Below are positions 1 to 64,000 of a stretch of DNA of 64,000 nt, one piece after another. The notes beneath the pieces are model-generated. The model saw only the letters and a list, made by a program, of their open reading frames with translations, did no database searches and was not told the origin of the DNA. Every line of letters begins with the position of its first letter. The first letter of the stretch is position 1. The translations under genes and the position numbers were made by a program. Source of the DNA: Acholeplasma equirhinis (GTDB lineage: Bacteria; Bacillota_I; Bacilli_A; Acholeplasmatales; Acholeplasmataceae); contig NZ_JAFIDC010000001.1 in the NCBI RefSeq assembly GCF_017052655.1, positions 1,240,001 to 1,304,000 on the forward strand, in the 5' to 3' direction.

Positions 1-86
1 GATACGATTGAAGCTGTTTTTTGTGCAACTAACTTTTTATTTTCTTTATAGTCGGCTTTAATTTTTATGTTTTGTTGTGCTGTCAT
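1..86 (-). CDS. Carbohydrate ABC transporter permease, partial (N-terminus only)
   Basis: Only the first 28 codons lie in the window; the gene runs off the left edge. The ATG at 86 follows an AGGAGG site 5 bases upstream that overlaps the stop codon of the permease gene before it, so the two are translationally coupled. The visible N-terminus is hydrophilic and lysine-rich (MTAQQNIKIK...), as expected for the cytoplasmic tail of a MalG/UgpE-type inner-membrane permease. The family call rests on operon order (ATPase, MalF-like permease, then this gene) and not on any domain that can be seen. Confidence 0.55.
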   Translation of the reverse strand, partial: MTAQQNIKIKADYKENKKLVAQKTASIV

Positions 87-95
87 GTCGGCCTC

Positions 96-1025
96 CTAAT
101 AATGAACTCTCTTCTTGCTCACATATAGATTAACCACTGTGAAGATCAAGATAATTGCAAACAGTATAACTGCGGCGGCAGCTGCTTTTGAGTAGTGTGA
201 GACAAAATTAATTTCGTCCATACCGATTTTATCAATCTTATCATAGACATATGCAACAACTGTAAGTCTATCAAAATCAAGTGATTTACCCGGTTTAGCA
301 GCAACTGCAAGTACGGATTCATAGGTCTTAAATGAACCAATGAATGAAGTAATTACGATGTAACTAATTAAAGGTGATAATAAAGGAATTGTAATTTTTG
401 TAAGTACTCTATTTTTTGGAGCTGCATCAATTTTAGCTGCATCATAGTACTGCTTAGAAATTGATTGTAACCCACCAATAAAGACTAGAATCTTAAATGG
501 TAATGCATTCCAAATATTATATAGTAAGACTACAAACATCCATCGTTCAAAAGGTGCAGATTCTCCGACCCAGTCTAAATTCAAATTAAAGATTGTATTA
601 ACCAATCCTTCCGGTAGTAAGCCTTGCACACTAGAGTGAGTAAACATTACTGAGAATACCATACCAATTGCAAGTGTATTCGTAACATATGGAATGAAGA
701 ATATTGTTTGGAATACTTTTTGTAATGGTTTGATTGAATTAAGTGCAACAGCGATTAGAATAGCCAAGATAGTTGAGATAGGCACTGATACGAAAACAAT
801 AATCATCGTATTGCCTAGGGCACCTAAGAAGAATCTATCACCTAGCACATGCTGATATGCCATTAAGTCAAAGAACTTACCGAAATCATCTGTGAGTGAA
901 TTATATTGGGTAAATAATGAAATCAATACAGTTTTGACTAATGGATAGAATGTAAATACTATTAAAAGGAACAGTGGAATGGCTAGATAGAGCCATGCAA
1001 TCCTATCTTTCTTATAGTCTAACAT
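96..1025 (-). CDS. Carbohydrate ABC transporter permease (MalF/UgpA family)
   Basis: Membrane-spanning subunit (309 aa) of a sugar or sugar-phosphate importer. About six hydrophobic segments are visible, the first at residues 10-30. The cytoplasmic EAA loop that docks on the ATPase is recognisable near residue 195-215 as YYDAAKIDAAPKNRVLTKIT, followed by the IPLLSPL segment. Length is normal for UgpA/MalF-type permeases without a large periplasmic insert. The ATG shares one base with the stop of the ATPase gene (TAATG), and the stop overlaps the ribosome site of the next permease, so the three are one operon. The substrate cannot be read from sequence; no solute-binding protein is in view. 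Confidence 0.88.
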   Translation of the reverse strand: MLDYKKDRIAWLYLAIPLFLLIVFTFYPLVKTVLISLFTQYNSLTDDFGKFFDLMAYQHVLGDRFFLGALGNTMIIVFVSVPISTILAILIAVALNSIKPLQKVFQTIFFIPYVTNTLAIGMVFSVMFTHSSVQGLLPEGLVNTIFNLNLDWVGESAPFERWMFVVLLYNIWNALPFKILVFIGGLQSISKQYYDAAKIDAAPKNRVLTKITIPLLSPLISYIVITSFIGSFKTYESVLAVAAKPGKSLDFDRLTVVAYVYDKIDKIGMDEINFVSHYSKAAAAAVILFAIILIFTVVNLYVSKKRVHY

Positions 1026-2653
1026 TATGCAATTCTCCTACCAGTCTCTTTATCAAAGATAAATGTTTTACGTGGTTTTAGGTTGAAATTAACAGTTTTC
1101 TTACCATTTAAGTTAACTTCATCGTTATTTAGAATAATTCTCATTGATTCAGAAATTGCATTTTTATGTGATGATACAAGTGCTAAGTCACGGCCAATTG
1201 TTTCAACAAATAATGCATCAACTGTTAATTTGCCATCTTCAGCAAGTTCATATCCTTCAGGTCTAACACCAACGACCACTTCTTTTGCATTTGAATCTTT
1301 AAGTTTAGCAGATTCAAAGACAGCTTTTCCGTCGATCATGACTTTAGTACCATCTAAAGTTGCATTGTAAAGGTTGATTGGTGGTGTACCTAAGAATTTA
1401 GCAACGAATAAGTTTTCTGGTTGGTCATAAACTTCTTGTGGTTGACCTTTTTGTTGTTCTTCACCGAAGTTCATTAAGATAATTTCATCAGAAATTGACA
1501 TTGCTTCTTCTTGGTCATGGGTTACGAATACTGTTGTAATTCCAGTTTCTTTTTGAATACGTTTAATTTCTTCACGAGTTTGTAAACGAAGACGCGCATC
1601 TAAGTTTGATAGTGGTTCATCAAGTAATAATACTTTTGGTTTCTTAACAAGCGCACGTGCAATTGCAACACGTTGTTGTTGACCACCTGATAATTGAGCA
1701 GGTTTCTTGTCTAATTGATCTTCAATACCAACAAGTTTAGCCATTTCAATTGCTTGTTCATTCATATATTTCTTATAGTTCTTGGATTTGGCTTCATGAA
1801 CGAGTTTAACGCTCTCTGGCATCATTGCATCAAGTTTAACTTGGATCTTAGCTTTACGCTTAATTGGATCTGTTTCTTCTGCAACAACCTTAGCGACGAT
1901 TTCTTTTTTATCTTCATTAAATTTAGCTTCTACAGCATTGTATTTAGCTTGAATAGTCTTTAATAAAGTATCTAATCCTTCCGGAGTGATTTCTTGTTTA
2001 GCTAGTGCATAATCAACTTCAAATTGAGCAATCTTTGATTTATGGTTTGCTTTAATTTCAAGTACTTCAGCTTTATATGCTGTTTTAGCGTTTGCTACTA
2101 GAGTTTTATCACCAGTTGCTTTTGCTTCTGCCTTAGCATCTAAGACTTTTTTAGCAGCCGCTAAAAGTGCGCTGTCAAATTGAGCTTTTGCTTCTGATTC
2201 CATTCTTCTAAATTTATTTTGAAGAACTTCTAGTTTTTCTTGATATTCATAATAAGCTTTAGCTTCTGCTGGTGCTTCAAGTAAGTGTGCTTTTTGATAA
2301 GCTTCTTCAATAGACTTCTTGCGAAGATTCATATTTTCTAGTGGGAATAGAATATTCTTTCTCACAGTCATATGAGGATAAAGTGCATAGTTTTGGAAAA
2401 CTAAACCAATTCCTCTTTTTTCAGGTGTTAATTCGGTTACGTCCTCGTCACCGAAGAAGATTCTACCTTCTGTTGGATAGAGTAAACCAGAAATCATATA
2501 AAGTGTTGTTGATTTACCGCAACCTGAAGGTCCTAAAAGACCAACCAGTTTTCCTGATGGGATTACAATGTCTAAATTTGAAACTGCGCGTGTTTCAGTT
2601 TTAGCTTTTGGATCCGCGAATACCTTGGTTAATCCTTCTAACTTAATTTGCAT
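1025..2653 (-). CDS. Sugar ABC transporter ATP-binding protein (UgpC/MsmK type) with about 180-residue insertion
   Basis: ATPase that powers the adjacent permeases. Walker [11 protein letters not shown] is at residues 41-50, Q-loop FQNYALYP near 86-93, signature [16 protein letters not shown] from 321, Walker [13 protein letters not shown] from 341 and the switch histidine in FVTHDQEEA near 376-384; a MalK-like regulatory domain follows. UgpC/MsmK proteins are usually about 370 aa; this one is 542. The excess is a Lys/Glu/Ala-rich, helix-forming stretch at roughly residues 115-295, between Q-loop and signature. Similar enlargements are known in mycoplasma ATPases such as the M. genitalium UgpC homologue. 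First gene of the transporter operon; AAGGAG ribosome site upstream. Confidence 0.9.
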
Positions 2654-2699
2654 ATTGCCTTGCTCCTTAGTATATTTTTTTGTTCTTTGTCAATAACAT

Positions 2700-2723
2700 A
2701 AAAAAAGCCCACAACAATGGACT
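2700..2723 (-). terminator. Intrinsic terminator between the leader and the ABC transporter operon
   Basis: On the minus strand the stem AGTCCA / TGGGCT (2718-2723 with 2706-2711, one G-U pair) and loop TTGTTG are followed by seven T. It lies about 50 bases before the ATPase start, so transcripts from the promoter at 2837-2865 must pass it to reach the transporter genes. It may act as an attenuator. Confidence 0.6.
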
Positions 2724-2805
2724 AATCTGAGACTAAAAAAGAAACGTATGTTTCGTTGGTATCGTTTAATTGAATTAAATTGAAGCTAATCATCATTAGT
2801 TTCAT
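2722..2805 (-). CDS. Possible 27-codon leader peptide ahead of the sugar ABC operon
   Basis: An ATG at 2805 opens a 27-codon frame (MKLMMISFNLIQLNDTNETY...) whose TAG stop falls exactly at the foot of the terminator hairpin at 2700-2723. A GGAGG sequence lies 13 bases before the ATG, somewhat far, and a good promoter lies just upstream. The peptide is hydrophobic at its start and rich in Asn/Thr after the middle. The layout (promoter, ribosome site, short frame, terminator, operon) is that of a translated attenuator leader, but no run of one regulatory amino acid is visible. It could equally be chance. Confidence 0.35.
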   Translation of the reverse strand: MKLMMISFNLIQLNDTNETYVSFLVSD

Positions 2806-2836
2806 ATAAATCCAGTTTCCTCCAACTTCACATATC

Positions 2837-2865
2837 ATTATATGATAAAGCCTTCCCAAATACAA
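2837..2865 (-). promoter_or_regulatory. Sigma-A-type promoter of the sugar ABC operon
   Basis: On the minus strand TTGTAT (2865-2860) and TATAAT (2842-2837) are separated by 17 bases. The transcript would start near 2830 and carry the GGAGG site and leader ORF. No cre-like operator was recognised nearby. The rest of the 338-base gap 2654-2991 holds the leader, its terminator and the asnS terminator. Confidence 0.7.
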
Positions 2866-2962
2866 GTATAGACGACCTCTTTACATGTTTTAATTTTTTA
2901 CAAAATTAGCAAAAAAGTTTCTCATCTGTTGTTTATCATTAATTTTTCCAAGTCTTCAGGAA

Positions 2963-2989
2963 AGAAAAAAGTGTGCATAATTGCACACT
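2963..2989 (-). terminator. asnS terminator
   Basis: Just after the asnS stop, the minus strand forms an 8-bp stem, GTGTGCA with TGCACAC plus one A-T pair, with a four-base loop, followed by TTTTTTCTTT. Typical rho-independent terminator. Confidence 0.85.
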
Positions 2990-2991
2990 CA

Positions 2992-4383
2992 TTAGAATTC
3001 TAAATTTTTTGGTGTTCTTGGGAATGGGATGACGTCTCTGATGTTTTCAACACCTGTTAGATAAATTAATAAACGTTCAAATCCTAGACCAAATCCTGAG
3101 TGGACACAACCACCATATCTGCGTAAATCTAGGTACCAATCGAGGTCTTTTTTAGGAATATGCATCTCTTCCATGCGTTTTTCTAGTAAATCTAAGCGTT
3201 CTTCGCGTTGAGAACCACCAACAAGTTCACCACTACCAGCAACAATTAAGTCAACAGCAGCTACTGTTTCATTGTCGTCATTCAATCTCATATAGAAGGC
3301 TTTAATGTCTTTTGGCCAGTTAGTTACAAATACTGGAGTGCCGAAATGTTTTTCTGTTAAATACTTCTCGTGTTCTTTAGCTAAATCTCTGCCATGAGCT
3401 GGTTTATTTTCAAATTTTACACCAGCATTTAGTAAAATATCGATTGCTTCTTTATGTGTAATTTTGGTAAATTCTGAGTTTAAGACGTGATTGAGTTTAT
3501 TTAAAAGTCCATTTTCAACAAACTTATCAAAGAATGCCATTTCTTCTGGGGCATGTTTTAATACATATGAAATGACATATTTAACCATGCTTTCAATCAT
3601 TTCCATATTACCTGCTAGATCTGTGAATGCCATTTCTGGTTCAATCATCCAAAACTCTGACGCGTGAGTCATTGTATTGGAGTTTTCAGCACGGAAAGTT
3701 GGCCCAAATGTATAGATGTTTCTAAATGCCATGGCATAAGCTTCACCTTCAAGTTGACCTGTAACTGTAAGGTTAGCCGCTTTACCAAAGAAGTCTTTTG
3801 AATAATCGATTTCACCATCTTCTGTACGTGGTAATTTGTCTAAATTTAAAGTAGTCACTTTAAACATTTCACCTGCACCTTCACCATCGTTTGCAGTGAT
3901 GATTGGTGTGTTGACATAAACAAAGTCTTGTTCTTGGAAAAATCTATGGATTGCATAAGCAGTTAAGCTTCTAATTCTAAATACTGCAGAGAATAGATTT
4001 GTTCTTGGACGTAGATGTGCAACTTCTCTTAAGAATTCTCTTGTATGGCGTTTTGGTTGAATTGGATATGTTTCATCAGCTCCACCTAAAAGTTCGACTT
4101 CTTTAGCTTTAATTTCAAAAGGTTGGCTACGTTCTGGTGTTAATTCGAGTGTTCCAATAACTTTGATTGATGAACCAACCGTTAAACGTGTTACTTGTTC
4201 AAAGTCTTTTGTTTTTTCTCTTTCATATACAACTTGAATAGTTTCAAAGAAACTACCATCATTTAGATTAATAAATCCGAATTCTTTTTGATCGCGGTGA
4301 TTTCTAATCCAACCTTGTAAAACAATTTCTTGATTTGCAAATGAAGCTGGATCTTTATATATTTGTCTAATTGTTAATTCCAT
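2992..4383 (-). CDS. asnS: Asparagine--tRNA ligase
   Basis: Class IIb synthetase (463 aa, usual length) that charges tRNA-Asn. The N-terminal OB-fold anticodon domain occupies about residues 1-115 (VLQGWIRNHRDQKEFGFINL). Class II motif 2 is FRAENSNTMTHASEFWMIEPE and motif 3 is GFGLGFERLLIYLTG near the C-terminus; GSGELVGGSQREERL is typical of AsnRS rather than AspRS. The start ATG has an AGGAGG site. Expression is probably controlled by the T-box leader directly upstream. Single-gene transcript ending at the terminator at 2963-2989. Confidence 0.96.
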   Translation of the reverse strand: MELTIRQIYKDPASFANQEIVLQGWIRNHRDQKEFGFINLNDGSFFETIQVVYEREKTKDFEQVTRLTVGSSIKVIGTLELTPERSQPFEIKAKEVELLGGADETYPIQPKRHTREFLREVAHLRPRTNLFSAVFRIRSLTAYAIHRFFQEQDFVYVNTPIITANDGEGAGEMFKVTTLNLDKLPRTEDGEIDYSKDFFGKAANLTVTGQLEGEAYAMAFRNIYTFGPTFRAENSNTMTHASEFWMIEPEMAFTDLAGNMEMIESMVKYVISYVLKHAPEEMAFFDKFVENGLLNKLNHVLNSEFTKITHKEAIDILLNAGVKFENKPAHGRDLAKEHEKYLTEKHFGTPVFVTNWPKDIKAFYMRLNDDNETVAAVDLIVAGSGELVGGSQREERLDLLEKRMEEMHIPKKDLDWYLDLRRYGGCVHSGFGLGFERLLIYLTGVENIRDVIPFPRTPKNLEF

Positions 4384-4397
4384 GTTAACCTCCTAAA

Positions 4398-4640
4398 AAA
4401 TAAAATCCTTAGACTGAAAAATTAGTCTAAGGACGAATTATATATTCCGTGGTACCACCTTAGTTCCGGTTGCCCGGCACTCTTTAAACTTTTTAACGCA
4501 AGTTACACGTACAGTTCTACTCATCTTTATGACTTTCTTCTGTCTCTCAAAGGGTTGTTCATATACTTTGATTGTTAATTTTCACCAGCCATTAACTCTC
4601 TTTAAATCTTTCGTATATTACTCGACTTCTCTACGATTTA
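4398..4640 (-). promoter_or_regulatory. T-box leader (asparagine) of asnS
   Basis: On the minus strand the leader shows a long stem I, a specifier region with AAC A at 4559-4556 (Asn codon followed by A), the T-box core AAGGTGGTACCACGG across about 4446-4460, and a terminator with a 10-bp stem (AGTCTAAGGA at 4424-4433 with TCCTTAGACT at 4406-4415) followed by TTTTATTTTTT. Uncharged tRNA-Asn is expected to stabilise the antiterminator and switch asnS on. The acceptor-pairing bulge reads UGGU. Confidence 0.88.
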
Positions 4641-4645
4641 GTTTG

Positions 4646-4673
4646 ATTATATCAAATTATTAATATTTATCAA
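4646..4673 (-). promoter_or_regulatory. asnS promoter
   Basis: TTGATA (4673-4668) and TATAAT (4651-4646) on the minus strand with a 16-base spacer. The -35 element lies inside the last codons of rmuC. Transcription would begin near 4639, at the foot of T-box stem I. Confidence 0.75.
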
Positions 4674-5802
4674 TGATAGATTCATCTTTTAACTGATCAA
4701 AATCAGACTTTTCGATTTGATAAACCTTTTTATTTAAGCGTTCCATTGGTTTTTCTAAATCATCCGCTACTTTGTTCATCTTATCAATTGCTTTTTTAAC
4801 TTCATCCCAACGTTCAAAGAATAACCTAAAGTCTTTATATAAACCTTCAAGTTCTTTTAACATGCGTTCAGCGTTTTTCTCTCTATCAATATTTGATGCA
4901 ATCACAATAATCATTGTCAGCATATAGACAAGTGTTGTTGGTGATGTAATCCAAACCAATCTTTTTTGAGCAAATTCAATTAAATCTGGGTATTTTGCAT
5001 GAATTTCTGCAAAGACAGATTCAGACGGAATAAACATGATTGCTTGGTCTGCTGTTTCACCTTTTAAAATGTATTTAGAACTAATATCATCAATATGCTT
5101 TTTAATGTTTGTTTTAAAGTCTTTTTGAGCTTGGTTTCTTTCATCTTGTGAGGCTTTATCATCATTCATTAACAAATAGTTTTCTAAACTGAATTTAGAG
5201 TCGATTGGAATGTTACCCACACCTTCAGGACCATAGATAATCGCATCCACCATGGTGCCGTTTGAAAGTTTCTTTTGTTGTTCATATAAGACTTTATTAC
5301 CTTCACCAAAAACATTATTTAAAATATTGTAAAGTTGTGCTTCACCATAGAGGCCGCGCAACTTTTTATCTGATAAGAGTCCGGATAATTCATCTACATT
5401 CGTTGATAATTTCTCTATATTCTTTTGTGTTGTATCAATAACTGTTAATCGCTCCTTGATGCCATTGAATAATTCTTGCGTCGTTTTGAATCCTTCAGTT
5501 AATCGACGTTCAACTTTTTCATTGATTGAGGTCACATCTGTGGTTACTTTATGTGTTAAGTAATCTTTAAATTTGTCGAGTTCGTCTTTAATTTCACCTT
5601 TAGATTTCGCATTAACAAGTTCTAATTCCTTAGCAAATTCATTTCTTAAATGCTCAATTTTAGTGACAAGTTCTTGTTGATATCTTATACGTGCTTCATC
5701 ATCAGTTGATTTAGGCTTTTTGACAAGTAAAAAAATCAGTACACCCATTAGAATGAGCACTAACACCAATACAGCCGATAAAATAATTAATGTTGTTTCC
5801 AT
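4660..5802 (-). CDS. rmuC: DNA recombination protein RmuC homologue
   Basis: 380-aa RmuC-family protein. A hydrophobic anchor at residues 5-28 (LIILSAVLVLVLILMGVLIFLLV) is followed by a long coiled coil to about residue 145 and then the RmuC core with GLYGEAQLYNILNNVF and VDAIIYGPEGVGNIPIDSKF, a nuclease-like fold. The E. coli protein limits inversions at short repeats; its biochemical action is not settled. The core's SKFSLENYL and ITSPTTLVYML segments match the family. A GGAGG ribosome site lies just upstream; the previous gene ends 17 bases before the ATG, so they are probably cotranscribed. Confidence 0.88.
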   Translation of the reverse strand: METTLIILSAVLVLVLILMGVLIFLLVKKPKSTDDEARIRYQQELVTKIEHLRNEFAKELELVNAKSKGEIKDELDKFKDYLTHKVTTDVTSINEKVERRLTEGFKTTQELFNGIKERLTVIDTTQKNIEKLSTNVDELSGLLSDKKLRGLYGEAQLYNILNNVFGEGNKVLYEQQKKLSNGTMVDAIIYGPEGVGNIPIDSKFSLENYLLMNDDKASQDERNQAQKDFKTNIKKHIDDISSKYILKGETADQAIMFIPSESVFAEIHAKYPDLIEFAQKRLVWITSPTTLVYMLTMIIVIASNIDREKNAERMLKELEGLYKDFRLFFERWDEVKKAIDKMNKVADDLEKPMERLNKKVYQIEKSDFDQLKDESIIDKY

Positions 5803-5819
5803 AATTGATCCTCCATTAT

Positions 5820-6740
5820 TTAATCGAGGTAATATACATGGATTGTAAATGAACCATCTTCATCGAAAATTGTTTCTTTATAAATCGTAATGTAGACATC
5901 ATCTGAAAGTAAAATATCATAGTCAGATGGGATAAATCCATCCGGGTCTAAGTTATAGCTTTCTCCATTTACAGATGTCACAGAGCTGTAAGCTCTTGTT
6001 ACCAAATCAGTACAATAAAACTTATATTCCGTATCAAATATAAATAAATAATTATATAAACCACGATCAACTTTGTCTTCAACATAACCTACTGCTTGAT
6101 CAATATCATCTTGAATGGTATTTACATCATTAAATTTTGGTCTAACAGCAAAAATTTCAGGACGATAATATTTACCATAGTATGGGTATTCTGCATGATT
6201 TTCATTTCGATATGGTCGCATCCAATAATTATATGTTTTTTGAGCAGAGACCCCATATATATTTTCCTCATCATATCCTCTATGCGTGATGACATTAAAC
6301 ATTGTTTCTAAATTAAGAAGTCCGTTTGATGTCATACCTGTTGATTGTAAAATTGTATTATTCTTACCAACTAATGCAGCGTGTCCACCCAACCAGAAAG
6401 ATAGCATTTGATGCACAACAGGTACATATGGGAATGGTGATTCAAATGCTAAAAGAATATCCCCTTCAAGTCCTGGGTTCATTCTTTCCTCATCATAGAA
6501 CACATCTCTTGTGTCTTGAAGTTCATAATCATGTACTCTTTGTACCTTATGATAAACATATTTATCACCGTTTGAATGCATGATAGTTTCTTCTTCATAA
6601 GCACGTGATTTGAACTCTTCTAATTTTTCATTCTTCTTATGATTTTCATAGGTCGATACACCAATTGAATACATAAAGAAAAAGAGTGCTATATATAAAA
6701 TTAACTTGAGTATTTTTCTACCAATTTTTCTTTTTTTCAT
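5820..6740 (-). CDS. Membrane-anchored permuted papain-fold amidase (YiiX/NlpC-P60-like)
   Basis: 306 aa. An N-terminal basic stretch and single membrane segment (residues 12-29) suggest an anchored extracellular domain. The body resembles permuted NlpC/P60-type papain-fold proteins such as YiiX: GDILLAFES around 93-101, then a histidine in WLGGHAALVG (His120) and, far downstream, a cysteine in KFYCTDLVTRAYSS (Cys243), the expected permuted His...Cys order. Members hydrolyse amide or thioester bonds; the substrate here is unknown, and classical peptidoglycan is unlikely in a wall-less cell. The family call is from motif order only. Its promoter sits directly on the start codon. Confidence 0.6.
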   Translation of the reverse strand: MKKRKIGRKILKLILYIALFFFMYSIGVSTYENHKKNEKLEEFKSRAYEEETIMHSNGDKYVYHKVQRVHDYELQDTRDVFYDEERMNPGLEGDILLAFESPFPYVPVVHQMLSFWLGGHAALVGKNNTILQSTGMTSNGLLNLETMFNVITHRGYDEENIYGVSAQKTYNYWMRPYRNENHAEYPYYGKYYRPEIFAVRPKFNDVNTIQDDIDQAVGYVEDKVDRGLYNYLFIFDTEYKFYCTDLVTRAYSSVTSVNGESYNLDPDGFIPSDYDILLSDDVYITIYKETIFDEDGSFTIHVYYLD

Positions 6741-6746
6741 ACTGAT

Positions 6747-6752
6747 ATTATA
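6747..6752 (-). promoter_or_regulatory. Extended -10 element immediately before the amidase ATG (leaderless?)
   Basis: TGCTATAAT reads toward the gene on the minus strand, with TATAAT at 6752-6747. The expected start of transcription, 6-8 bases on, coincides with the ATG at 6740, and no Shine-Dalgarno sequence is present between them. No convincing -35 was seen, which fits an extended -10 promoter. Confidence 0.45.
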
Positions 6753-6832
6753 GCATTTAAAGAATATTACATATCCTTTATACCTTTCTCGTTCTTGATA
6801 CTATTATACGATAATACCAAAAGAATTTATGA

Positions 6833-6866
6833 GAAAGAAAAAGTGGAACATTTTGTCCCACTTAAT
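6833..6866 (-). terminator. Terminator after jag
   Basis: Reading the minus strand, AAGTGGGACA pairs with TGTTCCACTT (6854-6863 with 6841-6850, one G-U) and is followed by TTTCTTTC. It would end the rpmH-rnpA-yidC-jag transcript. Confidence 0.6.
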
Positions 6867-6870
6867 TTTT

Positions 6871-7491
6871 TTATTTTCTTTTTGGTTTGATGATGATTGC
6901 ACGTTCGTCGCCTTCACCTTCTGATTCGGTTTCAACATCACGCCATTCAGCTAATTTAGCATGAATGATGCGACGATCAAAAGCATTCATTGGGTCAAGT
7001 TTAACTGCAATTCTTGTTCTTGCAACATCTTTAGCAGTTTTAGTTGCTAAAATTTCAAGTTGTTTTTTACGATTCTCATGATAATTTCCAATATCTAATG
7101 TAACTAAAATTGGATCTTTTGAGAATGATGCTAAATGATTTCTTAATAAAGTTTGTAGGGCAAGTAATGTTCTACCATCTTTACCAATTAATAGTGCATT
7201 TTCTGATGTTTGTAGTCGGTAATAGATTTCATTTGGATTATGTGATCTAAATTCCATCTTGCAATCAATACCAAGTGCAGAAACAATACCCTCTAAATAG
7301 ATTTTACCTTCGGTAGTTAAGTCAATTTTAGGGGTTGCTTTAAATGTAGTTGTTGCACCAACACCGAGAAATCCCTTTTTCTCTTTGACAATTTCAAGTT
7401 CGATTTTGTCTTCTGCGATCTTTAACAATTCAGACGCTTTTTTAAGTGCTTCTTGTTGAGTCTTAGCTTCAATTTCAACTTGTTTTAACAT
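6871..7491 (-). CDS. jag: RNA-binding protein Jag (KhpB/EloR)
   Basis: 206-aa SpoIIIJ-associated protein. It has the N-terminal Jag-N domain (VEIEAKTQQEALKKASELL, then KKGFLGVGA), a KH domain with the GKDGRTLLALQTLLR loop near residues 108-122, and a C-terminal R3H domain (DRRIIHAKLAEWRDVETESEGEGDER, R and H of the R3H signature visible). In Firmicutes it binds RNA with KhpA and affects envelope growth. It follows yidC by 16 bases with an AGGGGG ribosome site, the standard gene order near oriC. Confidence 0.92.
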   Translation of the reverse strand: MLKQVEIEAKTQQEALKKASELLKIAEDKIELEIVKEKKGFLGVGATTTFKATPKIDLTTEGKIYLEGIVSALGIDCKMEFRSHNPNEIYYRLQTSENALLIGKDGRTLLALQTLLRNHLASFSKDPILVTLDIGNYHENRKKQLEILATKTAKDVARTRIAVKLDPMNAFDRRIIHAKLAEWRDVETESEGEGDERAIIIKPKRK

Positions 7492-7507
7492 AGTTTTTAC
7501 CCCCTAT

Positions 7508-8980
7508 TTAAACGATTGAATGTTGATTCTTTAACTTGTTGTGTTTTCTTTCAGATAACTTACGGTTAATTAATGATTGACCGATTGAGTAAATGTTACC
7601 TACAACCCAGTAGAATCCTAACGCGTTAATTGATGAGAATGTTGTAATTGTCATCATAGCAATCATAACCATTGATACGGTTTTCATTGTTTTTTCAGTT
7701 TGCATTTGTTGTTCATTTTTAACTTGTGTACCAGTGTTTTTAGCATAAGATGGTTTTTTAGCTGAAATCTTTTGTAATAACCACATTGTTAAACCAACAA
7801 TTGCAGCAAGTACATAACTCCATACATCTGTTACACCACCTACTGATGCTAAATCTAATGTACCAAAGAATAATTTACTGTTTGAAATTGCTCCTGTATA
7901 CATACCACCTGGTTGAGTGATTCTATAAACAACTTGGAACATTGCAAGGAAGATTGGCATTTGGAAGAATGGTGTGAAGCAACCTAAGATTGAAATACCA
8001 TACTTCTTATAGATAGCCATCATTTCGATTTGCATCTTTTGTTGGCTTGCTGGATCTTTCTTTAATGCATATTTGTTTTGAAGTTTATTCATTTCAGGTT
8101 GTGCAAGTGCCATTTTCATTGACATATCGTTTGCTCTAGCATAAATTGGCCATGCAATTGTACGTACGATAATGGTTGCAAAGAAGATGCCAACAGCATA
8201 GCTATTAAAGAATAGTCCTGCAAAGAATTGCATAATAAATGAGATAGGAATAATTAAAATCCAGTCCCAAATATAACCTAGGAATGTATTTTCCATCTCA
8301 GTTGAGATTGGTAATTGATTATCAATTGGTTTAACTGTATTGTTTCTTACAACAATTGTTGTTTCTTTAGCATCATCAAATTTAATTGTAAATACATTTA
8401 ATGATGACATTTTCTTAATATTTTGTTCATAGCCTTCAGGTTGAGCAGCTTCAAAATATGATACTGCATCTTCAACTACAACATCTTCTGAACTTTCGGC
8501 ATCGAAATTAGCTGATAAAACAGAAATTCCATTTAAATCAATCTTATTCATGATAGTTGTCCAATATAATTTTGTTACATTAGCTAACTTTTCTGAATCT
8601 GAATCGATACCATATGTTGCTGATACTGCTCTAACTGCGACTGCGCTTGGATCAATTGCAGCTGCATCATACATATATACATTATAAGTAGCAGTGAAAT
8701 TTTGGTGTGTAATTGTTACTTTGAAAATATTATCTTCTAAATCTGTGATCACTGAAGTAAATTCAGTTGCTTCAATTTTTGTTGCTGTTTGATTGTCGTT
8801 AATAACGAATACTTCATAATCACTATTTGAAACAATAGGTTTACCATTTGCTGATTCAGTTGTTGTATAAACAATTTTATTTGGTGAAACAAATAAGTCA
8901 GTTTTGTTTACAGATTGCTGACAAGCAACTAGAATAAACCCAAGTGCTAACACTGTAAGTAGTGCTAAAAATTTACGCAT
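7508..8980 (-). CDS. yidC: Membrane protein insertase YidC with long extracytoplasmic N-domain
   Basis: Inserts proteins into the membrane with or without SecYEG. The first 20 residues are a lipoprotein signal ending in the lipobox-like VAC (Cys20). Residues about 21-228 form a soluble outside domain, then the conserved five-helix core begins at FLGYIWDWILIIPISF, with the hydrophilic-groove arginine in IIVRTIAWP and the CFTPFFQMPIFLAMF and GFYWVVGNIYSIGQ segments. Gram-positive YidC proteins are usually 250-300 aa; this one is 490 because of the N-domain. The ATG overlaps the end of rnpA by 8 bases, so expression is coupled. Confidence 0.93.
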   Translation of the reverse strand: MRKFLALLTVLALGFILVACQQSVNKTDLFVSPNKIVYTTTESANGKPIVSNSDYEVFVINDNQTATKIEATEFTSVITDLEDNIFKVTITHQNFTATYNVYMYDAAAIDPSAVAVRAVSATYGIDSDSEKLANVTKLYWTTIMNKIDLNGISVLSANFDAESSEDVVVEDAVSYFEAAQPEGYEQNIKKMSSLNVFTIKFDDAKETTIVVRNNTVKPIDNQLPISTEMENTFLGYIWDWILIIPISFIMQFFAGLFFNSYAVGIFFATIIVRTIAWPIYARANDMSMKMALAQPEMNKLQNKYALKKDPASQQKMQIEMMAIYKKYGISILGCFTPFFQMPIFLAMFQVVYRITQPGGMYTGAISNSKLFFGTLDLASVGGVTDVWSYVLAAIVGLTMWLLQKISAKKPSYAKNTGTQVKNEQQMQTEKTMKTVSMVMIAMMTITTFSSINALGFYWVVGNIYSIGQSLINRKLSERKHNKLKNQHSIV

Positions 8981-9329
8981 TTGTTTGTTCCTCTTTCTCT
9001 ATAAATCTTGCTTTAATTAAAAGTTTTTTGATGTTTTCTAAAATATCATTATATTTTAGTGTGTTGACGCTTGGTTTGACAACGATGACAAAAGATACAT
9101 CTTGTTTTAATTCATCTTTGAATTTAGATAGGATGTATCTTAAGCGACGTTTTGCCAAATTACGCTCCACGGCACTCCCGTATTTTTTACCAATAGAGAT
9201 CGAATATTTAAAATGTATATCTTCGTGTTTTTGATAGTAGATTGCAAAATAGCTATTACCTACAGAAGTTTTAGCTTTAAAAATGCTATCTATTACATCT
9301 TTACTTTTTAATGAGTAAACTCTTTTCAC
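8973..9329 (-). CDS. rnpA: Ribonuclease P protein component
   Basis: 118-aa basic protein that assists the RNase P RNA in maturing tRNA 5' ends. The family signature is clear: SLKSKDVIDSIFK at the N-terminus and the RNR-like motif GSAVERNLAKRRLRY near residues 50-64. It sits between rpmH and yidC as in most bacteria. An AAGGTGATC ribosome site precedes the ATG. The large hairpin at 9364-9413 lies in the rpmH-rnpA gap and may reduce read-through or direct processing. Confidence 0.95.
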   Translation of the reverse strand: MKRVYSLKSKDVIDSIFKAKTSVGNSYFAIYYQKHEDIHFKYSISIGKKYGSAVERNLAKRRLRYILSKFKDELKQDVSFVIVVKPSVNTLKYNDILENIKKLLIKARFIEKEEQTNA

Positions 9330-9363
9330 AAGATCACCTTATAAATATATAAATAAAAAATAA

Positions 9364-9413
9364 AGGACTGCCTAAAACAAATCATACGAATTTGTCAATT
9401 ATCGGGTAGTCCT
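9364..9413. terminator. Large hairpin between rpmH and rnpA, terminator-like on both strands
   Basis: AGGACTGCC (9364-9372) pairs with GGGTAGTCCT (9404-9413, one G-U), enclosing a second stem ACAAAT/ATTTGT. On the minus strand it is followed by TTTATTTTTTATTT. It would partly terminate, or mark a processing site, between rpmH and rnpA. Confidence 0.55.
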
Positions 9414-9453
9414 GGTATTTTTAATTGATTGATTAACTTAATTTGGTAGAAAA

Positions 9454-9588
9454 TTAAACAGTTAGTACGTGGCGGCCTTTAGCTCTTCTTCTTGCTAGTA
9501 CTTTGCGACCATTAGCTGTTGCCATGCGTGCTCTGAATCCGTGTACACGTTGGTGTTTAATTTTGCTTGGTTGATATGTTCTTTTCAT
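9454..9588 (-). CDS. rpmH: Large ribosomal subunit protein bL34
   Basis: 44 codons, the normal length: [19 protein letters not shown] through the [12 protein letters not shown] tail. It is a strongly basic component of the 50S subunit. It is the first gene to the left of oriC, as in most bacteria, with a GGCGG ribosome site and a consensus promoter at 9628-9656. Confidence 0.97.
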
Positions 9589-9627
9589 TTACGAACACCG
9601 CCTTTCATATGAAACCTTGCCTTACTT

Positions 9628-9656
9628 ATTATAAATAAAGTAATGCTAATTGTCAA
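9628..9656 (-). promoter_or_regulatory. Consensus promoter of the rpmH operon
   Basis: TTGACA (9656-9651) and TATAAT (9633-9628) on the minus strand with an exact 17-base spacer, the only perfect consensus pair noticed. It drives rpmH and the genes behind it away from the origin. Confidence 0.85.
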
Positions 9657-9953
9657 ACACATTTTGTAAAATAATTTTTCCCACTTTTATATCCACAATA
9701 ATTCACATCTTTTATCCACAAAAATGTGGGAAGATTACCCACAAGTTATCAACATTGTGGATATGTGGATTAAACATATATTTTTGCTTAATAAGGCTGA
9801 TAAGTGGTCTAAAGTTTTCCACATTCTCATGTTATGAAAGTGATTTTCTGTAAATTTTATCCACAAATATTGTGGAAAACTTTTTAGTATTTTTTGATTT
9901 TCGTATGCTATGATATTAGTAACTTAAATTACTAACTGAAAGAGGAGACAAAA
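9657..9953 (+). other. Replication origin oriC, rpmH-dnaA intergenic region
   Basis: The gap between the divergent rpmH and dnaA genes holds at least eight sequences equal or close to the DnaA box TTATCCACA: exact copies at 9712-9720 and 9857-9865, and variants at 9689-9697, 9735-9743, 9746-9754, 9756-9764 (reverse), 9764-9772 (reverse), 9815-9823 and 9871-9879 (reverse). The last 70 bases before dnaA are very AT-rich, suitable for unwinding. Genes to the left all read left and genes to the right read right, as expected at a bidirectional origin. The dnaA promoter is probably the TATGAT at 9909-9914; box density suggests autorepression. Confidence 0.9.
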
Positions 9954-11312
9954 ATGAGTCCTTACGACAACTTATGGCAAACAATTCTAAAGGATTTAGA
10001 AAGACTTTATAGTGAAGAAACTTACACAGAGTTATTTTCACCGATAACAAGTACATATAAATACCAAAATGGATTGATTACAATGGTTGTTGCTAATGAA
10101 TTCCTAAAAAACCGTATCAATAAGTTATATATTGGTAAAATCAATGAGTTAGCTTCTGTATACTCAGAACATCCGGTTAGATTCAAATTCATTACTTCTG
10201 ATGAGGTAAAACCAGAGGATTCAGCTCCAGAGCGTAAAATTTCAATCGATTATCGTCAAGAGAACTTAAATTCTACTTACACCTTTGACTCCTTTGTTGT
10301 TGGTAAATCTAATATGTTTGCATTCCGCATGGCAATGAAGGTTGCAGATCAGCCTGGTGCTGTTGCAAATCCATTTTACATCTTTGGTGATGTTGGACTA
10401 GGTAAAACACACCTTATGCAAGCAATTGGTAACTATATATTAGATAATGATGTTGAAAAACGTATTTTGTATGTAAAAGCTGATAATTTTATTGAAGATT
10501 TTGTATCCTTACTATCTAGAAATAACAAAACTGATGAATTTAATAATAAATATAGAGATATTGATGTCTTATTGGTCGATGATATTCAAATTATGGCTAA
10601 CGCTTCAAAGACTCAAATGGAATTTTTCAAGCTATTTGATTATCTATATTTAAATAATAAACAAATTGTTATTACATCTGATAAACCTGCTAGTCAATTA
10701 ACAAATATTATGCCACGTTTAACCACTCGATTTGAAGCAGGATTATCTGTTGATATTGAAGTTCCTGATTTAGAACACAGAATTAGTATTTTAAAACGTA
10801 AATTGTTAACTTTTGAAAGTTCTCAAGTTGTTCCTGATGAAATTCTATCCTTTATTGCATCACAATTCACTGCAAATATCCGTGAGATGGAAGGTGCATT
10901 AATTCGTTTAATTAACTATGCTCAAACCTTTAATTTAGATATCACAATGGATGTTGTAGATGATGCATTAAGTAGCATCTTAAAGACCCGTAGAAAGACT
11001 GATCAATTAAATGAAAATAATTACGATAAGATTCAAAGTGTTGTTGCAGATTATTTCAATATAAGTCTACAAGACTTAATAGGCAAAAAACGACATGCAA
11101 AATATGCACTTCCAAGACATATCGCAATGTACTTAATTAAACTAAAATATAACTTAGCTTATAAGACAATTGGATCCTTATTTAGTGACCGTGATCACTC
11201 AACTGTACTAGCTGCATGTGAGAAGGTTGAAAAGGATATGAAACTTGATAAAAATTTAAAATTCGCAATTGATTCAATTCTTAAAAAATTAGACTCTTCA
11301 TCCACAAAGTAA
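9954..11312 (+). CDS. dnaA: Chromosomal replication initiator protein DnaA
   Basis: 452-aa initiator that binds DnaA boxes and opens oriC. The N-terminal domain I is at about residues 1-85; the AAA+ core begins near NSTYTFDSFVVGKSN, with Walker A GDVGLGKTHLMQAIGN, Walker B VLLVDDIQ and sensor RLTTRFEAGLSVDIE. Domain IV carries the helix-turn-helix signature DRDHSTVLAACEKVEKD that reads the box. Length is typical. The ATG has AGAGGAG upstream. Boxes on both sides suggest autoregulation. Confidence 0.98.
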   Translation: MSPYDNLWQTILKDLERLYSEETYTELFSPITSTYKYQNGLITMVVANEFLKNRINKLYIGKINELASVYSEHPVRFKFITSDEVKPEDSAPERKISIDYRQENLNSTYTFDSFVVGKSNMFAFRMAMKVADQPGAVANPFYIFGDVGLGKTHLMQAIGNYILDNDVEKRILYVKADNFIEDFVSLLSRNNKTDEFNNKYRDIDVLLVDDIQIMANASKTQMEFFKLFDYLYLNNKQIVITSDKPASQLTNIMPRLTTRFEAGLSVDIEVPDLEHRISILKRKLLTFESSQVVPDEILSFIASQFTANIREMEGALIRLINYAQTFNLDITMDVVDDALSSILKTRRKTDQLNENNYDKIQSVVADYFNISLQDLIGKKRHAKYALPRHIAMYLIKLKYNLAYKTIGSLFSDRDHSTVLAACEKVEKDMKLDKNLKFAIDSILKKLDSSSTK

Positions 11313-11438
11313 TTGTGGAAAAAATATCGAAATTGTGGTAAAATATAATGGATGTGAAGCGATTAAAAAGGCTTTTCCACATTCCCACAGTTACTAATAA
11401 CAATAACTTATAAATAATAATATAAAAAGGGGTTAACT
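11313..11438 (+). other. Second DnaA-box cluster, dnaA-dnaN intergenic region
   Basis: TGTGGAAAA at 11314-11322, TGTGGTAAA at about 11334-11342 and TTTTCCACA at 11373-11381, with further CCCACAG, form a second group of DnaA-box-like sites after dnaA. A TATAAT at 11344-11349 between them is the likely dnaN promoter. Bipartite origins flanking dnaA are known in Bacillus and Mollicutes. Confidence 0.6.
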
Positions 11439-12569
11439 ATGAATTTCACAATTGACCGAGATATACTTTTAAATAACCTGATTCATGTTCAAAAAGGATT
11501 ACCTGTTAAAACACCACTACCTATTCTTTATGCAATTAAATTTGAAGTGTTTTCAGATTATATTCAATTAACTGCATCTAACTCTGATATTGCAATTCAA
11601 GTGTTAATAGATGATAAATCACTTTCAGTTGCTAAAACAGGTAAGATTGCGCTGCCTGGTCGTTACTTTATAGATATTATTAGAAAAGTGGCCGCTCAAA
11701 GAATTGAAATTGCACTTCAAGAAGAAAGATTATTAGTTATCCGCGCAGATCGTTCTGAGTTCAAACTTAAATTAATGGATGTTGAAGATTATCCAGATGT
11801 AGATTTCTTAGATTTATCAGAACCAATTACGGTTTCTTCTGAAACAATCAAAGAGATTATAAAAGAAACAAACTTTGCTACAGCTGATAATGAAAAACGA
11901 CCAATTTTAACCGGTGTTAATTTAAAATATCAAGATCAAAGAATTTATGCGGTAGCAACCGACTCTTATCGTCTATCTCAAAAGAGTTTAGCATTACGAG
12001 CAAGTTCTGAAGGGTTTAATATTGTAATCCCAAACAAGTCACTTGATGAGTTATCAAAAATCTTAGATCATGTGAATGAAGAAGTTGAAGTTTACATCAA
12101 TCCAAACAAAGTTTTATTTAAGTTAAATAAAATTCTATTCCAAACTCGACTTTTAGAAGGTACATATCCAGATACTTTCAAAATCATTCCAACCTCATTC
12201 CCAACAATTATTTCATTCAATAAAGAAGAATTGCTTGCAGCTGTTGATCGTGTAAGTTTATTATCACCACGTGATCGTGAATCAAACTACAACATTATCA
12301 AATTAACATTACGTCCTGATCAAGTCGTTGAAATTTCTTCAACAAACAATGAAATTGGGGACGCTAAAGAAGAAGTTATTCCAAGCTCTGATGTTGAAGG
12401 TGGTTTAATTTCAATTGCATTCTCATCCAAATACTTAAATGAAGCATTAAAAGCTTTCAAATCCTCTGAGGTAACATTAAACTTTGCAGGTGATATTCGT
12501 CCATTTGTAATTAAAGGTAACCTAGATCCAGATCTACTACACCTTATCTTACCAGTTAGAATCGACTAA
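11439..12569 (+). CDS. dnaN: DNA polymerase III sliding clamp (beta subunit)
   Basis: 376-aa clamp that encircles DNA and tethers polymerase III. The three-domain repeat is visible: N-terminal MNFTIDRDILLNNLIHVQKGLP, middle ETNFATADNEKRPILTGVNLKY, and C-terminal LNEALKAFKSSEVTLNFAGDIRPFVI ending in the usual HLILPVRID tail. An AAAAAGGGG ribosome site precedes the ATG. It follows dnaA in the standard order and ends at the terminator at 12578-12600. Confidence 0.97.
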   Translation: MNFTIDRDILLNNLIHVQKGLPVKTPLPILYAIKFEVFSDYIQLTASNSDIAIQVLIDDKSLSVAKTGKIALPGRYFIDIIRKVAAQRIEIALQEERLLVIRADRSEFKLKLMDVEDYPDVDFLDLSEPITVSSETIKEIIKETNFATADNEKRPILTGVNLKYQDQRIYAVATDSYRLSQKSLALRASSEGFNIVIPNKSLDELSKILDHVNEEVEVYINPNKVLFKLNKILFQTRLLEGTYPDTFKIIPTSFPTIISFNKEELLAAVDRVSLLSPRDRESNYNIIKLTLRPDQVVEISSTNNEIGDAKEEVIPSSDVEGGLISIAFSSKYLNEALKAFKSSEVTLNFAGDIRPFVIKGNLDPDLLHLILPVRID

Positions 12570-12577
12570 AAACTAAG

Positions 12578-12600
12578 AGCACCTAAGTGGTGCTTTTTTT
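12578..12600 (+). terminator. dnaN terminator
   Basis: AGCACC (12578-12583) pairs with GGTGCT (12589-12594), loop TAAGT, followed by seven T. Confidence 0.85.
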
Positions 12601-12642
12601 CTGCATAAATTTAAGAACATCAAAACGCCACTTTTTATTATT

Positions 12643-12665
12643 CGGCAAAAATCGCCGTTTTTAAA
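12643..12665 (+). terminator. Second terminator-like hairpin after dnaN
   Basis: CGGC (12643-12646) pairs with GCCG (12654-12657), followed by eight T. The stem is short. The remainder of the gap to 12776 shows only a TATAAT at 12746-12751, the likely yaaA promoter. Confidence 0.45.
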
Positions 12666-12776
12666 AAGTTTTATATCGAGAGGTATTCAGTTAAATTTCA
12701 ATGTGAAAAAGCGTTAAAATTGGCATGTTTTTTCTTATATTATGATATAATATAAAATGACAAAGGAAATAACAAC

Positions 12777-12979
12777 ATGGAAATCTTTCAAATTCAAGGC
12801 GAATTTATTACAATCTCACAACTTTTAAAAGTTTTAGACTACATCGGATCCGGTGGGGAATCGAAGTTTTTTTTATTGGAAAACGAAGTCTTATTAAATG
12901 AAGCAGTTGTCTTTGAAAAGAAAAAAAAGATATTCCGTGGTGACATTGTCAAAATCAACAGTAAGAGATATCTGATGAA

Positions 12980-12983
<4 letters not shown>
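12777..12983 (+). CDS. yaaA: S4-domain RNA-binding protein YaaA (RlbA)
   Basis: 68-aa protein made of little more than an S4 RNA-binding fold: [39 protein letters not shown] and a basic end. The gene between dnaN and recF in Firmicutes codes for this family, associated with ribosome assembly. An AAAGGAA ribosome site precedes the ATG. Its stop overlaps the recF start by 4 bases (ATGA), so the two are coupled. Confidence 0.9.
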
Positions 12984-15929
<2,946 letters not shown>

Positions 15930-15943
15930 GAAAGGATTTCATC

Positions 15944-18532
15944 ATGAGTGACGATATTAAACAATATGACAAAATAAAAGAAGTAAATATCTCTTCAGAA
16001 ATGAAGACATCCTTCTTAAACTACGCAATGAGCGTTATTGTATCGCGTGCGTTACCAGATGTTAGAGACGGTTTAAAACCGGTTCAACGACGCATTTTAT
16101 ATGCAATGCATGAAAACAATATGTATGCAACTTCAGCACATAAGAAGTCTGCACGTATTGTTGGGGATGTTATGGGTAAATACCACCCACACGGTGACTC
16201 TTCAATCTATGAAGCAATGGTTCGTATGGCACAACCATTTAGTTACAGAAAAACATTAATTGATGGACATGGTAACTTCGGTTCTGTTGATGGTGATGGT
16301 GCAGCTGCGATGCGTTACACCGAAGCAAGATTATCTAAAATTGCTGGTGAAATGGTTCGTGATTTAGATAAAAACACTGTGCCATTTGTTGACAACTATG
16401 ATTCATCAGAAAAAGAACCTGCTGTCTTACCATCAAGATATCCAAACCTTTTAGTAAATGGTTCAACAGGTATTGCAGTTGGTATGGCAACAAATATTCC
16501 ACCACATAATTTGGGTGAAGTTATTGATGCAATCTTTGCATACATGGAAGATCCTGAAATTACTGTGCTTGATCTAATGAAATATATTAAAGGACCAGAC
16601 TTTCCAACTGGTGGTCAAATCCTTGGTATTACAGGACTTCGTCAAGCATACGAAACAGGACGTGGGATTATTGCAATCCGTGCAAAACACGAAACAGTTG
16701 TAACTAAAAACAGAACAGAAATTATCATTACTGAAATTCCTTATGCAGTTAATAAATCTGCTTTAATCGAAAGAATTGCTGAAGTTGTTAAGAATAAAAT
16801 TATTGAAGGTATTTCAGATTTACGTGATGAATCAAGTAGAAAAGGTATGCGTATTGTCATCGAACTTAAAAAAGATGTCAATCCAATGGTTACATTAAAT
16901 AACCTATATAAACATACTCAACTACAAACTTCATTTGGTATTAATATGATTGCCCTAGTCAACGGACAACCACAATTACTATCACTTAAAGATGCAATTC
17001 ATTACTATTTATTACACCAAGTTGAAATCGTTACACGCCGTACGCAATTTGAACTTGAAAAAGCTGAAGCAAGAATGCACATTTTAGATGCACTCGTTAA
17101 AGCTTTATCTGATGTTGATAATGTGATTAAGATCATTCGTGATGCAAAAACTCCAGATATTGCACGCAATGGTTTAATCGAAAAATATGAATTTACGGAC
17201 ATTCAAGCAAGATCAATCCTTACAATGCAACTTCAAAGATTAACATCACTTGAAATTGATAAGATTTATGAAGAAGCAGAAGGTTTAAAATTAAAGATTA
17301 AAGAATATCAAGAAATTCTTGCATCAGAAGAAAGAAAATATGAAGTGATTCATCAAGAATTATCTGAAATTAGAGATAAATATGCTGATGATAGAGTTTC
17401 AGAAATCAATCTATATGAAGACCTTGATATCGATAATGAAGACTTAATCCCGGTTGAAGATATTATTGTAACAGTTACAAACAATGGTTATATCAAACGC
17501 ATGCCGGTTGATGAATATAAACTTCAAAACCGTGGTGGTGTTGGTATGAGTGGTGTGAAGCTCCATGAAGATGACTATGTTGAACATATCGCAATGACAT
17601 CAACCCATGACTTCCACCTATTCTTCACAAACTTTGGACGCGTCTTTAAAATTAAAGGATACGCTCTACCAAGCGGTTCTAGACAATCTAAAGGTGTTCC
17701 AATTGTTAACTACTTAAACTTCCAAGAAGGCGAAAAACTTGCATCATTTACAGCAATTAAAAACTTCGAAGAAGAAAACCATTATCTATTCTTTGTTACT
17801 AAGAAAGGTATTGTTAAGAGAACACATATCTCTAATTATCAAAACATCCGTTCAAACGGTATCATCGCTCTTAACTTACGTGAAGGTGATGAATTAATTA
17901 CTGTTAAATCAACAGACGGTGCTAAACAAATTATCTTAGGTGCATCAAACGGTAAAGCAATCCGCTTTGACGAAAATGATGCAAGAGAAATTGGACGTAC
18001 AGCAACTGGGGTACGTGGTATGTCACTTGAAGACCATGAGTCAATCGTTGGTGTTGCAGTTGTACAAGGTGATGAAGATATCTTAGTCATTACAGAAAAA
18101 GGATATGGTAAACGCACAAAAGTTGATGAATATCGTCTCCAAAACCGTGGTGGTAAAGGTGTTAAAACCTTAAATGTAACTGAAAAGAACGGTCAATTAT
18201 CAACCCTTCGTTCAGTTACTGATGAAGAAGATTTAATTGTGGCAACAGATAAGGGTATTACAATCCGTCTCCCAATTAATCAAATTTCACAAACACGCCG
18301 TGCAACTCAAGGCGTTCGAATTATCTCACTTAAGAATGATCAAAAGGTTGCAACTATCGCAATCGTTCCTCATCAAGAAGAAACTGAAGAGGTTGTTGAA
18401 GGTCCTGAAATGACTCAAGAACAATTAAACTTAAGTGAAGCAGCTAAACGTGTTGAAGCTGTTGAACTTTCTGTTGACCAAGATGTTGAAGAAGAAGAAA
18501 CATCAGCAACTCAACAAAAACTAGATTTATAA
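15944..18532 (+). CDS. gyrA: DNA gyrase subunit A
   Basis: 862-aa DNA-breaking subunit of gyrase. The catalytic tyrosine lies in [17 protein letters not shown] (about Tyr125), downstream of the quinolone region [20 protein letters not shown] coiled-coil gate follows, then a C-terminal beta-pinwheel with repeated blades such as [15 protein letters not shown] and [15 protein letters not shown]; the latter matches the GyrA box, normally QRRGGKG, supporting gyrase over topoisomerase IV. It ends in an acidic tail. It follows gyrB by 14 bases with an AAAGGA ribosome site and ends at the terminator at 18546-18576. Confidence 0.97.
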
Positions 18533-18545
18533 TACCTAACAAATT

Positions 18546-18576
18546 AAACTCTATTCTGTCTGGGATAGAGTTTTTT
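18546..18576 (+). terminator. gyrA terminator
   Basis: AAACTCTAT (18546-18554) pairs with ATAGAGTTT (18565-18573), followed by a T run and TTTCTTT. Confidence 0.85.
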
Positions 18577-18626
18577 CTTTGTAAAATCATATCATTTATA
18601 TTAAAGTTAAAACATGAGGGGATCAT

Positions 18627-19076
18627 ATGAAAAAAGAACTGGGTATTTTAGTATATGTTGTTGAGATTTTATTTTTTTCAATGTTAATTTATCTTAAAAT
18701 AGATTTTAATTTAAGATATGTTATCAATAAAGATTTGTTTCATCCTAACATCATGGATGATCTTATGTATTCAAATATTTTTTTCTTTGTTTCATACATA
18801 CTTTTAAGATTTGGTTTATTGCCGGTTAAACTATATTCAAGAATTAATGAATTATCTAAGTATCATAAGGTGATGAATTGGGTGATTCTTGTGATGACAA
18901 TATCTTTTGTAGTCGCAGTAGGCGTCACAATCTCTTATATAAAAGAAAGTAATCCACTTATAAATGAAGTAAAATCCGATCAAGAGACATTCATTTTCTG
19001 GATGTTATCAATATATATGATATCTGCATTCTTTGTTTATTATAAAGATTATAAAAAAGATGCATTAAATCCTTAA
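18627..19076 (+). CDS. Small four-helix membrane protein, unknown function
   Basis: 149 aa, not recognised. Hydrophobic segments lie at about residues 6-24, 50-68, 85-108 and 124-142, giving a likely four-helix integral membrane protein with no charged catalytic motif, signal peptidase site or cysteine pattern. A GAGGGGATC ribosome site precedes the ATG. It stands alone between the gyrA terminator and a hairpin at 19082-19105, so it is probably monocistronic. No function can be proposed. Confidence 0.65.
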   Translation: MKKELGILVYVVEILFFSMLIYLKIDFNLRYVINKDLFHPNIMDDLMYSNIFFFVSYILLRFGLLPVKLYSRINELSKYHKVMNWVILVMTISFVVAVGVTISYIKESNPLINEVKSDQETFIFWMLSIYMISAFFVYYKDYKKDALNP

Positions 19077-19081
19077 AAAGT

Positions 19082-19105
19082 AAAAGGCGTAATTTACCGC
19101 CTTTT
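19082..19105 (+). terminator. Hairpin after the 149-residue membrane protein
   Basis: AAAAGGCG (19082-19089) pairs with CGCCTTTT (19098-19105); the T run is only four bases, so termination may be weak. Confidence 0.5.
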
Positions 19106-19140
19106 AAAATGTCGTAAATTTTATAATATTACACACATTC

Positions 19141-19200
19141 TTGTAAGAAAAGAAAGTAGTGATATAATATATGATAATATTTTGTTGAACACTTATTCAA
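19141..19200 (+). promoter_or_regulatory. Promoter and probable operator of the TetR-ABC exporter operon
   Basis: TTGTAA (19141-19146) and TATAAT (19163-19168) are 16 bases apart. Just downstream of the start site is the inverted repeat TTGAACACTTATTCAA (19185-19200), the form typical of TetR-family operators. A repressor bound there would block transcription of the operon, including its own gene. Confidence 0.65.
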
Positions 19201-19216
19201 TGAAGGTGATTTTAAT

Positions 19217-19843
19217 ATGGAAGAAAAGAAAAAATCTATCAGGGAACAACAAGCTCAAGATACAAAGAAAAAGATATTGGATGCTGCTTTAAAGCGATTT
19301 TCAGTTAAAGGATTTCATGGAACATCAATTAGGGATATCAATAATTCGATTGATGTTGCAGACGGCTTACTCTACCACTATTTTCCTGGTGGTAAGGAAG
19401 AACTCTTTAAGATTATTTCTGAAGAAGCAGTTATGCAACTAGAAAAAGAGATGCGTTCACGTGAGATTGCATTTGAAAGTATGAAACTAGAAGACATTCT
19501 AGAAAGTATGTTTCAATTCACTCAAGATGTCTTTGTTAAGTTTGATCAGGAAATTAAGTTGATTGTTGGAGCATTTATGGATCTTGATGATTCATATAAA
19601 AAGAATATTGAAACAATTGTGAATCAAACAAAACAGTGGTTTCCAGAACTCTTAAAAGATAGAATCAATATAGGTGAGATTCGTGCAATTGATATACACA
19701 CTGCAACACTCTCAGTTGTTGGAATGTTTACATATCACTTTGTTGTTGAAGAGATGAACCTAGGTGAAGGTGCACTTAAAGACGATAAAGTAAGAAACCA
19801 TATATTTAAATCACTCGTGTCAACATGGAAGAAAGAGGCTTAA
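19217..19843 (+). CDS. TetR-family transcriptional regulator
   Basis: 208 aa, a usual length. The N-terminal DNA-binding domain shows the TetR signature: DTKKKILDAALKRFSVKGFHGTSIRDI, then NSIDVADGLLYHYFPGGKEELFKIISEEA (helix-turn-helix about residues 33-58). The rest is a helical ligand-binding domain of unknown specificity. One base separates its stop from the ATG of the exporter gene, so it very likely represses that operon and itself through the operator at 19185-19200. The nature of the inducer is not visible. Confidence 0.92.
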   Translation: MEEKKKSIREQQAQDTKKKILDAALKRFSVKGFHGTSIRDINNSIDVADGLLYHYFPGGKEELFKIISEEAVMQLEKEMRSREIAFESMKLEDILESMFQFTQDVFVKFDQEIKLIVGAFMDLDDSYKKNIETIVNQTKQWFPELLKDRINIGEIRAIDIHTATLSVVGMFTYHFVVEEMNLGEGALKDDKVRNHIFKSLVSTWKKEA

Positions 19844-19844
19844 T

Positions 19845-22154
19845 ATGTTAGAAGTCAAAAATATTAAAAAGCATTATAAAATAGGTGATCAAATTTTTAC
19901 TGCATTAAAAGGTATTTCGGTATCTTTTAGAAAACAAGAATTTGTATCAATTTTAGGAGAATCAGGTTCAGGTAAAACCACACTATTAAATATCTTAGGT
20001 GGACTGGATAGATACAATAGTGGGGATTTAGTGATTGATAATATTTCTACTAAAAACTATAAAGATAAAGAATGGGATGCATATCGTAACCATAGAATTG
20101 GATTTGTTTTCCAAAACTATAATTTAATTCCACATTTAGATGTACTTTCAAACGTTGAACTTGCACAAACATTATCAGGTGTAACTAAAGAAGAACGTCA
20201 AGCACGCGCAAAAGAAGTACTTGCAAGAGTCGGACTTAAAGACCATATGTATAAAAAACCTAATCAATTATCAGGTGGTCAACAACAAAGAGTGTCGATT
20301 GCACGTGCTTTAGTTAATAACCCATCGATCATCTTAGCTGATGAACCAACTGGTGCACTGGATTCAGAAACATCTGTTGATATCATGAATCTTTTAACTG
20401 AAATCTCAAAAGATAAGTTAATTATTATGGTGACACATAATGGTGAACTTGCAGAAAAGTATTCAAATCGTATTGTTAGATTAAAAGATGGATTGATTAT
20501 TAGTGATACCAATCCATACAACCCTAAAGTGGATGAATTAAGAGCAGATGATACAAAGAAGACATCAATGTCATTCTTAACAGCACTTAAATTATCTTTT
20601 AAAAACTTACTTACTAAAAAGGTTAGAACCTTAATTACTGCATTAGCAGGTTCAATTGGTATTATTGGGGTTGCACTTGTATTATCACTTCAATATGGAT
20701 TTACAGACTATTTAAATGATATGGAACGCGGCACATTTGCAGGTCTTCCAATCACCATCTCAAGAAGTTACATTGATATGAATGCACTCCTTGATCAACG
20801 CCAACAAATATTAAATCCACTACCTCCAATTGATGGTGGTGTTGGTGGTTATGATCCTCAAACATCTACAGGGTTTGCAACCAACAAGTTTAGTCAAGAA
20901 TATATTGAATATCTTGAGTCTAGTGATTTAGATGAATATGGTACAGTCGTTTACAGTTATGGTTTTACCGGTCAATATTTCTATCTTGCTGGAGATACTT
21001 TAAACTATAATCCAAAGAGTCCTTCAACTGCACTGAATAATGGCGGTAGAAATTACGTTACACAATCAAGTTATACGGTTGATTTCTTAGAAGATTTCTT
21101 TGTAGCAGTTGCTGGTAATTTCTATCAAGAATCCGCTAACGAAGCGATTTTAGTTGTAGACAACCAACATAGAGTACCAAATAAAATCTTAGAATTTTTA
21201 GGTTTTGAAACAGGCGAAGATGTTGTTGTACCATTTAGTGATATCGTTGGTAAAGAATTTAAAATCATTACAAATAATGCATACTATAAATTTGAAGATA
21301 ATACATATAAAACAAAGAGCACAGCTGAACTTAAAGATGTTTACAACTCAAATTCAAATGATGTTATAACCATTAAGATTGTTGGTATTGTAAAATCAGA
21401 CAGTGAATTTGTTACTGCGAGTGAAGCAATCATGTATTCACCTAATGTCAGCCGTACAGTCTTAGAAAAGAATATGGCATCAGATATTGTAGCTGCACAA
21501 AGAGACTCAGATCTTAATGTTATTGGTAATATGCCATTCTTTGGACAAAACACTAAAGAAGAACAAATGTATGCTTTAGGTGGTAACAATTTACCAACTC
21601 AAATCTTAATTTATCCAAATAATTTTGATTCAAAAGAAGCAATTGTTAAAATCTTATCAGACTATAACATTGATAAAGCAGAAGATGACCAAATTCATCA
21701 TACCGATAATATTGCATCTGCTTTATCTATGATTAAAACAATTATGGATTCAATCTCTGCAGTCTTAATCGCATTCTCTGCGATCTCACTCTTTGTATCA
21801 TCAGTGATGATTGGTATTATTACATACACATCCGTCTTAGAAAGAACAAAAGAAATTGGTGTACTCCGTTCAATTGGTGCACGCAAGAAAGATATTTCAA
21901 GAGTATTTAACGCAGAAACAATTATTGTTGGATTTATTGCAGGTGTCTTAGGGGTTGTCATTACTTATGGTATCGTACCTTTAGTTAATATCATCTTACA
22001 AGATGCAACCGGTACAGAAAACGTTGCTGAACTTTATTATGTACATGCAATCAGTTTAATTGTGATTTCTATTGTCTTAACATTTGTTGCGGGATTAATT
22101 CCTTCTAAAATTGCAGCAGGAAAAGACCCAGTTGTTGCTTTACGTACAGAATAA
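19845..22154 (+). CDS. ABC exporter, ATPase fused to FtsX-like permease (MacB/LolCDE type)
   Basis: 769 aa with both halves of the transporter on one chain. The N-terminal ATPase (about 1-225) has Walker A GESGSGKTTLLNILGG, signature [16 protein letters not shown] and Walker B IILADEPTGALD. A membrane segment follows at LITALAGSIGIIGVALVLSL, then a large extracytoplasmic domain of about 350 residues, and three C-terminal membrane helices with the FtsX signature RTKEIGVLRSIGARKKDISRVF cut by helices. Such MacB-type pumps work mechanically on substrates outside the membrane: peptides, drugs or lipids. It pairs with the TetR regulator upstream; the T-box and serS follow. Confidence 0.9.
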   Translation: MLEVKNIKKHYKIGDQIFTALKGISVSFRKQEFVSILGESGSGKTTLLNILGGLDRYNSGDLVIDNISTKNYKDKEWDAYRNHRIGFVFQNYNLIPHLDVLSNVELAQTLSGVTKEERQARAKEVLARVGLKDHMYKKPNQLSGGQQQRVSIARALVNNPSIILADEPTGALDSETSVDIMNLLTEISKDKLIIMVTHNGELAEKYSNRIVRLKDGLIISDTNPYNPKVDELRADDTKKTSMSFLTALKLSFKNLLTKKVRTLITALAGSIGIIGVALVLSLQYGFTDYLNDMERGTFAGLPITISRSYIDMNALLDQRQQILNPLPPIDGGVGGYDPQTSTGFATNKFSQEYIEYLESSDLDEYGTVVYSYGFTGQYFYLAGDTLNYNPKSPSTALNNGGRNYVTQSSYTVDFLEDFFVAVAGNFYQESANEAILVVDNQHRVPNKILEFLGFETGEDVVVPFSDIVGKEFKIITNNAYYKFEDNTYKTKSTAELKDVYNSNSNDVITIKIVGIVKSDSEFVTASEAIMYSPNVSRTVLEKNMASDIVAAQRDSDLNVIGNMPFFGQNTKEEQMYALGGNNLPTQILIYPNNFDSKEAIVKILSDYNIDKAEDDQIHHTDNIASALSMIKTIMDSISAVLIAFSAISLFVSSVMIGIITYTSVLERTKEIGVLRSIGARKKDISRVFNAETIIVGFIAGVLGVVITYGIVPLVNIILQDATGTENVAELYYVHAISLIVISIVLTFVAGLIPSKIAAGKDPVVALRTE

Positions 22155-22402
22155 AATAATATATAATAGGTATAACACGTTGAAAGAGCTAAGTAATTAG
22201 TGCACTTTAGTTTAAAGAGAGTCTCTGGTTGGTGAGAAGAGATAACTAGTCATTAATGAATCTACTCTGGAGTGGTGGTAAAACCATCCGGGTCATTCCG
22301 TTAAAAATGCTAAAAGCGCTATGAGAAAACTCATAGAAATAAGGTGGCACCGCGAATTTAAATTCGTCCTTAGGAATTCATTTTTCCTAAGGACTTTTAT
22401 TT
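22139..22402 (+). promoter_or_regulatory. Promoter and T-box leader (serine) of serS
   Basis: TTTACG (22139-22144) and TATAAT (22162-22167) form the promoter with a 17-base spacer. The leader has a long stem I with a TCT A specifier in GAATCTACTC near 22259-22268, the T-box core AAGGTGGCACCGCG at 22341-22354 and a terminator of 11 bp (22366-22376 with 22384-22394) followed by TTTTATTTT. The UGGC bulge suits tRNA-Ser with discriminator G. Confidence 0.9.
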
Positions 22403-22424
22403 TATATATTAAGGAGGAAATATC

Positions 22425-23693
22425 ATGTTAGATTTAAAATTTGTAACTGAAAATTTAGACTTTGTTCTAAAGAAATTAGAAGGTAGAAATGGTGATTTTA
22501 GTTACTTAAAGAAATTGCCAACACTTCAAGAAGAAAGAAAACAGATCATTAATGATGTTGAAACTAAAAAAGCTAAGAGAAACGAAATCTCAAAATTAGT
22601 AGGTCAATATAAGAGAGAAGGCAAAGATGCGCAATCTCTACTTTCAGAAGTTGAACAAATTAAAGTTGAAATTCCTGAAAAAGAAGCACGTCTTGCTGAA
22701 ATTGAAAAAGAAATTTTTGACATGCTTGCGATTACACCAAACTTACCAGCTGATGAAGTGCCACTAGGTAAGGACGATAAAGATAATGTTGAAATTAGAA
22801 AATGGGGTCAAATTCGTCAATTTGATTTCCCAATTAAAGACCATGTTGCTATTGGGGAATCGTTAGGTATTCTAGATTTTGAGCGTGCTGCTAAAATTAC
22901 AGGCACAAGATTTGTTGTTGATATGGGACTTGCTGCTCGATTAGAGCGTTCATTAATCGCGTTCATGATGGATCTTCATGCATCTAAAGGATATAAAGAA
23001 GTCATTCCACCATATATTGTTAATGAAAAGAGTATGTTTGCAACCGGACAATTTCCTAAATTTAAAGAAGACTCATTTAATTTAGCAGGTACAGAGTGGT
23101 ATTTAAATCCAACTGCTGAAGTTCCAACGATTAACCTTTACCGTGACGAAATTATTCCAAATGAAATGTTGCCGATTCGTTATGTTGCATTCACAACTGC
23201 ATTTAGAGCAGAAGCAGGATCTGCAGGTCGTGATACAAGAGGGATTCTTCGTCAACATCAATTCAATAAAGTTGAATTAATTAAATTTGCTCGTCCTGAA
23301 GAATCAGAAGCAGAACACCAACAAATGCTTAAAGATAGTGAGGCTGTACTTCAACTACTTAACTTGCCGTACCGTGTTGTTTTATTATCATCAGGTGATA
23401 TGGGATTTGGTATGAAAAAGACATATGATATTGAAGTTTGGTTACCAGGACAAAATATGTACCGAGAAATTGGATCAATTTCAAATGCAGGTGATTTCCA
23501 AGCACGTCGTGCAAACATTCGATTCAAACGTGATAAAGATGCTAAAACTGAGTATGTACATACCTTAAATGGTTCAGGACTCGCTGTAGGTAGAACAATT
23601 ATTGCGATTCTAGAGAACTATCAAAACGCAGATGGTACAGTAACCGTTCCTGAGGTTTTAGTGCCATATTTAAGAGAAAAAGTAATCAAATAA
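22425..23693 (+). CDS. serS: Serine--tRNA ligase
   Basis: 422-aa class II synthetase for tRNA-Ser. The N-terminal antiparallel coiled coil that holds the tRNA long arm runs from about residue 28 to 105. The catalytic domain shows LNPTAEVPTINLYRDEI, motif 2 FRAEAGSAGRDTRGILRQHQF and motif 3 NGSGLAVGRTIIAILENYQ. Length and start are normal; AAGGAGG precedes the ATG. Expression should respond to uncharged tRNA-Ser through the T-box. Confidence 0.97.
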   Translation: MLDLKFVTENLDFVLKKLEGRNGDFSYLKKLPTLQEERKQIINDVETKKAKRNEISKLVGQYKREGKDAQSLLSEVEQIKVEIPEKEARLAEIEKEIFDMLAITPNLPADEVPLGKDDKDNVEIRKWGQIRQFDFPIKDHVAIGESLGILDFERAAKITGTRFVVDMGLAARLERSLIAFMMDLHASKGYKEVIPPYIVNEKSMFATGQFPKFKEDSFNLAGTEWYLNPTAEVPTINLYRDEIIPNEMLPIRYVAFTTAFRAEAGSAGRDTRGILRQHQFNKVELIKFARPEESEAEHQQMLKDSEAVLQLLNLPYRVVLLSSGDMGFGMKKTYDIEVWLPGQNMYREIGSISNAGDFQARRANIRFKRDKDAKTEYVHTLNGSGLAVGRTIIAILENYQNADGTVTVPEVLVPYLREKVIK

Positions 23694-23711
23694 ATGAAGT
23701 TTCACATAGTT

Positions 23712-23751
23712 TTGAACATTTATTGAAGATTTGTTCAACAAGTTTTATACT
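23712..23751 (+). promoter_or_regulatory. Promoter with overlapping inverted repeat upstream of the two-component operon
   Basis: TTGAAG (23723-23728) and TATACT (23746-23751) have a 17-base spacer. The inverted repeat TTGAACA...TGTTCAA (23712-23718 and 23732-23738) spans the -35. Its left part, TTGAACATTTATTGAA, differs at two of 16 positions from the operator before the TetR gene. Transcripts from here meet the hairpin at 23781-23823. Confidence 0.45.
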
Positions 23752-23780
23752 ATAAGTACTTCATTTTTCTCTCTTTTTAT

Positions 23781-23823
23781 AGAGCCATACCGATTAAGAT
23801 TTCTTAATAAGGCGGCTCTTTTT
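23781..23823 (+). terminator. Terminator between serS and the two-component operon
   Basis: AGAGCC (23781-23786) pairs with GGCTCT (23814-23819), enclosing ATTAAG/CTTAAT; five T follow. It ends serS transcripts and could attenuate transcripts from the promoter at 23723-23751. Confidence 0.7.
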
Positions 23824-23837
23824 GTTAATTTAAATCA

Positions 23838-23860
23838 ATCACATAATTATGTGATAAAAT
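23838..23860 (+). promoter_or_regulatory. Perfect 18-bp palindrome at the -10 of the two-component operon
   Basis: ATCACATAATTATGTGAT (23838-23855) is an exact palindrome directly abutting a -10 like TAAAAT (23855-23860), 30 bases before the response regulator start. Position and symmetry suit an operator for a dimeric regulator. The regulator is not identified; autoregulation by the OmpR-type protein usually uses direct repeats. Confidence 0.55.
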
Positions 23861-23892
23861 TAAGGAAAGAATCACTTAATCAGAAGGGGTGT

Positions 23893-24549
23893 ATGACAGT
23901 GAAAATTTATTATGTTGAAGACGAAAAAGACTTATCAGAAATTATCCGTAAGTACTTAGCTAGAGAAAATTATGATGTGACAGTATTTTATGATGGTGAA
24001 TCTGCAATGCCGCATATTGCAGATCAAGTTGATCTTTGGATCCTTGATATCATGTTAACAGGAGAAATTGATGGATTTGATTTAATTCAATCAATCAAAA
24101 AAGTAAATCCTGAAGCAGCAATTATCTTTACATCTGCTCGTGACCAAGCACTTGATAAGATTAAGGGATTAGAATTAGGTAGCGATGACTATCTTGCAAA
24201 ACCATATTCTCCAAGAGAATTAATCTTACGTGTGAAAGCAATTCTTAATCGTAAGAATGCAAGACCTGGACATATGATGTATTCTGAATATACAATTTCA
24301 TTAGATTCTCGTGAAATTAGACACAATGACCAATTAATCGAACTTACAAATAAAGAATTTGAAATGTTGTTAGTGTTCTTAAAGAATAAACAACAACCAA
24401 TTGAAAGACAAATGTTACTTGAATCAATTTGGGGTAAAAACTATGTTGGATCTGACCGTGTTGTTGACGATCTGCTCAGACGTTTACGCGCTAAGATGCC
24501 ACTACTTCGAATTGAAACGATTTATGGGTACGGCTATCGCTTATTATGA
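23893..24549 (+). CDS. Response regulator, OmpR/PhoB family
   Basis: 218 aa from the ATG at 23893, chosen because GAAGGGG lies just before it; a GTG at 23899 is also possible. The receiver domain has the acidic pair in YYVEDEKDL, the phosphoacceptor aspartate in LWILDIML (about residue 53), the switch Ser in IIFTSARDQ and the lysine in DDYLAKPYSPRELILRVKAIL. The C-terminal winged helix carries LTNKEFEMLLVFLKN and RVVDDLLRRLRAKM, ending YGYGYRLL. It overlaps the kinase gene by 4 bases. Its target genes are unknown. Confidence 0.95.
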   Translation: MTVKIYYVEDEKDLSEIIRKYLARENYDVTVFYDGESAMPHIADQVDLWILDIMLTGEIDGFDLIQSIKKVNPEAAIIFTSARDQALDKIKGLELGSDDYLAKPYSPRELILRVKAILNRKNARPGHMMYSEYTISLDSREIRHNDQLIELTNKEFEMLLVFLKNKQQPIERQMLLESIWGKNYVGSDRVVDDLLRRLRAKMPLLRIETIYGYGYRLL

Positions 24550-25859
24550 ATCAATTTAAATTAACCACACAAATAAATATTATATTTAGCTTTGTATCCA
24601 TCATGGCGTGTGTGGTTTTTTTATTCGTTTTAAACCTTTCATTTGCTAGAGGATATGAAAACCAGAATGCATATTTATTAAGTGAATACTATAAAAAAAT
24701 AAAGTCAGAATATGATCCAAACGCAGTTACATTCAACTTTGAATACGAATCTATGTATAATGATTTCTTCATCATTATGAATGGTGATTTGGTGGCATTT
24801 TCAAATAATGTTGTAAATGCAAAAGAAAGAAATAACATCATTAATCTGATTAAGAATGAGTATTTCTTAAATAATACACATTTGAGTTATAAGAATATTG
24901 AATATACAAGATTTGGAAATTATAGTTACTTAGGTGAAATCATTGATGATATTAATCATCCAAGGTATGCGATTATTGTAATTTCAAATACACAAGCGTA
25001 TATTAATGAGTTAACCGGGAATGTACCATTCTATACAACCTTGGCGTTTATTAATATTCTAGCGCTTGGTATGATTATCATTTGGTTGTGGAGTAGTAAT
25101 ACCGTTAAAAAGTTAAATGATTTAAAACTTGTTGTAGACAAAATGGTTCAAGATAATTACCAAACCGAGATTGCAATTGACAGTGCAGAAGAAATCTCAA
25201 GCTTAGCAAAAGCAATTGATAATATGCGTGTTGAGATTAAAAATAATGAAGATACAAAAAAAGAAATGATCCAAAACTTAGGTCATGATTTGAAAACACC
25301 AATTGCAGTGATTAAATCTTATGCAGAAGCCATTTTAGATGGCATTGAAGATTCAAAATCAGCAGAACTTATTATTAAACAAGCAGATGTTTTAAACAAT
25401 AAAGTTAAACAAATTATTGAATATTCTAAAATTGGTTATATTGATTTAGGTGGCGACCGCGAAATGATTTCAATGAAGGAAATCATTGAACAAGTGGTTA
25501 ACCACTATAAGTATTTAACACAAGCTAAATTTATTGTTGATATTAAAGAAGATTGGAAACACAGAATGGTTCGTGAAAACATTTATGTTGCCATTTCAAA
25601 TATTGTCGATAATGCAGTAAGATATGTTCAAACCAAAATTGTGATCCAATTAAAATCAAAAAAACTCACCATCTATAATGACGGTGAGCAAATTGATGAA
25701 GCCTTAATTCCTAAGATCTTTAAAGCATATGAAAAAGGATCTAAAGGACAATTCGGATTAGGTCTAGCAATTGTTAAAGAAACACTTGATAGATTTAATT
25801 TAAAATGTGAAGTTACAAATTACCAAAATGGTGTATTATTTACGATAGAGCCGCAATAA
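24546..25859 (+). CDS. Sensor histidine kinase
   Basis: 437-aa partner of the response regulator. Two membrane helices (about residues 9-31 and 163-183) bracket an extracytoplasmic sensor domain of about 130 residues; a HAMP linker follows. The H-box is NLGHDLKTPIAVIKSYAEAI, the N-box is YVAISNIVDNAVRY and the G-box is GQFGLGLAIVKETL. The F-box is reduced to IFKAYEKG. The signal is unknown. Its last 20 bases overlap the antisense HIT gene, and its terminator lies partly inside its own coding end. Confidence 0.93.
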   Translation: MNQFKLTTQINIIFSFVSIMACVVFLFVLNLSFARGYENQNAYLLSEYYKKIKSEYDPNAVTFNFEYESMYNDFFIIMNGDLVAFSNNVVNAKERNNIINLIKNEYFLNNTHLSYKNIEYTRFGNYSYLGEIIDDINHPRYAIIVISNTQAYINELTGNVPFYTTLAFINILALGMIIIWLWSSNTVKKLNDLKLVVDKMVQDNYQTEIAIDSAEEISSLAKAIDNMRVEIKNNEDTKKEMIQNLGHDLKTPIAVIKSYAEAILDGIEDSKSAELIIKQADVLNNKVKQIIEYSKIGYIDLGGDREMISMKEIIEQVVNHYKYLTQAKFIVDIKEDWKHRMVRENIYVAISNIVDNAVRYVQTKIVIQLKSKKLTIYNDGEQIDEALIPKIFKAYEKGSKGQFGLGLAIVKETLDRFNLKCEVTNYQNGVLFTIEPQ

Positions 25860-26256
25860 TCATTGCTGCTCTTTTTTTATACGCATCACTATTTAAAGTA
25901 CTCATATGATTTGTTAGTTTAAAGGTAACTTCCTCTTTTTCATAGCGAGGAATAATGTGAACATGATAATGGAAGACAGTTTGTCCTGCTTCAGGCATAT
26001 TGTTATTAAGTAAATTTAATCCCTTTGCATCAAAGGCTTTAAAGATAGCTTTGCTTAATTTTTGTACAACAGCAAATAAATGCTTAAGTGTTTCTTCAGG
26101 TACTTCAAAAATATTTTGATAAGGCACTTTTGTTACAACAAGTGTATGGCCAGGGGTTGCTTGTGTAATATCTAAAAAAGCAATCACTAGGTCATCTTCA
26201 TAAACAATTGATGATGGAATTTCACGATCGATAATTTGGGAAAAAATGGTTTTCAT
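25840..26256 (-). CDS. HIT-family nucleotide hydrolase
   Basis: 138-aa histidine-triad protein. The triad is FHYHVHIIPRY (H-phi-H-phi-H pattern in VFHYHVHIIP near residue 95-105), preceded by the family's AFLDITQATPGHTLVVTK and NNNMPEAGQTV. HIT enzymes hydrolyse AMP-lysine, dinucleoside polyphosphates or nucleoside phosphoramidates; which applies here is unclear. It converges with the kinase gene, overlapping its end by 20 bases. Confidence 0.93.
   Translation of the reverse strand: MKTIFSQIIDREIPSSIVYEDDLVIAFLDITQATPGHTLVVTKVPYQNIFEVPEETLKHLFAVVQKLSKAIFKAFDAKGLNLLNNNMPEAGQTVFHYHVHIIPRYEKEEVTFKLTNHMSTLNSDAYKKRAAMIIAALS
25847..25878 (+). terminator. Terminator of the two-component operon, inside the end of the HIT gene
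   Basis: AGAGC-c-GCAAT (25847-25857) pairs with ATTGC-t-GCTCT (25862-25872), followed by seven T. It spans the histidine kinase stop and antisense codons of the HIT protein. Confidence 0.75.
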
Positions 26257-26317
26257 ATGTCTTACTCCTTTAAATACATTATAACAAATTGTTTTATGAA
26301 GGTGATGCGTTCTTTTA

Positions 26318-26340
26318 GTGTTATAATCAAATTGATTATA
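26318..26340 (+). promoter_or_regulatory. pduL promoter with operator-like palindrome
   Basis: An extended -10, TGTTATAAT, places TATAAT at 26322-26327. The -10 is the left end of TATAATCAAATTGATTATA (26322-26340), two perfect 9-base arms around one base, covering the start point. A repressor site is likely; its protein is unknown. Confidence 0.5.
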
Positions 26341-26358
26341 TAGAAGGGAAGTTTAATC

Positions 26359-26949
26359 ATGAAAAATATACCAGTTGGGATCTCAGGACGTCACGTTCAC
26401 GTTACCCAAGAACACTTAGAAATCTTATTTGGAAAGGGCTATGAGCTAAAAGTCTTTAAGATGTTAAGTCAACCTGGACAATATGCTGCCGAAGAAAAGG
26501 TAACTGTTGTATCACCAAGTGGACTTGCCCTTGAAGGTGTCCGTATCTTAGGACCAGTAAGACCTGCATCACAAGTTGAATTATCACAATCGGATTGCAT
26601 CCGTTACAAATTCCAAGCTCCAGTTCGTTCATCAGGTGATGTTAAAGGCAGTGGTGCTTGTAAATTAGTTGGACCTGCAGGCGAAGTTGAATTATCTGAA
26701 GGTGTTATTATTGCAGATCGCCACATTCACTTCTCATTAGAAGAAGCTAAAGAATTTGGTGTAACAGATAAACAAGTTGTTTCAATCAAAATTGGTGGTG
26801 TAAAACCAGGTATCTTAGATAACGTTTTATGCCGTGTGAATGCTAATTTCCGTTTAGATTGCCATCTAGATACTGACGATGGTGCTGCATTTATGCTTAA
26901 GAATGGCGACACTGTTACTTTAGTTAAAAAGTACGAAATCGTTGAATAA
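26359..26949 (+). CDS. pduL: Phosphate acyltransferase PduL (acetyl/propanoyl-CoA to acyl phosphate)
   Basis: 196 aa, matching the PduL family, which is unrelated to Pta. Both beta-barrel halves are visible: VGISGRHVHVTQEHLEILFG with conserved histidines, QPGQYAAEEKVTV, RILGPVRPASQVELSQSD, and in the second half EGVIIADRHIHFSLEEAKEFG and HLDTDDGAAFMLKNGD. Family members ligate zinc through the RHxH histidines. No microcompartment shell genes are near and there is no N-terminal encapsulation peptide, so it is probably the soluble phosphotransacetylase of acetate fermentation, working with pyruvate formate-lyase. It abuts the next gene (TAATGG). Confidence 0.92.
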   Translation: MKNIPVGISGRHVHVTQEHLEILFGKGYELKVFKMLSQPGQYAAEEKVTVVSPSGLALEGVRILGPVRPASQVELSQSDCIRYKFQAPVRSSGDVKGSGACKLVGPAGEVELSEGVIIADRHIHFSLEEAKEFGVTDKQVVSIKIGGVKPGILDNVLCRVNANFRLDCHLDTDDGAAFMLKNGDTVTLVKKYEIVE

Positions 26950-28154
26950 TGGAAAAGAAAAAAAGACAGCAAGTATTTAGAGATCCATTGTATGGATATA
27001 TTCATATAGAATATGATTTGATTACACACTTGATTGATACAAGTGTGTTTCAACGTTTAAGAAGGATTAGACAACTATCTGGTGTACATATGGTCTTTCA
27101 TGCTGCCGAGCATTCAAGATTCTCACACTCTTTAGGAGTTTATGAACTTGCATATCGCTTCTCAATGATTCCAGAAATCAAAGAAGCTTTAACAGAAAGA
27201 GAAGAGTTACTCTTTTTAGCATCTGCTCTTTTACATGATATTGGTCATGGTGCATATTCACACGCTTTTGAATATGTCTTTAAAGTTAATCATGAAAAGA
27301 TTGGTGCAAATATGATTAAAAATCATCCAGAACTTCGTCAAGTTTTAAATGAAGTGGATGATACTTTTGCAGATGATGTTGCTTCAATCATTTTAAAAGA
27401 AAAGAAATATCCTTTAATTGAACAAGTAATTTCAAGTCAACTTGATATTGACCGTCTAGATTATTTAGAACGTGATGCATACTTTACAGGTGCAGCATAT
27501 GGTCATATTGATTTAGATCGTTTAATGCGAGTTGTTATTGTTAAAGATAAGAAATTAGTATTCAAAGCAAGTGGTATCCACGCAATTGAAAACTATTTAG
27601 TTGCTAGGTACCATATGTATTGGCAAGTTTATTATCATCCAAAAGCAAGAGCTTATGAAGTAATCTTAGAAAAGATTTACTTAAGAGTGAAAGATTTACT
27701 TGAACAAGGCTTTGACTTTAAACAAGATGTGACTGCCTTAAAAGCAATTCTTAAAAATCCAGAAGATATGTATGCTTATCTAGAAGTTGATGATTTCTAT
27801 ATGAATGGACTAATTGCTTATTTCTTAAAATCAGAAGACAAGATTTTAAATGAACTTGCACATGATTTCCTTAATCGTAAAATCTGGGATTATATCGATG
27901 ATACTGAAGAAAATCAAGCGCAAATTAATGCGATACTATCTTCTATGACAGAAGAAGAAAAGCACTATTATACTTTAAAGACTTCAGTAACTCAAGGTGC
28001 ATACAATGCAACTGAATATAATTTAGGTGATCAAATTTATATCTTAAACGAAAAAGATAAAGTTGTACCACTTTCAAAACACTCATCAATTGTGCACTCA
28101 TTAATTACTTCTTCAATGAAGATAGATCCAAAATTCTTCTATAAAAAAATATGA
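26949..28154 (+). CDS. HD-domain phosphohydrolase (YwfO-like)
   Basis: 401-aa HD-superfamily protein. The metal-binding residues appear as FHAAEHSRFSHSLGVYEL (His), ALLHDIGHGAYSHAFE (HD pair) and QLDIDRLDYLERD (Asp). It resembles Firmicutes YwfO and the broader dNTP triphosphohydrolase/SAMHD1-like group, so a nucleotide triphosphate substrate is plausible but not shown. It starts one base after the pduL stop begins and overlaps rnmV by 4 bases; the group pduL to rsmA is one operon. Confidence 0.88.
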   Translation: MEKKKRQQVFRDPLYGYIHIEYDLITHLIDTSVFQRLRRIRQLSGVHMVFHAAEHSRFSHSLGVYELAYRFSMIPEIKEALTEREELLFLASALLHDIGHGAYSHAFEYVFKVNHEKIGANMIKNHPELRQVLNEVDDTFADDVASIILKEKKYPLIEQVISSQLDIDRLDYLERDAYFTGAAYGHIDLDRLMRVVIVKDKKLVFKASGIHAIENYLVARYHMYWQVYYHPKARAYEVILEKIYLRVKDLLEQGFDFKQDVTALKAILKNPEDMYAYLEVDDFYMNGLIAYFLKSEDKILNELAHDFLNRKIWDYIDDTEENQAQINAILSSMTEEEKHYYTLKTSVTQGAYNATEYNLGDQIYILNEKDKVVPLSKHSSIVHSLITSSMKIDPKFFYKKI

Positions 28155-28693
28155 AAAATAGAATATACGTTGTCGAAGGTTATCATGATGAGGCAAGATT
28201 AAAGGCACTCTATCCAGATATTCAAACAATTTCTGTGGGTGGTTCTCAAATCAAGCAAGATGTCATTGATTTTCTTCAAAAAAACGAAGACAAATTAGAT
28301 ATAATTTTAGTATTTGACCCAGATCATGCAGGTGAGTCTATTCGTAAAAGACTTGCAGCGAAACTTAAAAATCCTTCACATATATTTGTAGAAAAGGATG
28401 TTGCAAGATCTAAAAACGGTAAAAAGATTGGTATTGAACACATTAAAACGAAAGTTTTGAGAGAAAGGCTTCAATATGAAATCAGACCAAAAGCACATCA
28501 TAATCAGCTAGTAACATCTGATTTACATGCACTTGGCTTAACTGGAGAACAAAACAGCCAATTGCTAAGAGATAAAATAGCAGAGCATTTTCATATTGGA
28601 CACTGTAATGCAAAGACCTTACTCATTAGACTTAATTGGTTAGGTATCACAAAAGAGGAGTTAGAAAACGTTCTATATGCGACATCAAGCTAA
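28151..28693 (+). CDS. rnmV: Ribonuclease M5
   Basis: 180-aa TOPRIM nuclease that matures 5S rRNA. TOPRIM motifs are clear: YVVEGYHDEARLKAL at residues 4-18 (catalytic Glu) and VFDPDHAGESIRKRLAAKL near 57-75 (DxD replaced by DPD as in the family); GIEHIKTKVLRERL follows. It overlaps both neighbours (ATGA with the HD gene, 17 bases with rsmA). The rnmV-rsmA order is standard in Firmicutes. Confidence 0.93.
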   Translation: MKNRIYVVEGYHDEARLKALYPDIQTISVGGSQIKQDVIDFLQKNEDKLDIILVFDPDHAGESIRKRLAAKLKNPSHIFVEKDVARSKNGKKIGIEHIKTKVLRERLQYEIRPKAHHNQLVTSDLHALGLTGEQNSQLLRDKIAEHFHIGHCNAKTLLIRLNWLGITKEELENVLYATSS

Positions 28694-29474
28694 AAAAAGA
28701 TTTGGTCAGAACTTTTTAACTGATAAAAATCTTTTAAGAAAAATTGTAAATGATGCCAATATTCAAGGGAAAAATGTACTTGAAATCGGACCAGGATTGG
28801 GTGCACTAACCCAATTTTTATCGCTTGATGCTAAAAAATACTTTGCATATGAAATCGACTTAAGTTTAAAGGAAACACTTAAAAGTTTTGAATCTGATAA
28901 AGCAACCATTTTCTTCAAAGATTTTTTAGAAGATGATGTTCAAACTAGACTTAAAAACTACTTTGGTGATGAAGAAATTCATCTGGTTGGGAATTTACCC
29001 TATAACATTACAACACCAATCATCTTCAAATTCTTAGAAATTGATAATCTAAAAAGTGCTACAATCATGGTTCAAAAAGAAGTTGGGGACCGTGTGATCT
29101 CAGAAACAAACCTTAAATCATACAATGCATTTTCTGCCATCTTGCAGTATTATGCAGAAGTCTCTAAAGTTGTTAATGTGGGTAGAAAAATGTTTACACC
29201 TGTACCACAAGTTGATTCTATGGTAATTAAGATTACTAAACTTGAAAGAAGACTTACACCAGAACTCGAAAAACTTTATATCGAGATTGTTAAAAAGTCT
29301 TTCCAACATAAGAGAAAAACGCTTCTAAATAATTTATCAACAGGGTTTGATCTTCCAAAAGATAAGGTGTTGGAATTCTTAAAGCGATTTGGGTTTGATG
29401 AAAATACAAGAGCAGAACTATTAACGGTTACAGACTTTATTGAAATAACAAAACAATGGAAATCACTCAGTTGA
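28677..29474 (+). CDS. rsmA: 16S rRNA dimethyladenosine transferase RsmA (KsgA)
   Basis: 265-aa methyltransferase that dimethylates the two adjacent adenosines near the 3' end of 16S rRNA, a late check in 30S assembly. It begins RHQAKKRFGQNFLTDKNLL, with the SAM motif NVLEIGPGLGALTQFL and the catalytic GNLPYNITTPIIFKFL. The ATG lies 17 bases inside rnmV. Length is normal. Confidence 0.95.
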   Translation: MRHQAKKRFGQNFLTDKNLLRKIVNDANIQGKNVLEIGPGLGALTQFLSLDAKKYFAYEIDLSLKETLKSFESDKATIFFKDFLEDDVQTRLKNYFGDEEIHLVGNLPYNITTPIIFKFLEIDNLKSATIMVQKEVGDRVISETNLKSYNAFSAILQYYAEVSKVVNVGRKMFTPVPQVDSMVIKITKLERRLTPELEKLYIEIVKKSFQHKRKTLLNNLSTGFDLPKDKVLEFLKRFGFDENTRAELLTVTDFIEITKQWKSLS

Positions 29475-29530
29475 TTTCCTTTTTTATGCCAAAACATGAA
29501 AAAAATTTTACCAACTTGAAATGTAAGCGC

Positions 29531-29557
29531 TTGACTATTGAAAAAATATGCTATAAT
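29531..29557 (+). promoter_or_regulatory. spoVG promoter
   Basis: TTGACT (29531-29536) and TATAAT (29552-29557) with a short 15-base spacer; the -10 is extended (TGCTATAAT), which can compensate. A partial cre-like TGTAAGCGCTTGAC overlaps the -35. Confidence 0.65.
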
Positions 29558-29589
29558 AATTGTAGTTTTACACAACTAGGAGGGGCAAA

Positions 29590-29877
29590 ATGCAAGTAAC
29601 AGACGTGAGAGTAAGGCTTGTAGCTAGTGATTCACGATTAAGGGGCGTAGTCACTATCACATTCGACGATGCTTTTGTAGTTCATGACATCCGCGTCATT
29701 GAAGGGGAAAACGGAATTTTCGTTGCAATGCCAAGCAAGAAGATGCCAAATGGTGGGTTTAGAGATATCGCTCATCCGATTCATCAAGAAATGCGCAAAC
29801 ATGTTGAAGATGCAATCATTAAAGCTTATAATGAAGCACTTCTAACACAAGTGCCAGAAGAGTCATTAGGGGACTAA
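29590..29877 (+). CDS. spoVG: SpoVG-family nucleic-acid-binding regulator
   Basis: 95 aa, full family length. MQVTDVRVRLV, RGVVTITFDDAFVVHDIRVIEG and GIFVAMPSKKMPNGGFRDIAHPI are nearly invariant SpoVG segments. In Firmicutes SpoVG binds DNA and RNA and affects many genes; in a non-sporulating mollicute its role must be other than sporulation. AGGAGGGG ribosome site. Monocistronic, followed by the structured region at 29872-29989. Confidence 0.95.
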   Translation: MQVTDVRVRLVASDSRLRGVVTITFDDAFVVHDIRVIEGENGIFVAMPSKKMPNGGFRDIAHPIHQEMRKHVEDAIIKAYNEALLTQVPEESLGD

Positions 29878-29989
29878 CTAGCACCAAGATTAGCTCAAAG
29901 ACGAGTTAGTCTGAATTTAATATATAGTAACGCTCGAAGATCTTCGATTTTTTGATGATGAACATCATGCCGCTATATGCGGCTTTTTT
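29872..29989 (+). ncRNA. Multi-hairpin region after spoVG (3' UTR or small RNA)
   Basis: Four hairpins follow one another: GACTAACT/AGTTAGTC (29872-29879 with 29904-29911), which includes the spoVG stop; CGAA/TTCG in the palindrome at 29934-29947 followed by six T; ATGAT/ATCAT near 29955-29968; and the terminator GCCGC/GCGGC (29969-29973 with 29979-29983) followed by six T. A simple terminator would need only the last. No promoter of its own was identified. Confidence 0.4.
29969..29989 (+). terminator. spoVG terminator
   Basis: GCCGC TATAT GCGGC followed by TTTTTT, a standard rho-independent terminator. Confidence 0.85.
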
Positions 29990-30105
29990 GTTCATTAGTG
30001 TGTGATTTTTTTGTAAATTTTCATTTCGCTTTCATTGTGAGTTAAAACAGCCTACATTTATCATCTTTGGATGATATAATGATTTTGTATAAGCGAGGTG
30101 TAGAT

Positions 30106-31071
30106 ATGAGTATCGAAGAAAAAAAGGTTAAATTATTTAGTCTTTCGGCAAATAGACCCCTAGCAGAGAAAATTGCCAAAGCCGCGAATATTCCACTATC
30201 AAATGTAGAAGTTGTTCGCTTTGCTGATGGTGAAATTACAACAAATATTGAAGAATCCGTTCGTGGTAATCATGTATTTGTTGTACAACCAACAAGCCAA
30301 CCAGCAAACGATCACATCATGGAAGTATTAATTTTAGCAGACGCGTTAAAACGTGCATCTGCAGCATCAATTACAATCATCATGCCTTATTTTGGTTATT
30401 CAAGACAAGACCGTAAGGTAAAATCACGTCAACCAATTACTGCTAAGTTAGTTGCAAACCTACTAACTGTTGCAGGTATCGACCGTATTGTATGTATTGA
30501 CTTACATGCTGCCCAAATCCAAGGGTTCTTCGACATTCCAATCGACAACTTCCCAGCAGCTCCACTTTTAGCATCTTACTTTAAAAAGAAAAAGTTAGAT
30601 AATATCGTCGTTGTATCACCAGACCATGGTGGTGTAACAAGAGCGAGAACTTTCGCAACCTTCTTCCAAGCACCGCTTGCGATTATTGATAAGAGAAGAC
30701 CAAGACCTAATGAAGCTGAAGTTATGAATATCATTGGGGATGTCGCTGGTGCAACATGTATCATGTTAGATGATATCGTTGATACAGGTGGTACATTAAT
30801 GGCCGGTGCAAAAGCATTACTTCAAGCAGGTGCTAAAGAAGTGTATGCTGCAGTTACACACGGTGTCTTAACAGGTGATGCAACTAAAAAGATTCAAGAA
30901 TCTCAATTAACAGAACTTGTTTTAACAGATACAATCTATTTAGATCCTGCTAAACGTCAAACAAAAATTAAACAATTATCAATTGGTAATTTATTAGGTG
31001 AAGCAATTATTCACATTCTAAATGATGAACCAATTTCTCAAATCTTTAACAGAATTACTGAGGATGTCTAA
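30106..31071 (+). CDS. prs: Ribose-phosphate pyrophosphokinase
   Basis: 321 aa from the ATG at 30106. An in-frame upstream ATG at 30067 is rejected because the TATAAT promoter element (30075-30080) lies after it, and GCGAGGTG fits the later start. The enzyme makes PRPP from ribose-5-phosphate and ATP for nucleotide synthesis. Motifs: [11 protein letters not shown], the catalytic-flexible-loop region [19 protein letters not shown] and the PRPP-binding [15 protein letters not shown]. Its stop shares a base with the pth start. Confidence 0.96.
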
Positions 31072-31646
31072 TGAAATTAATCGTCGGATTAGGTAATCCA
31101 GGACGAGAATATCAACAAACAAGACACAATATCGGATTTATTGTTATCGACAGAATTTTAAAAGACTTAAGCTTAGAACTTAAAGTCGATAACAAACTTC
31201 AAGCAGCTTACATTAAAACTAAAATCAATGGTGAAGATGTCATTCTTGCAAAACCACTCACTTACATGAACCTTTCAGGTCAAGCAGTGATTGCGTTAAT
31301 GAACTTTTATAAAGTTGAAAAAGATAACCTCATCATTATCTCAGACGATACTGCCTTAGAACTTGGTAAAATAAGACTTCGTGGTAGTGGTAGTCATGGT
31401 GGACAAAACGGATTAAGACATATCATCACTCAATTAGGTACTCAAGAGTTTAAACGTCTTAGAGTTGGTATTGGTGATAATAACCTTATGAACAAGGCAG
31501 ATTATGTATTAGGTAAGTTTACACCTAAGGAAATTGATGTTTTAATGCCTGTCTTTGATAAGTGTCGTGATTTAATCTTCGACTGGATTAACAAAATGAG
31601 TTTTGAAAACTTAATGAATAAATATAACACCCCCCAGGTCAAATAA
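31071..31646 (+). CDS. pth: Peptidyl-tRNA hydrolase
   Basis: 191-aa enzyme that frees tRNA from abandoned peptidyl-tRNA. It starts [23 protein letters not shown] with the catalytic His in RHNIG (about residue 20), then [13 protein letters not shown] and [18 protein letters not shown] overlap with prs shows coupling. The prs-pth-mfd order is common in Firmicutes. Confidence 0.96.
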
Positions 31647-31660
31647 TCTGGGGCTTTCTT
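31632..31660 (+). terminator. Weak hairpin at the end of pth
   Basis: CCCCAG (31632-31637) pairs with CTGGGG (31648-31653), followed by CTTTCTTA. The poor T run suggests partial termination before mfd; the stem includes the last pth codons. Confidence 0.45.
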
Positions 31661-31681
31661 ACGTGGAGGAAATGACAAAAA

Positions 31682-34600
31682 ATGACGGACAATTTATTTA
31701 AAATACTTGAAAAATCTAAACTATTGACCAGTAAAACAGGTCATTTTTCTAATGTAAATCACGCTTTTATTGAACTTGCTTTAGCATTAAGATTCAAACA
31801 AAATAGCAAGAATTTACTTGTTGTACTTCCAAATCTATATGATGCTCAAAAGTATTACGATAGTCTATCATCTATTCTTGGTGATGATGATGTTTTGTTT
31901 TATCCTGCAGATCAAGTTTTAACTTCAATGATGGCACTGGGTTCACCAGAATTTAAAAATGAACGTTTATATACTTTAAGAAAACTCATTGATAGTGAAA
32001 AAAGATATATTGTTGTTACAACACAAGAAGGATTGTTAAAAAGACAATTAACACCACAAGATTATAAAAATAGTGTTGAAACCTTAAGGGTTGGAGATTC
32101 TGTAAACATTGAAGCACTTGCAAGAAAACTTGTTTATGATGGATTTACCTTTAACTATACAGTTGAAAGACCTGGTGAGTTTTCTGTTCGTGGTTCAATC
32201 GTAGATATTTTTACACATAACAACAAAGAACCATATCGACTAGATTTTTTTGGTGATGAATTAGAAACAATAAAAACTTTTGATGTTGTTACACAAAAGA
32301 GTATTGATAAAGTCGATTCAATTGACATTTCACCTTTAAATGAACTCTTTTTTACTAATACACAAAAACTAAAAGCTATCGAAGATATTAAATCGTATTT
32401 TAGTAATGCACAACTTTCAGAAAAAGAACAAGCTAAATTAGATAATGATTTAGAACTTTTAGATACTAGAAAAAGAATGGACGGTTTACATATCTATATT
32501 GAATTCTTCAATAAAGAAAAGACAACCATTTTAGATTTTTTGGGTAGTTATGAACTTGTAGCAGTTGATCCATTTAAGATTGCTATTAATGAAGAAACTA
32601 CGCAATCAGACTTAATGACATATGCTGAAACAATGATGGGAGATAATTTCTTAAAGCTCAACTATCGCTTGAACTTTGATGAAATCAAACCTAAAGTTCA
32701 TTTAATGATTGATATTTACCAATCAACTAATCCTTTTTCAACACCACTCAATGTGCAAGATGTTGAAGCATTTTTTGGGGAACTCAATCAATTATTTATC
32801 TATTTAAACCAGTACAGTGGTTATGACATTTTTATTGCCTTAAGAAATAAAGTTTCATTTGAAAAAGTTAAAGAATTCTTTGACAATCAAAAAATGAAAT
32901 ATGTATTAAATGGATATGAACCTGGTGCAATCCATGTGATTGAAGCTGATTTGCCGGGGTCATTCATTGATACAAATGAGCATGTTTTATGTTTAACAGA
33001 AGACACTGTTTTCTCTACAAAACATCGAACAAAAATTAGATACCGTTCAGTTATTAATCAAGCAGTTAAAATTAGAGATTCATCAGAACTTGAAGTTGGT
33101 GATTATGTTGTACACTATGATTTTGGAATTGGACAATATCTTGGATTAAAGACAATGAGTTTGTCTGGAGAGAAGAGAGATTATCTGCATATTGTATATG
33201 AAAACAATGAAGCACTTTATGTTCCAACAGATCAAATTGAACTTGTATTAAAATACCGTTCACATGAAGGTATTGCACCTAAGCTTTCTAAATTAGGGTC
33301 AAAACAATGGAGTAAAACTAAAGCATCTGTTCGTAAAAAGATTAAAGATCTATCAGATAGATTACTTAAACTTTATGCATCGAGAAACTCTGCACAAGGC
33401 TTTAAATTTAGTGAAGATAATGAACTTCAAAAACAATTTGATCTCGATTTTAGTTATGAAGAAACTAAAGACCAAAAGGCTGCGATTGATGCTGTCAAAC
33501 AAGATATGCAATCCATTCGTCCAATGGATAGATTAATTGCAGGTGATGTTGGTTTTGGTAAGACAGAGGTTGCATTAAGAGCCGCATTTAAAGCCGTTTT
33601 AGATGGTAAGCAAGTGGCTTATTTAGTTCCAACTACAGTACTTGCAAGACAACATTATCATACCTTTAAAGATCGATTTGAAAAGTATGGAGCAACCGTC
33701 TCATTACTTTCACGTTTCATCTCAACGAAAGAACAAAAACAAACATTAGAAAAACTTGCAACAGGTAGAGTAGATGTTGTAATTGGTACACATAGAATCT
33801 TGAGTGAAGATGTTAAATTTAGAGATCTTGGTTTATTTATTATTGATGAAGAACAAAGATTTGGTGTTGAACATAAAGAAAAGATTAAAGAATTGAAAGT
33901 TAATGTAGACACTTTAACTTTATCAGCAACACCAATTCCAAGAACACTTCAAATGGCAATGTACGGTTTAAAAGATTTATCAATGATTGAAACACCACCA
34001 CTCAATCGTTATCCTGTTCAAACGTATGTTGTTGAACGTCAAGATGCACTGGTTAAGGAAGCAATTGATAGAGAGCTTGCGCGTGGTGGACAAGTCTTCT
34101 ATTTATATAATCGTGTTGAAACGATTGAAAATGTTGTTATGAAGATTCAAAAGTTAGTACCTAATGCAAAAATCACTTTTGCACATGGGAAGATGAATAA
34201 AAATAAATTAGAAGAAGTTTTATCCGATTTTATTGATAAAGATTATGATGTTTTAGTATCAACAACAATTATCGAAACTGGCGTTGATATTCCAAATACC
34301 AATACATTAATTATTCATGATGCAGATAAACTTGGGTTAGCGCAACTTTATCAATTAAGAGGTAGAGTTGGTCGCTCTGATCGTATTGCATATGCTTACT
34401 TAATGTTTGATGCATATAAAAATATTAACGATGAAGCAAGAAAACGTCTTTCAGTTATTGAAGACTTTACGGATTTAGGTAGTGGATTTAAGATTGCACT
34501 TCGTGACTTATCTATTCGTGGTGCAGGTGATTTACTTGGTGATGAACAATCAGGATTTATTGATTCAGTAGGTATTGAACTTTATATGAAATTGTTAGAT

Positions 34601-35098
34601 GAGGTTATGCAAGGTAAACTTGAAGATGAACCAAAAGTACAAGTTCAAGATCAAGTTTTTGCATCGCGTCATATTCCAACCGACTATATTAATTCAGATC
34701 CGGTTAGAATTGAAATCCATAAACGTATCGCAAGTCTAAATACAACAGCAGAATTAGAAGACTTGAAAAATGAACTCATTGACCGTTTTGGTGAGATTGA
34801 TGTTGACGTCTTAACATACATGTATGAAAAACTATATAAACGTCTTGGTAATATGATTGGTGTTGATAAAACTTCTGTAACCAAAGAATCTGTCAAGATG
34901 ACCTTAACTCTCGATAAATCGAATGAAGTGGATGGTGTTGCGTTACTTGAGGCTTCAACTAAAGTTAAGACTAAGATGGCATTTGGCACCACAAGAGGTC
35001 ACGTTGAAATCACGATGATTGTTAGAAATCATCAAGAACATTGGTTATATCTTGCATGTCAGTTTATAGAAACATACCTACAACTCTTGAAAAAGTAA
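31682..35098 (+). CDS. mfd: Transcription-repair coupling factor Mfd
   Basis: 1138-aa translocase that removes stalled RNA polymerase and recruits excision repair. The N-terminal UvrB-like domains include RPGEFSVRGSIVDIF; the RNA-polymerase-binding domain begins near DYVVHYDFGIGQYLGL; the RecG-like motor has Walker A GDVGFGKTEVALRAAF, the DEEQ box IIDEEQRFGVEHKE, SATPIPRTLQMA and GRVGRSDRIAYAYL. The C-terminal domain ends the protein. Length matches the family. A GGAGGA site lies 12 bases before the ATG. Confidence 0.96.
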   Translation: MTDNLFKILEKSKLLTSKTGHFSNVNHAFIELALALRFKQNSKNLLVVLPNLYDAQKYYDSLSSILGDDDVLFYPADQVLTSMMALGSPEFKNERLYTLRKLIDSEKRYIVVTTQEGLLKRQLTPQDYKNSVETLRVGDSVNIEALARKLVYDGFTFNYTVERPGEFSVRGSIVDIFTHNNKEPYRLDFFGDELETIKTFDVVTQKSIDKVDSIDISPLNELFFTNTQKLKAIEDIKSYFSNAQLSEKEQAKLDNDLELLDTRKRMDGLHIYIEFFNKEKTTILDFLGSYELVAVDPFKIAINEETTQSDLMTYAETMMGDNFLKLNYRLNFDEIKPKVHLMIDIYQSTNPFSTPLNVQDVEAFFGELNQLFIYLNQYSGYDIFIALRNKVSFEKVKEFFDNQKMKYVLNGYEPGAIHVIEADLPGSFIDTNEHVLCLTEDTVFSTKHRTKIRYRSVINQAVKIRDSSELEVGDYVVHYDFGIGQYLGLKTMSLSGEKRDYLHIVYENNEALYVPTDQIELVLKYRSHEGIAPKLSKLGSKQWSKTKASVRKKIKDLSDRLLKLYASRNSAQGFKFSEDNELQKQFDLDFSYEETKDQKAAIDAVKQDMQSIRPMDRLIAGDVGFGKTEVALRAAFKAVLDGKQVAYLVPTTVLARQHYHTFKDRFEKYGATVSLLSRFISTKEQKQTLEKLATGRVDVVIGTHRILSEDVKFRDLGLFIIDEEQRFGVEHKEKIKELKVNVDTLTLSATPIPRTLQMAMYGLKDLSMIETPPLNRYPVQTYVVERQDALVKEAIDRELARGGQVFYLYNRVETIENVVMKIQKLVPNAKITFAHGKMNKNKLEEVLSDFIDKDYDVLVSTTIIETGVDIPNTNTLIIHDADKLGLAQLYQLRGRVGRSDRIAYAYLMFDAYKNINDEARKRLSVIEDFTDLGSGFKIALRDLSIRGAGDLLGDEQSGFIDSVGIELYMKLLDEVMQGKLEDEPKVQVQDQVFASRHIPTDYINSDPVRIEIHKRIASLNTTAELEDLKNELIDRFGEIDVDVLTYMYEKLYKRLGNMIGVDKTSVTKESVKMTLTLDKSNEVDGVALLEASTKVKTKMAFGTTRGHVEITMIVRNHQEHWLYLACQFIETYLQLLKK

Positions 35099-35138
35099 GA
35101 TATAAGTTATTGAACTTATATAGATTGTAAAAACATGT

Positions 35139-35178
35139 TAAAATGGAAATTGGTTTTAATGAACCAATTTCTTTTTTT
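35139..35178 (+). terminator. mfd terminator overlapping the purA promoter
   Basis: AAATTGGTT (35147-35155) pairs with AACCAATTT (35162-35170), followed by C and seven T. An extended -10, TGTTAAAAT (35136-35144), lies just before the stem, so transcripts begun there would start inside the left arm and escape termination. Confidence 0.75.
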
Positions 35179-35191
35179 ACGAGGTGACATA

Positions 35192-36430
35192 ATGGAGAAT
35201 ATTGCTGTTTTAGGGACTCAATGGGGAGATGAAGGAAAAGGTAAAATTACTGACTATTTAACAAGTCGTGCAGATGTTGTTGTAAGATATCAAGGTGGCA
35301 ATAATGCTGGACACACAGTTAAGTTTGATGGTAAGAAGTATGCACTTCATTTATTACCATCAGGTATTTTAAATCCTAAGACAATTAATGTCATGGCGAA
35401 TGGAATGGTTATCAATCCAGAGGCTTTTTATGATGAATTATCTAAATTAGAAAACAGCTTTAATTTATATATTTCAGATCGAGCACATATCGTTCTTCCA
35501 TATCACATTGAAAAAGATAAGAGAAATGAAACTAAAGATAATATTGGTACAACACATAAAGGTATTGGACCAACCTATGAAGATAAATATGGTCGTCGTG
35601 GCGTCAGAGTTGCTGATTTCGTAGGACCGCACAATAAAGAGATTTTAACTAAAAAATTTGAAGAAAATAAAGCATACCTTTCAAATGTAGATATCAATGA
35701 ACTAGTGTCAAAATATCTTGAGTTAGCAAACTTTATGAAATCATATGTTAAAGATACATCGTATCTATTAAATGAAATGGTTCACACCAAGAAAATTTTA
35801 TTTGAAGGTGCACAAGGCGTACTGTTATGTATTGATCATGGAACATTTCCATATGTCACATCAAGCAGTCCAACTGCTGCAAGCATTCCAATTAATACAG
35901 GGCTTGCACCATGGTTCATTAAAGGTGCTATTGGTGTAACTAAAGCATACTCAACAAGAGTTGGTAATGGTCCATTCCCAAGTGAACTCTTTGGTGAACT
36001 TGCAGATAAAATTAGAATCATTGGTAATGAATTTGGTACAACAACTGGACGTCCAAGAAGAATTGGTTGGTTAGATACGGTTGTCATCAATTATTCAAAA
36101 CGTGTTTCTGGTATTTCAACACTCGCGATTACTTTACTTGATGTTTTAACAGGACTGGATGAAATTAAAATTGTAACTAAGTACCTGTTAGATGGTAAAG
36201 AAATTGATAGCATTCCAGCAAGTGTGAAAGATTTTGAAAGATGTGAACCTATGACAATTTCTCTTCCAGGATGGAAGGAAGATATTACACAGGTTAAATC
36301 ATTTGATGAATTACCAACAAATGCAAAGAATTATATTAAAAAAATAGAAGAACTCACTGGAATTCCTGTTTCAATTGTTTCTGTTGGTCCTGACCGCATT
36401 CAAACAATTGAAGTAAAACCAGTTTTATGA
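35192..36430 (+). CDS. purA: Adenylosuccinate synthetase
   Basis: 412 aa from the ATG at 35192, preceded by GAGGTG; the frame is open further upstream but there it runs through the mfd terminator. It joins aspartate to IMP using GTP, toward AMP. Motifs: VLGTQWGDEGKGKITDYL (catalytic Asp and P-loop), RYQGGNNAGHTV, GTTHKGIGPTYEDK and TGRPRRIGWLD. It is slightly shorter than the usual 425-430 aa. The aminotransferase follows after 9 bases. Confidence 0.96.
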   Translation: MENIAVLGTQWGDEGKGKITDYLTSRADVVVRYQGGNNAGHTVKFDGKKYALHLLPSGILNPKTINVMANGMVINPEAFYDELSKLENSFNLYISDRAHIVLPYHIEKDKRNETKDNIGTTHKGIGPTYEDKYGRRGVRVADFVGPHNKEILTKKFEENKAYLSNVDINELVSKYLELANFMKSYVKDTSYLLNEMVHTKKILFEGAQGVLLCIDHGTFPYVTSSSPTAASIPINTGLAPWFIKGAIGVTKAYSTRVGNGPFPSELFGELADKIRIIGNEFGTTTGRPRRIGWLDTVVINYSKRVSGISTLAITLLDVLTGLDEIKIVTKYLLDGKEIDSIPASVKDFERCEPMTISLPGWKEDITQVKSFDELPTNAKNYIKKIEELTGIPVSIVSVGPDRIQTIEVKPVL

Positions 36431-36439
36431 GGCATCCGA

Positions 36440-37657
36440 ATGGGAAAAATAGATATATTAAAAATTGCTAAAATTGCACAAGCAGAAAAGAAAATTAATC
36501 CTAATATCATTGATGCAACAATTGGAATGTTTTATGATGATGAAAGTAAGCTGATTATTCCAGACGTAGAAAAAGCATTTAAAAATTTAGATCTTTTTGA
36601 GACTTTCAAATACGGGGCAACAGATGGTGGTAAGGTATTCGAAGAGAATTTAATTGATTGGGTACTTGATGAAAAACGTGAAATGTTAGAAAAGAAGTTC
36701 ATGTTAACAGGTATTTCAACACCAGGTGGCTCTGGTGCTTTATCTATGGTTTTTAATAGTTATGGTGAAATTGGTGATAAAGCACTTGTTTCAGATCTTC
36801 GTTGGCGTTACGATTATTTCCTAAGAACAGCCAAGATGGGTTACCATGAACATAAGCTTTTTGATGGTGAACACTTCAACCTTAAAGACTTTGAAGAACA
36901 ATTAGCATATTTAGCTAAAAACCAAAAGAAGATTATTATTGTGATAAATGACCCTTGTCATAATCCAACTGGATTCCAATTGTCAGAGGAAGAATGGCAA
37001 GCTATCGTAAAAATAGTAAATAAATTTGATCAAAATGAAATCATTCTAACGTTTGACCTTGCATATTTTGATTATGATCCACGTGGATTTAAAAATGCAA
37101 GAAAGACATTTGAATTCTTTATGGATTTAAAAGAACACGTTCAAGTCTTAATTTGTTTCTCTGCATCTAAATCGTTTGCAATGTATGGTGTGAGACTTGG
37201 TGGTTTAATTGGTTTACACCACAATAAAGCTCAATACGATTTCTTTAAGAAAGATGTCATTGATGATGCACTTGGCAAATGGAGTACAGCTCCTTCTGTA
37301 GGTGTTGGTATCTTTAATCAATTAGTTGCACAAAAAGAACAATACTTAAAAACTTTAACACGTCTCACATTAACACTTAAAGGTCGTGGTGAGATTTTCT
37401 TAGAAGAAGCTAAACAAGCAGGTCTTGATATTTATCCTTATCGAGGTGGGTTCTTTGTACTCGTTAAGTCAAAAAATCCTGAACTAGATTTTGAAAACTT
37501 AACTAAGGAAGGTATTTATCTAATTCCTATGGAAAGTGGCCTTAGAGTCGCACTTTGTGGCATTACAACAAAAGAAGTTTACGGCCTTGCTGGTAAGATA
37601 CATAAAACACTTGATAGAAGAGATTATAGCGGTAATGGCGAAAAACAAGACATTTAA
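36440..37657 (+). CDS. Class I/II pyridoxal-phosphate aminotransferase
   Basis: 405-aa fold-type I enzyme of the aspartate-aromatic aminotransferase group. Residues seen: STPGGSGALSMVFNSYG (cofactor phosphate), INDPCHNPTGFQLSEEEW (the conserved NPTG), LTFDLAYFDYDPRG, and the Schiff-base lysine in FSASKSFAMYGVRLGGLIG; the substrate carboxylate arginine is probably in SGLRVALCG. Which amino acid it uses is not clear. It is close behind purA and may share its message; the Abi gene begins inside its last 23 bases. Confidence 0.88.
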   Translation: MGKIDILKIAKIAQAEKKINPNIIDATIGMFYDDESKLIIPDVEKAFKNLDLFETFKYGATDGGKVFEENLIDWVLDEKREMLEKKFMLTGISTPGGSGALSMVFNSYGEIGDKALVSDLRWRYDYFLRTAKMGYHEHKLFDGEHFNLKDFEEQLAYLAKNQKKIIIVINDPCHNPTGFQLSEEEWQAIVKIVNKFDQNEIILTFDLAYFDYDPRGFKNARKTFEFFMDLKEHVQVLICFSASKSFAMYGVRLGGLIGLHHNKAQYDFFKKDVIDDALGKWSTAPSVGVGIFNQLVAQKEQYLKTLTRLTLTLKGRGEIFLEEAKQAGLDIYPYRGGFFVLVKSKNPELDFENLTKEGIYLIPMESGLRVALCGITTKEVYGLAGKIHKTLDRRDYSGNGEKQDI

Positions 37658-38802
37658 AACAGTTGACGAACAGATTAATTTGATCTTAGAGAGAAATATA
37701 AAAATAGATAATCCTAAAAGTGTAAAGATAGATCTTTTAAAGTACAATTATTTTAATATTATGAATGGTAATGTAACTCTATTTCTAAAACAAAAAACAC
37801 CTAAAATCTTTAGAAAGAATATAAATTTCAGACTTTTCAAAAAAATCATGATACTTGATCAAAAGATACTACGTAAACATTCAGTCAGTTAACTGTGCTC
37901 GAAAACAAACTAAAAAGTATCATCGCATATCGATTTTCAGAACAAACAGTAAGCACACCACCGAGAGCTGAAGATAATTTAAAGTTAATGGATATTGGTC
38001 AATATACGATTCCCTTACATGGGACAGGACCAAGCAGCTATATAAATTCATTTTATAACGGGACAGATATGAAAAAGAGACACACCTTTTTTAAAAAGTA
38101 TTCTAAGTATAATGTGATTTTTAATGGCACTTTTACGGGGTTATGTACTTTTGATCCAATAAAAACATAAATATTTTAGAGGGAGAATTTAAAGGAAGAT
38201 TCAATTCAAACTCTAACAATGTATTTAAGGGGAAATTCTATTCGATTATAAATACCATACCAACAGGGAATCATTTTGATATGTTGTTTTCTGGGTTAAA
38301 GGGGAATATTACCGAACTAAATTACGTCGATTATCAGAAAATACTTAGAGAATATGTGAATGAATATTATCATCCACCACTTTGGGTTATTATAAAAACC
38401 TTAATGTTTAATGACTTAATATTGCTTTTATATGGCTTAAATACGAGCACGTTTAATTTAATATTGAGTGATTTTGGATTAACGCCTGGTGATAAAGCTA
38501 TGTTTTTAAACTCTTTAGAAATTCTACGTGAATTAAGAAATTATTGTGCTCATGGCGAAATTATTACAAGATTTAGAACCAGTAATGTACTTGAAATAAA
38601 TTCTTCCTTAATAAGGAAATTGAATTTAAGTACAAAAAGAATCAAATACATTATTAAATTAAGCGATAGTATAAAAGTTTTAAACTTATACGTGAACACC
38701 AATCGTATTAAAACTAGAGTTCAGTGGTTTTATTTCAAGAATGTCATTTGTGGTAGAAAATGGCTTAATAAAAAGTTTAAAGATAGAATTGGAGAAATGT
38801 GA
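37635..38802 (+). pseudogene. Abi-family (Abi_2, AbiD/F-like) abortive-infection gene, broken by two frameshifts
   Basis: Three consecutive frames together make one Abi_2-type protein of about 385 codons. Part 1 (37635-37892) has the family N-terminus KTVDEQINLILERNIKIDNP and LLKYNYFNIM; part 2 (37877-38170) continues VLENKLKSIIAYRFSEQ; part 3 (38154-38802) ends with PPLWVIIKTLMFNDLI and ELRNYCAHGEIITR, the conserved RNxxAH end. The breaks fall near 37877 and in the AATAAAAAC stretch near 38160, each a -1 type shift. Abi_2 proteins abort phage infection by poorly known means. It is probably a decayed import; sequencing error at the A-run is possible for the second break only. Confidence 0.75.
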
Positions 38803-38809
38803 AGTATAT

Positions 38810-38839
38810 TTGTTTACTTTTATAAAAATATGATATAAT
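38810..38839 (+). promoter_or_regulatory. Promoter of the structured RNA upstream of cls
   Basis: TTGTTT (38810-38815) and TATAAT (38834-38839) with an 18-base spacer. Transcription should begin near 38845, at the 5' side of the folded region. Confidence 0.65.
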
Positions 38840-38844
38840 CAAAG

Positions 38845-38930
38845 TATCTTATTGCCACAGCGGCGTGTATTCCCGACCTAGGGTATACAGAATGCTAGAA
38901 TACACTCAATTTTGAGTGTATTCTTTTTTT
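38845..38930 (+). ncRNA. Orphan structured leader or small RNA with switch-like terminator
   Basis: An 86-base unit with its own promoter. Hairpin A is GCC/GGC (38854-38856 with 38862-38864). Hairpin B is GTATTCCC/GGGTATAC (38867-38874 with 38881-38888, one U-U mismatch). The terminator is GAATACACTCA/TGAGTGTATTC (38898-38908 with 38913-38923) followed by seven T. GTGTATTC (38865-38872) is complementary to the terminator's left arm GAATACAC (38898-38905), so an antiterminator is possible. No known riboswitch class was recognised. cls begins 57 bases later. Confidence 0.55.
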
Positions 38931-38986
38931 ATGTATGGTATGATTAAGTTAAACAACTAAGAAGATAACTTTATGACTAAGAAAGT

Positions 38987-40498
38987 GTGATTACTTTGAG
39001 AAAACTCATCTCATTTTTAACCAATCGTGTCATGATTGTAGGACTTATGTTCTTACTTCAAATATCTGTTCTCGTTTGGTTTGTAAATGTATTTGCATCT
39101 GATTGGTACTATCTGCACTTAGGATCGATGATCTTAGGTTTTTTAATTACACTTCATTTAATTGCAGATGATGAAAATCCAATGTTTAAATTACTATGGA
39201 TTATTATGTTGTTATTGTTGCCAGTCTTTTGTGTGATGTTTTATTTATACGCAAGAACTGAACGTCTATCATTTTCAAGTTCATCAAGAATGATTGCAGC
39301 ATCTAAGGTGAGAGAAGTTGAACTTAAAAATGTTGAAAGTCAATTTGGTAAAGAATATCTTAAACAACAAATGTATTTAGTCAATTTAAATTATCCAGCA
39401 TATAAAAATACAAAATCTCTTTTCTTAGGTAGTGGAAAAGAGAAGCAAAAAGAATTATTACAACAATTAAAAACAGCTAAGCATTTTATCTTCATGGAAT
39501 ATTTCATTATTACTAAATCAAAGATGTGGGATGAAATCTTAGAAGTATTAATTGCAAAACAAAAAGAAGGTGTTGAAATCAAGATCATTTACGATGACTT
39601 TGGTTCAGCAACTAAATTACCGTTTAATTATCATAAACAACTTGAAAAGCTAGGCTTTGAAGTTGTTAGATTTAATCCAATGAAACTACATATCAATTTT
39701 TCAATGAACTACAGAGACCATAGAAAAATTGTTGTAATCGATAATAGAGTTGCATTTACGGGTGGAATAAATATTGGTGATGAATACACCAATAAGAAAA
39801 AAGTATTTGGTCAGTGGCATGATGCTGCAATTATGGTTGAAGGGGAAGCTGTTTGGTCCTTTACAGCAATATTCCTAGAAAACTGGCATTTCTCAACTAA
39901 AAAGGTAGTCGACTATCAAAAGTACTATTTAAAACATACTGTAAAAGGTGATTCAAATTACATACCATTTAGTGATATTCCAGTAGATAAGAATTTAACA
40001 GCAAAAAGTATCTACTTACACTTAATTAATGATGCAAAAGAATCAATCTATATTACTGCACCATATTTAATTTTAGATAATGAAATTGCTACAGCGTTAA
40101 AACTGGCTGCAGAAAGTGGCATTGATGTAAATATCATCTTACCTTCAATACCAGATAAACGTTTGATCTATATGGTTTCTGAAAGTTATGCAGAAGAGTT
40201 AGTAAGATATGGTGTTAAGTTATATAAATACACACCAGGATTTATTCACTCTAAAATGATTATTACCGATAAAAAGGTTGCAATGATTGGATCATCTAAT
40301 CTAGATTTTAGAAGTTTATATATGCACCTTGAAAACAATCTTTGGTTAAATGATTTAGAAACCATACAGGATATGGTTACATACTTTGAAAAAACAAAAG
40401 AAAAAAGCCGAAAAATTACTTCGACTGATTTCAAAAAACATAACTTGATCTATCGCACATTTAGAGCGGTACTTCGAGGATTTTCACCATTACTTTGA
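38987..40498 (+). CDS. cls: Cardiolipin synthase
   Basis: 503-aa phospholipase-D-superfamily enzyme that condenses phosphatidylglycerol into cardiolipin. Two membrane helices at about residues 12-32 and 38-58, with a third hydrophobic stretch near 68-88, anchor it. The two HKD motifs are YRDHRKIVVIDNRVAFTGGIN and FIHSKMIITDKKVAMIGSSN. The start is uncertain: GTG at 38987 or TTG at 38996, which has AAGAAAG upstream. It may be controlled by the structured RNA upstream. Confidence 0.93.
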   Translation: MITLRKLISFLTNRVMIVGLMFLLQISVLVWFVNVFASDWYYLHLGSMILGFLITLHLIADDENPMFKLLWIIMLLLLPVFCVMFYLYARTERLSFSSSSRMIAASKVREVELKNVESQFGKEYLKQQMYLVNLNYPAYKNTKSLFLGSGKEKQKELLQQLKTAKHFIFMEYFIITKSKMWDEILEVLIAKQKEGVEIKIIYDDFGSATKLPFNYHKQLEKLGFEVVRFNPMKLHINFSMNYRDHRKIVVIDNRVAFTGGINIGDEYTNKKKVFGQWHDAAIMVEGEAVWSFTAIFLENWHFSTKKVVDYQKYYLKHTVKGDSNYIPFSDIPVDKNLTAKSIYLHLINDAKESIYITAPYLILDNEIATALKLAAESGIDVNIILPSIPDKRLIYMVSESYAEELVRYGVKLYKYTPGFIHSKMIITDKKVAMIGSSNLDFRSLYMHLENNLWLNDLETIQDMVTYFEKTKEKSRKITSTDFKKHNLIYRTFRAVLRGFSPLL

Positions 40499-41158
40499 AA
40501 GTTCCCTAATCATGAAACTCATGATTGGGGCTTTTTTTGTTTTCGTATAAAAAGTGAATTGAATTATAAAGATTAAAACACCAATAAAGTTTGAAATGAT
40601 ATCAAACATAGTTTCACCAACATCAACTAAATACTTCCCATTAAATCCTAAAACAGGTACACCTTGAGTTGTTGATCCAAGTAATTGGTCCATACTAAAC
40701 TCTAGCATTTCCCATACAGCTTCGATCATCATACCGAATGAGAATATAAATAGTAGGTTGAAGAAGAGGGATGATTGATTGAGTTTGTTTGTTTTAATTA
40801 ATACAATTAATCCTAAAATAGCAGTGGTGTATCCAAAAAATACATGAATTAACTTATCATAATTAATGTTTTCAAACTGGTTATAAAAGTTCATTGAAGC
40901 ACCTAAGAAAACAGCAACAAATACATAGAACGTGTAAAAGACGAGTAAAAAGACATTCATTTTTTCTTTAAGAACTGCATATGCGATTAAAGGTAACGCA
41001 GTCAATGTTGTTGTTGCAAAATGACTTAAGAGTCGACCATTTGGGTCATCACCAGTTGCTAAAACGTAAATAAGTAAATAAAATGCAACAACAAACATTA
41101 AAACATTTGAAATAAGTGAAATTAAAACTATTATTTTATTCGAAGATTTGTTTTCCAT
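40490..41158 (-). CDS. Multi-pass membrane protein, possibly DUF2238/YjdF-like
   Basis: 222 aa with about six hydrophobic segments (residues 8-30, 46-62, 67-86, 98-122, 129-146, 184-206). The spaced polar pattern DKLIHVFFGYTTA, FGMMIEAVWEMLEF and DVGETMFDIISNFIG, with conserved Asp, His and Glu inside membrane segments, resembles the DUF2238 group, whose function is not known. It converges with cls, overlapping it by 9 bases. Starts with ATG; GGGGG lies 5 bases upstream. Confidence 0.6.
   Translation of the reverse strand: MENKSSNKIIVLISLISNVLMFVVAFYLLIYVLATGDDPNGRLLSHFATTTLTALPLIAYAVLKEKMNVFLLVFYTFYVFVAVFLGASMNFYNQFENINYDKLIHVFFGYTTAILGLIVLIKTNKLNQSSLFFNLLFIFSFGMMIEAVWEMLEFSMDQLLGSTTQGVPVLGFNGKYLVDVGETMFDIISNFIGVLIFIIQFTFYTKTKKAPIMSFMIRELSK
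40504..40538 (+). terminator. cls terminator inside the antisense membrane-protein gene
   Basis: CCCTAATCATGA (40504-40515) pairs with TCATGATTGGGG (40519-40530, one G-U), followed by C and seven T. It overlaps the last codons of the minus-strand gene. Confidence 0.85.
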
Positions 41159-41185
41159 AAAAATACCCCCTTAATACTATTATAG

Positions 41186-41208
41186 AAAAAAGCCACTGAA
41201 CTAGTGGC
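41186..41208 (-). terminator. Terminator of the kinase-HD gene
   Basis: On the minus strand GCCACT (41208-41203) pairs with AGTGGC (41197-41192), loop AGTTC, followed by six T. The left arm includes the stop codon. Confidence 0.85.
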
Positions 41209-42106
41209 TTTCTTGATTTAATAAATTAAATTGTTCAAGTAAAGATAAAACATTTGAATCTAGTTTTTGGTTTTCTAGAATTTCAGGTTTAATATTTGGA
41301 TAATTTGTATGATGTAAAATGACATCTATAATATCACATACCCTTAAGGAGGGTGGTATATTTTTAATTTCATTGAAGAATCTAAATGCGTACATGCTGG
41401 AAACTTGTTCATGTAATTTAAACTTATTGAGTTTAGTTGTACCTTTTCCAAGGTCATGGAAAAAAGATGCAAGTAGAAGTTCTAATGATTTGGATTTTGA
41501 GATCATCTTATCCGTATGAGCGAAGACATCCATATCATCTTCAAGTTTTAAAATTTCAGGTAAATAAGCAGCATTAATAAATCGTCTAATTGTTTTATAT
41601 GTTCCATTTGACTTTAAGTAATCAACAAAAGTATCCAAGGTAATGGGTTCACTTAAGAAATTAGATTGAGAAATGATTTTAAAATCATCTGTATCAACAC
41701 CAATTTTTGGTGGCATCATACCACGATACATATCTTTAACAACAAAATCAGGTACAACCCTTTCAGGATCTCTACGTTTATTTTGGAAAAGTGCTAAAGC
41801 TTTTGGTTCTAAAATTAAATGAACCTCAACATAATATCCACGTTGTTTAAATTCCTTATAAAGAAAAATCCTTTTCTTTCTATCGATATTTGTTGCATCA
41901 TAAATGAGTGAATCACCAAAACTAAAAACAAGTTCATGTAGTCTTGTAAATACTCTTTGATCATCTTCAGGATCATGATGTGCTTTGAGTGTTTTAAATA
42001 ACTCTAATCGAATCATATCTGAAGAAAAATATGGAAGTTTCAGTGTTTTACCATAAGTAGACTTCCCAGAACCAGGAATCCCTACTAAAACGATAGCTTT
42101 CTTCAT
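41201..42106 (-). CDS. Polynucleotide-kinase-like P-loop domain fused to HD phosphohydrolase
   Basis: 301 aa in two domains. Residues 1-150 are a Pnk/AAA_33-type kinase: P-loop GIPGSGKST (9-17), SSDMIRLELF, YDATNIDRKKR (69-79) and the lid KRRDPERVVP (110-119). Residues 165-295 form an HD domain with His197, the HD pair H217-D218 in FFHDLGKGTT, His232 and HH at 265-266. Fusions of these domains are known as HD-Pnk, an end-healing enzyme with 5' kinase and 3' phosphatase activity in Runella, but there the HD part comes first. A role in RNA or DNA repair is inferred. Monocistronic. Confidence 0.7.
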   Translation of the reverse strand: MKKAIVLVGIPGSGKSTYGKTLKLPYFSSDMIRLELFKTLKAHHDPEDDQRVFTRLHELVFSFGDSLIYDATNIDRKKRIFLYKEFKQRGYYVEVHLILEPKALALFQNKRRDPERVVPDFVVKDMYRGMMPPKIGVDTDDFKIISQSNFLSEPITLDTFVDYLKSNGTYKTIRRFINAAYLPEILKLEDDMDVFAHTDKMISKSKSLELLLASFFHDLGKGTTKLNKFKLHEQVSSMYAFRFFNEIKNIPPSLRVCDIIDVILHHTNYPNIKPEILENQKLDSNVLSLLEQFNLLNQESH

Positions 42107-42191
42107 ATTTTTTCACCATTTTAATAAACTTATGATAACACATTGTGTGTTATTCACGACAATTTATAGACTCTAAAAAGCACCTAATTTT

Positions 42192-42261
42192 TAGAAAACG
42201 CTTTCTATTATAACTTTCCAAGCAATTTTTTTGACACCTCGATAAAATAATAATAGATAAT
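42192..42261 (+). promoter_or_regulatory. pflB promoter with cre-like site
   Basis: TTGACA (42231-42236) and GATAAT (42256-42261, 19-base spacer) form the likely promoter. TAGAAAACGCTTTCTA (42192-42207), a near-palindrome with the AANCGNTT core of catabolite-responsive elements, lies 23 bases before the -35, a position from which CcpA often activates. Confidence 0.5.
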
Positions 42262-42298
42262 CGTGTCCAATATACACATATTAAAGGAGAAAGAAAAC

Positions 42299-44569
42299 AT
42301 GGAAAACGCATGGAGAGGTTTTAATGCTGGTGCATGGAATAATTCTATCAATGTAGCAGACTTTGTTAAGAAGAACTATAAAGAATATAAAGGTGACGCT
42401 AACTTTTTAGAAGGTGCAGCTGAAAGTTCACTTTCGTTAAATGAACAATTTAAAAACCTATTAAAATTAGAGAAAGAAAAAGGTGGAGTAATTGAACTTG
42501 ATACTAAAGTTGCTTCAACAATTATTTCTCACAAACCTGGTTATATTGACCAAAAATTAGAGAAGATTGTTGGGTTACAAACAGATGCTCCACTGAAGAG
42601 GGGCTTTTTCCCTAATGGTGGTATTCAAGTAGCAACTAAAGCTGCTGAAGCATACGGATATAAAGTTGAACAAGAAACAATTGATTTATATACAAATGTA
42701 AGAAAAACTCACAATCAAGGTGTCTTTGATGCTTATACACCACAAATTAGAAAAGCTAGAAAATCACACATCATCACAGGTCTTCCTGATGGGTATGGAA
42801 GAGGTAGAATTATCGGTGACTACAGAAGAGTGCCTCTTTATGGTGTTGATTTCTTAATCAAAGAAAAACAAGCACAACAAAACACATTAGTCTTCCCAAT
42901 GACTGAAGATGTAATCAGACTTAGAGAAGAAGTTACAGATCAAATTAGATCACTTAAAGAATTAATTGAATTAGGTGATATGTACGGCTTTGATTTAAGA
43001 AGACCTGCAGCTGATTCAAAAGAAGCAATTCAATGGTTATATCTTGCATATCTTGCAGCAGTTAAAGAACAAAATGGTGCTGCAATGAGTTTAGGTAGAG
43101 TGGATGCATTCTTAGATATCTATATTGAAAGAGATTTAGTAGAAGGTAAATACTCAGAATTCGAAATTCAAGAAATGGTTGACCATTTCGTAATGAAATT
43201 AAGAATGATTCGTTTTGCAAGAACACCTGAATATAATCAATTATTTACAGGTGACCCAACTTGGGTAACAGCTGTTCTTGGTGGTATGACTGTTGATGGC
43301 AATTCACTTGTTACAAAAACTGCGTTCCGTTTATTACAAACTTTATACAACTTAGGTACATCAGCAGAACCAAACCTTACTATTTTATGGAGTGAAAACT
43401 TACCAGAAGGATTTAAAAACTTCTGTGCAAAAGTTTCAATTGATACATCATCAATTCAATATGAATCTGATGAATTAATTCGTCCAAACCATGGTGATGA
43501 CTACGCAATTGCATGTTGTGTATCACCAATGGCACTTGGTAAAGAAATGCAATTCTTCGGTGCACGTGCTAACCTTGCTAAAGCTTTACTTTATGCATTA
43601 AATGGTGGCCGTGATGAAATCTCTGGTGATCAAGTCTTTGAAAAGACAAAGAGAGAAGTCCTAAGAGCAGACGTACTAAATTATGATGTTGTGATGGAAA
43701 GATTTGATGAAACATTAACTGAACTTGCTGAAGTTTATGTTAATGCATTAAATATCATCCATTACATGCATGATAAATATGCTTATGAAAAACTAGAAAT
43801 GGCATTACATGATTTACATGTGACAAGATGGTTTGCTACAGGTATTGCAGGTTTATCAGTTGTTGCTGACTCACTCTCTGCAATTAAATATGCAGAAGTA
43901 CATCCAATTTATGATGAAGAAAAAGGTATCATTGTTGATTTTGAAACAATCGGTGATTTCCCTAAATATGGAAATGATGATGATAGAGTTGATTCAATCG
44001 CAAGAGAAGTTGTATCAATGATGATGAATAAGATTCGTCAATATCCAACTTACAGAAATTCAGTTGCAACAATGTCAGCATTAACAATTACATCAAACGT
44101 TGTATACGGTAAAAATACAGGTAACACACCAGATGGTCGTCGTTATGGTGAACCATTTGCACCAGGTGCTAACCCAATGCACCAACGCGATAAGAGTGGT
44201 GCATTAAAATCACTATTATCAGTTGCTAAATTACCATATGAAGATTGCCGTGACGGTATTTCAAATACATTCACTATTATTCCAAAAGCGCTTGGTAAGA
44301 ACATTTCAATTGAAGGATCAATCACACATTTAGAAGGTGATATTCAAGTTCAAAACTTAGTGAGATTATTAGATGGTTACTTTGTATCAAATGGTTACCA
44401 TTTAAATGTCAATGTATTTAACAGAGAAACATTAAGAGAAGCTTATGAACATCCAGAATTATTCCCGAACTTAACAGTACGTGTATCTGGATATGCAGTT
44501 AACTTCTCAAATTTAACTAACGAACAAAAACTAGAGGTAATGAAACGTACATTCCATGACAACTTCTAA
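42299..44569 (+). CDS. pflB: Formate C-acetyltransferase (pyruvate formate-lyase)
   Basis: 756 aa from the ATG at 42299 ([11 protein letters not shown]), chosen for the AAAGGAGAAAG site; an upstream in-frame ATG at 42263 has none. It splits pyruvate with CoA into acetyl-CoA and formate without oxygen. The active cysteines are in IACCVSPM and the glycyl-radical loop is [13 protein letters not shown] near the C-terminus. Together with the next gene it forms a complete, self-sufficient pair. Length is typical. Confidence 0.97.
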
Positions 44570-45308
44570 TGCTTTATTAGGAAATGTGCATACAATTGAG
44601 ACTTTCGGTGCATTTGATGGACCAGGATTAAGATATGTCTTATTTCTACAAGGATGTCCACTAAGATGTAAATTCTGTCATAATCGTGATACTTGGGGAA
44701 CTGAGGATAATAAATTAATGACAGTAGACGAAATTCTTAATGACTACAAAAGGTTCAAGCCCTTCTATAAAGGTGGCGGACTCACCGTATCCGGCGGGGA
44801 AGCCACACTTCAAATGGCTTTTTTAACTGAACTCTTCAAACAAGCAAAAGCTCAAGGTATTCATACGTGTTTAGATACAGCAGCTGGAACATTTTCAGAA
44901 AAACGCATGGAAGAATTTGAAGAACTGTTAAAATATACCGATTTAGTTCTATTAGATATTAAGCACATTGATAATGAAATGCATAAGTGGTTATGTGGTG
45001 CACCAAATACAAACATTTTAAAGTTTGCTGAAGTTTTATCAGAAAAGAAAGTTCCTACAGTTTTAAGACACGTGTTAATCCCAACGATAAATTCTCAAGA
45101 AGTCTACCTCAAACGATTAAGAGAGTTTATCGATGGGCTTAGCAATATCACAGGCATTGATATTTTACCTTACCACAAGTTTGGTATTCGTAAATGGGAA
45201 GCCATGGGACTTAAGTATGAACTTGAAGATATTAATGAACCTACAAAAGAAGAAGTTTTGATTGCAGAAACTATTCTAAAACAAGGTTACAACTTTTATA
45301 AAGTGTAA
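44556..45308 (+). CDS. pflA: Pyruvate formate-lyase activating enzyme
   Basis: 250-aa radical-SAM enzyme that installs the glycyl radical on PflB. The [4Fe-4S] motif CPLRCKFC (CxxxCxxC) is at about residues 34-41; [14 protein letters not shown] binds [18 protein letters not shown] is a family segment. The ATG lies 14 bases inside pflB, so synthesis is coupled. Terminator follows at 45347. Confidence 0.96.
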
Positions 45309-45340
45309 GCCTTTATACAAAACTTAATACATATTCTATG

Positions 45341-45381
45341 TATAATAAAAGTATCGATTACGATGATACTTTTATTTTTTT
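45341..45381 (+). terminator. pflA terminator with a -10 element at its foot
   Basis: AAAAGTATC (45347-45355) pairs with GATACTTTT (45365-45373), followed by A and seven T. TATAAT at 45341-45346 abuts the stem; a start from it would fall inside the left arm, giving fhs its own promoter. Confidence 0.75.
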
Positions 45382-45393
45382 AGGGGTAAATAA

Positions 45394-46980
45394 ATGACGA
45401 AATATGAATATTTAAAAGATGTTTTAAAGATTAGACCTGAAGAAATTATTAGCTACGGTGAAGATAAATTCAAAGTAGATTTAAAATTGAAAAAGCGACT
45501 TGAAGCTGCTAAAGATGGCAAACTTATTTTAGTTTCTGCAATCAATCCAACTTCAAGTGGTGAAGGTAAAACAACTGTATCAATTGGCCTTGCACAAGGA
45601 TTTAAGGCAAATGGTGATAATGTCATATTAGCATTAAGAGAACCTTCTATGGGGCCAGTATTTGGTATGAAAGGTGGTGCCATTGGTGGTGGTGTTTCTA
45701 GTCTTGAACCTGGTTGGGACATTAACCTGCATTTTAATGGTGATCTCCACGCCATTACAGCGGCAAACAATTTACTTTCTGCCATGATTGATAATCACAT
45801 TTATTTTGGTAATGAACTAAAGATTAAAGAAGTTTATTGGCAAAGAGCACTGGATGTCAATGATCGCGCGCTTCGCGAGGTTGGTTTAAAAACAAGAACG
45901 GATGGGTTCCAAATAACAGCGGCATCTGAAATTATGGCAATCCTTGCATTAGCGAAAGACTTCCCTGATTTAAAACAAAGACTTGCAGATATTTTGATTG
46001 GTATCAATGAAGATGATCAAAATGTCCATGTCAAAGATTTAGGTTGTCAGGATGCTTTAGCACTTATATTAAAAGATGCGATAAAGCCTAATATAGTGTT
46101 TGCAAAAGAAATGGTACCAGCATTTGTACATGCAGGTCCTTTTGCAAATATCGCACATGGTTGTAATTCTGTGATTGCAACTCAAATGGCTTTAAAACTA
46201 GCGAATTACGTAATTACAGAAGCTGGTTTTGGTGCGGATTTAGGTATGGAGAAATTCTTACATATTAAACAACCGCTACTTTCAACTAAGGTTTCTGTTG
46301 TTGTTGTCGTTGCAACCATTAAAGCACTCAAACTTCATGGTGGTGTATTAGAATCTGAACTTGATCAAACAAATGTTGAAGCACTTGAAAAAGGCTTAGA
46401 GAACATAGAAAAGCATTTTGAAAATATTCACAATCTTGGCTTGCGTGGAGTGATTGCTTTAAATAAATTTGCAAGCGATGCAAAAGAAGAACTCCAATTC
46501 TTAGAAACATGGGCGAAGAAGAATCATATTCCTTTTGGATTATCAGAAGGATTTATTAAAGGTGGTAAAGGTACGCAAGAACTTGCTAAACTTGTTAAAG
46601 AAGAAGCAGAAAAAGGATCTCATTTTAAACCACTGTATCAATATGAAGATTCAATTTCAGATAAAGTTAAAAAGATTGCAGTTAATATGTACGGAGCAGA
46701 CGATGTCATTTTTTCTAAACGTGCACTACGCAAAATGGAACAATTCAAAGCACTTAAATTCCCGATTTGTATTGCAAAGACGCCATTGTCATTATCAGGC
46801 GATGCAACACTAAAGGGACGCCCACGTCATTTTAATTTAGAAATTAGTGATATAAAAATCTCATATGGTGCTAAACTAATTGTGGCACTCACAAAAGGCA
46901 TTAATACAATGCCTGGATTAAATGAACATCCACGTGCACTAGATTTTAGAGTCGATGATGAAGGAGAGATTATCTCATGA
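45394..46980 (+). CDS. fhs: Formate--tetrahydrofolate ligase
   Basis: 528 aa, slightly under the usual 555. It attaches formate to tetrahydrofolate with ATP. The P-loop-like ATP site is NPTSSGEGKTTVSIGLAQGF; LREPSMGPVFGMKGGA, GGGVSSLEPGWDINLHFNGD and GFGADLGMEKFLHIK are family hallmarks. Downstream of pflBA it can use the formate that enzyme makes. Overlaps folD by 4 bases. Confidence 0.96.
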   Translation: MTKYEYLKDVLKIRPEEIISYGEDKFKVDLKLKKRLEAAKDGKLILVSAINPTSSGEGKTTVSIGLAQGFKANGDNVILALREPSMGPVFGMKGGAIGGGVSSLEPGWDINLHFNGDLHAITAANNLLSAMIDNHIYFGNELKIKEVYWQRALDVNDRALREVGLKTRTDGFQITAASEIMAILALAKDFPDLKQRLADILIGINEDDQNVHVKDLGCQDALALILKDAIKPNIVFAKEMVPAFVHAGPFANIAHGCNSVIATQMALKLANYVITEAGFGADLGMEKFLHIKQPLLSTKVSVVVVVATIKALKLHGGVLESELDQTNVEALEKGLENIEKHFENIHNLGLRGVIALNKFASDAKEELQFLETWAKKNHIPFGLSEGFIKGGKGTQELAKLVKEEAEKGSHFKPLYQYEDSISDKVKKIAVNMYGADDVIFSKRALRKMEQFKALKFPICIAKTPLSLSGDATLKGRPRHFNLEISDIKISYGAKLIVALTKGINTMPGLNEHPRALDFRVDDEGEIIS

Positions 46981-47813
46981 TTTTATTAAACGGTAGAGAA
47001 ACAGCAGACATTTTAAATGAAAAATTAAAAGAAGCTGTTTTAAAATTACCAAGTCAACCAAAACTTGATATCATATTAATTGGTAATGACCCAGCAAGTG
47101 AATCATATGTTAAAGGTAAGCTAAAGACAGCTGAAAGTTTAGGGATGATTGTTGAGATTCATAACCTAGAAGATAGAGTTGAAGAAAGAATTGTCTATGA
47201 TTTAATCCAAAAATTAAATCATGATAATTCGGTGAATGGTATTCTTCTACAACTGCCTATTCCAAAACATTTAAACAGCGAATTATTGATTGAATCAATT
47301 GATTATAAAAAAGATGTGGATGGATTCCACACCATGAATCAAGGTTTACTGTTTCAAAAGAAAAAGGGTATACGTCCTGCAACACCACAAGGGATCATGA
47401 TGTTACTTGATCATTATCAAATTCCAATTGAAGGCAAACACGCTGTAGTTATTGGAAGAAGTCAAATTGTTGGTGCACCAATTTCTAAAATGTTACTTGA
47501 TAGAAATGCAACTGTTACAATCACCCATTCTAAAACTACAAATTTAGCAGAAATTACGAAACAAGCAGATATTTTAATTGCTGCTATTGGCAAAGCTAAA
47601 TTTGTTACAAAAGATATGGTTAAACAAGGTGCAGTTGTTATTGATGTAGGTATTAATAGAATTGACGGTAAACTTGTTGGTGACGTTGATTTTGAAAGTG
47701 TTCAAGGTATTGCATCATATATCACACCAGTTCCAAAAGGTGTTGGTCCAATGACGATTTGTGCACTAGCGCATAATTTATACGAGTTATATAAAGAACA
47801 AAAAGGAGAATAA
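46977..47813 (+). CDS. folD: Bifunctional methylenetetrahydrofolate dehydrogenase/cyclohydrolase
   Basis: 278 aa. It interconverts 10-formyl-, methenyl- and methylene-tetrahydrofolate with NADP(H). The catalytic Lys is in SESYVKGKLKTAESLG, followed by LLQLPIPKHLN, DVDGFHTMNQG and the Rossmann segment AVVIGRSQIVGAPISKMLL. It completes the route from formate to methylene-THF begun by fhs, with which it shares ATGA. Confidence 0.96.
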   Translation: MILLNGRETADILNEKLKEAVLKLPSQPKLDIILIGNDPASESYVKGKLKTAESLGMIVEIHNLEDRVEERIVYDLIQKLNHDNSVNGILLQLPIPKHLNSELLIESIDYKKDVDGFHTMNQGLLFQKKKGIRPATPQGIMMLLDHYQIPIEGKHAVVIGRSQIVGAPISKMLLDRNATVTITHSKTTNLAEITKQADILIAAIGKAKFVTKDMVKQGAVVIDVGINRIDGKLVGDVDFESVQGIASYITPVPKGVGPMTICALAHNLYELYKEQKGE

Positions 47814-47817
47814 CAAC

Positions 47818-48939
47818 ATGAAGATTTTTATAAGAATTGTTAAATGGACTTTAATTAGTTTATTTTCACTTGTCTTAGTGATTAGCATTTTAAACTTTGT
47901 ACCATTTACGATTTCATCTGTATCAAAAAATAATACATTCTTAAAAGAAGGTAAATATCCACTGATTATTCCACATGGTGGTGCTAAAGAACTTGTTCCA
48001 GAAAACACAGTATTTGCATATAACTATTTAATGGAACACTATAATCCACAAGTGTTAGAGATTGACCTTGCTATGACAGCAGATGGACAACTTATTTCAC
48101 AACACGATTTATATTTAACAATGAGTCCCGGTTCTCAACTTGATAAGGCTTTTGTACGTAGTCATTCATATGCTGAAATTGTTCAAGCAATTAAAGCGGA
48201 TGATTATTATCTAGCAAGAACATTCACAGAACCAGAAGATTTAGGTGGCCAACAACCATATAAAGATTTAGATGCGAATGACCCAATTATGCAACAAATG
48301 ATTCCTGCAAGAATCAGAGACATCTTTGAAGAAGTGAATGATAAAGTTTTATATATCTTAGAAATTAAAGATGCACCAGAAGAAGGTAATAAAAACGGTT
48401 ATACACCGGGTCTTCATGATTATAAAGCTGCTGCAGCGGAACTCATCTCCTTAGTTAGAGAGTTTAACTTAGAAGGTAAAGTTGTACTTGCATCATTCTC
48501 TGATGAAGTTACTGACTACTTCAAAGAAAATGCACCTGAAATGTTAATGGCTGCTGCAACAAGTGAAGTTACAATGTGGGCAGTCTTATCAGCATTTAAC
48601 TTAGATTTCTTCTGGCCAATCAAATCAGAAGTCTTAATCTTACCAAACCCTTCTTCAATGAGAATTCAAGGAGGAACAGCTAAATTACTTGATATAATCC
48701 CAAGTATTTTCAGAGATTATATTGCACTTCCTGAAGGTGATTATTATCGTGCGAACTTTATGCATGCTCAAATGATTAATGATGCTCACAGAAAAGGCAT
48801 GGCTGTGCTTTACTGGACAGTAGATGATCCAGAAGAAATGAAGTTATTAATTGAACTTGGTGCAGACGGTATCATTACGGACCGCCCAGATTTATTAAAA
48901 GCTTTAATTGATCAAATGAAAGCTGAAGAACAAAACTAA
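47818..48939 (+). CDS. Membrane-anchored glycerophosphodiester phosphodiesterase
   Basis: 373 aa with one N-terminal membrane helix (residues 10-28) and an extracytoplasmic TIM-barrel GDPD domain. Conserved parts: IIPHGGAKELVPENTVFAY (the first motif, with HGG where most members have HRG), LEIDLAMTADGQLISQHD (metal and catalytic His) and LLIELGADGIITDRPD at the end. Such enzymes release glycerol phosphate and an alcohol from deacylated phospholipids. It follows folD by 4 bases with an AAAGGAG site, but its task is unrelated. Confidence 0.88.
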   Translation: MKIFIRIVKWTLISLFSLVLVISILNFVPFTISSVSKNNTFLKEGKYPLIIPHGGAKELVPENTVFAYNYLMEHYNPQVLEIDLAMTADGQLISQHDLYLTMSPGSQLDKAFVRSHSYAEIVQAIKADDYYLARTFTEPEDLGGQQPYKDLDANDPIMQQMIPARIRDIFEEVNDKVLYILEIKDAPEEGNKNGYTPGLHDYKAAAAELISLVREFNLEGKVVLASFSDEVTDYFKENAPEMLMAAATSEVTMWAVLSAFNLDFFWPIKSEVLILPNPSSMRIQGGTAKLLDIIPSIFRDYIALPEGDYYRANFMHAQMINDAHRKGMAVLYWTVDDPEEMKLLIELGADGIITDRPDLLKALIDQMKAEEQN

Positions 48940-48949
48940 TCTTAAACAA

Positions 48950-48988
48950 AAAGGCATTTGGTATACCGAATGCCTTTAATTCTTTTTA
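48950..48988 (+). terminator. Terminator after the fhs-folD-GDPD operon
   Basis: AAAGGCATTTGG (48950-48961) pairs with CCGAATGCCTTT (48966-48977, one G-U), loop TATA, then AATTCTTTTT. Confidence 0.8.
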
Positions 48989-49001
48989 TGGGGGATTGAA
49001 T

Positions 49002-49589
49002 ATGAAAACAGAAGCTGTAACAAATCACATTAGTCAATATAAAGAATGGAAAGAAGAAATTACATTTTTAAGAGAAATCGCAACATCACTTGAAGTTGAT
49101 GAAGCAATTAAATGGGGACAACCTGTTTATATGGTTAAGAGTAAAAATGTATTTATTTTAAGTATTTTCAAGAATTACTTTACTGTTAATTTCTTTAATG
49201 GTATTCTTTTAAAAGATGAAAAGAAAATATTAACATCACACGGAGACTTTCAACAGTCATCACGAATCATTCGAATGCAATCATTAGAAGAAGCTAAAAG
49301 ATTAGAACAAATCATTAAAGCATATATGATTGAGGCAATCGAAAATGAACTCAAAGGTTTAAAGCCTGCTAAAGAACAAATCGAAAAAGCAATGCCAGAA
49401 TACCCAAGTGAACTCATTGATGTGTTCCAAGAACTTCCAAGATTTAAAGAAGCTTTTGAAAAGTTAACACCTGGAAGAAAAAAAGCATATCTTTTATATT
49501 ATAATGATGCTAAACAAAGAGAAACTAGAATTAAAAGAATATACAAATATGTCGATCAAATCCTAGATGGAAAAGGTATGACAGAATAA
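49002..49589 (+). CDS. YdeI-like DUF1801 protein
   Basis: 195 aa from ATG 49002 (GGGGG upstream); a TTG two codons earlier is less likely. The N-terminal part, EEITFLREIATSLEVDEAIKWGQPVYMVKSKNVFILS split over residues 20-56, is the DUF1801 fold with its conserved KWGxPxY; the C-terminus, FKEAFEKLTPGRKKAYLLYYNDAKQRETRIKRI, is the YdeI/OmpD-associated end. Biochemical function is not established; the B. subtilis relative is linked to stress. Confidence 0.8.
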   Translation: MKTEAVTNHISQYKEWKEEITFLREIATSLEVDEAIKWGQPVYMVKSKNVFILSIFKNYFTVNFFNGILLKDEKKILTSHGDFQQSSRIIRMQSLEEAKRLEQIIKAYMIEAIENELKGLKPAKEQIEKAMPEYPSELIDVFQELPRFKEAFEKLTPGRKKAYLLYYNDAKQRETRIKRIYKYVDQILDGKGMTE

Positions 49590-49607
49590 TTAGAAATAGG
49601 TTTAAAT

Positions 49608-50303
49608 ATGAAAAAAATGATTGTATCCGATTACGATGGCACGTTTTATCGTAATGAAGAAGAATTAAAAGAGAATATTAGATTAATTGAAGACTATCGT
49701 AATAAAGGCAATTTATTCGTGATTGCAACCGGTAGAGCATATACAAGCTTTATGGTTGAATACGAAAAAAACAATATACCGTTTGATTATTTGATCTTAT
49801 CAGGTGGTATGTTACTCGATAAAGATTTAAATATTTTATATTATGAATCTATCGAAAAAGATGTGATAGATCATTTAAATTCTGATATAAAAAGATATGA
49901 AAAATATATTACACAATGTAAATATGTCGGATTAAAAACTTCAAGTGAAGAAAGTATTTATCCACTGACTAAGATTGCTATGAGATTTAATGATGTGTTA
50001 AAAGGTTATGAGTTTTCAACACACGTATTAAACCTTTATAAATCAATTAATTGTTATGTTTTAGCACTACCTCATGCAACATTGGTTGAGATTATTTCTA
50101 ATAAAACAAACAAAGGTATTGCCTTAAAAGTGTTAGAGAAAATAAGTGGTATAAATCCTAAAAATATTTATACAATTGGTGACTCATCCAATGATTTAGA
50201 GATGATACAAATGTATGATGGTTATATGGTAGATACTGCACAAACAGATCTTAAACAACAAGGGTTTAAGATTGCAACGATTAAAGAATTAACATTAAAA
50301 TAA
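49608..50303 (+). CDS. HAD-superfamily Cof-type phosphatase
   Basis: 231 aa. HAD motif I is VSDYDGTFYR (nucleophile Asp at residue 6), motif II is IATGRAY and motif IV is GDSSNDLEMIQ; the cap is a C2 alpha/beta type at about residues 75-165. Cof enzymes remove phosphate from sugar phosphates, pyridoxal phosphate or flavin precursors; the substrate here is unknown. It follows the YdeI gene by 18 bases and ends at 50305-50335. Confidence 0.88.
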   Translation: MKKMIVSDYDGTFYRNEEELKENIRLIEDYRNKGNLFVIATGRAYTSFMVEYEKNNIPFDYLILSGGMLLDKDLNILYYESIEKDVIDHLNSDIKRYEKYITQCKYVGLKTSSEESIYPLTKIAMRFNDVLKGYEFSTHVLNLYKSINCYVLALPHATLVEIISNKTNKGIALKVLEKISGINPKNIYTIGDSSNDLEMIQMYDGYMVDTAQTDLKQQGFKIATIKELTLK

Positions 50304-50304
50304 A

Positions 50305-50335
50305 AATATCACAGCGAAAACTGTGATATTCTTTT
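50305..50335 (+). terminator. Terminator between convergent Cof and OsmC genes
   Basis: AATATCACAG (50305-50314) pairs with CTGTGATATT (50321-50330), followed by CTTTT. On the other strand the stem is followed by TTTTATTTTAA, so it can serve both genes. Confidence 0.75.
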
Positions 50336-50355
50336 AATGGCCTTATTAAAATGTT

Positions 50356-50763
50356 TTAATATTGAGCAACAGACCAAGTAACTGCTTCTTTGTCTGCAAT
50401 TAACTTAGATACAGGGCAGAATCTATGGGTGATTTCAAGATACTTTTCAGCGTCATCTAATGACACACCTTGGATTGCAACATTGGCGTGTAATTTAAAT
50501 TGATAGCGTGTTTTATCATCAAACCAAAGATCAACTTTGACATCAATTCTAGTGACTGGTTTAATGCCTTTTGCTACTAAAACTGAGTGAAGTGTTGCAG
50601 CTAAGCAAGTTGCCCAAGATGCACCAATTAATTGTTCTGGGTTTGTGTGGTTACTATCTGCATTTTTAACACCATCGGTGGTAAAAGTATAACCACTGTC
50701 TGCTTTGACAGTTCCCGCTAAACCGTCAATATTTGTGATTGTAGTTTCATAAACATGTTTCAT
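50356..50763 (-). CDS. OsmC/Ohr-family peroxide reductase
   Basis: 135 aa. It begins MKHVYETTITNIDGLAGTVK, and the two catalytic cysteines are in ASWATCLAATLH and HRFCPVSKLI, as in Ohr and OsmC, which reduce organic hydroperoxides through lipoylated or other thiols. Which subclass cannot be settled. Probably monocistronic and convergent with the Cof gene. Confidence 0.92.
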   Translation of the reverse strand: MKHVYETTITNIDGLAGTVKADSGYTFTTDGVKNADSNHTNPEQLIGASWATCLAATLHSVLVAKGIKPVTRIDVKVDLWFDDKTRYQFKLHANVAIQGVSLDDAEKYLEITHRFCPVSKLIADKEAVTWSVAQY

Positions 50764-50862
50764 TATCTATACCTCTTTTGAAATATTATACTATCTTTAG
50801 ATAGAAAAAAACGATTTTTAGTGTTACAATAAAGTTGCTGAAAAGGAAAATTAGGTGATTAT

Positions 50863-51396
50863 ATGAATATTTGGCACGATATAAATCCCGACCGCATCAA
50901 GCCACAACGATTCATCGTTTGTGTAGAGATTTCCAAGGGAAGTAAGAAAAAATACGAATTAGATAAACAAACGGGGATGATTATCTTAGACCGTGTACTC
51001 TTTACATCTGCCCACTATCCAGCAAATTATGGTTTCATTCCGTTAACATATGCAGGGGATAATGACCCTCTTGATGTACTTGTCCTATGTCAAGAAGACA
51101 TTGAACCAATGTCACTTGTAGAATGTTATCCGATTGGGGTCATTAAGATGATTGATAGTGATGAAGTTGATGAAAAGATTATTGCAATACCTTTTGGTGA
51201 TCCATCATTAACCCAATACACAGACCTGAAGAGTTTACCACATCACTTGCTTTCTGAAATTACACATTTCTTTGAAGTGTATAAATCATTAGAAGGTAAG
51301 AAAACATACATCCTAGATGTAGAAAGTAAAGACGAAGCTGAAAAAGTAATCAGCGAAGCAATAGAAAAATATCAAGAAACATTTGGAAAGAAGTAA
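50863..51396 (+). CDS. ppa: Inorganic pyrophosphatase (family I)
   Basis: 177-aa soluble enzyme that hydrolyses pyrophosphate and pulls biosynthetic reactions forward. Family I motifs: ISKGSKKKYELDKQTGMIILDRVL, YPANYGFIPLTYAGDNDPLDVLVL (the DxDPxD metal site) and IPFGDPSL. Followed by the yebC-type gene after 6 bases. Confidence 0.95.
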   Translation: MNIWHDINPDRIKPQRFIVCVEISKGSKKKYELDKQTGMIILDRVLFTSAHYPANYGFIPLTYAGDNDPLDVLVLCQEDIEPMSLVECYPIGVIKMIDSDEVDEKIIAIPFGDPSLTQYTDLKSLPHHLLSEITHFFEVYKSLEGKKTYILDVESKDEAEKVISEAIEKYQETFGKK

Positions 51397-51402
51397 TTTA
51401 TT

Positions 51403-52110
51403 ATGGGAAGAGCATTTGAAGTAAGAAAAGTCGCAATGGCAAAAACTGCCGCTGTAAAATCTAAAGTTTATTCTAAGTATGGTAAGGAAATCTATATGGC
51501 TGCTAAAGCTGGTACACCTGACCCAGATACGAACGTAGCTTTAAGAAGAATTATTGAGCGTGCAAAGAAAGAACAAGTAACAGCTGACGTTATCAAACGT
51601 GCAATTGAAAAAGCGATAGGTGGAAGTGAAGAAAACTATACTGAAATCCGTTATGAAGGATTTGGACCTGGTAATAGTTTATTCATCGTTGAATGCTTAA
51701 CTGACAACACAAATCGTAGTTTATCTGATGTAAGAACACTATTCAATAAAGCATACGGAAAATTAGGCGTTTCAGGTTCAGTGTTACACCAATTTGAACA
51801 CCGTGCTGTTTTTGAAGTGCCAACTACTGAAGAAAAAATGTTGGAATTCTTAATTGAAAATGATATTAACGTCATCGATATTGAAGCAGAAGATGAAAAA
51901 GTAACAATCTATGCCGATCCATCTGAATACGGTAATATTAAAGACGCATTAAAAACTGCGGGATTAGAAACAACTCAAGACGCTATTATGTTTATTCCAA
52001 TGAGCGAAGTTGAGATTACTGATCCTGAAGACTTAGCTAAGTTTGAAAGACTGCTTCAAGGTCTTGAAGATTTAGACGATGTATCTAACGTTTATCACAA
52101 TGTAAAATAA
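51403..52110 (+). CDS. YebC/PmpR-family protein (YeeN type)
   Basis: 235 aa. The N-terminus MGRAFEVRKVAMAKTAAVKS is of the YeeN subgroup rather than the MAGHSKW type; GTPDPDTNVALRRIIERAKK, YEGFGPGNSLFIVECLTDNTNRS and GSVLHQFEHRAVFEV are conserved. Family members were described as DNA-binding regulators and, more recently, as translation factors that relieve ribosome stalling at prolines; both are family knowledge only. Confidence 0.92.
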   Translation: MGRAFEVRKVAMAKTAAVKSKVYSKYGKEIYMAAKAGTPDPDTNVALRRIIERAKKEQVTADVIKRAIEKAIGGSEENYTEIRYEGFGPGNSLFIVECLTDNTNRSLSDVRTLFNKAYGKLGVSGSVLHQFEHRAVFEVPTTEEKMLEFLIENDINVIDIEAEDEKVTIYADPSEYGNIKDALKTAGLETTQDAIMFIPMSEVEITDPEDLAKFERLLQGLEDLDDVSNVYHNVK

Positions 52111-52134
52111 AGTGCTTTTATAGCGCTTTTTTTT
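52110..52134 (+). terminator. Terminator after the yebC-type gene
   Basis: AAGTGC (52110-52115) pairs with GCGCTT (52123-52128, one G-U), followed by T to 52134. Confidence 0.75.
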
Positions 52135-52157
52135 CAATAAAAAAGGGGAGAGTTTTT

Positions 52158-52793
52158 ATGAAAAAAAGTGCGTATTTTACTTTTTTAATGTTGTATACTT
52201 TGAGTTTTACACTCGTATTTTTAGCAGTGTTTTTTATCTTTAGATATCATCCTGATCGAGAATTGATTTTAGTTATCACGGTTGCTTTATCAACTTTAAT
52301 TTCAATCCCAGTCATAATGATTTCTAAAATCCCACTATATAAAGCTTTTAATTTATTACACACAGGTAAATTTATTGAACTACTAGAATATGCTAAAAAA
52401 CACCAGACACTAGTCTTAACAATTGATTCAGAAAATATGAAACTACTCGTTGCAGTTGCGGCATTTACACTTTATGATGATCTAACCCTTATGCAATACA
52501 TGAAGGAAGTAAAGCATAAAAAACTCTTAGGAATTAAGTATGCAACGATGTCAATGTATTATGGTGTTATTGGTATGCAACCTGAAAGTTTGGATTATTA
52601 TGTTAAATACAAAGAACATATTAAATTTTTAAAGCCGTATCAAACACGTGTTCGATTTATGAAATACATGGAAAAATTCCATTTAATTGTCGAAGGACAC
52701 GCTAGTCAAAGCGTTTTTGAGGATTTGGAGTATGATTTAAGTAACCCAAGAGTAACGGAATTTATCAGAAAATTTAAAAACAACAAAATGTAA
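52158..52793 (+). CDS. Two-helix membrane protein, unknown function
   Basis: 211 aa, not recognised. Two close membrane helices at about residues 7-28 and 36-56 are followed by a cytoplasmic helical domain of 150 residues, rich in Leu, Lys and Tyr, reminiscent of helical-repeat proteins (LLHTGKFIELLEYAKKH, YYGVIGMQPESLDYYVKYK) but not clearly TPR. AAAAGGGGAG ribosome site. Single gene. Confidence 0.65.
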   Translation: MKKSAYFTFLMLYTLSFTLVFLAVFFIFRYHPDRELILVITVALSTLISIPVIMISKIPLYKAFNLLHTGKFIELLEYAKKHQTLVLTIDSENMKLLVAVAAFTLYDDLTLMQYMKEVKHKKLLGIKYATMSMYYGVIGMQPESLDYYVKYKEHIKFLKPYQTRVRFMKYMEKFHLIVEGHASQSVFEDLEYDLSNPRVTEFIRKFKNNKM

Positions 52794-52820
52794 AAAATCC
52801 CAAATTTTCCGATAAAAAAT

Positions 52821-52834
52821 TGAAAGCGTTATCA
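52821..52834 (+). promoter_or_regulatory. Catabolite-responsive element (cre) upstream of glyA
   Basis: TGAAAGCGTTATCA matches the B. subtilis cre consensus TGWNANCGNTNWCA at every position, with flanking AAT/ATT symmetry. It implies CcpA-type control. It lies 27 bases after the preceding gene and 154 before glyA, with a terminator between. Confidence 0.6.
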
Positions 52835-52872
52835 ATTATAGAATCATTTGCAATGTAAATGTCAAATATTTA

Positions 52873-52907
52873 AAATGGAAGTGTCTAATCGATTCTTCCA
52901 TTTTTTT
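52873..52907 (+). terminator. Terminator between the cre site and glyA
   Basis: AAATGGAAG (52873-52881) pairs with CTTCCATTT (52895-52903), followed by a T run to 52907. Confidence 0.75.
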
Positions 52908-52945
52908 ATCCTTCAAACTTTATATAAAATATAAAAAGTTCAAAA

Positions 52946-52954
52946 TGGTATAAT
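52946..52954 (+). promoter_or_regulatory. glyA promoter, extended -10
   Basis: TGGTATAAT (52946-52954) is an extended -10; no clear -35 is seen. Transcription would begin about 27 bases before the glyA ATG. Confidence 0.6.
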
Positions 52955-52987
52955 TTAAGCATAGATTTAACTAAAGAGGTAAACCAC

Positions 52988-54214
52988 ATGCTAAAAAATT
53001 ATGATCCATCACTTTATGAAGCAATAGAAAAAGAAGCACAAAGACAAAAGGCACACATTGAGCTCATCGCATCTGAGAACTTTGTTTCAGAAGCAGTCTT
53101 AGAAGCTCAAGGTTCAATCCTTACGAATAAATATGCTGAAGGGTATCCAAAAAACAGATACTATGGTGGATGTGAATTCGTCGATATCGTAGAAGAATTA
53201 GCGCAAGAGAGACTAAAAGCGCTTTTCAATGCGAAATATGTGAATGTTCAACCACACTCTGGTTCACAAGCAAATGCGGCAGCATATAATGCATTACTGA
53301 ATCCAGGAGATAAAATACTTGGAATGAGTTTAAATGCAGGTGGTCATTTAACCCACGGGTTTAAACTTTCGTTCTCTGGTAAATTCTACGATGCATATGC
53401 ATATGGTGTTTCTGAAAAAGATGAAGCAATCGATTATGAAGAAGTTAAAAGAATTGCATTAGAAGTTAAACCAAAATTGATTATCGCTGGTGCATCTGCA
53501 TATTCTAGAATTATTGACTTTAAAAAGTTTAGAGAAATAGCAGATTTAGTTGGTGCATATTTAATGGTTGATATGGCACATATTGCAGGGTTAGTTGCAG
53601 CAGGGGTTCACCCTTCTCCAATGCCTTATGCAGATGTTGTAACATCAACAACGCATAAAACATTAAGAGGTCCTCGCGGTGGTATCATCCTTACGAATAA
53701 TGAAGATATTGCAAAGAAAATTGATAAATCAGTATTTCCTGGTGAACAAGGTGGACCATTAATGCATGTCATTGCAGCTAAGGCGGTTGCCTTTAAAGAA
53801 GCAATGGAACTAAGTTTTAAAAATTACCAAGAACAAGTTGTAAAGAATTCACAAGCGATGGCAGAAACTTTTAAAGAATTGGGGTATCGAGTCATCTCAG
53901 GTGGTACTGAAAATCATTTAGTTTTAATCGATATTAAATCTAAATTGGGTATCACAGGTAAAAAAGCTGAAGAGGCACTTTACAAAGTTAATATTACAAT
54001 CAATAAAAACTCAATTCCTTTTGACAAAGAAAAACCAGCATATACCTCTGGTATTAGAGTAGGTTCGGCAGCAATGACAACAAAAGGATTTAAAGAAGCT
54101 GAGTTTAGACAAGTTGTCTTATGGATTCACGAAGTATTAACAAATCTTGATAATGAAATTGTTTTAGAGAAAGTAAAAAGAGAAGTTATTAAACTCACAA
54201 GCAAACACAATTAA
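52988..54214 (+). CDS. glyA: Serine hydroxymethyltransferase
   Basis: 408-aa PLP enzyme that moves a one-carbon unit between serine and tetrahydrofolate. Motifs: [38 protein letters not shown], and the lysine in [16 protein letters not shown]. Length is typical. AAGAGGT ribosome site. The rnf operon starts 19 bases after its stop with no terminator, so glyA and rnf may be cotranscribed. Confidence 0.97.
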
Positions 54215-54233
54215 TAAGAAGGAGTGATCAGTA

Positions 54234-55538
54234 ATGATTGCGAAAACAAGAATAATCCCAGATGGGAAAAAGGTTTTAAAAAAGCTTCCTCTCGTTCACT
54301 ATCTTGAAGCACCTTATCTTTACTATCCAATGACAAACCAACGTTGCCCTGAAGGGGAAACATGTGTTGTCTTTGGTCAGTTCGTTAAGGTCGGTGAAGT
54401 TATTGGTACTAGAAAAGGTGCATTTTTCGAACAACCAATACATGCAACCGTATCGGGTGAAGTTGTAGGTTATGAAATGAAATATGATGCCTCTGGCCAA
54501 AAGGTCAACTGTATGATCGTTAAAAACGATTATAAATATGAGGTTCATGAATCAGTAAAAACTAGAACAGATGAGGAAATCTTAAACTTTACCAAAGCGG
54601 ATTATGTTGAGATTGCAAAAAATGCTGGTCTAGTAGGTCTTGGAGGATCTGGTTTCCCAACCTACATTAAATTAAACACTAAAGCAGAAATTAACATCGT
54701 TTTAGCAAACGGTGTTGAATGTGAACCAAAGTTAATTTCTGACTATGAACTCATGATGAATTATCCGGATGAATTAATCAATGGGTTAATTTATGCAATG
54801 CGTGCGTTAAATGCAAAAACTGGTATCATTGCGGTTAAGAAGAAATATATGGAGTTAGTTGAAAGAATTAACTTCGCATTGAATGCTTATCCTGAGTATG
54901 ATATTCAAGTAGTACCTGTTGGTAATTACTACCCACAAGGTTGGGAATTAGAAGCGATTAAATCTGCAACAGGTATTGTTGTACCTCAAGGTAAATTACC
55001 TGCAGATTACGGTGTTGTACCATTTAACGTATCAACATTACAATCATTATTCCATGCAGTTAAATATGGTCTACCTGTCCTAGAAAGATACTTTGTTATC
55101 TCAGGTGATGGTGCTGTTAATAAATCATTTAAGATTAGAATCGGTACACCAATTCATAACTTACTTGAAAAAGCTGGTGGATATGTTGATACACATATTC
55201 CAAAAACTTTAATTATGGGCGGACCAATGATGGGAACAAACCTTCCATCGGATGATATTATTTCAACGCACACTGCAACATCATTGATTGTTCAAAACAC
55301 AGTCTATAGTGATGAAGACCCATGTATTCACTGTGCATCATGTGTCTACTCATGTCCAGTTCAAATTCAACCAGTTCAAATTATGAACGCGGTTAAAGCA
55401 AAAGATAAAGATTTCTTAAAAACTTTATCTGTTAATAAATGTATTGAATGCGGTCTATGTTCATTCGTATGTCCATCTAAGATTCACTTAACAGATTACA
55501 TGCGTCAAGGCAAACGTATTCTTAGACAAGGGGAATAG
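54234..55538 (+). CDS. rnfC: Rnf-like electron transport complex subunit C
   Basis: 434-aa peripheral subunit on the cytoplasmic side. An N-terminal barrel-sandwich domain (RCPEGETCVVFGQFVKVGEVIG) precedes the NADH/FMN-binding Rossmann region with GLVGLGGSGFPTYIKL (about residues 138-153) and NGVECEPKLISDYELM. Two [4Fe-4S] motifs near the C-terminus, CIHCASCVYSCP and CIECGLCSFVCP, mark RnfC and not NqrA. In Rnf complexes it exchanges electrons with NAD(H). First gene of the redox operon, AAGGAGTG ribosome site. Confidence 0.95.
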   Translation: MIAKTRIIPDGKKVLKKLPLVHYLEAPYLYYPMTNQRCPEGETCVVFGQFVKVGEVIGTRKGAFFEQPIHATVSGEVVGYEMKYDASGQKVNCMIVKNDYKYEVHESVKTRTDEEILNFTKADYVEIAKNAGLVGLGGSGFPTYIKLNTKAEINIVLANGVECEPKLISDYELMMNYPDELINGLIYAMRALNAKTGIIAVKKKYMELVERINFALNAYPEYDIQVVPVGNYYPQGWELEAIKSATGIVVPQGKLPADYGVVPFNVSTLQSLFHAVKYGLPVLERYFVISGDGAVNKSFKIRIGTPIHNLLEKAGGYVDTHIPKTLIMGGPMMGTNLPSDDIISTHTATSLIVQNTVYSDEDPCIHCASCVYSCPVQIQPVQIMNAVKAKDKDFLKTLSVNKCIECGLCSFVCPSKIHLTDYMRQGKRILRQGE

Positions 55539-55540
55539 TT

Positions 55541-56617
55541 ATGTACCAACAAAATATGACTTTTTCTAAACAAACATCTCCATATATTCGTAAAGCAACC
55601 TCAACAAAAAGAATGATGTTTGATGTGCTAATTGCGTTAACCCCTGTAACATTCTTTTCAATTTACAGATTCGGTCTTGATGCATTAACAAGAATCTTAC
55701 TTTCATTAATTGTCTTTGTATTAGTTGAAATGATCTATTTCTTAGCAGTTACAAAGGTAGAAGGTTTTGATTTTAAAGACAAATTAGTTAACAAATTTAA
55801 AAAATATTCAATTAATAACTTTGCAGCACCAGCGGTATCTGGTTTAATTTATGCAATGTTATTACCAGACCAAATTGATTTCTATGTTGTGATCATTGGT
55901 GCTTTATTTGGAGCATTCGTTGGTAAGATGATTTTTGGTGGTTTAGGATTTAACCTATTCAACCCAGCAGCACTTGGCAGAATCTTTATTGCGATTACCT
56001 TTACAGGATTTTTCACAGGTAGTTATGGTTTAGTGGATGCTGCAGCTGGTGCAACACCACTTTCAACATCATTCCCACAAGTTTTCAATTCATATAGTTT
56101 ACTTGATTTATTCAGTGGTAATATTCCAGGTTCATTAGGAGAAGTAAACAGTTTAGCAATTTTAATTGGGGCACTATATTTATTTATTAGAAAGAGTGCT
56201 GACTTCCGTCCTGCACTTTCTGCCCTCTTAATCTTTACAGCATTAAGTTTTGTTGCTGGACTCGTGTTATATCCACAATATTTAGCACAATATGTTTTAT
56301 ATCAAGTGTTATCTGGTGGTTTATTATTCGGTTTAGCATTTATGATTACAGACCCAGCAACATCACCAATTACAAGACCTGGTCGTTGGATCTTTGGATT
56401 AATCATCGGTACAGTTGTCTTTTCAATTAGACAATTCGGTAATTTACCAGAAGGTGTAGCATTTGCGATTCTTCTTGGCAATATGTTAGTTCCAGTACTT
56501 GATTATCCAGTATGGGCAAAAAACCCAATCAAATTAAAATTTATTTTAGGTTATAGTGTTGCATTCATTGCAATCTTAATCGTATCCTTCTTAGTATTAG
56601 GAGGTTATGCTATATGA
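55541..56617 (+). CDS. rnfD: Rnf-like complex subunit D (membrane flavoprotein)
   Basis: 358 aa with about nine or ten membrane helices. Signatures: GGLGFNLFNPAALGRIFI, DAAAGATPLSTSF (166-178; Thr172 is the probable site of covalent FMN, where D-x-x-S/T-G-A-T is usual and the fourth position is Ala here), ITDPATSPITRPGRW and GNLPEGVAFAILLGNMLVP. It carries electrons across the membrane together with a riboflavin in characterised complexes. Starts 2 bases after rnfC; overlaps the next gene by 4. Confidence 0.95.
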   Translation: MYQQNMTFSKQTSPYIRKATSTKRMMFDVLIALTPVTFFSIYRFGLDALTRILLSLIVFVLVEMIYFLAVTKVEGFDFKDKLVNKFKKYSINNFAAPAVSGLIYAMLLPDQIDFYVVIIGALFGAFVGKMIFGGLGFNLFNPAALGRIFIAITFTGFFTGSYGLVDAAAGATPLSTSFPQVFNSYSLLDLFSGNIPGSLGEVNSLAILIGALYLFIRKSADFRPALSALLIFTALSFVAGLVLYPQYLAQYVLYQVLSGGLLFGLAFMITDPATSPITRPGRWIFGLIIGTVVFSIRQFGNLPEGVAFAILLGNMLVPVLDYPVWAKNPIKLKFILGYSVAFIAILIVSFLVLGGYAI

Positions 56618-57558
56618 AATTAAAAAGTATATTAGCACTTGCAATTACCTTCTTAGTCAGTCTTTCATTATTAATTGGAAGTTATGCGATATTTAATCCA
56701 ATTAAACTTGCTAAAGAAAAAGAAAAAGCATTAGCTGAAATTAAAATTATGATGAGTGATGCAACAGATTTCACATCAAATCCATTAGAAACAATAGATG
56801 TTGTTGAAATCTTACTTTCAGCTAAAGTTTATAAAGGTAGTGAAGGTTTAGGTTATGTTTACGAGGCAAATGCAAAAAATGGTTTTGGTAATATCAAAAT
56901 TATGATTGCAGTTGGTTTAGATGAGAAGATCAGTGATTTAAAAATAATTGAACTTAACCAAACTATGTATCAAGATAAAACAACTAAATTATTACAAGAT
57001 TATAAATATCAAAAATTATCACCAACAATCACCGATCAAGCAACTGGTGCAACTTCAGTCTCAATGAACACTTTAATGGATATGTTTCGAGCACTTGGTT
57101 CACACCATGCTAAAGTTGAAAAATTCCCATTTGTAATGCCTTATGAAGCGTTTTACGGTGAATATACAATTGCATCAACAACAACATCTAATGTTTCAGG
57201 AGCAGCCGTTAAAGTAGAAGTTATTAATGGTACTACAAAGAGTGGTAAAGTAATTAGCTTAACTAAAGCTGGTGTATATCAAACAGGTTCATTAACTGAA
57301 AAAGAAATTATGGTTCAAGTTGCTTTAGATGAATCAGGCAAGATTTTAGGTGTGTTATTACCAAACGAGTCATACAAACATTCACTGGGTAATTTCTATG
57401 CTAAAGCATTAGTTTATGCACAAAGCTTTAAAGATATGATGATTAATGAAGTTCCAGATGCTTACACAGGTTCAACAAATGATGAAGGCGAACCAAATAA
57501 CTCTAAGATGTTAATCCATGAGTTAATGTTAATTGCTGGGGAGGTCTTCTTAGGATGA
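56614..57558 (+). CDS. rnfG: Rnf-like complex subunit G, FMN-binding protein (first of two)
   Basis: 314 aa; one N-terminal membrane helix (6-27), the rest outside. The first FMN-binding domain (about 60-170) contains the complete ApbE flavinylation motif DQATGAT at 141-147, Thr147 being the expected acceptor. A second half (about 195-314) looks like a degenerate copy of the domain with TGSTND in place of the motif. Normal RnfG is about 200 aa, so this protein is longer by one domain. Overlaps the following paralogue by 4 bases. Confidence 0.88.
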   Translation: MKLKSILALAITFLVSLSLLIGSYAIFNPIKLAKEKEKALAEIKIMMSDATDFTSNPLETIDVVEILLSAKVYKGSEGLGYVYEANAKNGFGNIKIMIAVGLDEKISDLKIIELNQTMYQDKTTKLLQDYKYQKLSPTITDQATGATSVSMNTLMDMFRALGSHHAKVEKFPFVMPYEAFYGEYTIASTTTSNVSGAAVKVEVINGTTKSGKVISLTKAGVYQTGSLTEKEIMVQVALDESGKILGVLLPNESYKHSLGNFYAKALVYAQSFKDMMINEVPDAYTGSTNDEGEPNNSKMLIHELMLIAGEVFLG

Positions 57559-58469
57559 AACGTGAAAATATATTATTAGTCATCGCATTTGTTGCAATGA
57601 TCATCGGTTCAATTATTATGATTGCAATCCAAACAGCATTACCGACAAGTGATGTTGATAAAATGTTTGGACAAAAAGTTGAAATCGTGAATGAAAAACC
57701 AGTGATTGATGCTAGCATTCTTTCACAAGCAGAAGTTATGGATATGTTTGGTAATAAATTAGCAGACATTTATGTTGCAAGAACAAACAATTCATACTTT
57801 TACTTAGAGTTATATGTTGCAATTGATGCAAATGGTAAAGTCTATGCGATTGATAAAAAAGTTGAAACTTATGACTCAACATCAGCAAGTTATTTCCCGC
57901 TAGTAAGAAATTACTTACTTCAAAATTATAATGGATTATTCTTTGAAAATATCCAATTCATTGATGGTGCTGCAGGTGGTACAACAATTGAAGTATCACG
58001 TTCAAGCATTAAAAACGTTATAAAACATGTCATTACATTCCACCAAGGTGAACCAGTAGAATACATCAAAGATTTATTTGGTGGTGAATATGGTTTAATT
58101 GGTGAGCAAACAATTTCAGGTATAAAAGTGTCAACTGTTACATTTGGTGGTTCAATTTATAAAGTTTATGAACATAAATTAACAGGTACATATTTTGACC
58201 GTTCAGCAACACATGAAGAATCAGTTACAGTATTCTTAGCAGTTGATGAAAATAACATTATTCGATTTGCAAGTTTACCTGATGAATTATACAAACATAC
58301 ACACGGTAGATTCATTACTGCAAGTAAGGAATTCTTAGCGTCCTTTATTGGTAAAAATATTCTTGTAGATCAATTACCAGAATCAACAACTGGTCCAACG
58401 GATAACTCTAACGGTACACAATATTTAATTAGAGAAATCGTTGATGCAATTAAGGGGGTTATCTCATGA
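57555..58469 (+). CDS. Second RnfG-like FMN-binding-domain protein
   Basis: 304 aa, clearly laid out like its upstream neighbour: N-terminal membrane helix (6-28), a first FMN-binding-like domain with DGAAGGT at 137-143 (normal D-x-x-S/T-G-A-T; Ser/Thr and Ala are both replaced but the acceptor Thr143 remains), and a second domain ending in STTGPTDNSNGT. Canonical rnf operons have only one such gene. It may be an additional outside electron carrier, a terminal reductase, or a structural replacement for the missing RnfB. No signal-peptide cleavage site seen. Confidence 0.7.
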   Translation: MKRENILLVIAFVAMIIGSIIMIAIQTALPTSDVDKMFGQKVEIVNEKPVIDASILSQAEVMDMFGNKLADIYVARTNNSYFYLELYVAIDANGKVYAIDKKVETYDSTSASYFPLVRNYLLQNYNGLFFENIQFIDGAAGGTTIEVSRSSIKNVIKHVITFHQGEPVEYIKDLFGGEYGLIGEQTISGIKVSTVTFGGSIYKVYEHKLTGTYFDRSATHEESVTVFLAVDENNIIRFASLPDELYKHTHGRFITASKEFLASFIGKNILVDQLPESTTGPTDNSNGTQYLIREIVDAIKGVIS

Positions 58470-59020
58470 ATTTAAATTTAATCAGAAGAATAAGCCTTTT
58501 AAGTATTGTGCCTTTAATTTATATTGCAAAATCACTTGAAAAAGCATTACTTGCAGGTATCGTATTATTTGTTTCAAGTATGTTAGTAAAACTTGCATCA
58601 CTTGCACTTGATAAATTTGTAGAAGGTAGATTCAATCTTTATGCAAAACTTATCTTAATTGCAGCAATCATTGCAGCGTTATCTATCATACTTTCTACAT
58701 ACTTTAATTTAGATCAAATCTTTAGTATGTATCTTGCACTGATTTTATTTAATGTTGATATGATGCATAAAGATGATAATAAAATGTCTTTATTAGGCCA
58801 TTTATATACAGCTATTTCAAGTTTCTTATTACTTGTTGTTATTGGATTTTTAAGAGAAACGTTAGGAACTGGTGCACTTATTATTGGAGAAACTTCAATT
58901 GTTTTATTTGATAGTAAATATGCTTTAAGTTTCTTAACAAGTGCTGCAGGTGGATTTATTCTTGCTGGTTTCTTATATGGATTCTTAAATATGATTCCAT
59001 TAGAAAAGGAGGCAAAGTAA
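58466..59020 (+). CDS. rnfE: RnfE-like membrane subunit without cluster cysteines
   Basis: 184-aa, six-helix protein of the RnfA/RnfE-NqrD/NqrE family. The family segment VIGFLRETLGTGALIIGE (about residues 124-141) matches the REILGxG region. In characterised Rnf and Nqr complexes, cysteines in LGLCPLL and TNCAVLG ligate a membrane [2Fe-2S] cluster with the partner subunit; here those positions read LSIVPLI and LFNVDMM, and the protein has no cysteine. Overlaps the previous gene by 4 bases. Confidence 0.82.
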   Translation: MNLNLIRRISLLSIVPLIYIAKSLEKALLAGIVLFVSSMLVKLASLALDKFVEGRFNLYAKLILIAAIIAALSIILSTYFNLDQIFSMYLALILFNVDMMHKDDNKMSLLGHLYTAISSFLLLVVIGFLRETLGTGALIIGETSIVLFDSKYALSFLTSAAGGFILAGFLYGFLNMIPLEKEAK

Positions 59021-59021
59021 T

Positions 59022-59579
59022 ATGATCTTCGCACTTTTATCTAGCGTGCTTGCTGCAGCGATCCTTTCTAATATCCTAACTCAAGGTATTGGTTTAGAAA
59101 ATTTAACCAAAGATGAATTTAGAGTGAAACCAGTTTTAAAGACAACATCAGTTGTTTCAATAGCCTCTCTTTTAGTCTTCTTAATTGATTACTTAATCTA
59201 CAATGTGGTATTATTACCACTTGGAGCAACGTATTTAAATATTTTCGTTCTAGTCATCTTAATGATAATCTTGAATGAGTTATATCAAATCTTAGTTTCA
59301 AAACTTAAATTTGAATTACCAAAAGGTGAGACAATCATCCTAAATTCAGTTGTTATTCTTGTTGGACTTTTAGGATTAAATTCAGTATCATTTGAACTTG
59401 CATTTTTAGAAACTGTAGGTTCACTACTTGGATTTATGGCACTAACAATTTTATTAACAATGAATATTTCAAGAATGAGAGTTGCACCAATGATTAAATC
59501 ATTTAAAGGATTACCAATTGTGTTGATCGTACTTGGTTTAATTATCTTAGTACTTACAGGACTTGGTGGTATCTTCTAA
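59022..59579 (+). CDS. rnfA: RnfA-like membrane subunit without cluster cysteines
   Basis: 185-aa partner of the preceding subunit, with six membrane helices. The C-terminal ISRMRVAPMIKSFKGLPIVL and the following hydrophobic LVLTGLGGIF end are those of RnfA. The normal TNCAVLG segment is replaced by ILNSVVILVG and the first helix (SNILTQGIGL) also lacks its cysteine; there is none in the whole protein. GGAGG ribosome site in the end of rnfE. Last of the rnf genes: the rnfB expected after it is absent. Confidence 0.8.
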   Translation: MIFALLSSVLAAAILSNILTQGIGLENLTKDEFRVKPVLKTTSVVSIASLLVFLIDYLIYNVVLLPLGATYLNIFVLVILMIILNELYQILVSKLKFELPKGETIILNSVVILVGLLGLNSVSFELAFLETVGSLLGFMALTILLTMNISRMRVAPMIKSFKGLPIVLIVLGLIILVLTGLGGIF

Positions 59580-59592
59580 TCATAGGAGTCTT

Positions 59593-60675
59593 ATGAAAAA
59601 AACCTGGCTTATAATTTTATCTATTTTAATCACTCTCGTGCTTACTGCATGTTTAGAATCAACACCACAACATAATGATCCTTCAAAGGAACGTGTGTTC
59701 TTTGGTGTTGGTGCGATGTCAACAACAATTTCTGTAACGATGTATGTAGAGCCAGAGAGAAAAGAAGAAATCATGGAGAATGTTGAAGAAATTCTATATT
59801 TTTATCACGATTTAACAGATAACTTTAAATTAAAGTCTGGTGTAAATAATATCACTTATATTAACAATCAAGCAGCAGCATCTGACGGTGAAGCGACCGT
59901 TGAAATTGAAAAAGAACTTTATAATATTTTAGAACTTGGCTTACAAGTACAAGAAGAAACCAATGGCTATTTTGATATTGCTATGGGTGAAATTATTGAT
60001 ATTTGGAAAGAAGTTATAAAGAATAATCAAAAAACAGGTAAAGTGTCAGAAGCAGAACTTCAAGAAACATATGAAGCAGTTGATGCGATTATCTTGCCTG
60101 AAAATCCAGTCTTACTTAATGAAGAAGCTGGAAAATACTATGTCACCCTTAAAAAAGGTGCTAAATTAGATTTGGGAGCGATAGCAAAAGGCTATGCTGT
60201 ACAAAAAGTGGTTGAATATATAGAATCAGAAGGTATTACACAATACATTATTAATGGTGGATCATCTTCAATCGATTTTGGTAAAGACAACCCTAGAACA
60301 CAAGATGGTAACTATGTATTTGAATTGTTAAACCCATTAATGCCTTATCAAGGTTATGGTTTTGCATATTACAGTGGTCAAAACCAAAACATTACAACAT
60401 CAGGCAGTTATCTTCAATATGTGGAAGATCTAGAAGGCAATTGGTATCACCACATTATTTCACCAAAAACAAGAAGACCGTCAAATAACTTTTACACTAT
60501 TACTCTAATTGGTGTTGATGGTGGTTTACTTGATGCATATTCTACTGCGTTATTTTGTATGAGCCCTGAAGAAATTGAAAATTTCGTTGAAGGTAAAGAC
60601 ATTCAAGTTGCAACATTTAATTTAGATGGTACCGTCACACCATACTTTATGTCGTCAGGATACGAACCAAAATAA
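59593..60675 (+). CDS. apbE: FAD:protein FMN transferase ApbE (lipoprotein)
   Basis: 360 aa from the ATG at 59593, which has AGGAG upstream. A lipoprotein signal ends in LTACLES (Cys18), placing it on the outer face of the membrane. ApbE attaches FMN to threonine in RnfG and RnfD. Motifs: TTISVTMYV, DIAMGEIIDIWKE, LDLGAIAKGYAVQKV and INGGSSSIDFG, plus the metal-binding end DGGLLDAYSTALFCMSPEE. Its place right behind rnfA fits covalent flavinylation of the complex. Confidence 0.95.
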   Translation: MKKTWLIILSILITLVLTACLESTPQHNDPSKERVFFGVGAMSTTISVTMYVEPERKEEIMENVEEILYFYHDLTDNFKLKSGVNNITYINNQAAASDGEATVEIEKELYNILELGLQVQEETNGYFDIAMGEIIDIWKEVIKNNQKTGKVSEAELQETYEAVDAIILPENPVLLNEEAGKYYVTLKKGAKLDLGAIAKGYAVQKVVEYIESEGITQYIINGGSSSIDFGKDNPRTQDGNYVFELLNPLMPYQGYGFAYYSGQNQNITTSGSYLQYVEDLEGNWYHHIISPKTRRPSNNFYTITLIGVDGGLLDAYSTALFCMSPEEIENFVEGKDIQVATFNLDGTVTPYFMSSGYEPK

Positions 60676-60676
60676 T

Positions 60677-61141
60677 ATGAAAAAACAAGACTTTATCATA
60701 ATTGGAGGTTTATTAATTATCTTTAGCATCATCTTTGTTTGGGTGACATTTTTCACCACGCAAGATGGCAATATTGGTAAAGTATATCAAGGCTCTCAAG
60801 TTGTGATAGAGGTTGATTTTAAAACAAAACAAGTTAAAACATTCCCTCAAAAAGAACACCCAGAATATCCTAAAACAACAACACCTGTTGAAGGTGAAGG
60901 TGGCGACTTAGCCTATGTCGTTTTAGGTGCATATGAAATTGATGGCAATCGGACTGAAGTATTTATAGAAATTGATTGGGATACATCAAGTATTCGAATT
61001 GAACGTGATGAAACACCTAAACAAATTGGTGTTGGTCGCAGTTGGTACAACGGGAAAGGATTACCTGTCATATCGCTTCCTAATGCAGTTTATATTAAAT
61101 TTGAAAAAGAAGTTGATACAGGGTTGGATGGTGCTGTATGA
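60677..61141 (+). CDS. NusG domain II-like membrane-anchored protein
   Basis: 154 aa from ATG 60677. A membrane helix at residues 7-26 is followed by an outside beta domain: GKVYQGSQVVIEVDFKTK, EIDWDTSSIRIERDETPKQIGVGRSW, then GKGLPVISLPNAVYIKFE, matching the NusG_II family. Usual members have cysteines in the segment CPDKxCV...IVCLPN; here all are missing. Such proteins accompany ApbE and Gx proteins in Firmicutes; function unknown. Starts right behind apbE without a clear ribosome site; overlaps the next gene by 4 bases. Confidence 0.7.
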   Translation: MKKQDFIIIGGLLIIFSIIFVWVTFFTTQDGNIGKVYQGSQVVIEVDFKTKQVKTFPQKEHPEYPKTTTPVEGEGGDLAYVVLGAYEIDGNRTEVFIEIDWDTSSIRIERDETPKQIGVGRSWYNGKGLPVISLPNAVYIKFEKEVDTGLDGAV

Positions 61142-61647
61142 AAAATACCAGAATGATTACAACATTATCTATGTTAACTGCCGTTGCTATCGTTTTAAAT
61201 GTTATAGAAATGCAAATTAATATTATTCCAGTACCTGGTGCTAAGATCGGCTTTGCTAATATCGTGACTGTTATCGTGCTTTACATGTATCGATTTAGAG
61301 AAGCAACACTTGTCACTTTACTGAGAGTATTAATTGTTGCACTTTTATATCGCTCATTCACATTAACATTTTGGATGGGTTTAGGTGGATCGATTCTTTC
61401 GATTCTTACGATGGGAATCTTAAAACAATGGTTCAAACTACACACTGTAACAGTATCTGTTTTAGGTGCAATTACCCATACTATTGGACAAATTCTTGTC
61501 GGTATGTATTTAGTAGAAACAGAACTTTTGATTCTATATTTACCAATCATGCTATTAATTAGTGTGCCAGCTGGAATTTTAACTGGCATCATTGCGGATC
61601 GATTCTTAAAGAATTTCTCTCATGTAGCTAAGGTAAAATCGTACTAA
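61138..61647 (+). CDS. Gx-type membrane transporter family protein (heptaprenyl-diphosphate-synthase component I-like)
   Basis: 169 aa with about five membrane helices. MITTLSMLTAVAIVLNVIEMQ, VPGAKIGFANIVTVIVLYMYRFREA and GLGGSILSILTM are family marks of Gx transporter (Hpre_diP_synt_I) proteins, which resemble ECF-type vitamin carriers. With ApbE and NusG_II it forms a set often found near Rnf genes; it might supply flavin or quinone precursor, by inference. Ends the redox operon. Confidence 0.75.
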   Translation: MKNTRMITTLSMLTAVAIVLNVIEMQINIIPVPGAKIGFANIVTVIVLYMYRFREATLVTLLRVLIVALLYRSFTLTFWMGLGGSILSILTMGILKQWFKLHTVTVSVLGAITHTIGQILVGMYLVETELLILYLPIMLLISVPAGILTGIIADRFLKNFSHVAKVKSY

Positions 61648-61690
61648 ATTATAGAAATTAAGGGATAATTTAAAACTTATCAATTAAGCA

Positions 61691-61774
61691 TTGCATATTA
61701 ATATATCATTTGATATAATGAGTAGGCGAAACTTACTATGAGTGAATTTGGCTCATGGCGGAAGGAGAAATACT
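61691..61774 (+). promoter_or_regulatory. rpmE2 promoter and leader
   Basis: TTGCAT (61691-61696) and TATAAT (61714-61719) with a 17-base spacer. The leader of about 48 bases contains ATGAG/CTCAT, a small hairpin just before GGAAGGAG. Autoregulatory L31 leaders are known in other bacteria; the match here is not established. Confidence 0.6.
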
Positions 61775-62029
61775 ATGAAACAAGATATTCATCCAAAAAC
61801 TAGATTAGTCATCTTCGAAGATGCTCAAACAAAAAGACAGTTTTTAATTGAATCATCAATCAACGCAAAAGATACAGCAGTATATGAAAAAGATGGTAAA
61901 ACATATCCAGTTATTCGTTTAGAAGTAACTTCAGATACACATCCATTCTACACAGGTGAACAATCATTCATCGCTCAAGCTGGTCAAGTTGATAAGTTCA
62001 ACAAACGTTTAGAAAAATCTAAAAAATAA
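61775..62029 (+). CDS. rpmE2: Large ribosomal subunit protein bL31, type B (zinc-free)
   Basis: 84 aa from ATG 61775 with GGAAGGAG upstream. MKQDIHPKTRLVIFEDAQT, TYPVIRLEVTSDTHPFYTGEQ and QVDKFNKRLEK identify type B L31. There is no CxxC, so it binds no zinc; zinc-free forms often replace zinc forms under metal shortage. Terminator follows. Confidence 0.95.
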   Translation: MKQDIHPKTRLVIFEDAQTKRQFLIESSINAKDTAVYEKDGKTYPVIRLEVTSDTHPFYTGEQSFIAQAGQVDKFNKRLEKSKK

Positions 62030-62036
62030 AACACAT

Positions 62037-62070
62037 AAAGCGAGATATTAATCTCGCTTTTTGATATAAT
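62037..62070 (+). terminator. rpmE2 terminator followed by tdk promoter
   Basis: AAAGCGAGAT (62037-62046) pairs with ATCTCGCTTT (62051-62060), loop ATTA, then TT. TGATATAAT (62062-62070), an extended -10, follows at once and should drive tdk. Confidence 0.75.
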
Positions 62071-62093
62071 GATTTCAAAACGGGGGTTAGTAC

Positions 62094-62678
62094 ATGTATC
62101 ATTCATATAAAAACGGCTTTATTGAAGTGGTTTGTGGACCGATGTTTGCAGGTAAAACAGAAGAATTGATTCGTAGAGCAAGACGTCTTCGCTACGCGAA
62201 ACAAGTTTATCAAGTTTTTAAACCAGTGATTGATAATAGATATTCAACTAAAGGTGAGATTGTTAGTCATAACCTTTTAACTGAAAATGCAATTTTAATT
62301 GAAAATTCTAGTGATATCCTAGAAAAACTACTACCGAATGTAGATGCTGTCATTATTGATGAAGCACAATTCTTAGATAAGGGCATTGTAAAAATTGCAG
62401 ATCAACTAGCTGACCGTGGTATTCGTGTCATTGTTGGTGGACTTGACCGTGATTTCAAAGGTGAACCTTTTGGTCCGATGCCAGAACTCTTAGCCATTGC
62501 TGAGTTTGTTACAAAACTCACAGCAATTTGTGTAAAAACTGGTCAACCTGCAACACGCACACAAAGAATTATTGATGGACATCCTGCAAGTTATGATGAT
62601 CCGATTATTGTTGTTGGTGCATCAGAAGCATACGAACCAAGAAGTCGACATGCACATGAGGTTTTAAATAAAAAGTAA
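62094..62678 (+). CDS. tdk: Thymidine kinase (type II), zinc cysteines mostly lost
   Basis: 194 aa; phosphorylates thymidine in the salvage path. P-loop GPMFAGKTEELIRRARR at residues 15-31; VIIDEAQFLDKG (catalytic Asp/Glu); GGLDRDFKGEPFGPMP; TQRIIDGHPASYDDPIIVVGASE. Type II kinases hold a zinc with C-x2-C and C-x2-C (as CSAC and CRHC in B. anthracis). Here these read CVKT (146-149) and SRHA (184-187), leaving one cysteine. Abuts tadA (TAATGG). Confidence 0.95.
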   Translation: MYHSYKNGFIEVVCGPMFAGKTEELIRRARRLRYAKQVYQVFKPVIDNRYSTKGEIVSHNLLTENAILIENSSDILEKLLPNVDAVIIDEAQFLDKGIVKIADQLADRGIRVIVGGLDRDFKGEPFGPMPELLAIAEFVTKLTAICVKTGQPATRTQRIIDGHPASYDDPIIVVGASEAYEPRSRHAHEVLNKK

Positions 62679-63136
62679 TGGAAGATAAACATATATACTT
62701 CATGAGAGAAGCCTTAAAAGAAGCTGAAAAGGCATATCTTAAAGACGAAGTTCCCGTTGGTGCTGTTATCGTCTATGAAGATAAAATAATTGCAAGAGCA
62801 CATAATTTGCGTGAAAGTAAACAAGATTTTACAAATCATGCTGAATTATCTGCAATGCAGAAGGCATCTAAAAAAATTGGTAGTTGGCGTCTTGAAAAAT
62901 GTACAGTTTATGTTACACTAGAACCATGCAGTATGTGTGCTGGAGCAATGATTCAGTCAAGAATTGAAAAAGTATATTATGGAGCAAAAGACCCTAAAGC
63001 TGGTGCAGTTGAAAGTGTCGTGAAATTGCTTGATAATCGCTTTAATCATCAAATTCACTATCAAGGTGGTATCCTTGAAGAAGAATGTGCTGCAATACTT
63101 AAAGATTTTTTCAAAAAATTAAGAGAACAAAAATAG
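62678..63136 (+). CDS. tadA: tRNA-specific adenosine deaminase
   Basis: 152 aa; converts A34 to inosine in tRNA-Arg(ACG). It has the zinc deaminase motifs HAELSAM (catalytic Glu) and PCSMCAGAMIQSR. GAKDPKAGAVESV and NRFNHQIHYQGGILEEEC are TadA-type. Starts at the tdk stop and ends one base before the SRP RNA, an arrangement common in Firmicutes. Confidence 0.95.
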   Translation: MEDKHIYFMREALKEAEKAYLKDEVPVGAVIVYEDKIIARAHNLRESKQDFTNHAELSAMQKASKKIGSWRLEKCTVYVTLEPCSMCAGAMIQSRIEKVYYGAKDPKAGAVESVVKLLDNRFNHQIHYQGGILEEECAAILKDFFKKLREQK

Positions 63137-63137
63137 A

Positions 63138-63251
63138 ACATCTCTATAGGGTATTCTCATTCAACATTAAGGAACGAACCTGGTCAGGCCTTGAGTGGAG
63201 CAGCCATAAGTCACCTGATGTGTGGGTGAGGATACCCTATGGAGATGTTTT
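63138..63251 (+). ncRNA. ffs: Signal recognition particle RNA (small 4.5S type)
   Basis: About 114 bases. The ends pair over 18 bp (AACATCTCTATAGGGTAT with ATACCCTATGGAGATGTT, one G-U), and the tip holds the Ffh-binding symmetric and asymmetric loops: CCTGGTCAGG ... AGCAGCCATAAG. The apical segment is CC-TTGAGT-GG (63189-63198), where most bacteria have a GGAA tetraloop. No Alu domain. T run at the 3' end. Confidence 0.93.
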
Positions 63252-63327
63252 ATTAACAAAGATGCATATTATATCCTTATGATATAATTGATATTAGACC
63301 CTAATAGGATTTCGGAGGAAAACGATT

Positions 63328-63978
63328 ATGAAAATGTTACCAAAAGATTACAATAAAGCAGTCGGTGAACCATTTAGAGTGGAAGACTACCGTGGTGCAA
63401 AATTAGAAATGTATTATTTAGATGACCGTCCAGACTATGCAGTATTTGCACGTCGTGGTCGTTTCTCAGTATGGACCTCAGATGGCGTGAATTACCGTCT
63501 ATTTGTTGATAAGGGCTACTATGAAGCAGTTAAAGGTTTATACCAAAATGAAGTGAATGATATTTGGTTAGATTTTACAAACAAAATCTACGGTGCTCAA
63601 AAGAAATTATCAAACTTCTACATGTTAATAAATGCAGGGCTTTTCGTCCTCTTAATGATCTTAGCTTATGTTTTACAAGCACTTGTTCCAGATATGGTGA
63701 ATGACTTATTCTTATATTCAACAATTGTTTTATTCATCGCAATTTTTGCAACTGGATCACTTCAACAAAAGAAATTAAAGAAATTAGTTGAAGAAGAAAA
63801 TAGAACTGCAACAAACTTAATCCGTCAAACGATTGGAGAAAATGCATTCCAAGAAATCTTAGATGGACAAGAAGCTTACTACAAACAATATTTCCAACCA
63901 GCAGCTGATGAAGAAGCAGAAGCTGAAGTTGAACAAATTGAGAGTGAAAATAATGAAGATGGAAACAACAATGAGTAA
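63328..63978 (+). CDS. Membrane protein with acidic C-terminus, unknown function
   Basis: 216 aa, not recognised. The first 90 residues are soluble (DYRGAKLEMYYLDDRPDYAVFARRGRF...), then two membrane helices at about 98-118 and 126-144, a basic helical stretch and an acidic Glu/Asn tail. An extended -10 TGATATAAT (63280-63288) and GGAGGAAA serve it. It lies where dnaX often follows the SRP RNA. Function unknown. Confidence 0.65.
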   Translation: MKMLPKDYNKAVGEPFRVEDYRGAKLEMYYLDDRPDYAVFARRGRFSVWTSDGVNYRLFVDKGYYEAVKGLYQNEVNDIWLDFTNKIYGAQKKLSNFYMLINAGLFVLLMILAYVLQALVPDMVNDLFLYSTIVLFIAIFATGSLQQKKLKKLVEEENRTATNLIRQTIGENAFQEILDGQEAYYKQYFQPAADEEAEAEVEQIESENNEDGNNNE

Positions 63979-64000
63979 AGATTTATTAGCAATTAATACC
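63971..64000 (+). CDS. Start of next gene, cut by window edge
   Basis: An ATG at 63971 opens MSKDLLAINT and runs off the window; its first 8 bases overlap the previous stop. An in-frame ATG at 63959 is also possible. Ten residues are too few to name a family; the start does not look like DnaX. Confidence 0.4.
   Translation, partial: MSKDLLAINT

Follow-up and report, generated by a model that had tools for sequence, protein, structure and literature searches.

In the Rnf complex of A. woodii, electrons are passed from RnfB (B8), the ferredoxin-oxidizing subunit, to AE1, the membrane [2Fe-2S] cluster held by four cysteines of RnfA and RnfE, and from there by way of FMN-G, FMN-D and RBF to RnfC (PMC11889175). 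In the pump model for this enzyme Na+ is drawn in by the negative charge of reduced AE1, mutants without AE1 show no ferredoxin-dependent NAD+ reduction, and in the solved complex the FMN on RnfG moves back and forth between AE1 and RnfD (PMC11889175). Na+-NQR is built on the same membrane core, and it is proposed to have originated by the loss of rnfB, followed by the arrival of a new electron donor and the loss of the RnfC cofactors (PMC4014512).

The two-subunit 'Nqr/Rnf-like' complexes have a PF00175 NAD-binding domain fused to a D-like subunit that has lost its flavinylation site (Meheust 2021 eLife; PMC10979944), and they are proposed to work in one direction only, from NAD(P)H through the RnfD-like subunit to an RnfG-like flavin and an outside acceptor, with no ferredoxin arm (PMC10979944). 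Outside flavoproteins are also used in the EET system of Listeria (Ndh2-EetA/B-PplA-FmnB), in which export of FAD for ApbE has been shown for EetB, a member of the PF07456 family that is often encoded beside rnf genes (PMC9973259). ApbE flavinylates the motif D-x-x-[ST]-G-A-[ST], in which the final T/S is the acceptor (PMC12052999). The literature credits Acholeplasma simply with 'the Rnf complex', and our literature search found no paper describing an Rnf without RnfB or a loss by subtraction in which cluster-free RnfA and RnfE are kept.

Results

An rnf operon without rnfB

The window, a 64,000-nucleotide stretch of the Acholeplasma equirhinis genome (1.45 Mb, 99.75% complete), contains an operon for which open reading frames and profile annotation give the order rnfC-D-G1-G2-E-A-apbE-nusGII-eetB (Table 1). 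The original prediction of C, D, E, A and two G genes without RnfB between 54.2 and 61.6 kb was correct in both coordinates and gene order. The NusG domain II gene, a conserved operon member in relatives, is tabulated as its longest ORF and its true start is probably near 60677. SRP RNA is the only Rfam family found near the operon.

Table 1. Features of the Acholeplasma equirhinis operon (positions are those of the window).
Feature	Description	Position	Strand	Support
rnfC	NADH/FMN subunit, two [4Fe-4S] motifs CIHCASCVYSCP, CIECGLCSFVCP	54234..55538	+	TIGR01945 E=1.4e-97, above cut-off
rnfD	Membrane flavin subunit	55541..56617	+	PF03116 E=2e-82
G1	RnfG-like, TM anchor and two FMN_bind-like domains	56614..57558	+	PF04205 at cut-off
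G2	Second RnfG-like, TM anchor and two FMN_bind-like repeats	57555..58469	+	BLASTP homology to G1 in relatives
rnfE	Without AE1 cysteines	58466..59020	+	PF02508 above cut-off
rnfA	Without AE1 cysteines	59022..59579	+	Profile vs solved RnfA, E=1.6e-20
rnfA-apbE junction	13 bp, rnfA stop to apbE ATG	59580..59592	+	
apbE	FAD:protein FMN transferase	59593..60675	+	PF02424 E=1.6e-48
nusGII	NusG domain II protein	60626..61141	+	PF07009; longest ORF
eetB	EetB-like PF07456 protein	61138..61647	+	PF07456 E=7.8e-37

Profile searches revealed no rnfB in the operon, and the genome-wide search that the original prediction had proposed was also empty, which rules out a hidden rnfB elsewhere in A. equirhinis. 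The only match to TIGR01944 in the genome was the ferredoxin domain of RnfC, below cut-off. Among 160 genomes of the order, 101 have an RnfA match, comprising 13 that lack the AE1 cysteines (see below), 2 that match only by way of Nqr-type operons, and 86 others. An rnfB match and pyruvate:ferredoxin oxidoreductase (PFOR) are each found in none of the 13; in the 86 order-mates with cysteine-type RnfA, an rnfB-like match (E <= 1e-9) is present in all and PFOR in 82, where the tallies were counted by hand and some of the rnfB-like matches are other dicluster proteins. The RnfB of these order-mates is itself a remnant of ~106 residues (103-123 aa) with four cysteines (the anchor and one cluster), and in the cysteine-type relatives its gene lies in precisely the rnfA-apbE interval that measures 13 bp in Acholeplasma. 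At one locus (L046:7487-8013) a cysteine-rich ORF of ~69 residues precedes this mini-RnfB. RnfB was likely reduced from the full protein to mini-RnfB and then lost.

Other parts of ferredoxin metabolism were missing as well. [FeFe]-hydrogenase was not found in Acholeplasma, and in the A. equirhinis genome one Pfam model (PF13237, Fer4_10) revealed no 2[4Fe-4S] ferredoxin, matching only RnfC and an epoxyqueuosine-reductase-like protein. Coupled ferredoxin-driven pumping, which the original prediction had questioned, is indeed doubtful because rnfB, PFOR, [FeFe]-hydrogenase and a 2[4Fe-4S] ferredoxin (with PF13237) were not found and the published pump model needs AE1.

Loss of the AE1 ligands in RnfA and RnfE

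The RnfE and RnfA of A. equirhinis contain no cysteine at all, as originally noted from the segments LSIVP, LFNVD and LNSVV. Alignment to cysteine-bearing relatives places valines at the two ligand positions of RnfE (LSI[V]P and FN[V]) and glutamate and serine at those of RnfA (IGL[E] and LN[S]), which correspond to C25 -> Glu and C113 -> Ser in A. woodii numbering. A profile-based comparison with RnfA chains of known structure gave the same register for RnfA. The AlphaFold model of RnfA (pLDDT 53) is too poor to place the Glu at the C25 position.

All four ligands are missing in 13/13 genomes, namely A. equirhinis and 7/7 other Acholeplasma (the eight compared include A. laidlawii, A. oculi, A. 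granularum and A. equifetale), 2 genomes of the sister genus g2 and 3 of the genus g5, and sequencing error and chance are thereby ruled out as the cause. The correlated loss of RnfB and the AE1 cysteines is thus real and conserved across three genera. At the first ligand site of RnfA all eight Acholeplasma have Glu and g2 has E or D, and in g5 this position is deleted. Ser occupies the second site, with Ala/Ser in g5, and both sites in RnfE are mostly hydrophobic. A few of the sequences (e.g., A. equifetale) do have cysteines in RnfA or RnfE, none of them at ligand positions. In the other RnfA loci checked by order and class searches, GxC is kept and TNC usually so, the exception being extra pairs linked to Nqr. 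The extra NqrE-like proteins without these cysteines in three genomes (G037, G039 and G085) form their own branch in the RnfA plus RnfE tree and have Glu at the C25 position.

Retention of the NADH-flavin arm

The other half of the complex is preserved. When aligned to solved RnfC, the RnfC of A. equirhinis has all eight cluster ligands and an intact FMN/NADH-site sequence, and alignment of RnfD to solved RnfD/NqrB shows that the FMN-carrying Thr and the riboflavin-site Asn and Asp are kept. The flavinylation motif of RnfD (DAAAGAT, residues 166-172) is conserved in relatives. Motif scanning and alignment gave DQATGAT (canonical by the strict motif) and DAYTGST in G1, and DGAAGGT and ESTTGPT in G2, both of which are off-consensus in A. 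equirhinis; most relatives have GAT at the DGAAGGT site. Judging from these motifs, the off-consensus sites (GGT, GPT and GST) may be poorly flavinylated. G2 has no Pfam match, and its predicted structure (pLDDT 75), a membrane anchor followed by two similar beta/alpha repeats, gave nothing significant in Foldseek. By analogy with Listeria, the EetB-like protein is a probable ECF substrate subunit that exports FAD for ApbE.

Conservation and number of losses

The subunits differ greatly in how well they are conserved. Mean identities within Acholeplasma are 84.5% for RnfC (range 81-91%), 71.8% for RnfD, 56.5% for G2, 53.4% for RnfA, 46.5% for both G1 and ApbE, and 41.5% for RnfE. In the cysteine-type Rnf of the same order RnfA and RnfE are about as conserved as RnfC and RnfD, and the cysteine-bearing NqrD/NqrE of three Acholeplasma genomes are 78-91% identical. 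RnfA and RnfE have therefore shed most of their former constraint, yet they remain under purifying selection and are not free to drift, because their dN/dS, about 0.1 in a closely related pair, reaches 0.21-0.26 in a more distant one. Reading frames are intact in all complete loci and operon order is kept across the three genera. The losses of rnfB, AE1 and PFOR represent one or two events, as the 13 genomes are related and so are not independent. The tree of RnfC plus RnfD and the differing replacement residues favor two losses, one in g5 and one in Acholeplasma plus g2, and a single clade is compatible with the data (AU p=0.115).

A separate cysteine-bearing Nqr operon

A. equirhinis also encodes a second Rnf-Nqr membrane pair (C1:190091-191265), and this one carries both cysteine motifs. 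It is the NqrD/NqrE of an NqrB-C-D-E-F operon that adjoins V-ATPase genes, and such a pair is found in 8/8 Acholeplasma genomes. Of two things that the original prediction had weighed against itself, an rnfB elsewhere and a second cysteine-bearing pair, only the pair therefore exists. The NqrC of this operon is a 675-residue protein with four FMN-binding domains, no flavinylation motif was found in its NqrB by motif scan, and no NqrA was seen in the operon. The gene content indicates that an AE1-type cluster persists in the cell within another complex, one that electrons enter differently, and this separate system would be the ion-coupled route.

Discussion

We propose that the Acholeplasma complex probably oxidizes NADH and delivers the electrons to extracellular flavins rather than acting as a ferredoxin-driven ion pump. 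The first two steps of the A. woodii path are impossible here by that route, and the residues for the remainder are intact. With the entry steps blocked and these residues retained, the path from NADH through RnfC and RnfD to G1/G2 would be the simplest function, in agreement with the different electron path originally suggested, for which the required parts have been kept. RnfC would oxidize NADH using FMN and two [4Fe-4S] clusters and pass the electrons to riboflavin and the covalent FMN in RnfD, from which they would move to the G1/G2 flavins outside the membrane and finally reach an extracytosolic acceptor, with ApbE and EetB responsible for flavin supply and attachment. O2 or some external oxidant may take up the electrons, since no UbiA-type (quinone) prenyltransferase and no cytochrome bd were found in the A. 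equirhinis genome. RnfA and RnfE would be a structural partner of RnfD and the G proteins rather than a redox-driven Na+ pump. We consider the chances somewhat better than even that the complex is such an uncoupled relay, in which the ferredoxin arm is lost, the NADH-flavin arm is kept and RnfA and RnfE serve as scaffold. Some observations count against it. The G proteins might have been idle since AE1 was lost, and so provide no outlet, because RnfG's FMN in the solved Rnf moves between that cluster and RnfD, and both G1 and G2 evolve fast (46-57% identity) and have some off-consensus motifs that may be poorly flavinylated. A purely scaffolding RnfA/E also does not account for the acidic residue conserved in place of C25.

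This acidic residue is the basis of an unlikely alternative in which ions are still moved without a cluster, the residue acting as a fixed negative charge at the site of the reduced cluster and flavin redox in RnfD and the G proteins driving or gating RnfA/E. The Glu is invariant in the eight Acholeplasma, is E/D in g2 and is shared by the separate branch of NqrE-like proteins mentioned above, purifying selection acts on RnfA and RnfE, and in the pump model it is the negative charge of reduced AE1 that attracts Na+ (PMC11889175). However, g5 has no acidic residue at that position, the Glu lies in a highly charged stretch that may form a loop, the RnfA model (pLDDT 53) does not allow the residue to be placed, no electron reaches RnfA/E, and both subunits change far more rapidly than NqrDE of the pumping type. 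A specific form of such a device, in which a buried RnfA carboxylate provides a permanent 'reduced-state' charge and RnfA/E leak Na+ controllably or are flavin-driven, we regard as decidedly unlikely.

A hybrid pump, in which RnfC, RnfD and the G proteins share the NqrD/E and NqrF encoded by the second operon and the cysteine-less RnfA/E are accessory, is conceivable given that cysteine-bearing NqrDE occur in every Acholeplasma genome and that the Nqr operon has an NqrB without a flavinylation motif and no NqrA was seen in it. We consider it very unlikely, as RnfA and RnfE lie beside RnfC, RnfD and the G proteins in all of the genomes and are under purifying selection, and NqrDE are at a distant locus with their own NqrB, NqrC and NqrF. 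The solved Rnf is reversible (PMC11889175), and the Acholeplasma complex could in principle operate inward, with outside donors reducing the flavins and RnfD/RnfC producing NADH, but this is highly improbable for a cell that lives by fermentation, in which no quinone synthesis was detected and NADH must be disposed of, and no donor system was seen. The fast divergence of RnfE, RnfA, G1 and ApbE might also be that of a decaying relic, left without function once ferredoxin metabolism had vanished. The intact frames in all complete loci, the 81-91% identity of RnfC, dN/dS values well below 1, and the preservation of cofactor residues and operon order across three genera make such decay extremely improbable.

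With the uncoupled NADH-to-outside-flavin relay as the preferred reading, the complex can be placed among its relatives. It resembles the Rnf of A. woodii and C. tetanomorphum in having homologous RnfC, D, G, E and A in one operon, and in its RnfC clusters and FMN site, RnfD flavin residues and flavinylation motifs. Unlike them, it has two two-domain G proteins and lacks RnfB and the AE1 cysteines, and ferredoxin entry by the known path is impossible. Compared with Na+-NQR it is a mirror image, as NQR gained NqrF, kept AE1 and lost the RnfC cofactors; no NqrF-like ORF lies within 54.2-61.6 kb of the window, and NqrF is in the separate Nqr operon. The proposed relay function would be convergent with that of the two-subunit 'Nqr/Rnf-like' complexes, reached here by subtraction from a full Rnf. 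RnfC is still separate, cluster-free RnfA/E are present, and RnfD has no NAD-binding domain and, in contrast to the D-like subunit, retains its flavinylation site. An ApbE and an EetB-family protein in the operon, together with extracytosolic FMN proteins, recall Listeria EET, but Ndh2, EetA and PplA are absent from the operon and no UbiA-type prenyltransferase was found in the genome.

The membrane-bound NADH oxidase of acholeplasmas has long been reported as an FMN/iron-sulfur enzyme. We take the Rnf-type complex to be a candidate for this old activity in A. laidlawii, although our literature search found no support for the link. Evolution seems to have run a deletion experiment on Rnf in Acholeplasma, taking away RnfB and AE1 and sparing the NADH-flavin half, and the complex thus allows testing which part of Rnf/Nqr pumps ions. 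Ion-pumping assignments for the wall-less acholeplasmas are due for revision.

The Nqr-like operon of A. equirhinis (NqrB-C-D-E-F), which is separate from the rnf operon of the window, has no NqrA seen beside it. Its NqrC contains four FMN-binding domains, the flavinylation motif (D-x-x-[ST]-G-A-[ST], the ApbE target) is missing from its NqrB, and a Cys-bearing NqrDE pair was found in 8/8 Acholeplasma genomes. Within four Nqr operons of other Acholeplasmataceae (L048, L073, L074 and L072) an additional Cys-less D/E pair is encoded, and in all three cases checked there its RnfA/NqrE-like protein has Glu at the position of C25, the first RnfA ligand of the membrane [2Fe-2S] cluster (A. woodii numbering). 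In L048, L073, and L074 the pair comes after a fusion protein of 500-950 aa, in which an RnfD-like membrane domain is joined to 1-4 flavinylation motifs.

In the cysteine-type Rnf of the order, RnfB has shrunk to 103-123 aa with four cysteines, comprising a membrane anchor and one cluster, and the polyferredoxin domain is absent.

Features located in the window and in fetched loci (L004, own genome; other L-numbers, relatives)
Feature	Coordinates	Strand	Remark
Nqr-like operon NqrB-C-D-E-F	L004:5988-11290 (= C1:188987-194289)		adjoins V-ATPase genes
Nqr operon + Cys-less D/E pair	L048:2692-10608
Nqr operon + Cys-less D/E pair	L073:2743-10265
Nqr operon + Cys-less D/E pair	L074:3065-9642
Nqr operon + Cys-less D/E pair	L072:20-5039		locus begins at contig end
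Reduced RnfB	L046:7487-8013		69-aa Cys-rich ORF ahead of it
Reduced RnfB	L076:3522-3854
Reduced RnfB	L077:3108-3479
Reduced RnfB	L078:7242-7562
Reduced RnfB	L081:6874-7185
Bacterial small SRP RNA	window 63148-63241	+	RF00169

In the window RnfA, the conserved Glu is surrounded by a charged stretch, GLENLTKDEFRVK (residues 24-36, window 59091-59129). Because this stretch replaces the hydrophobic GLCSFFGVST-type segment found at the same place in Cys-bearing RnfA, the cluster-carrying half-helix may have been remodelled in the window protein.
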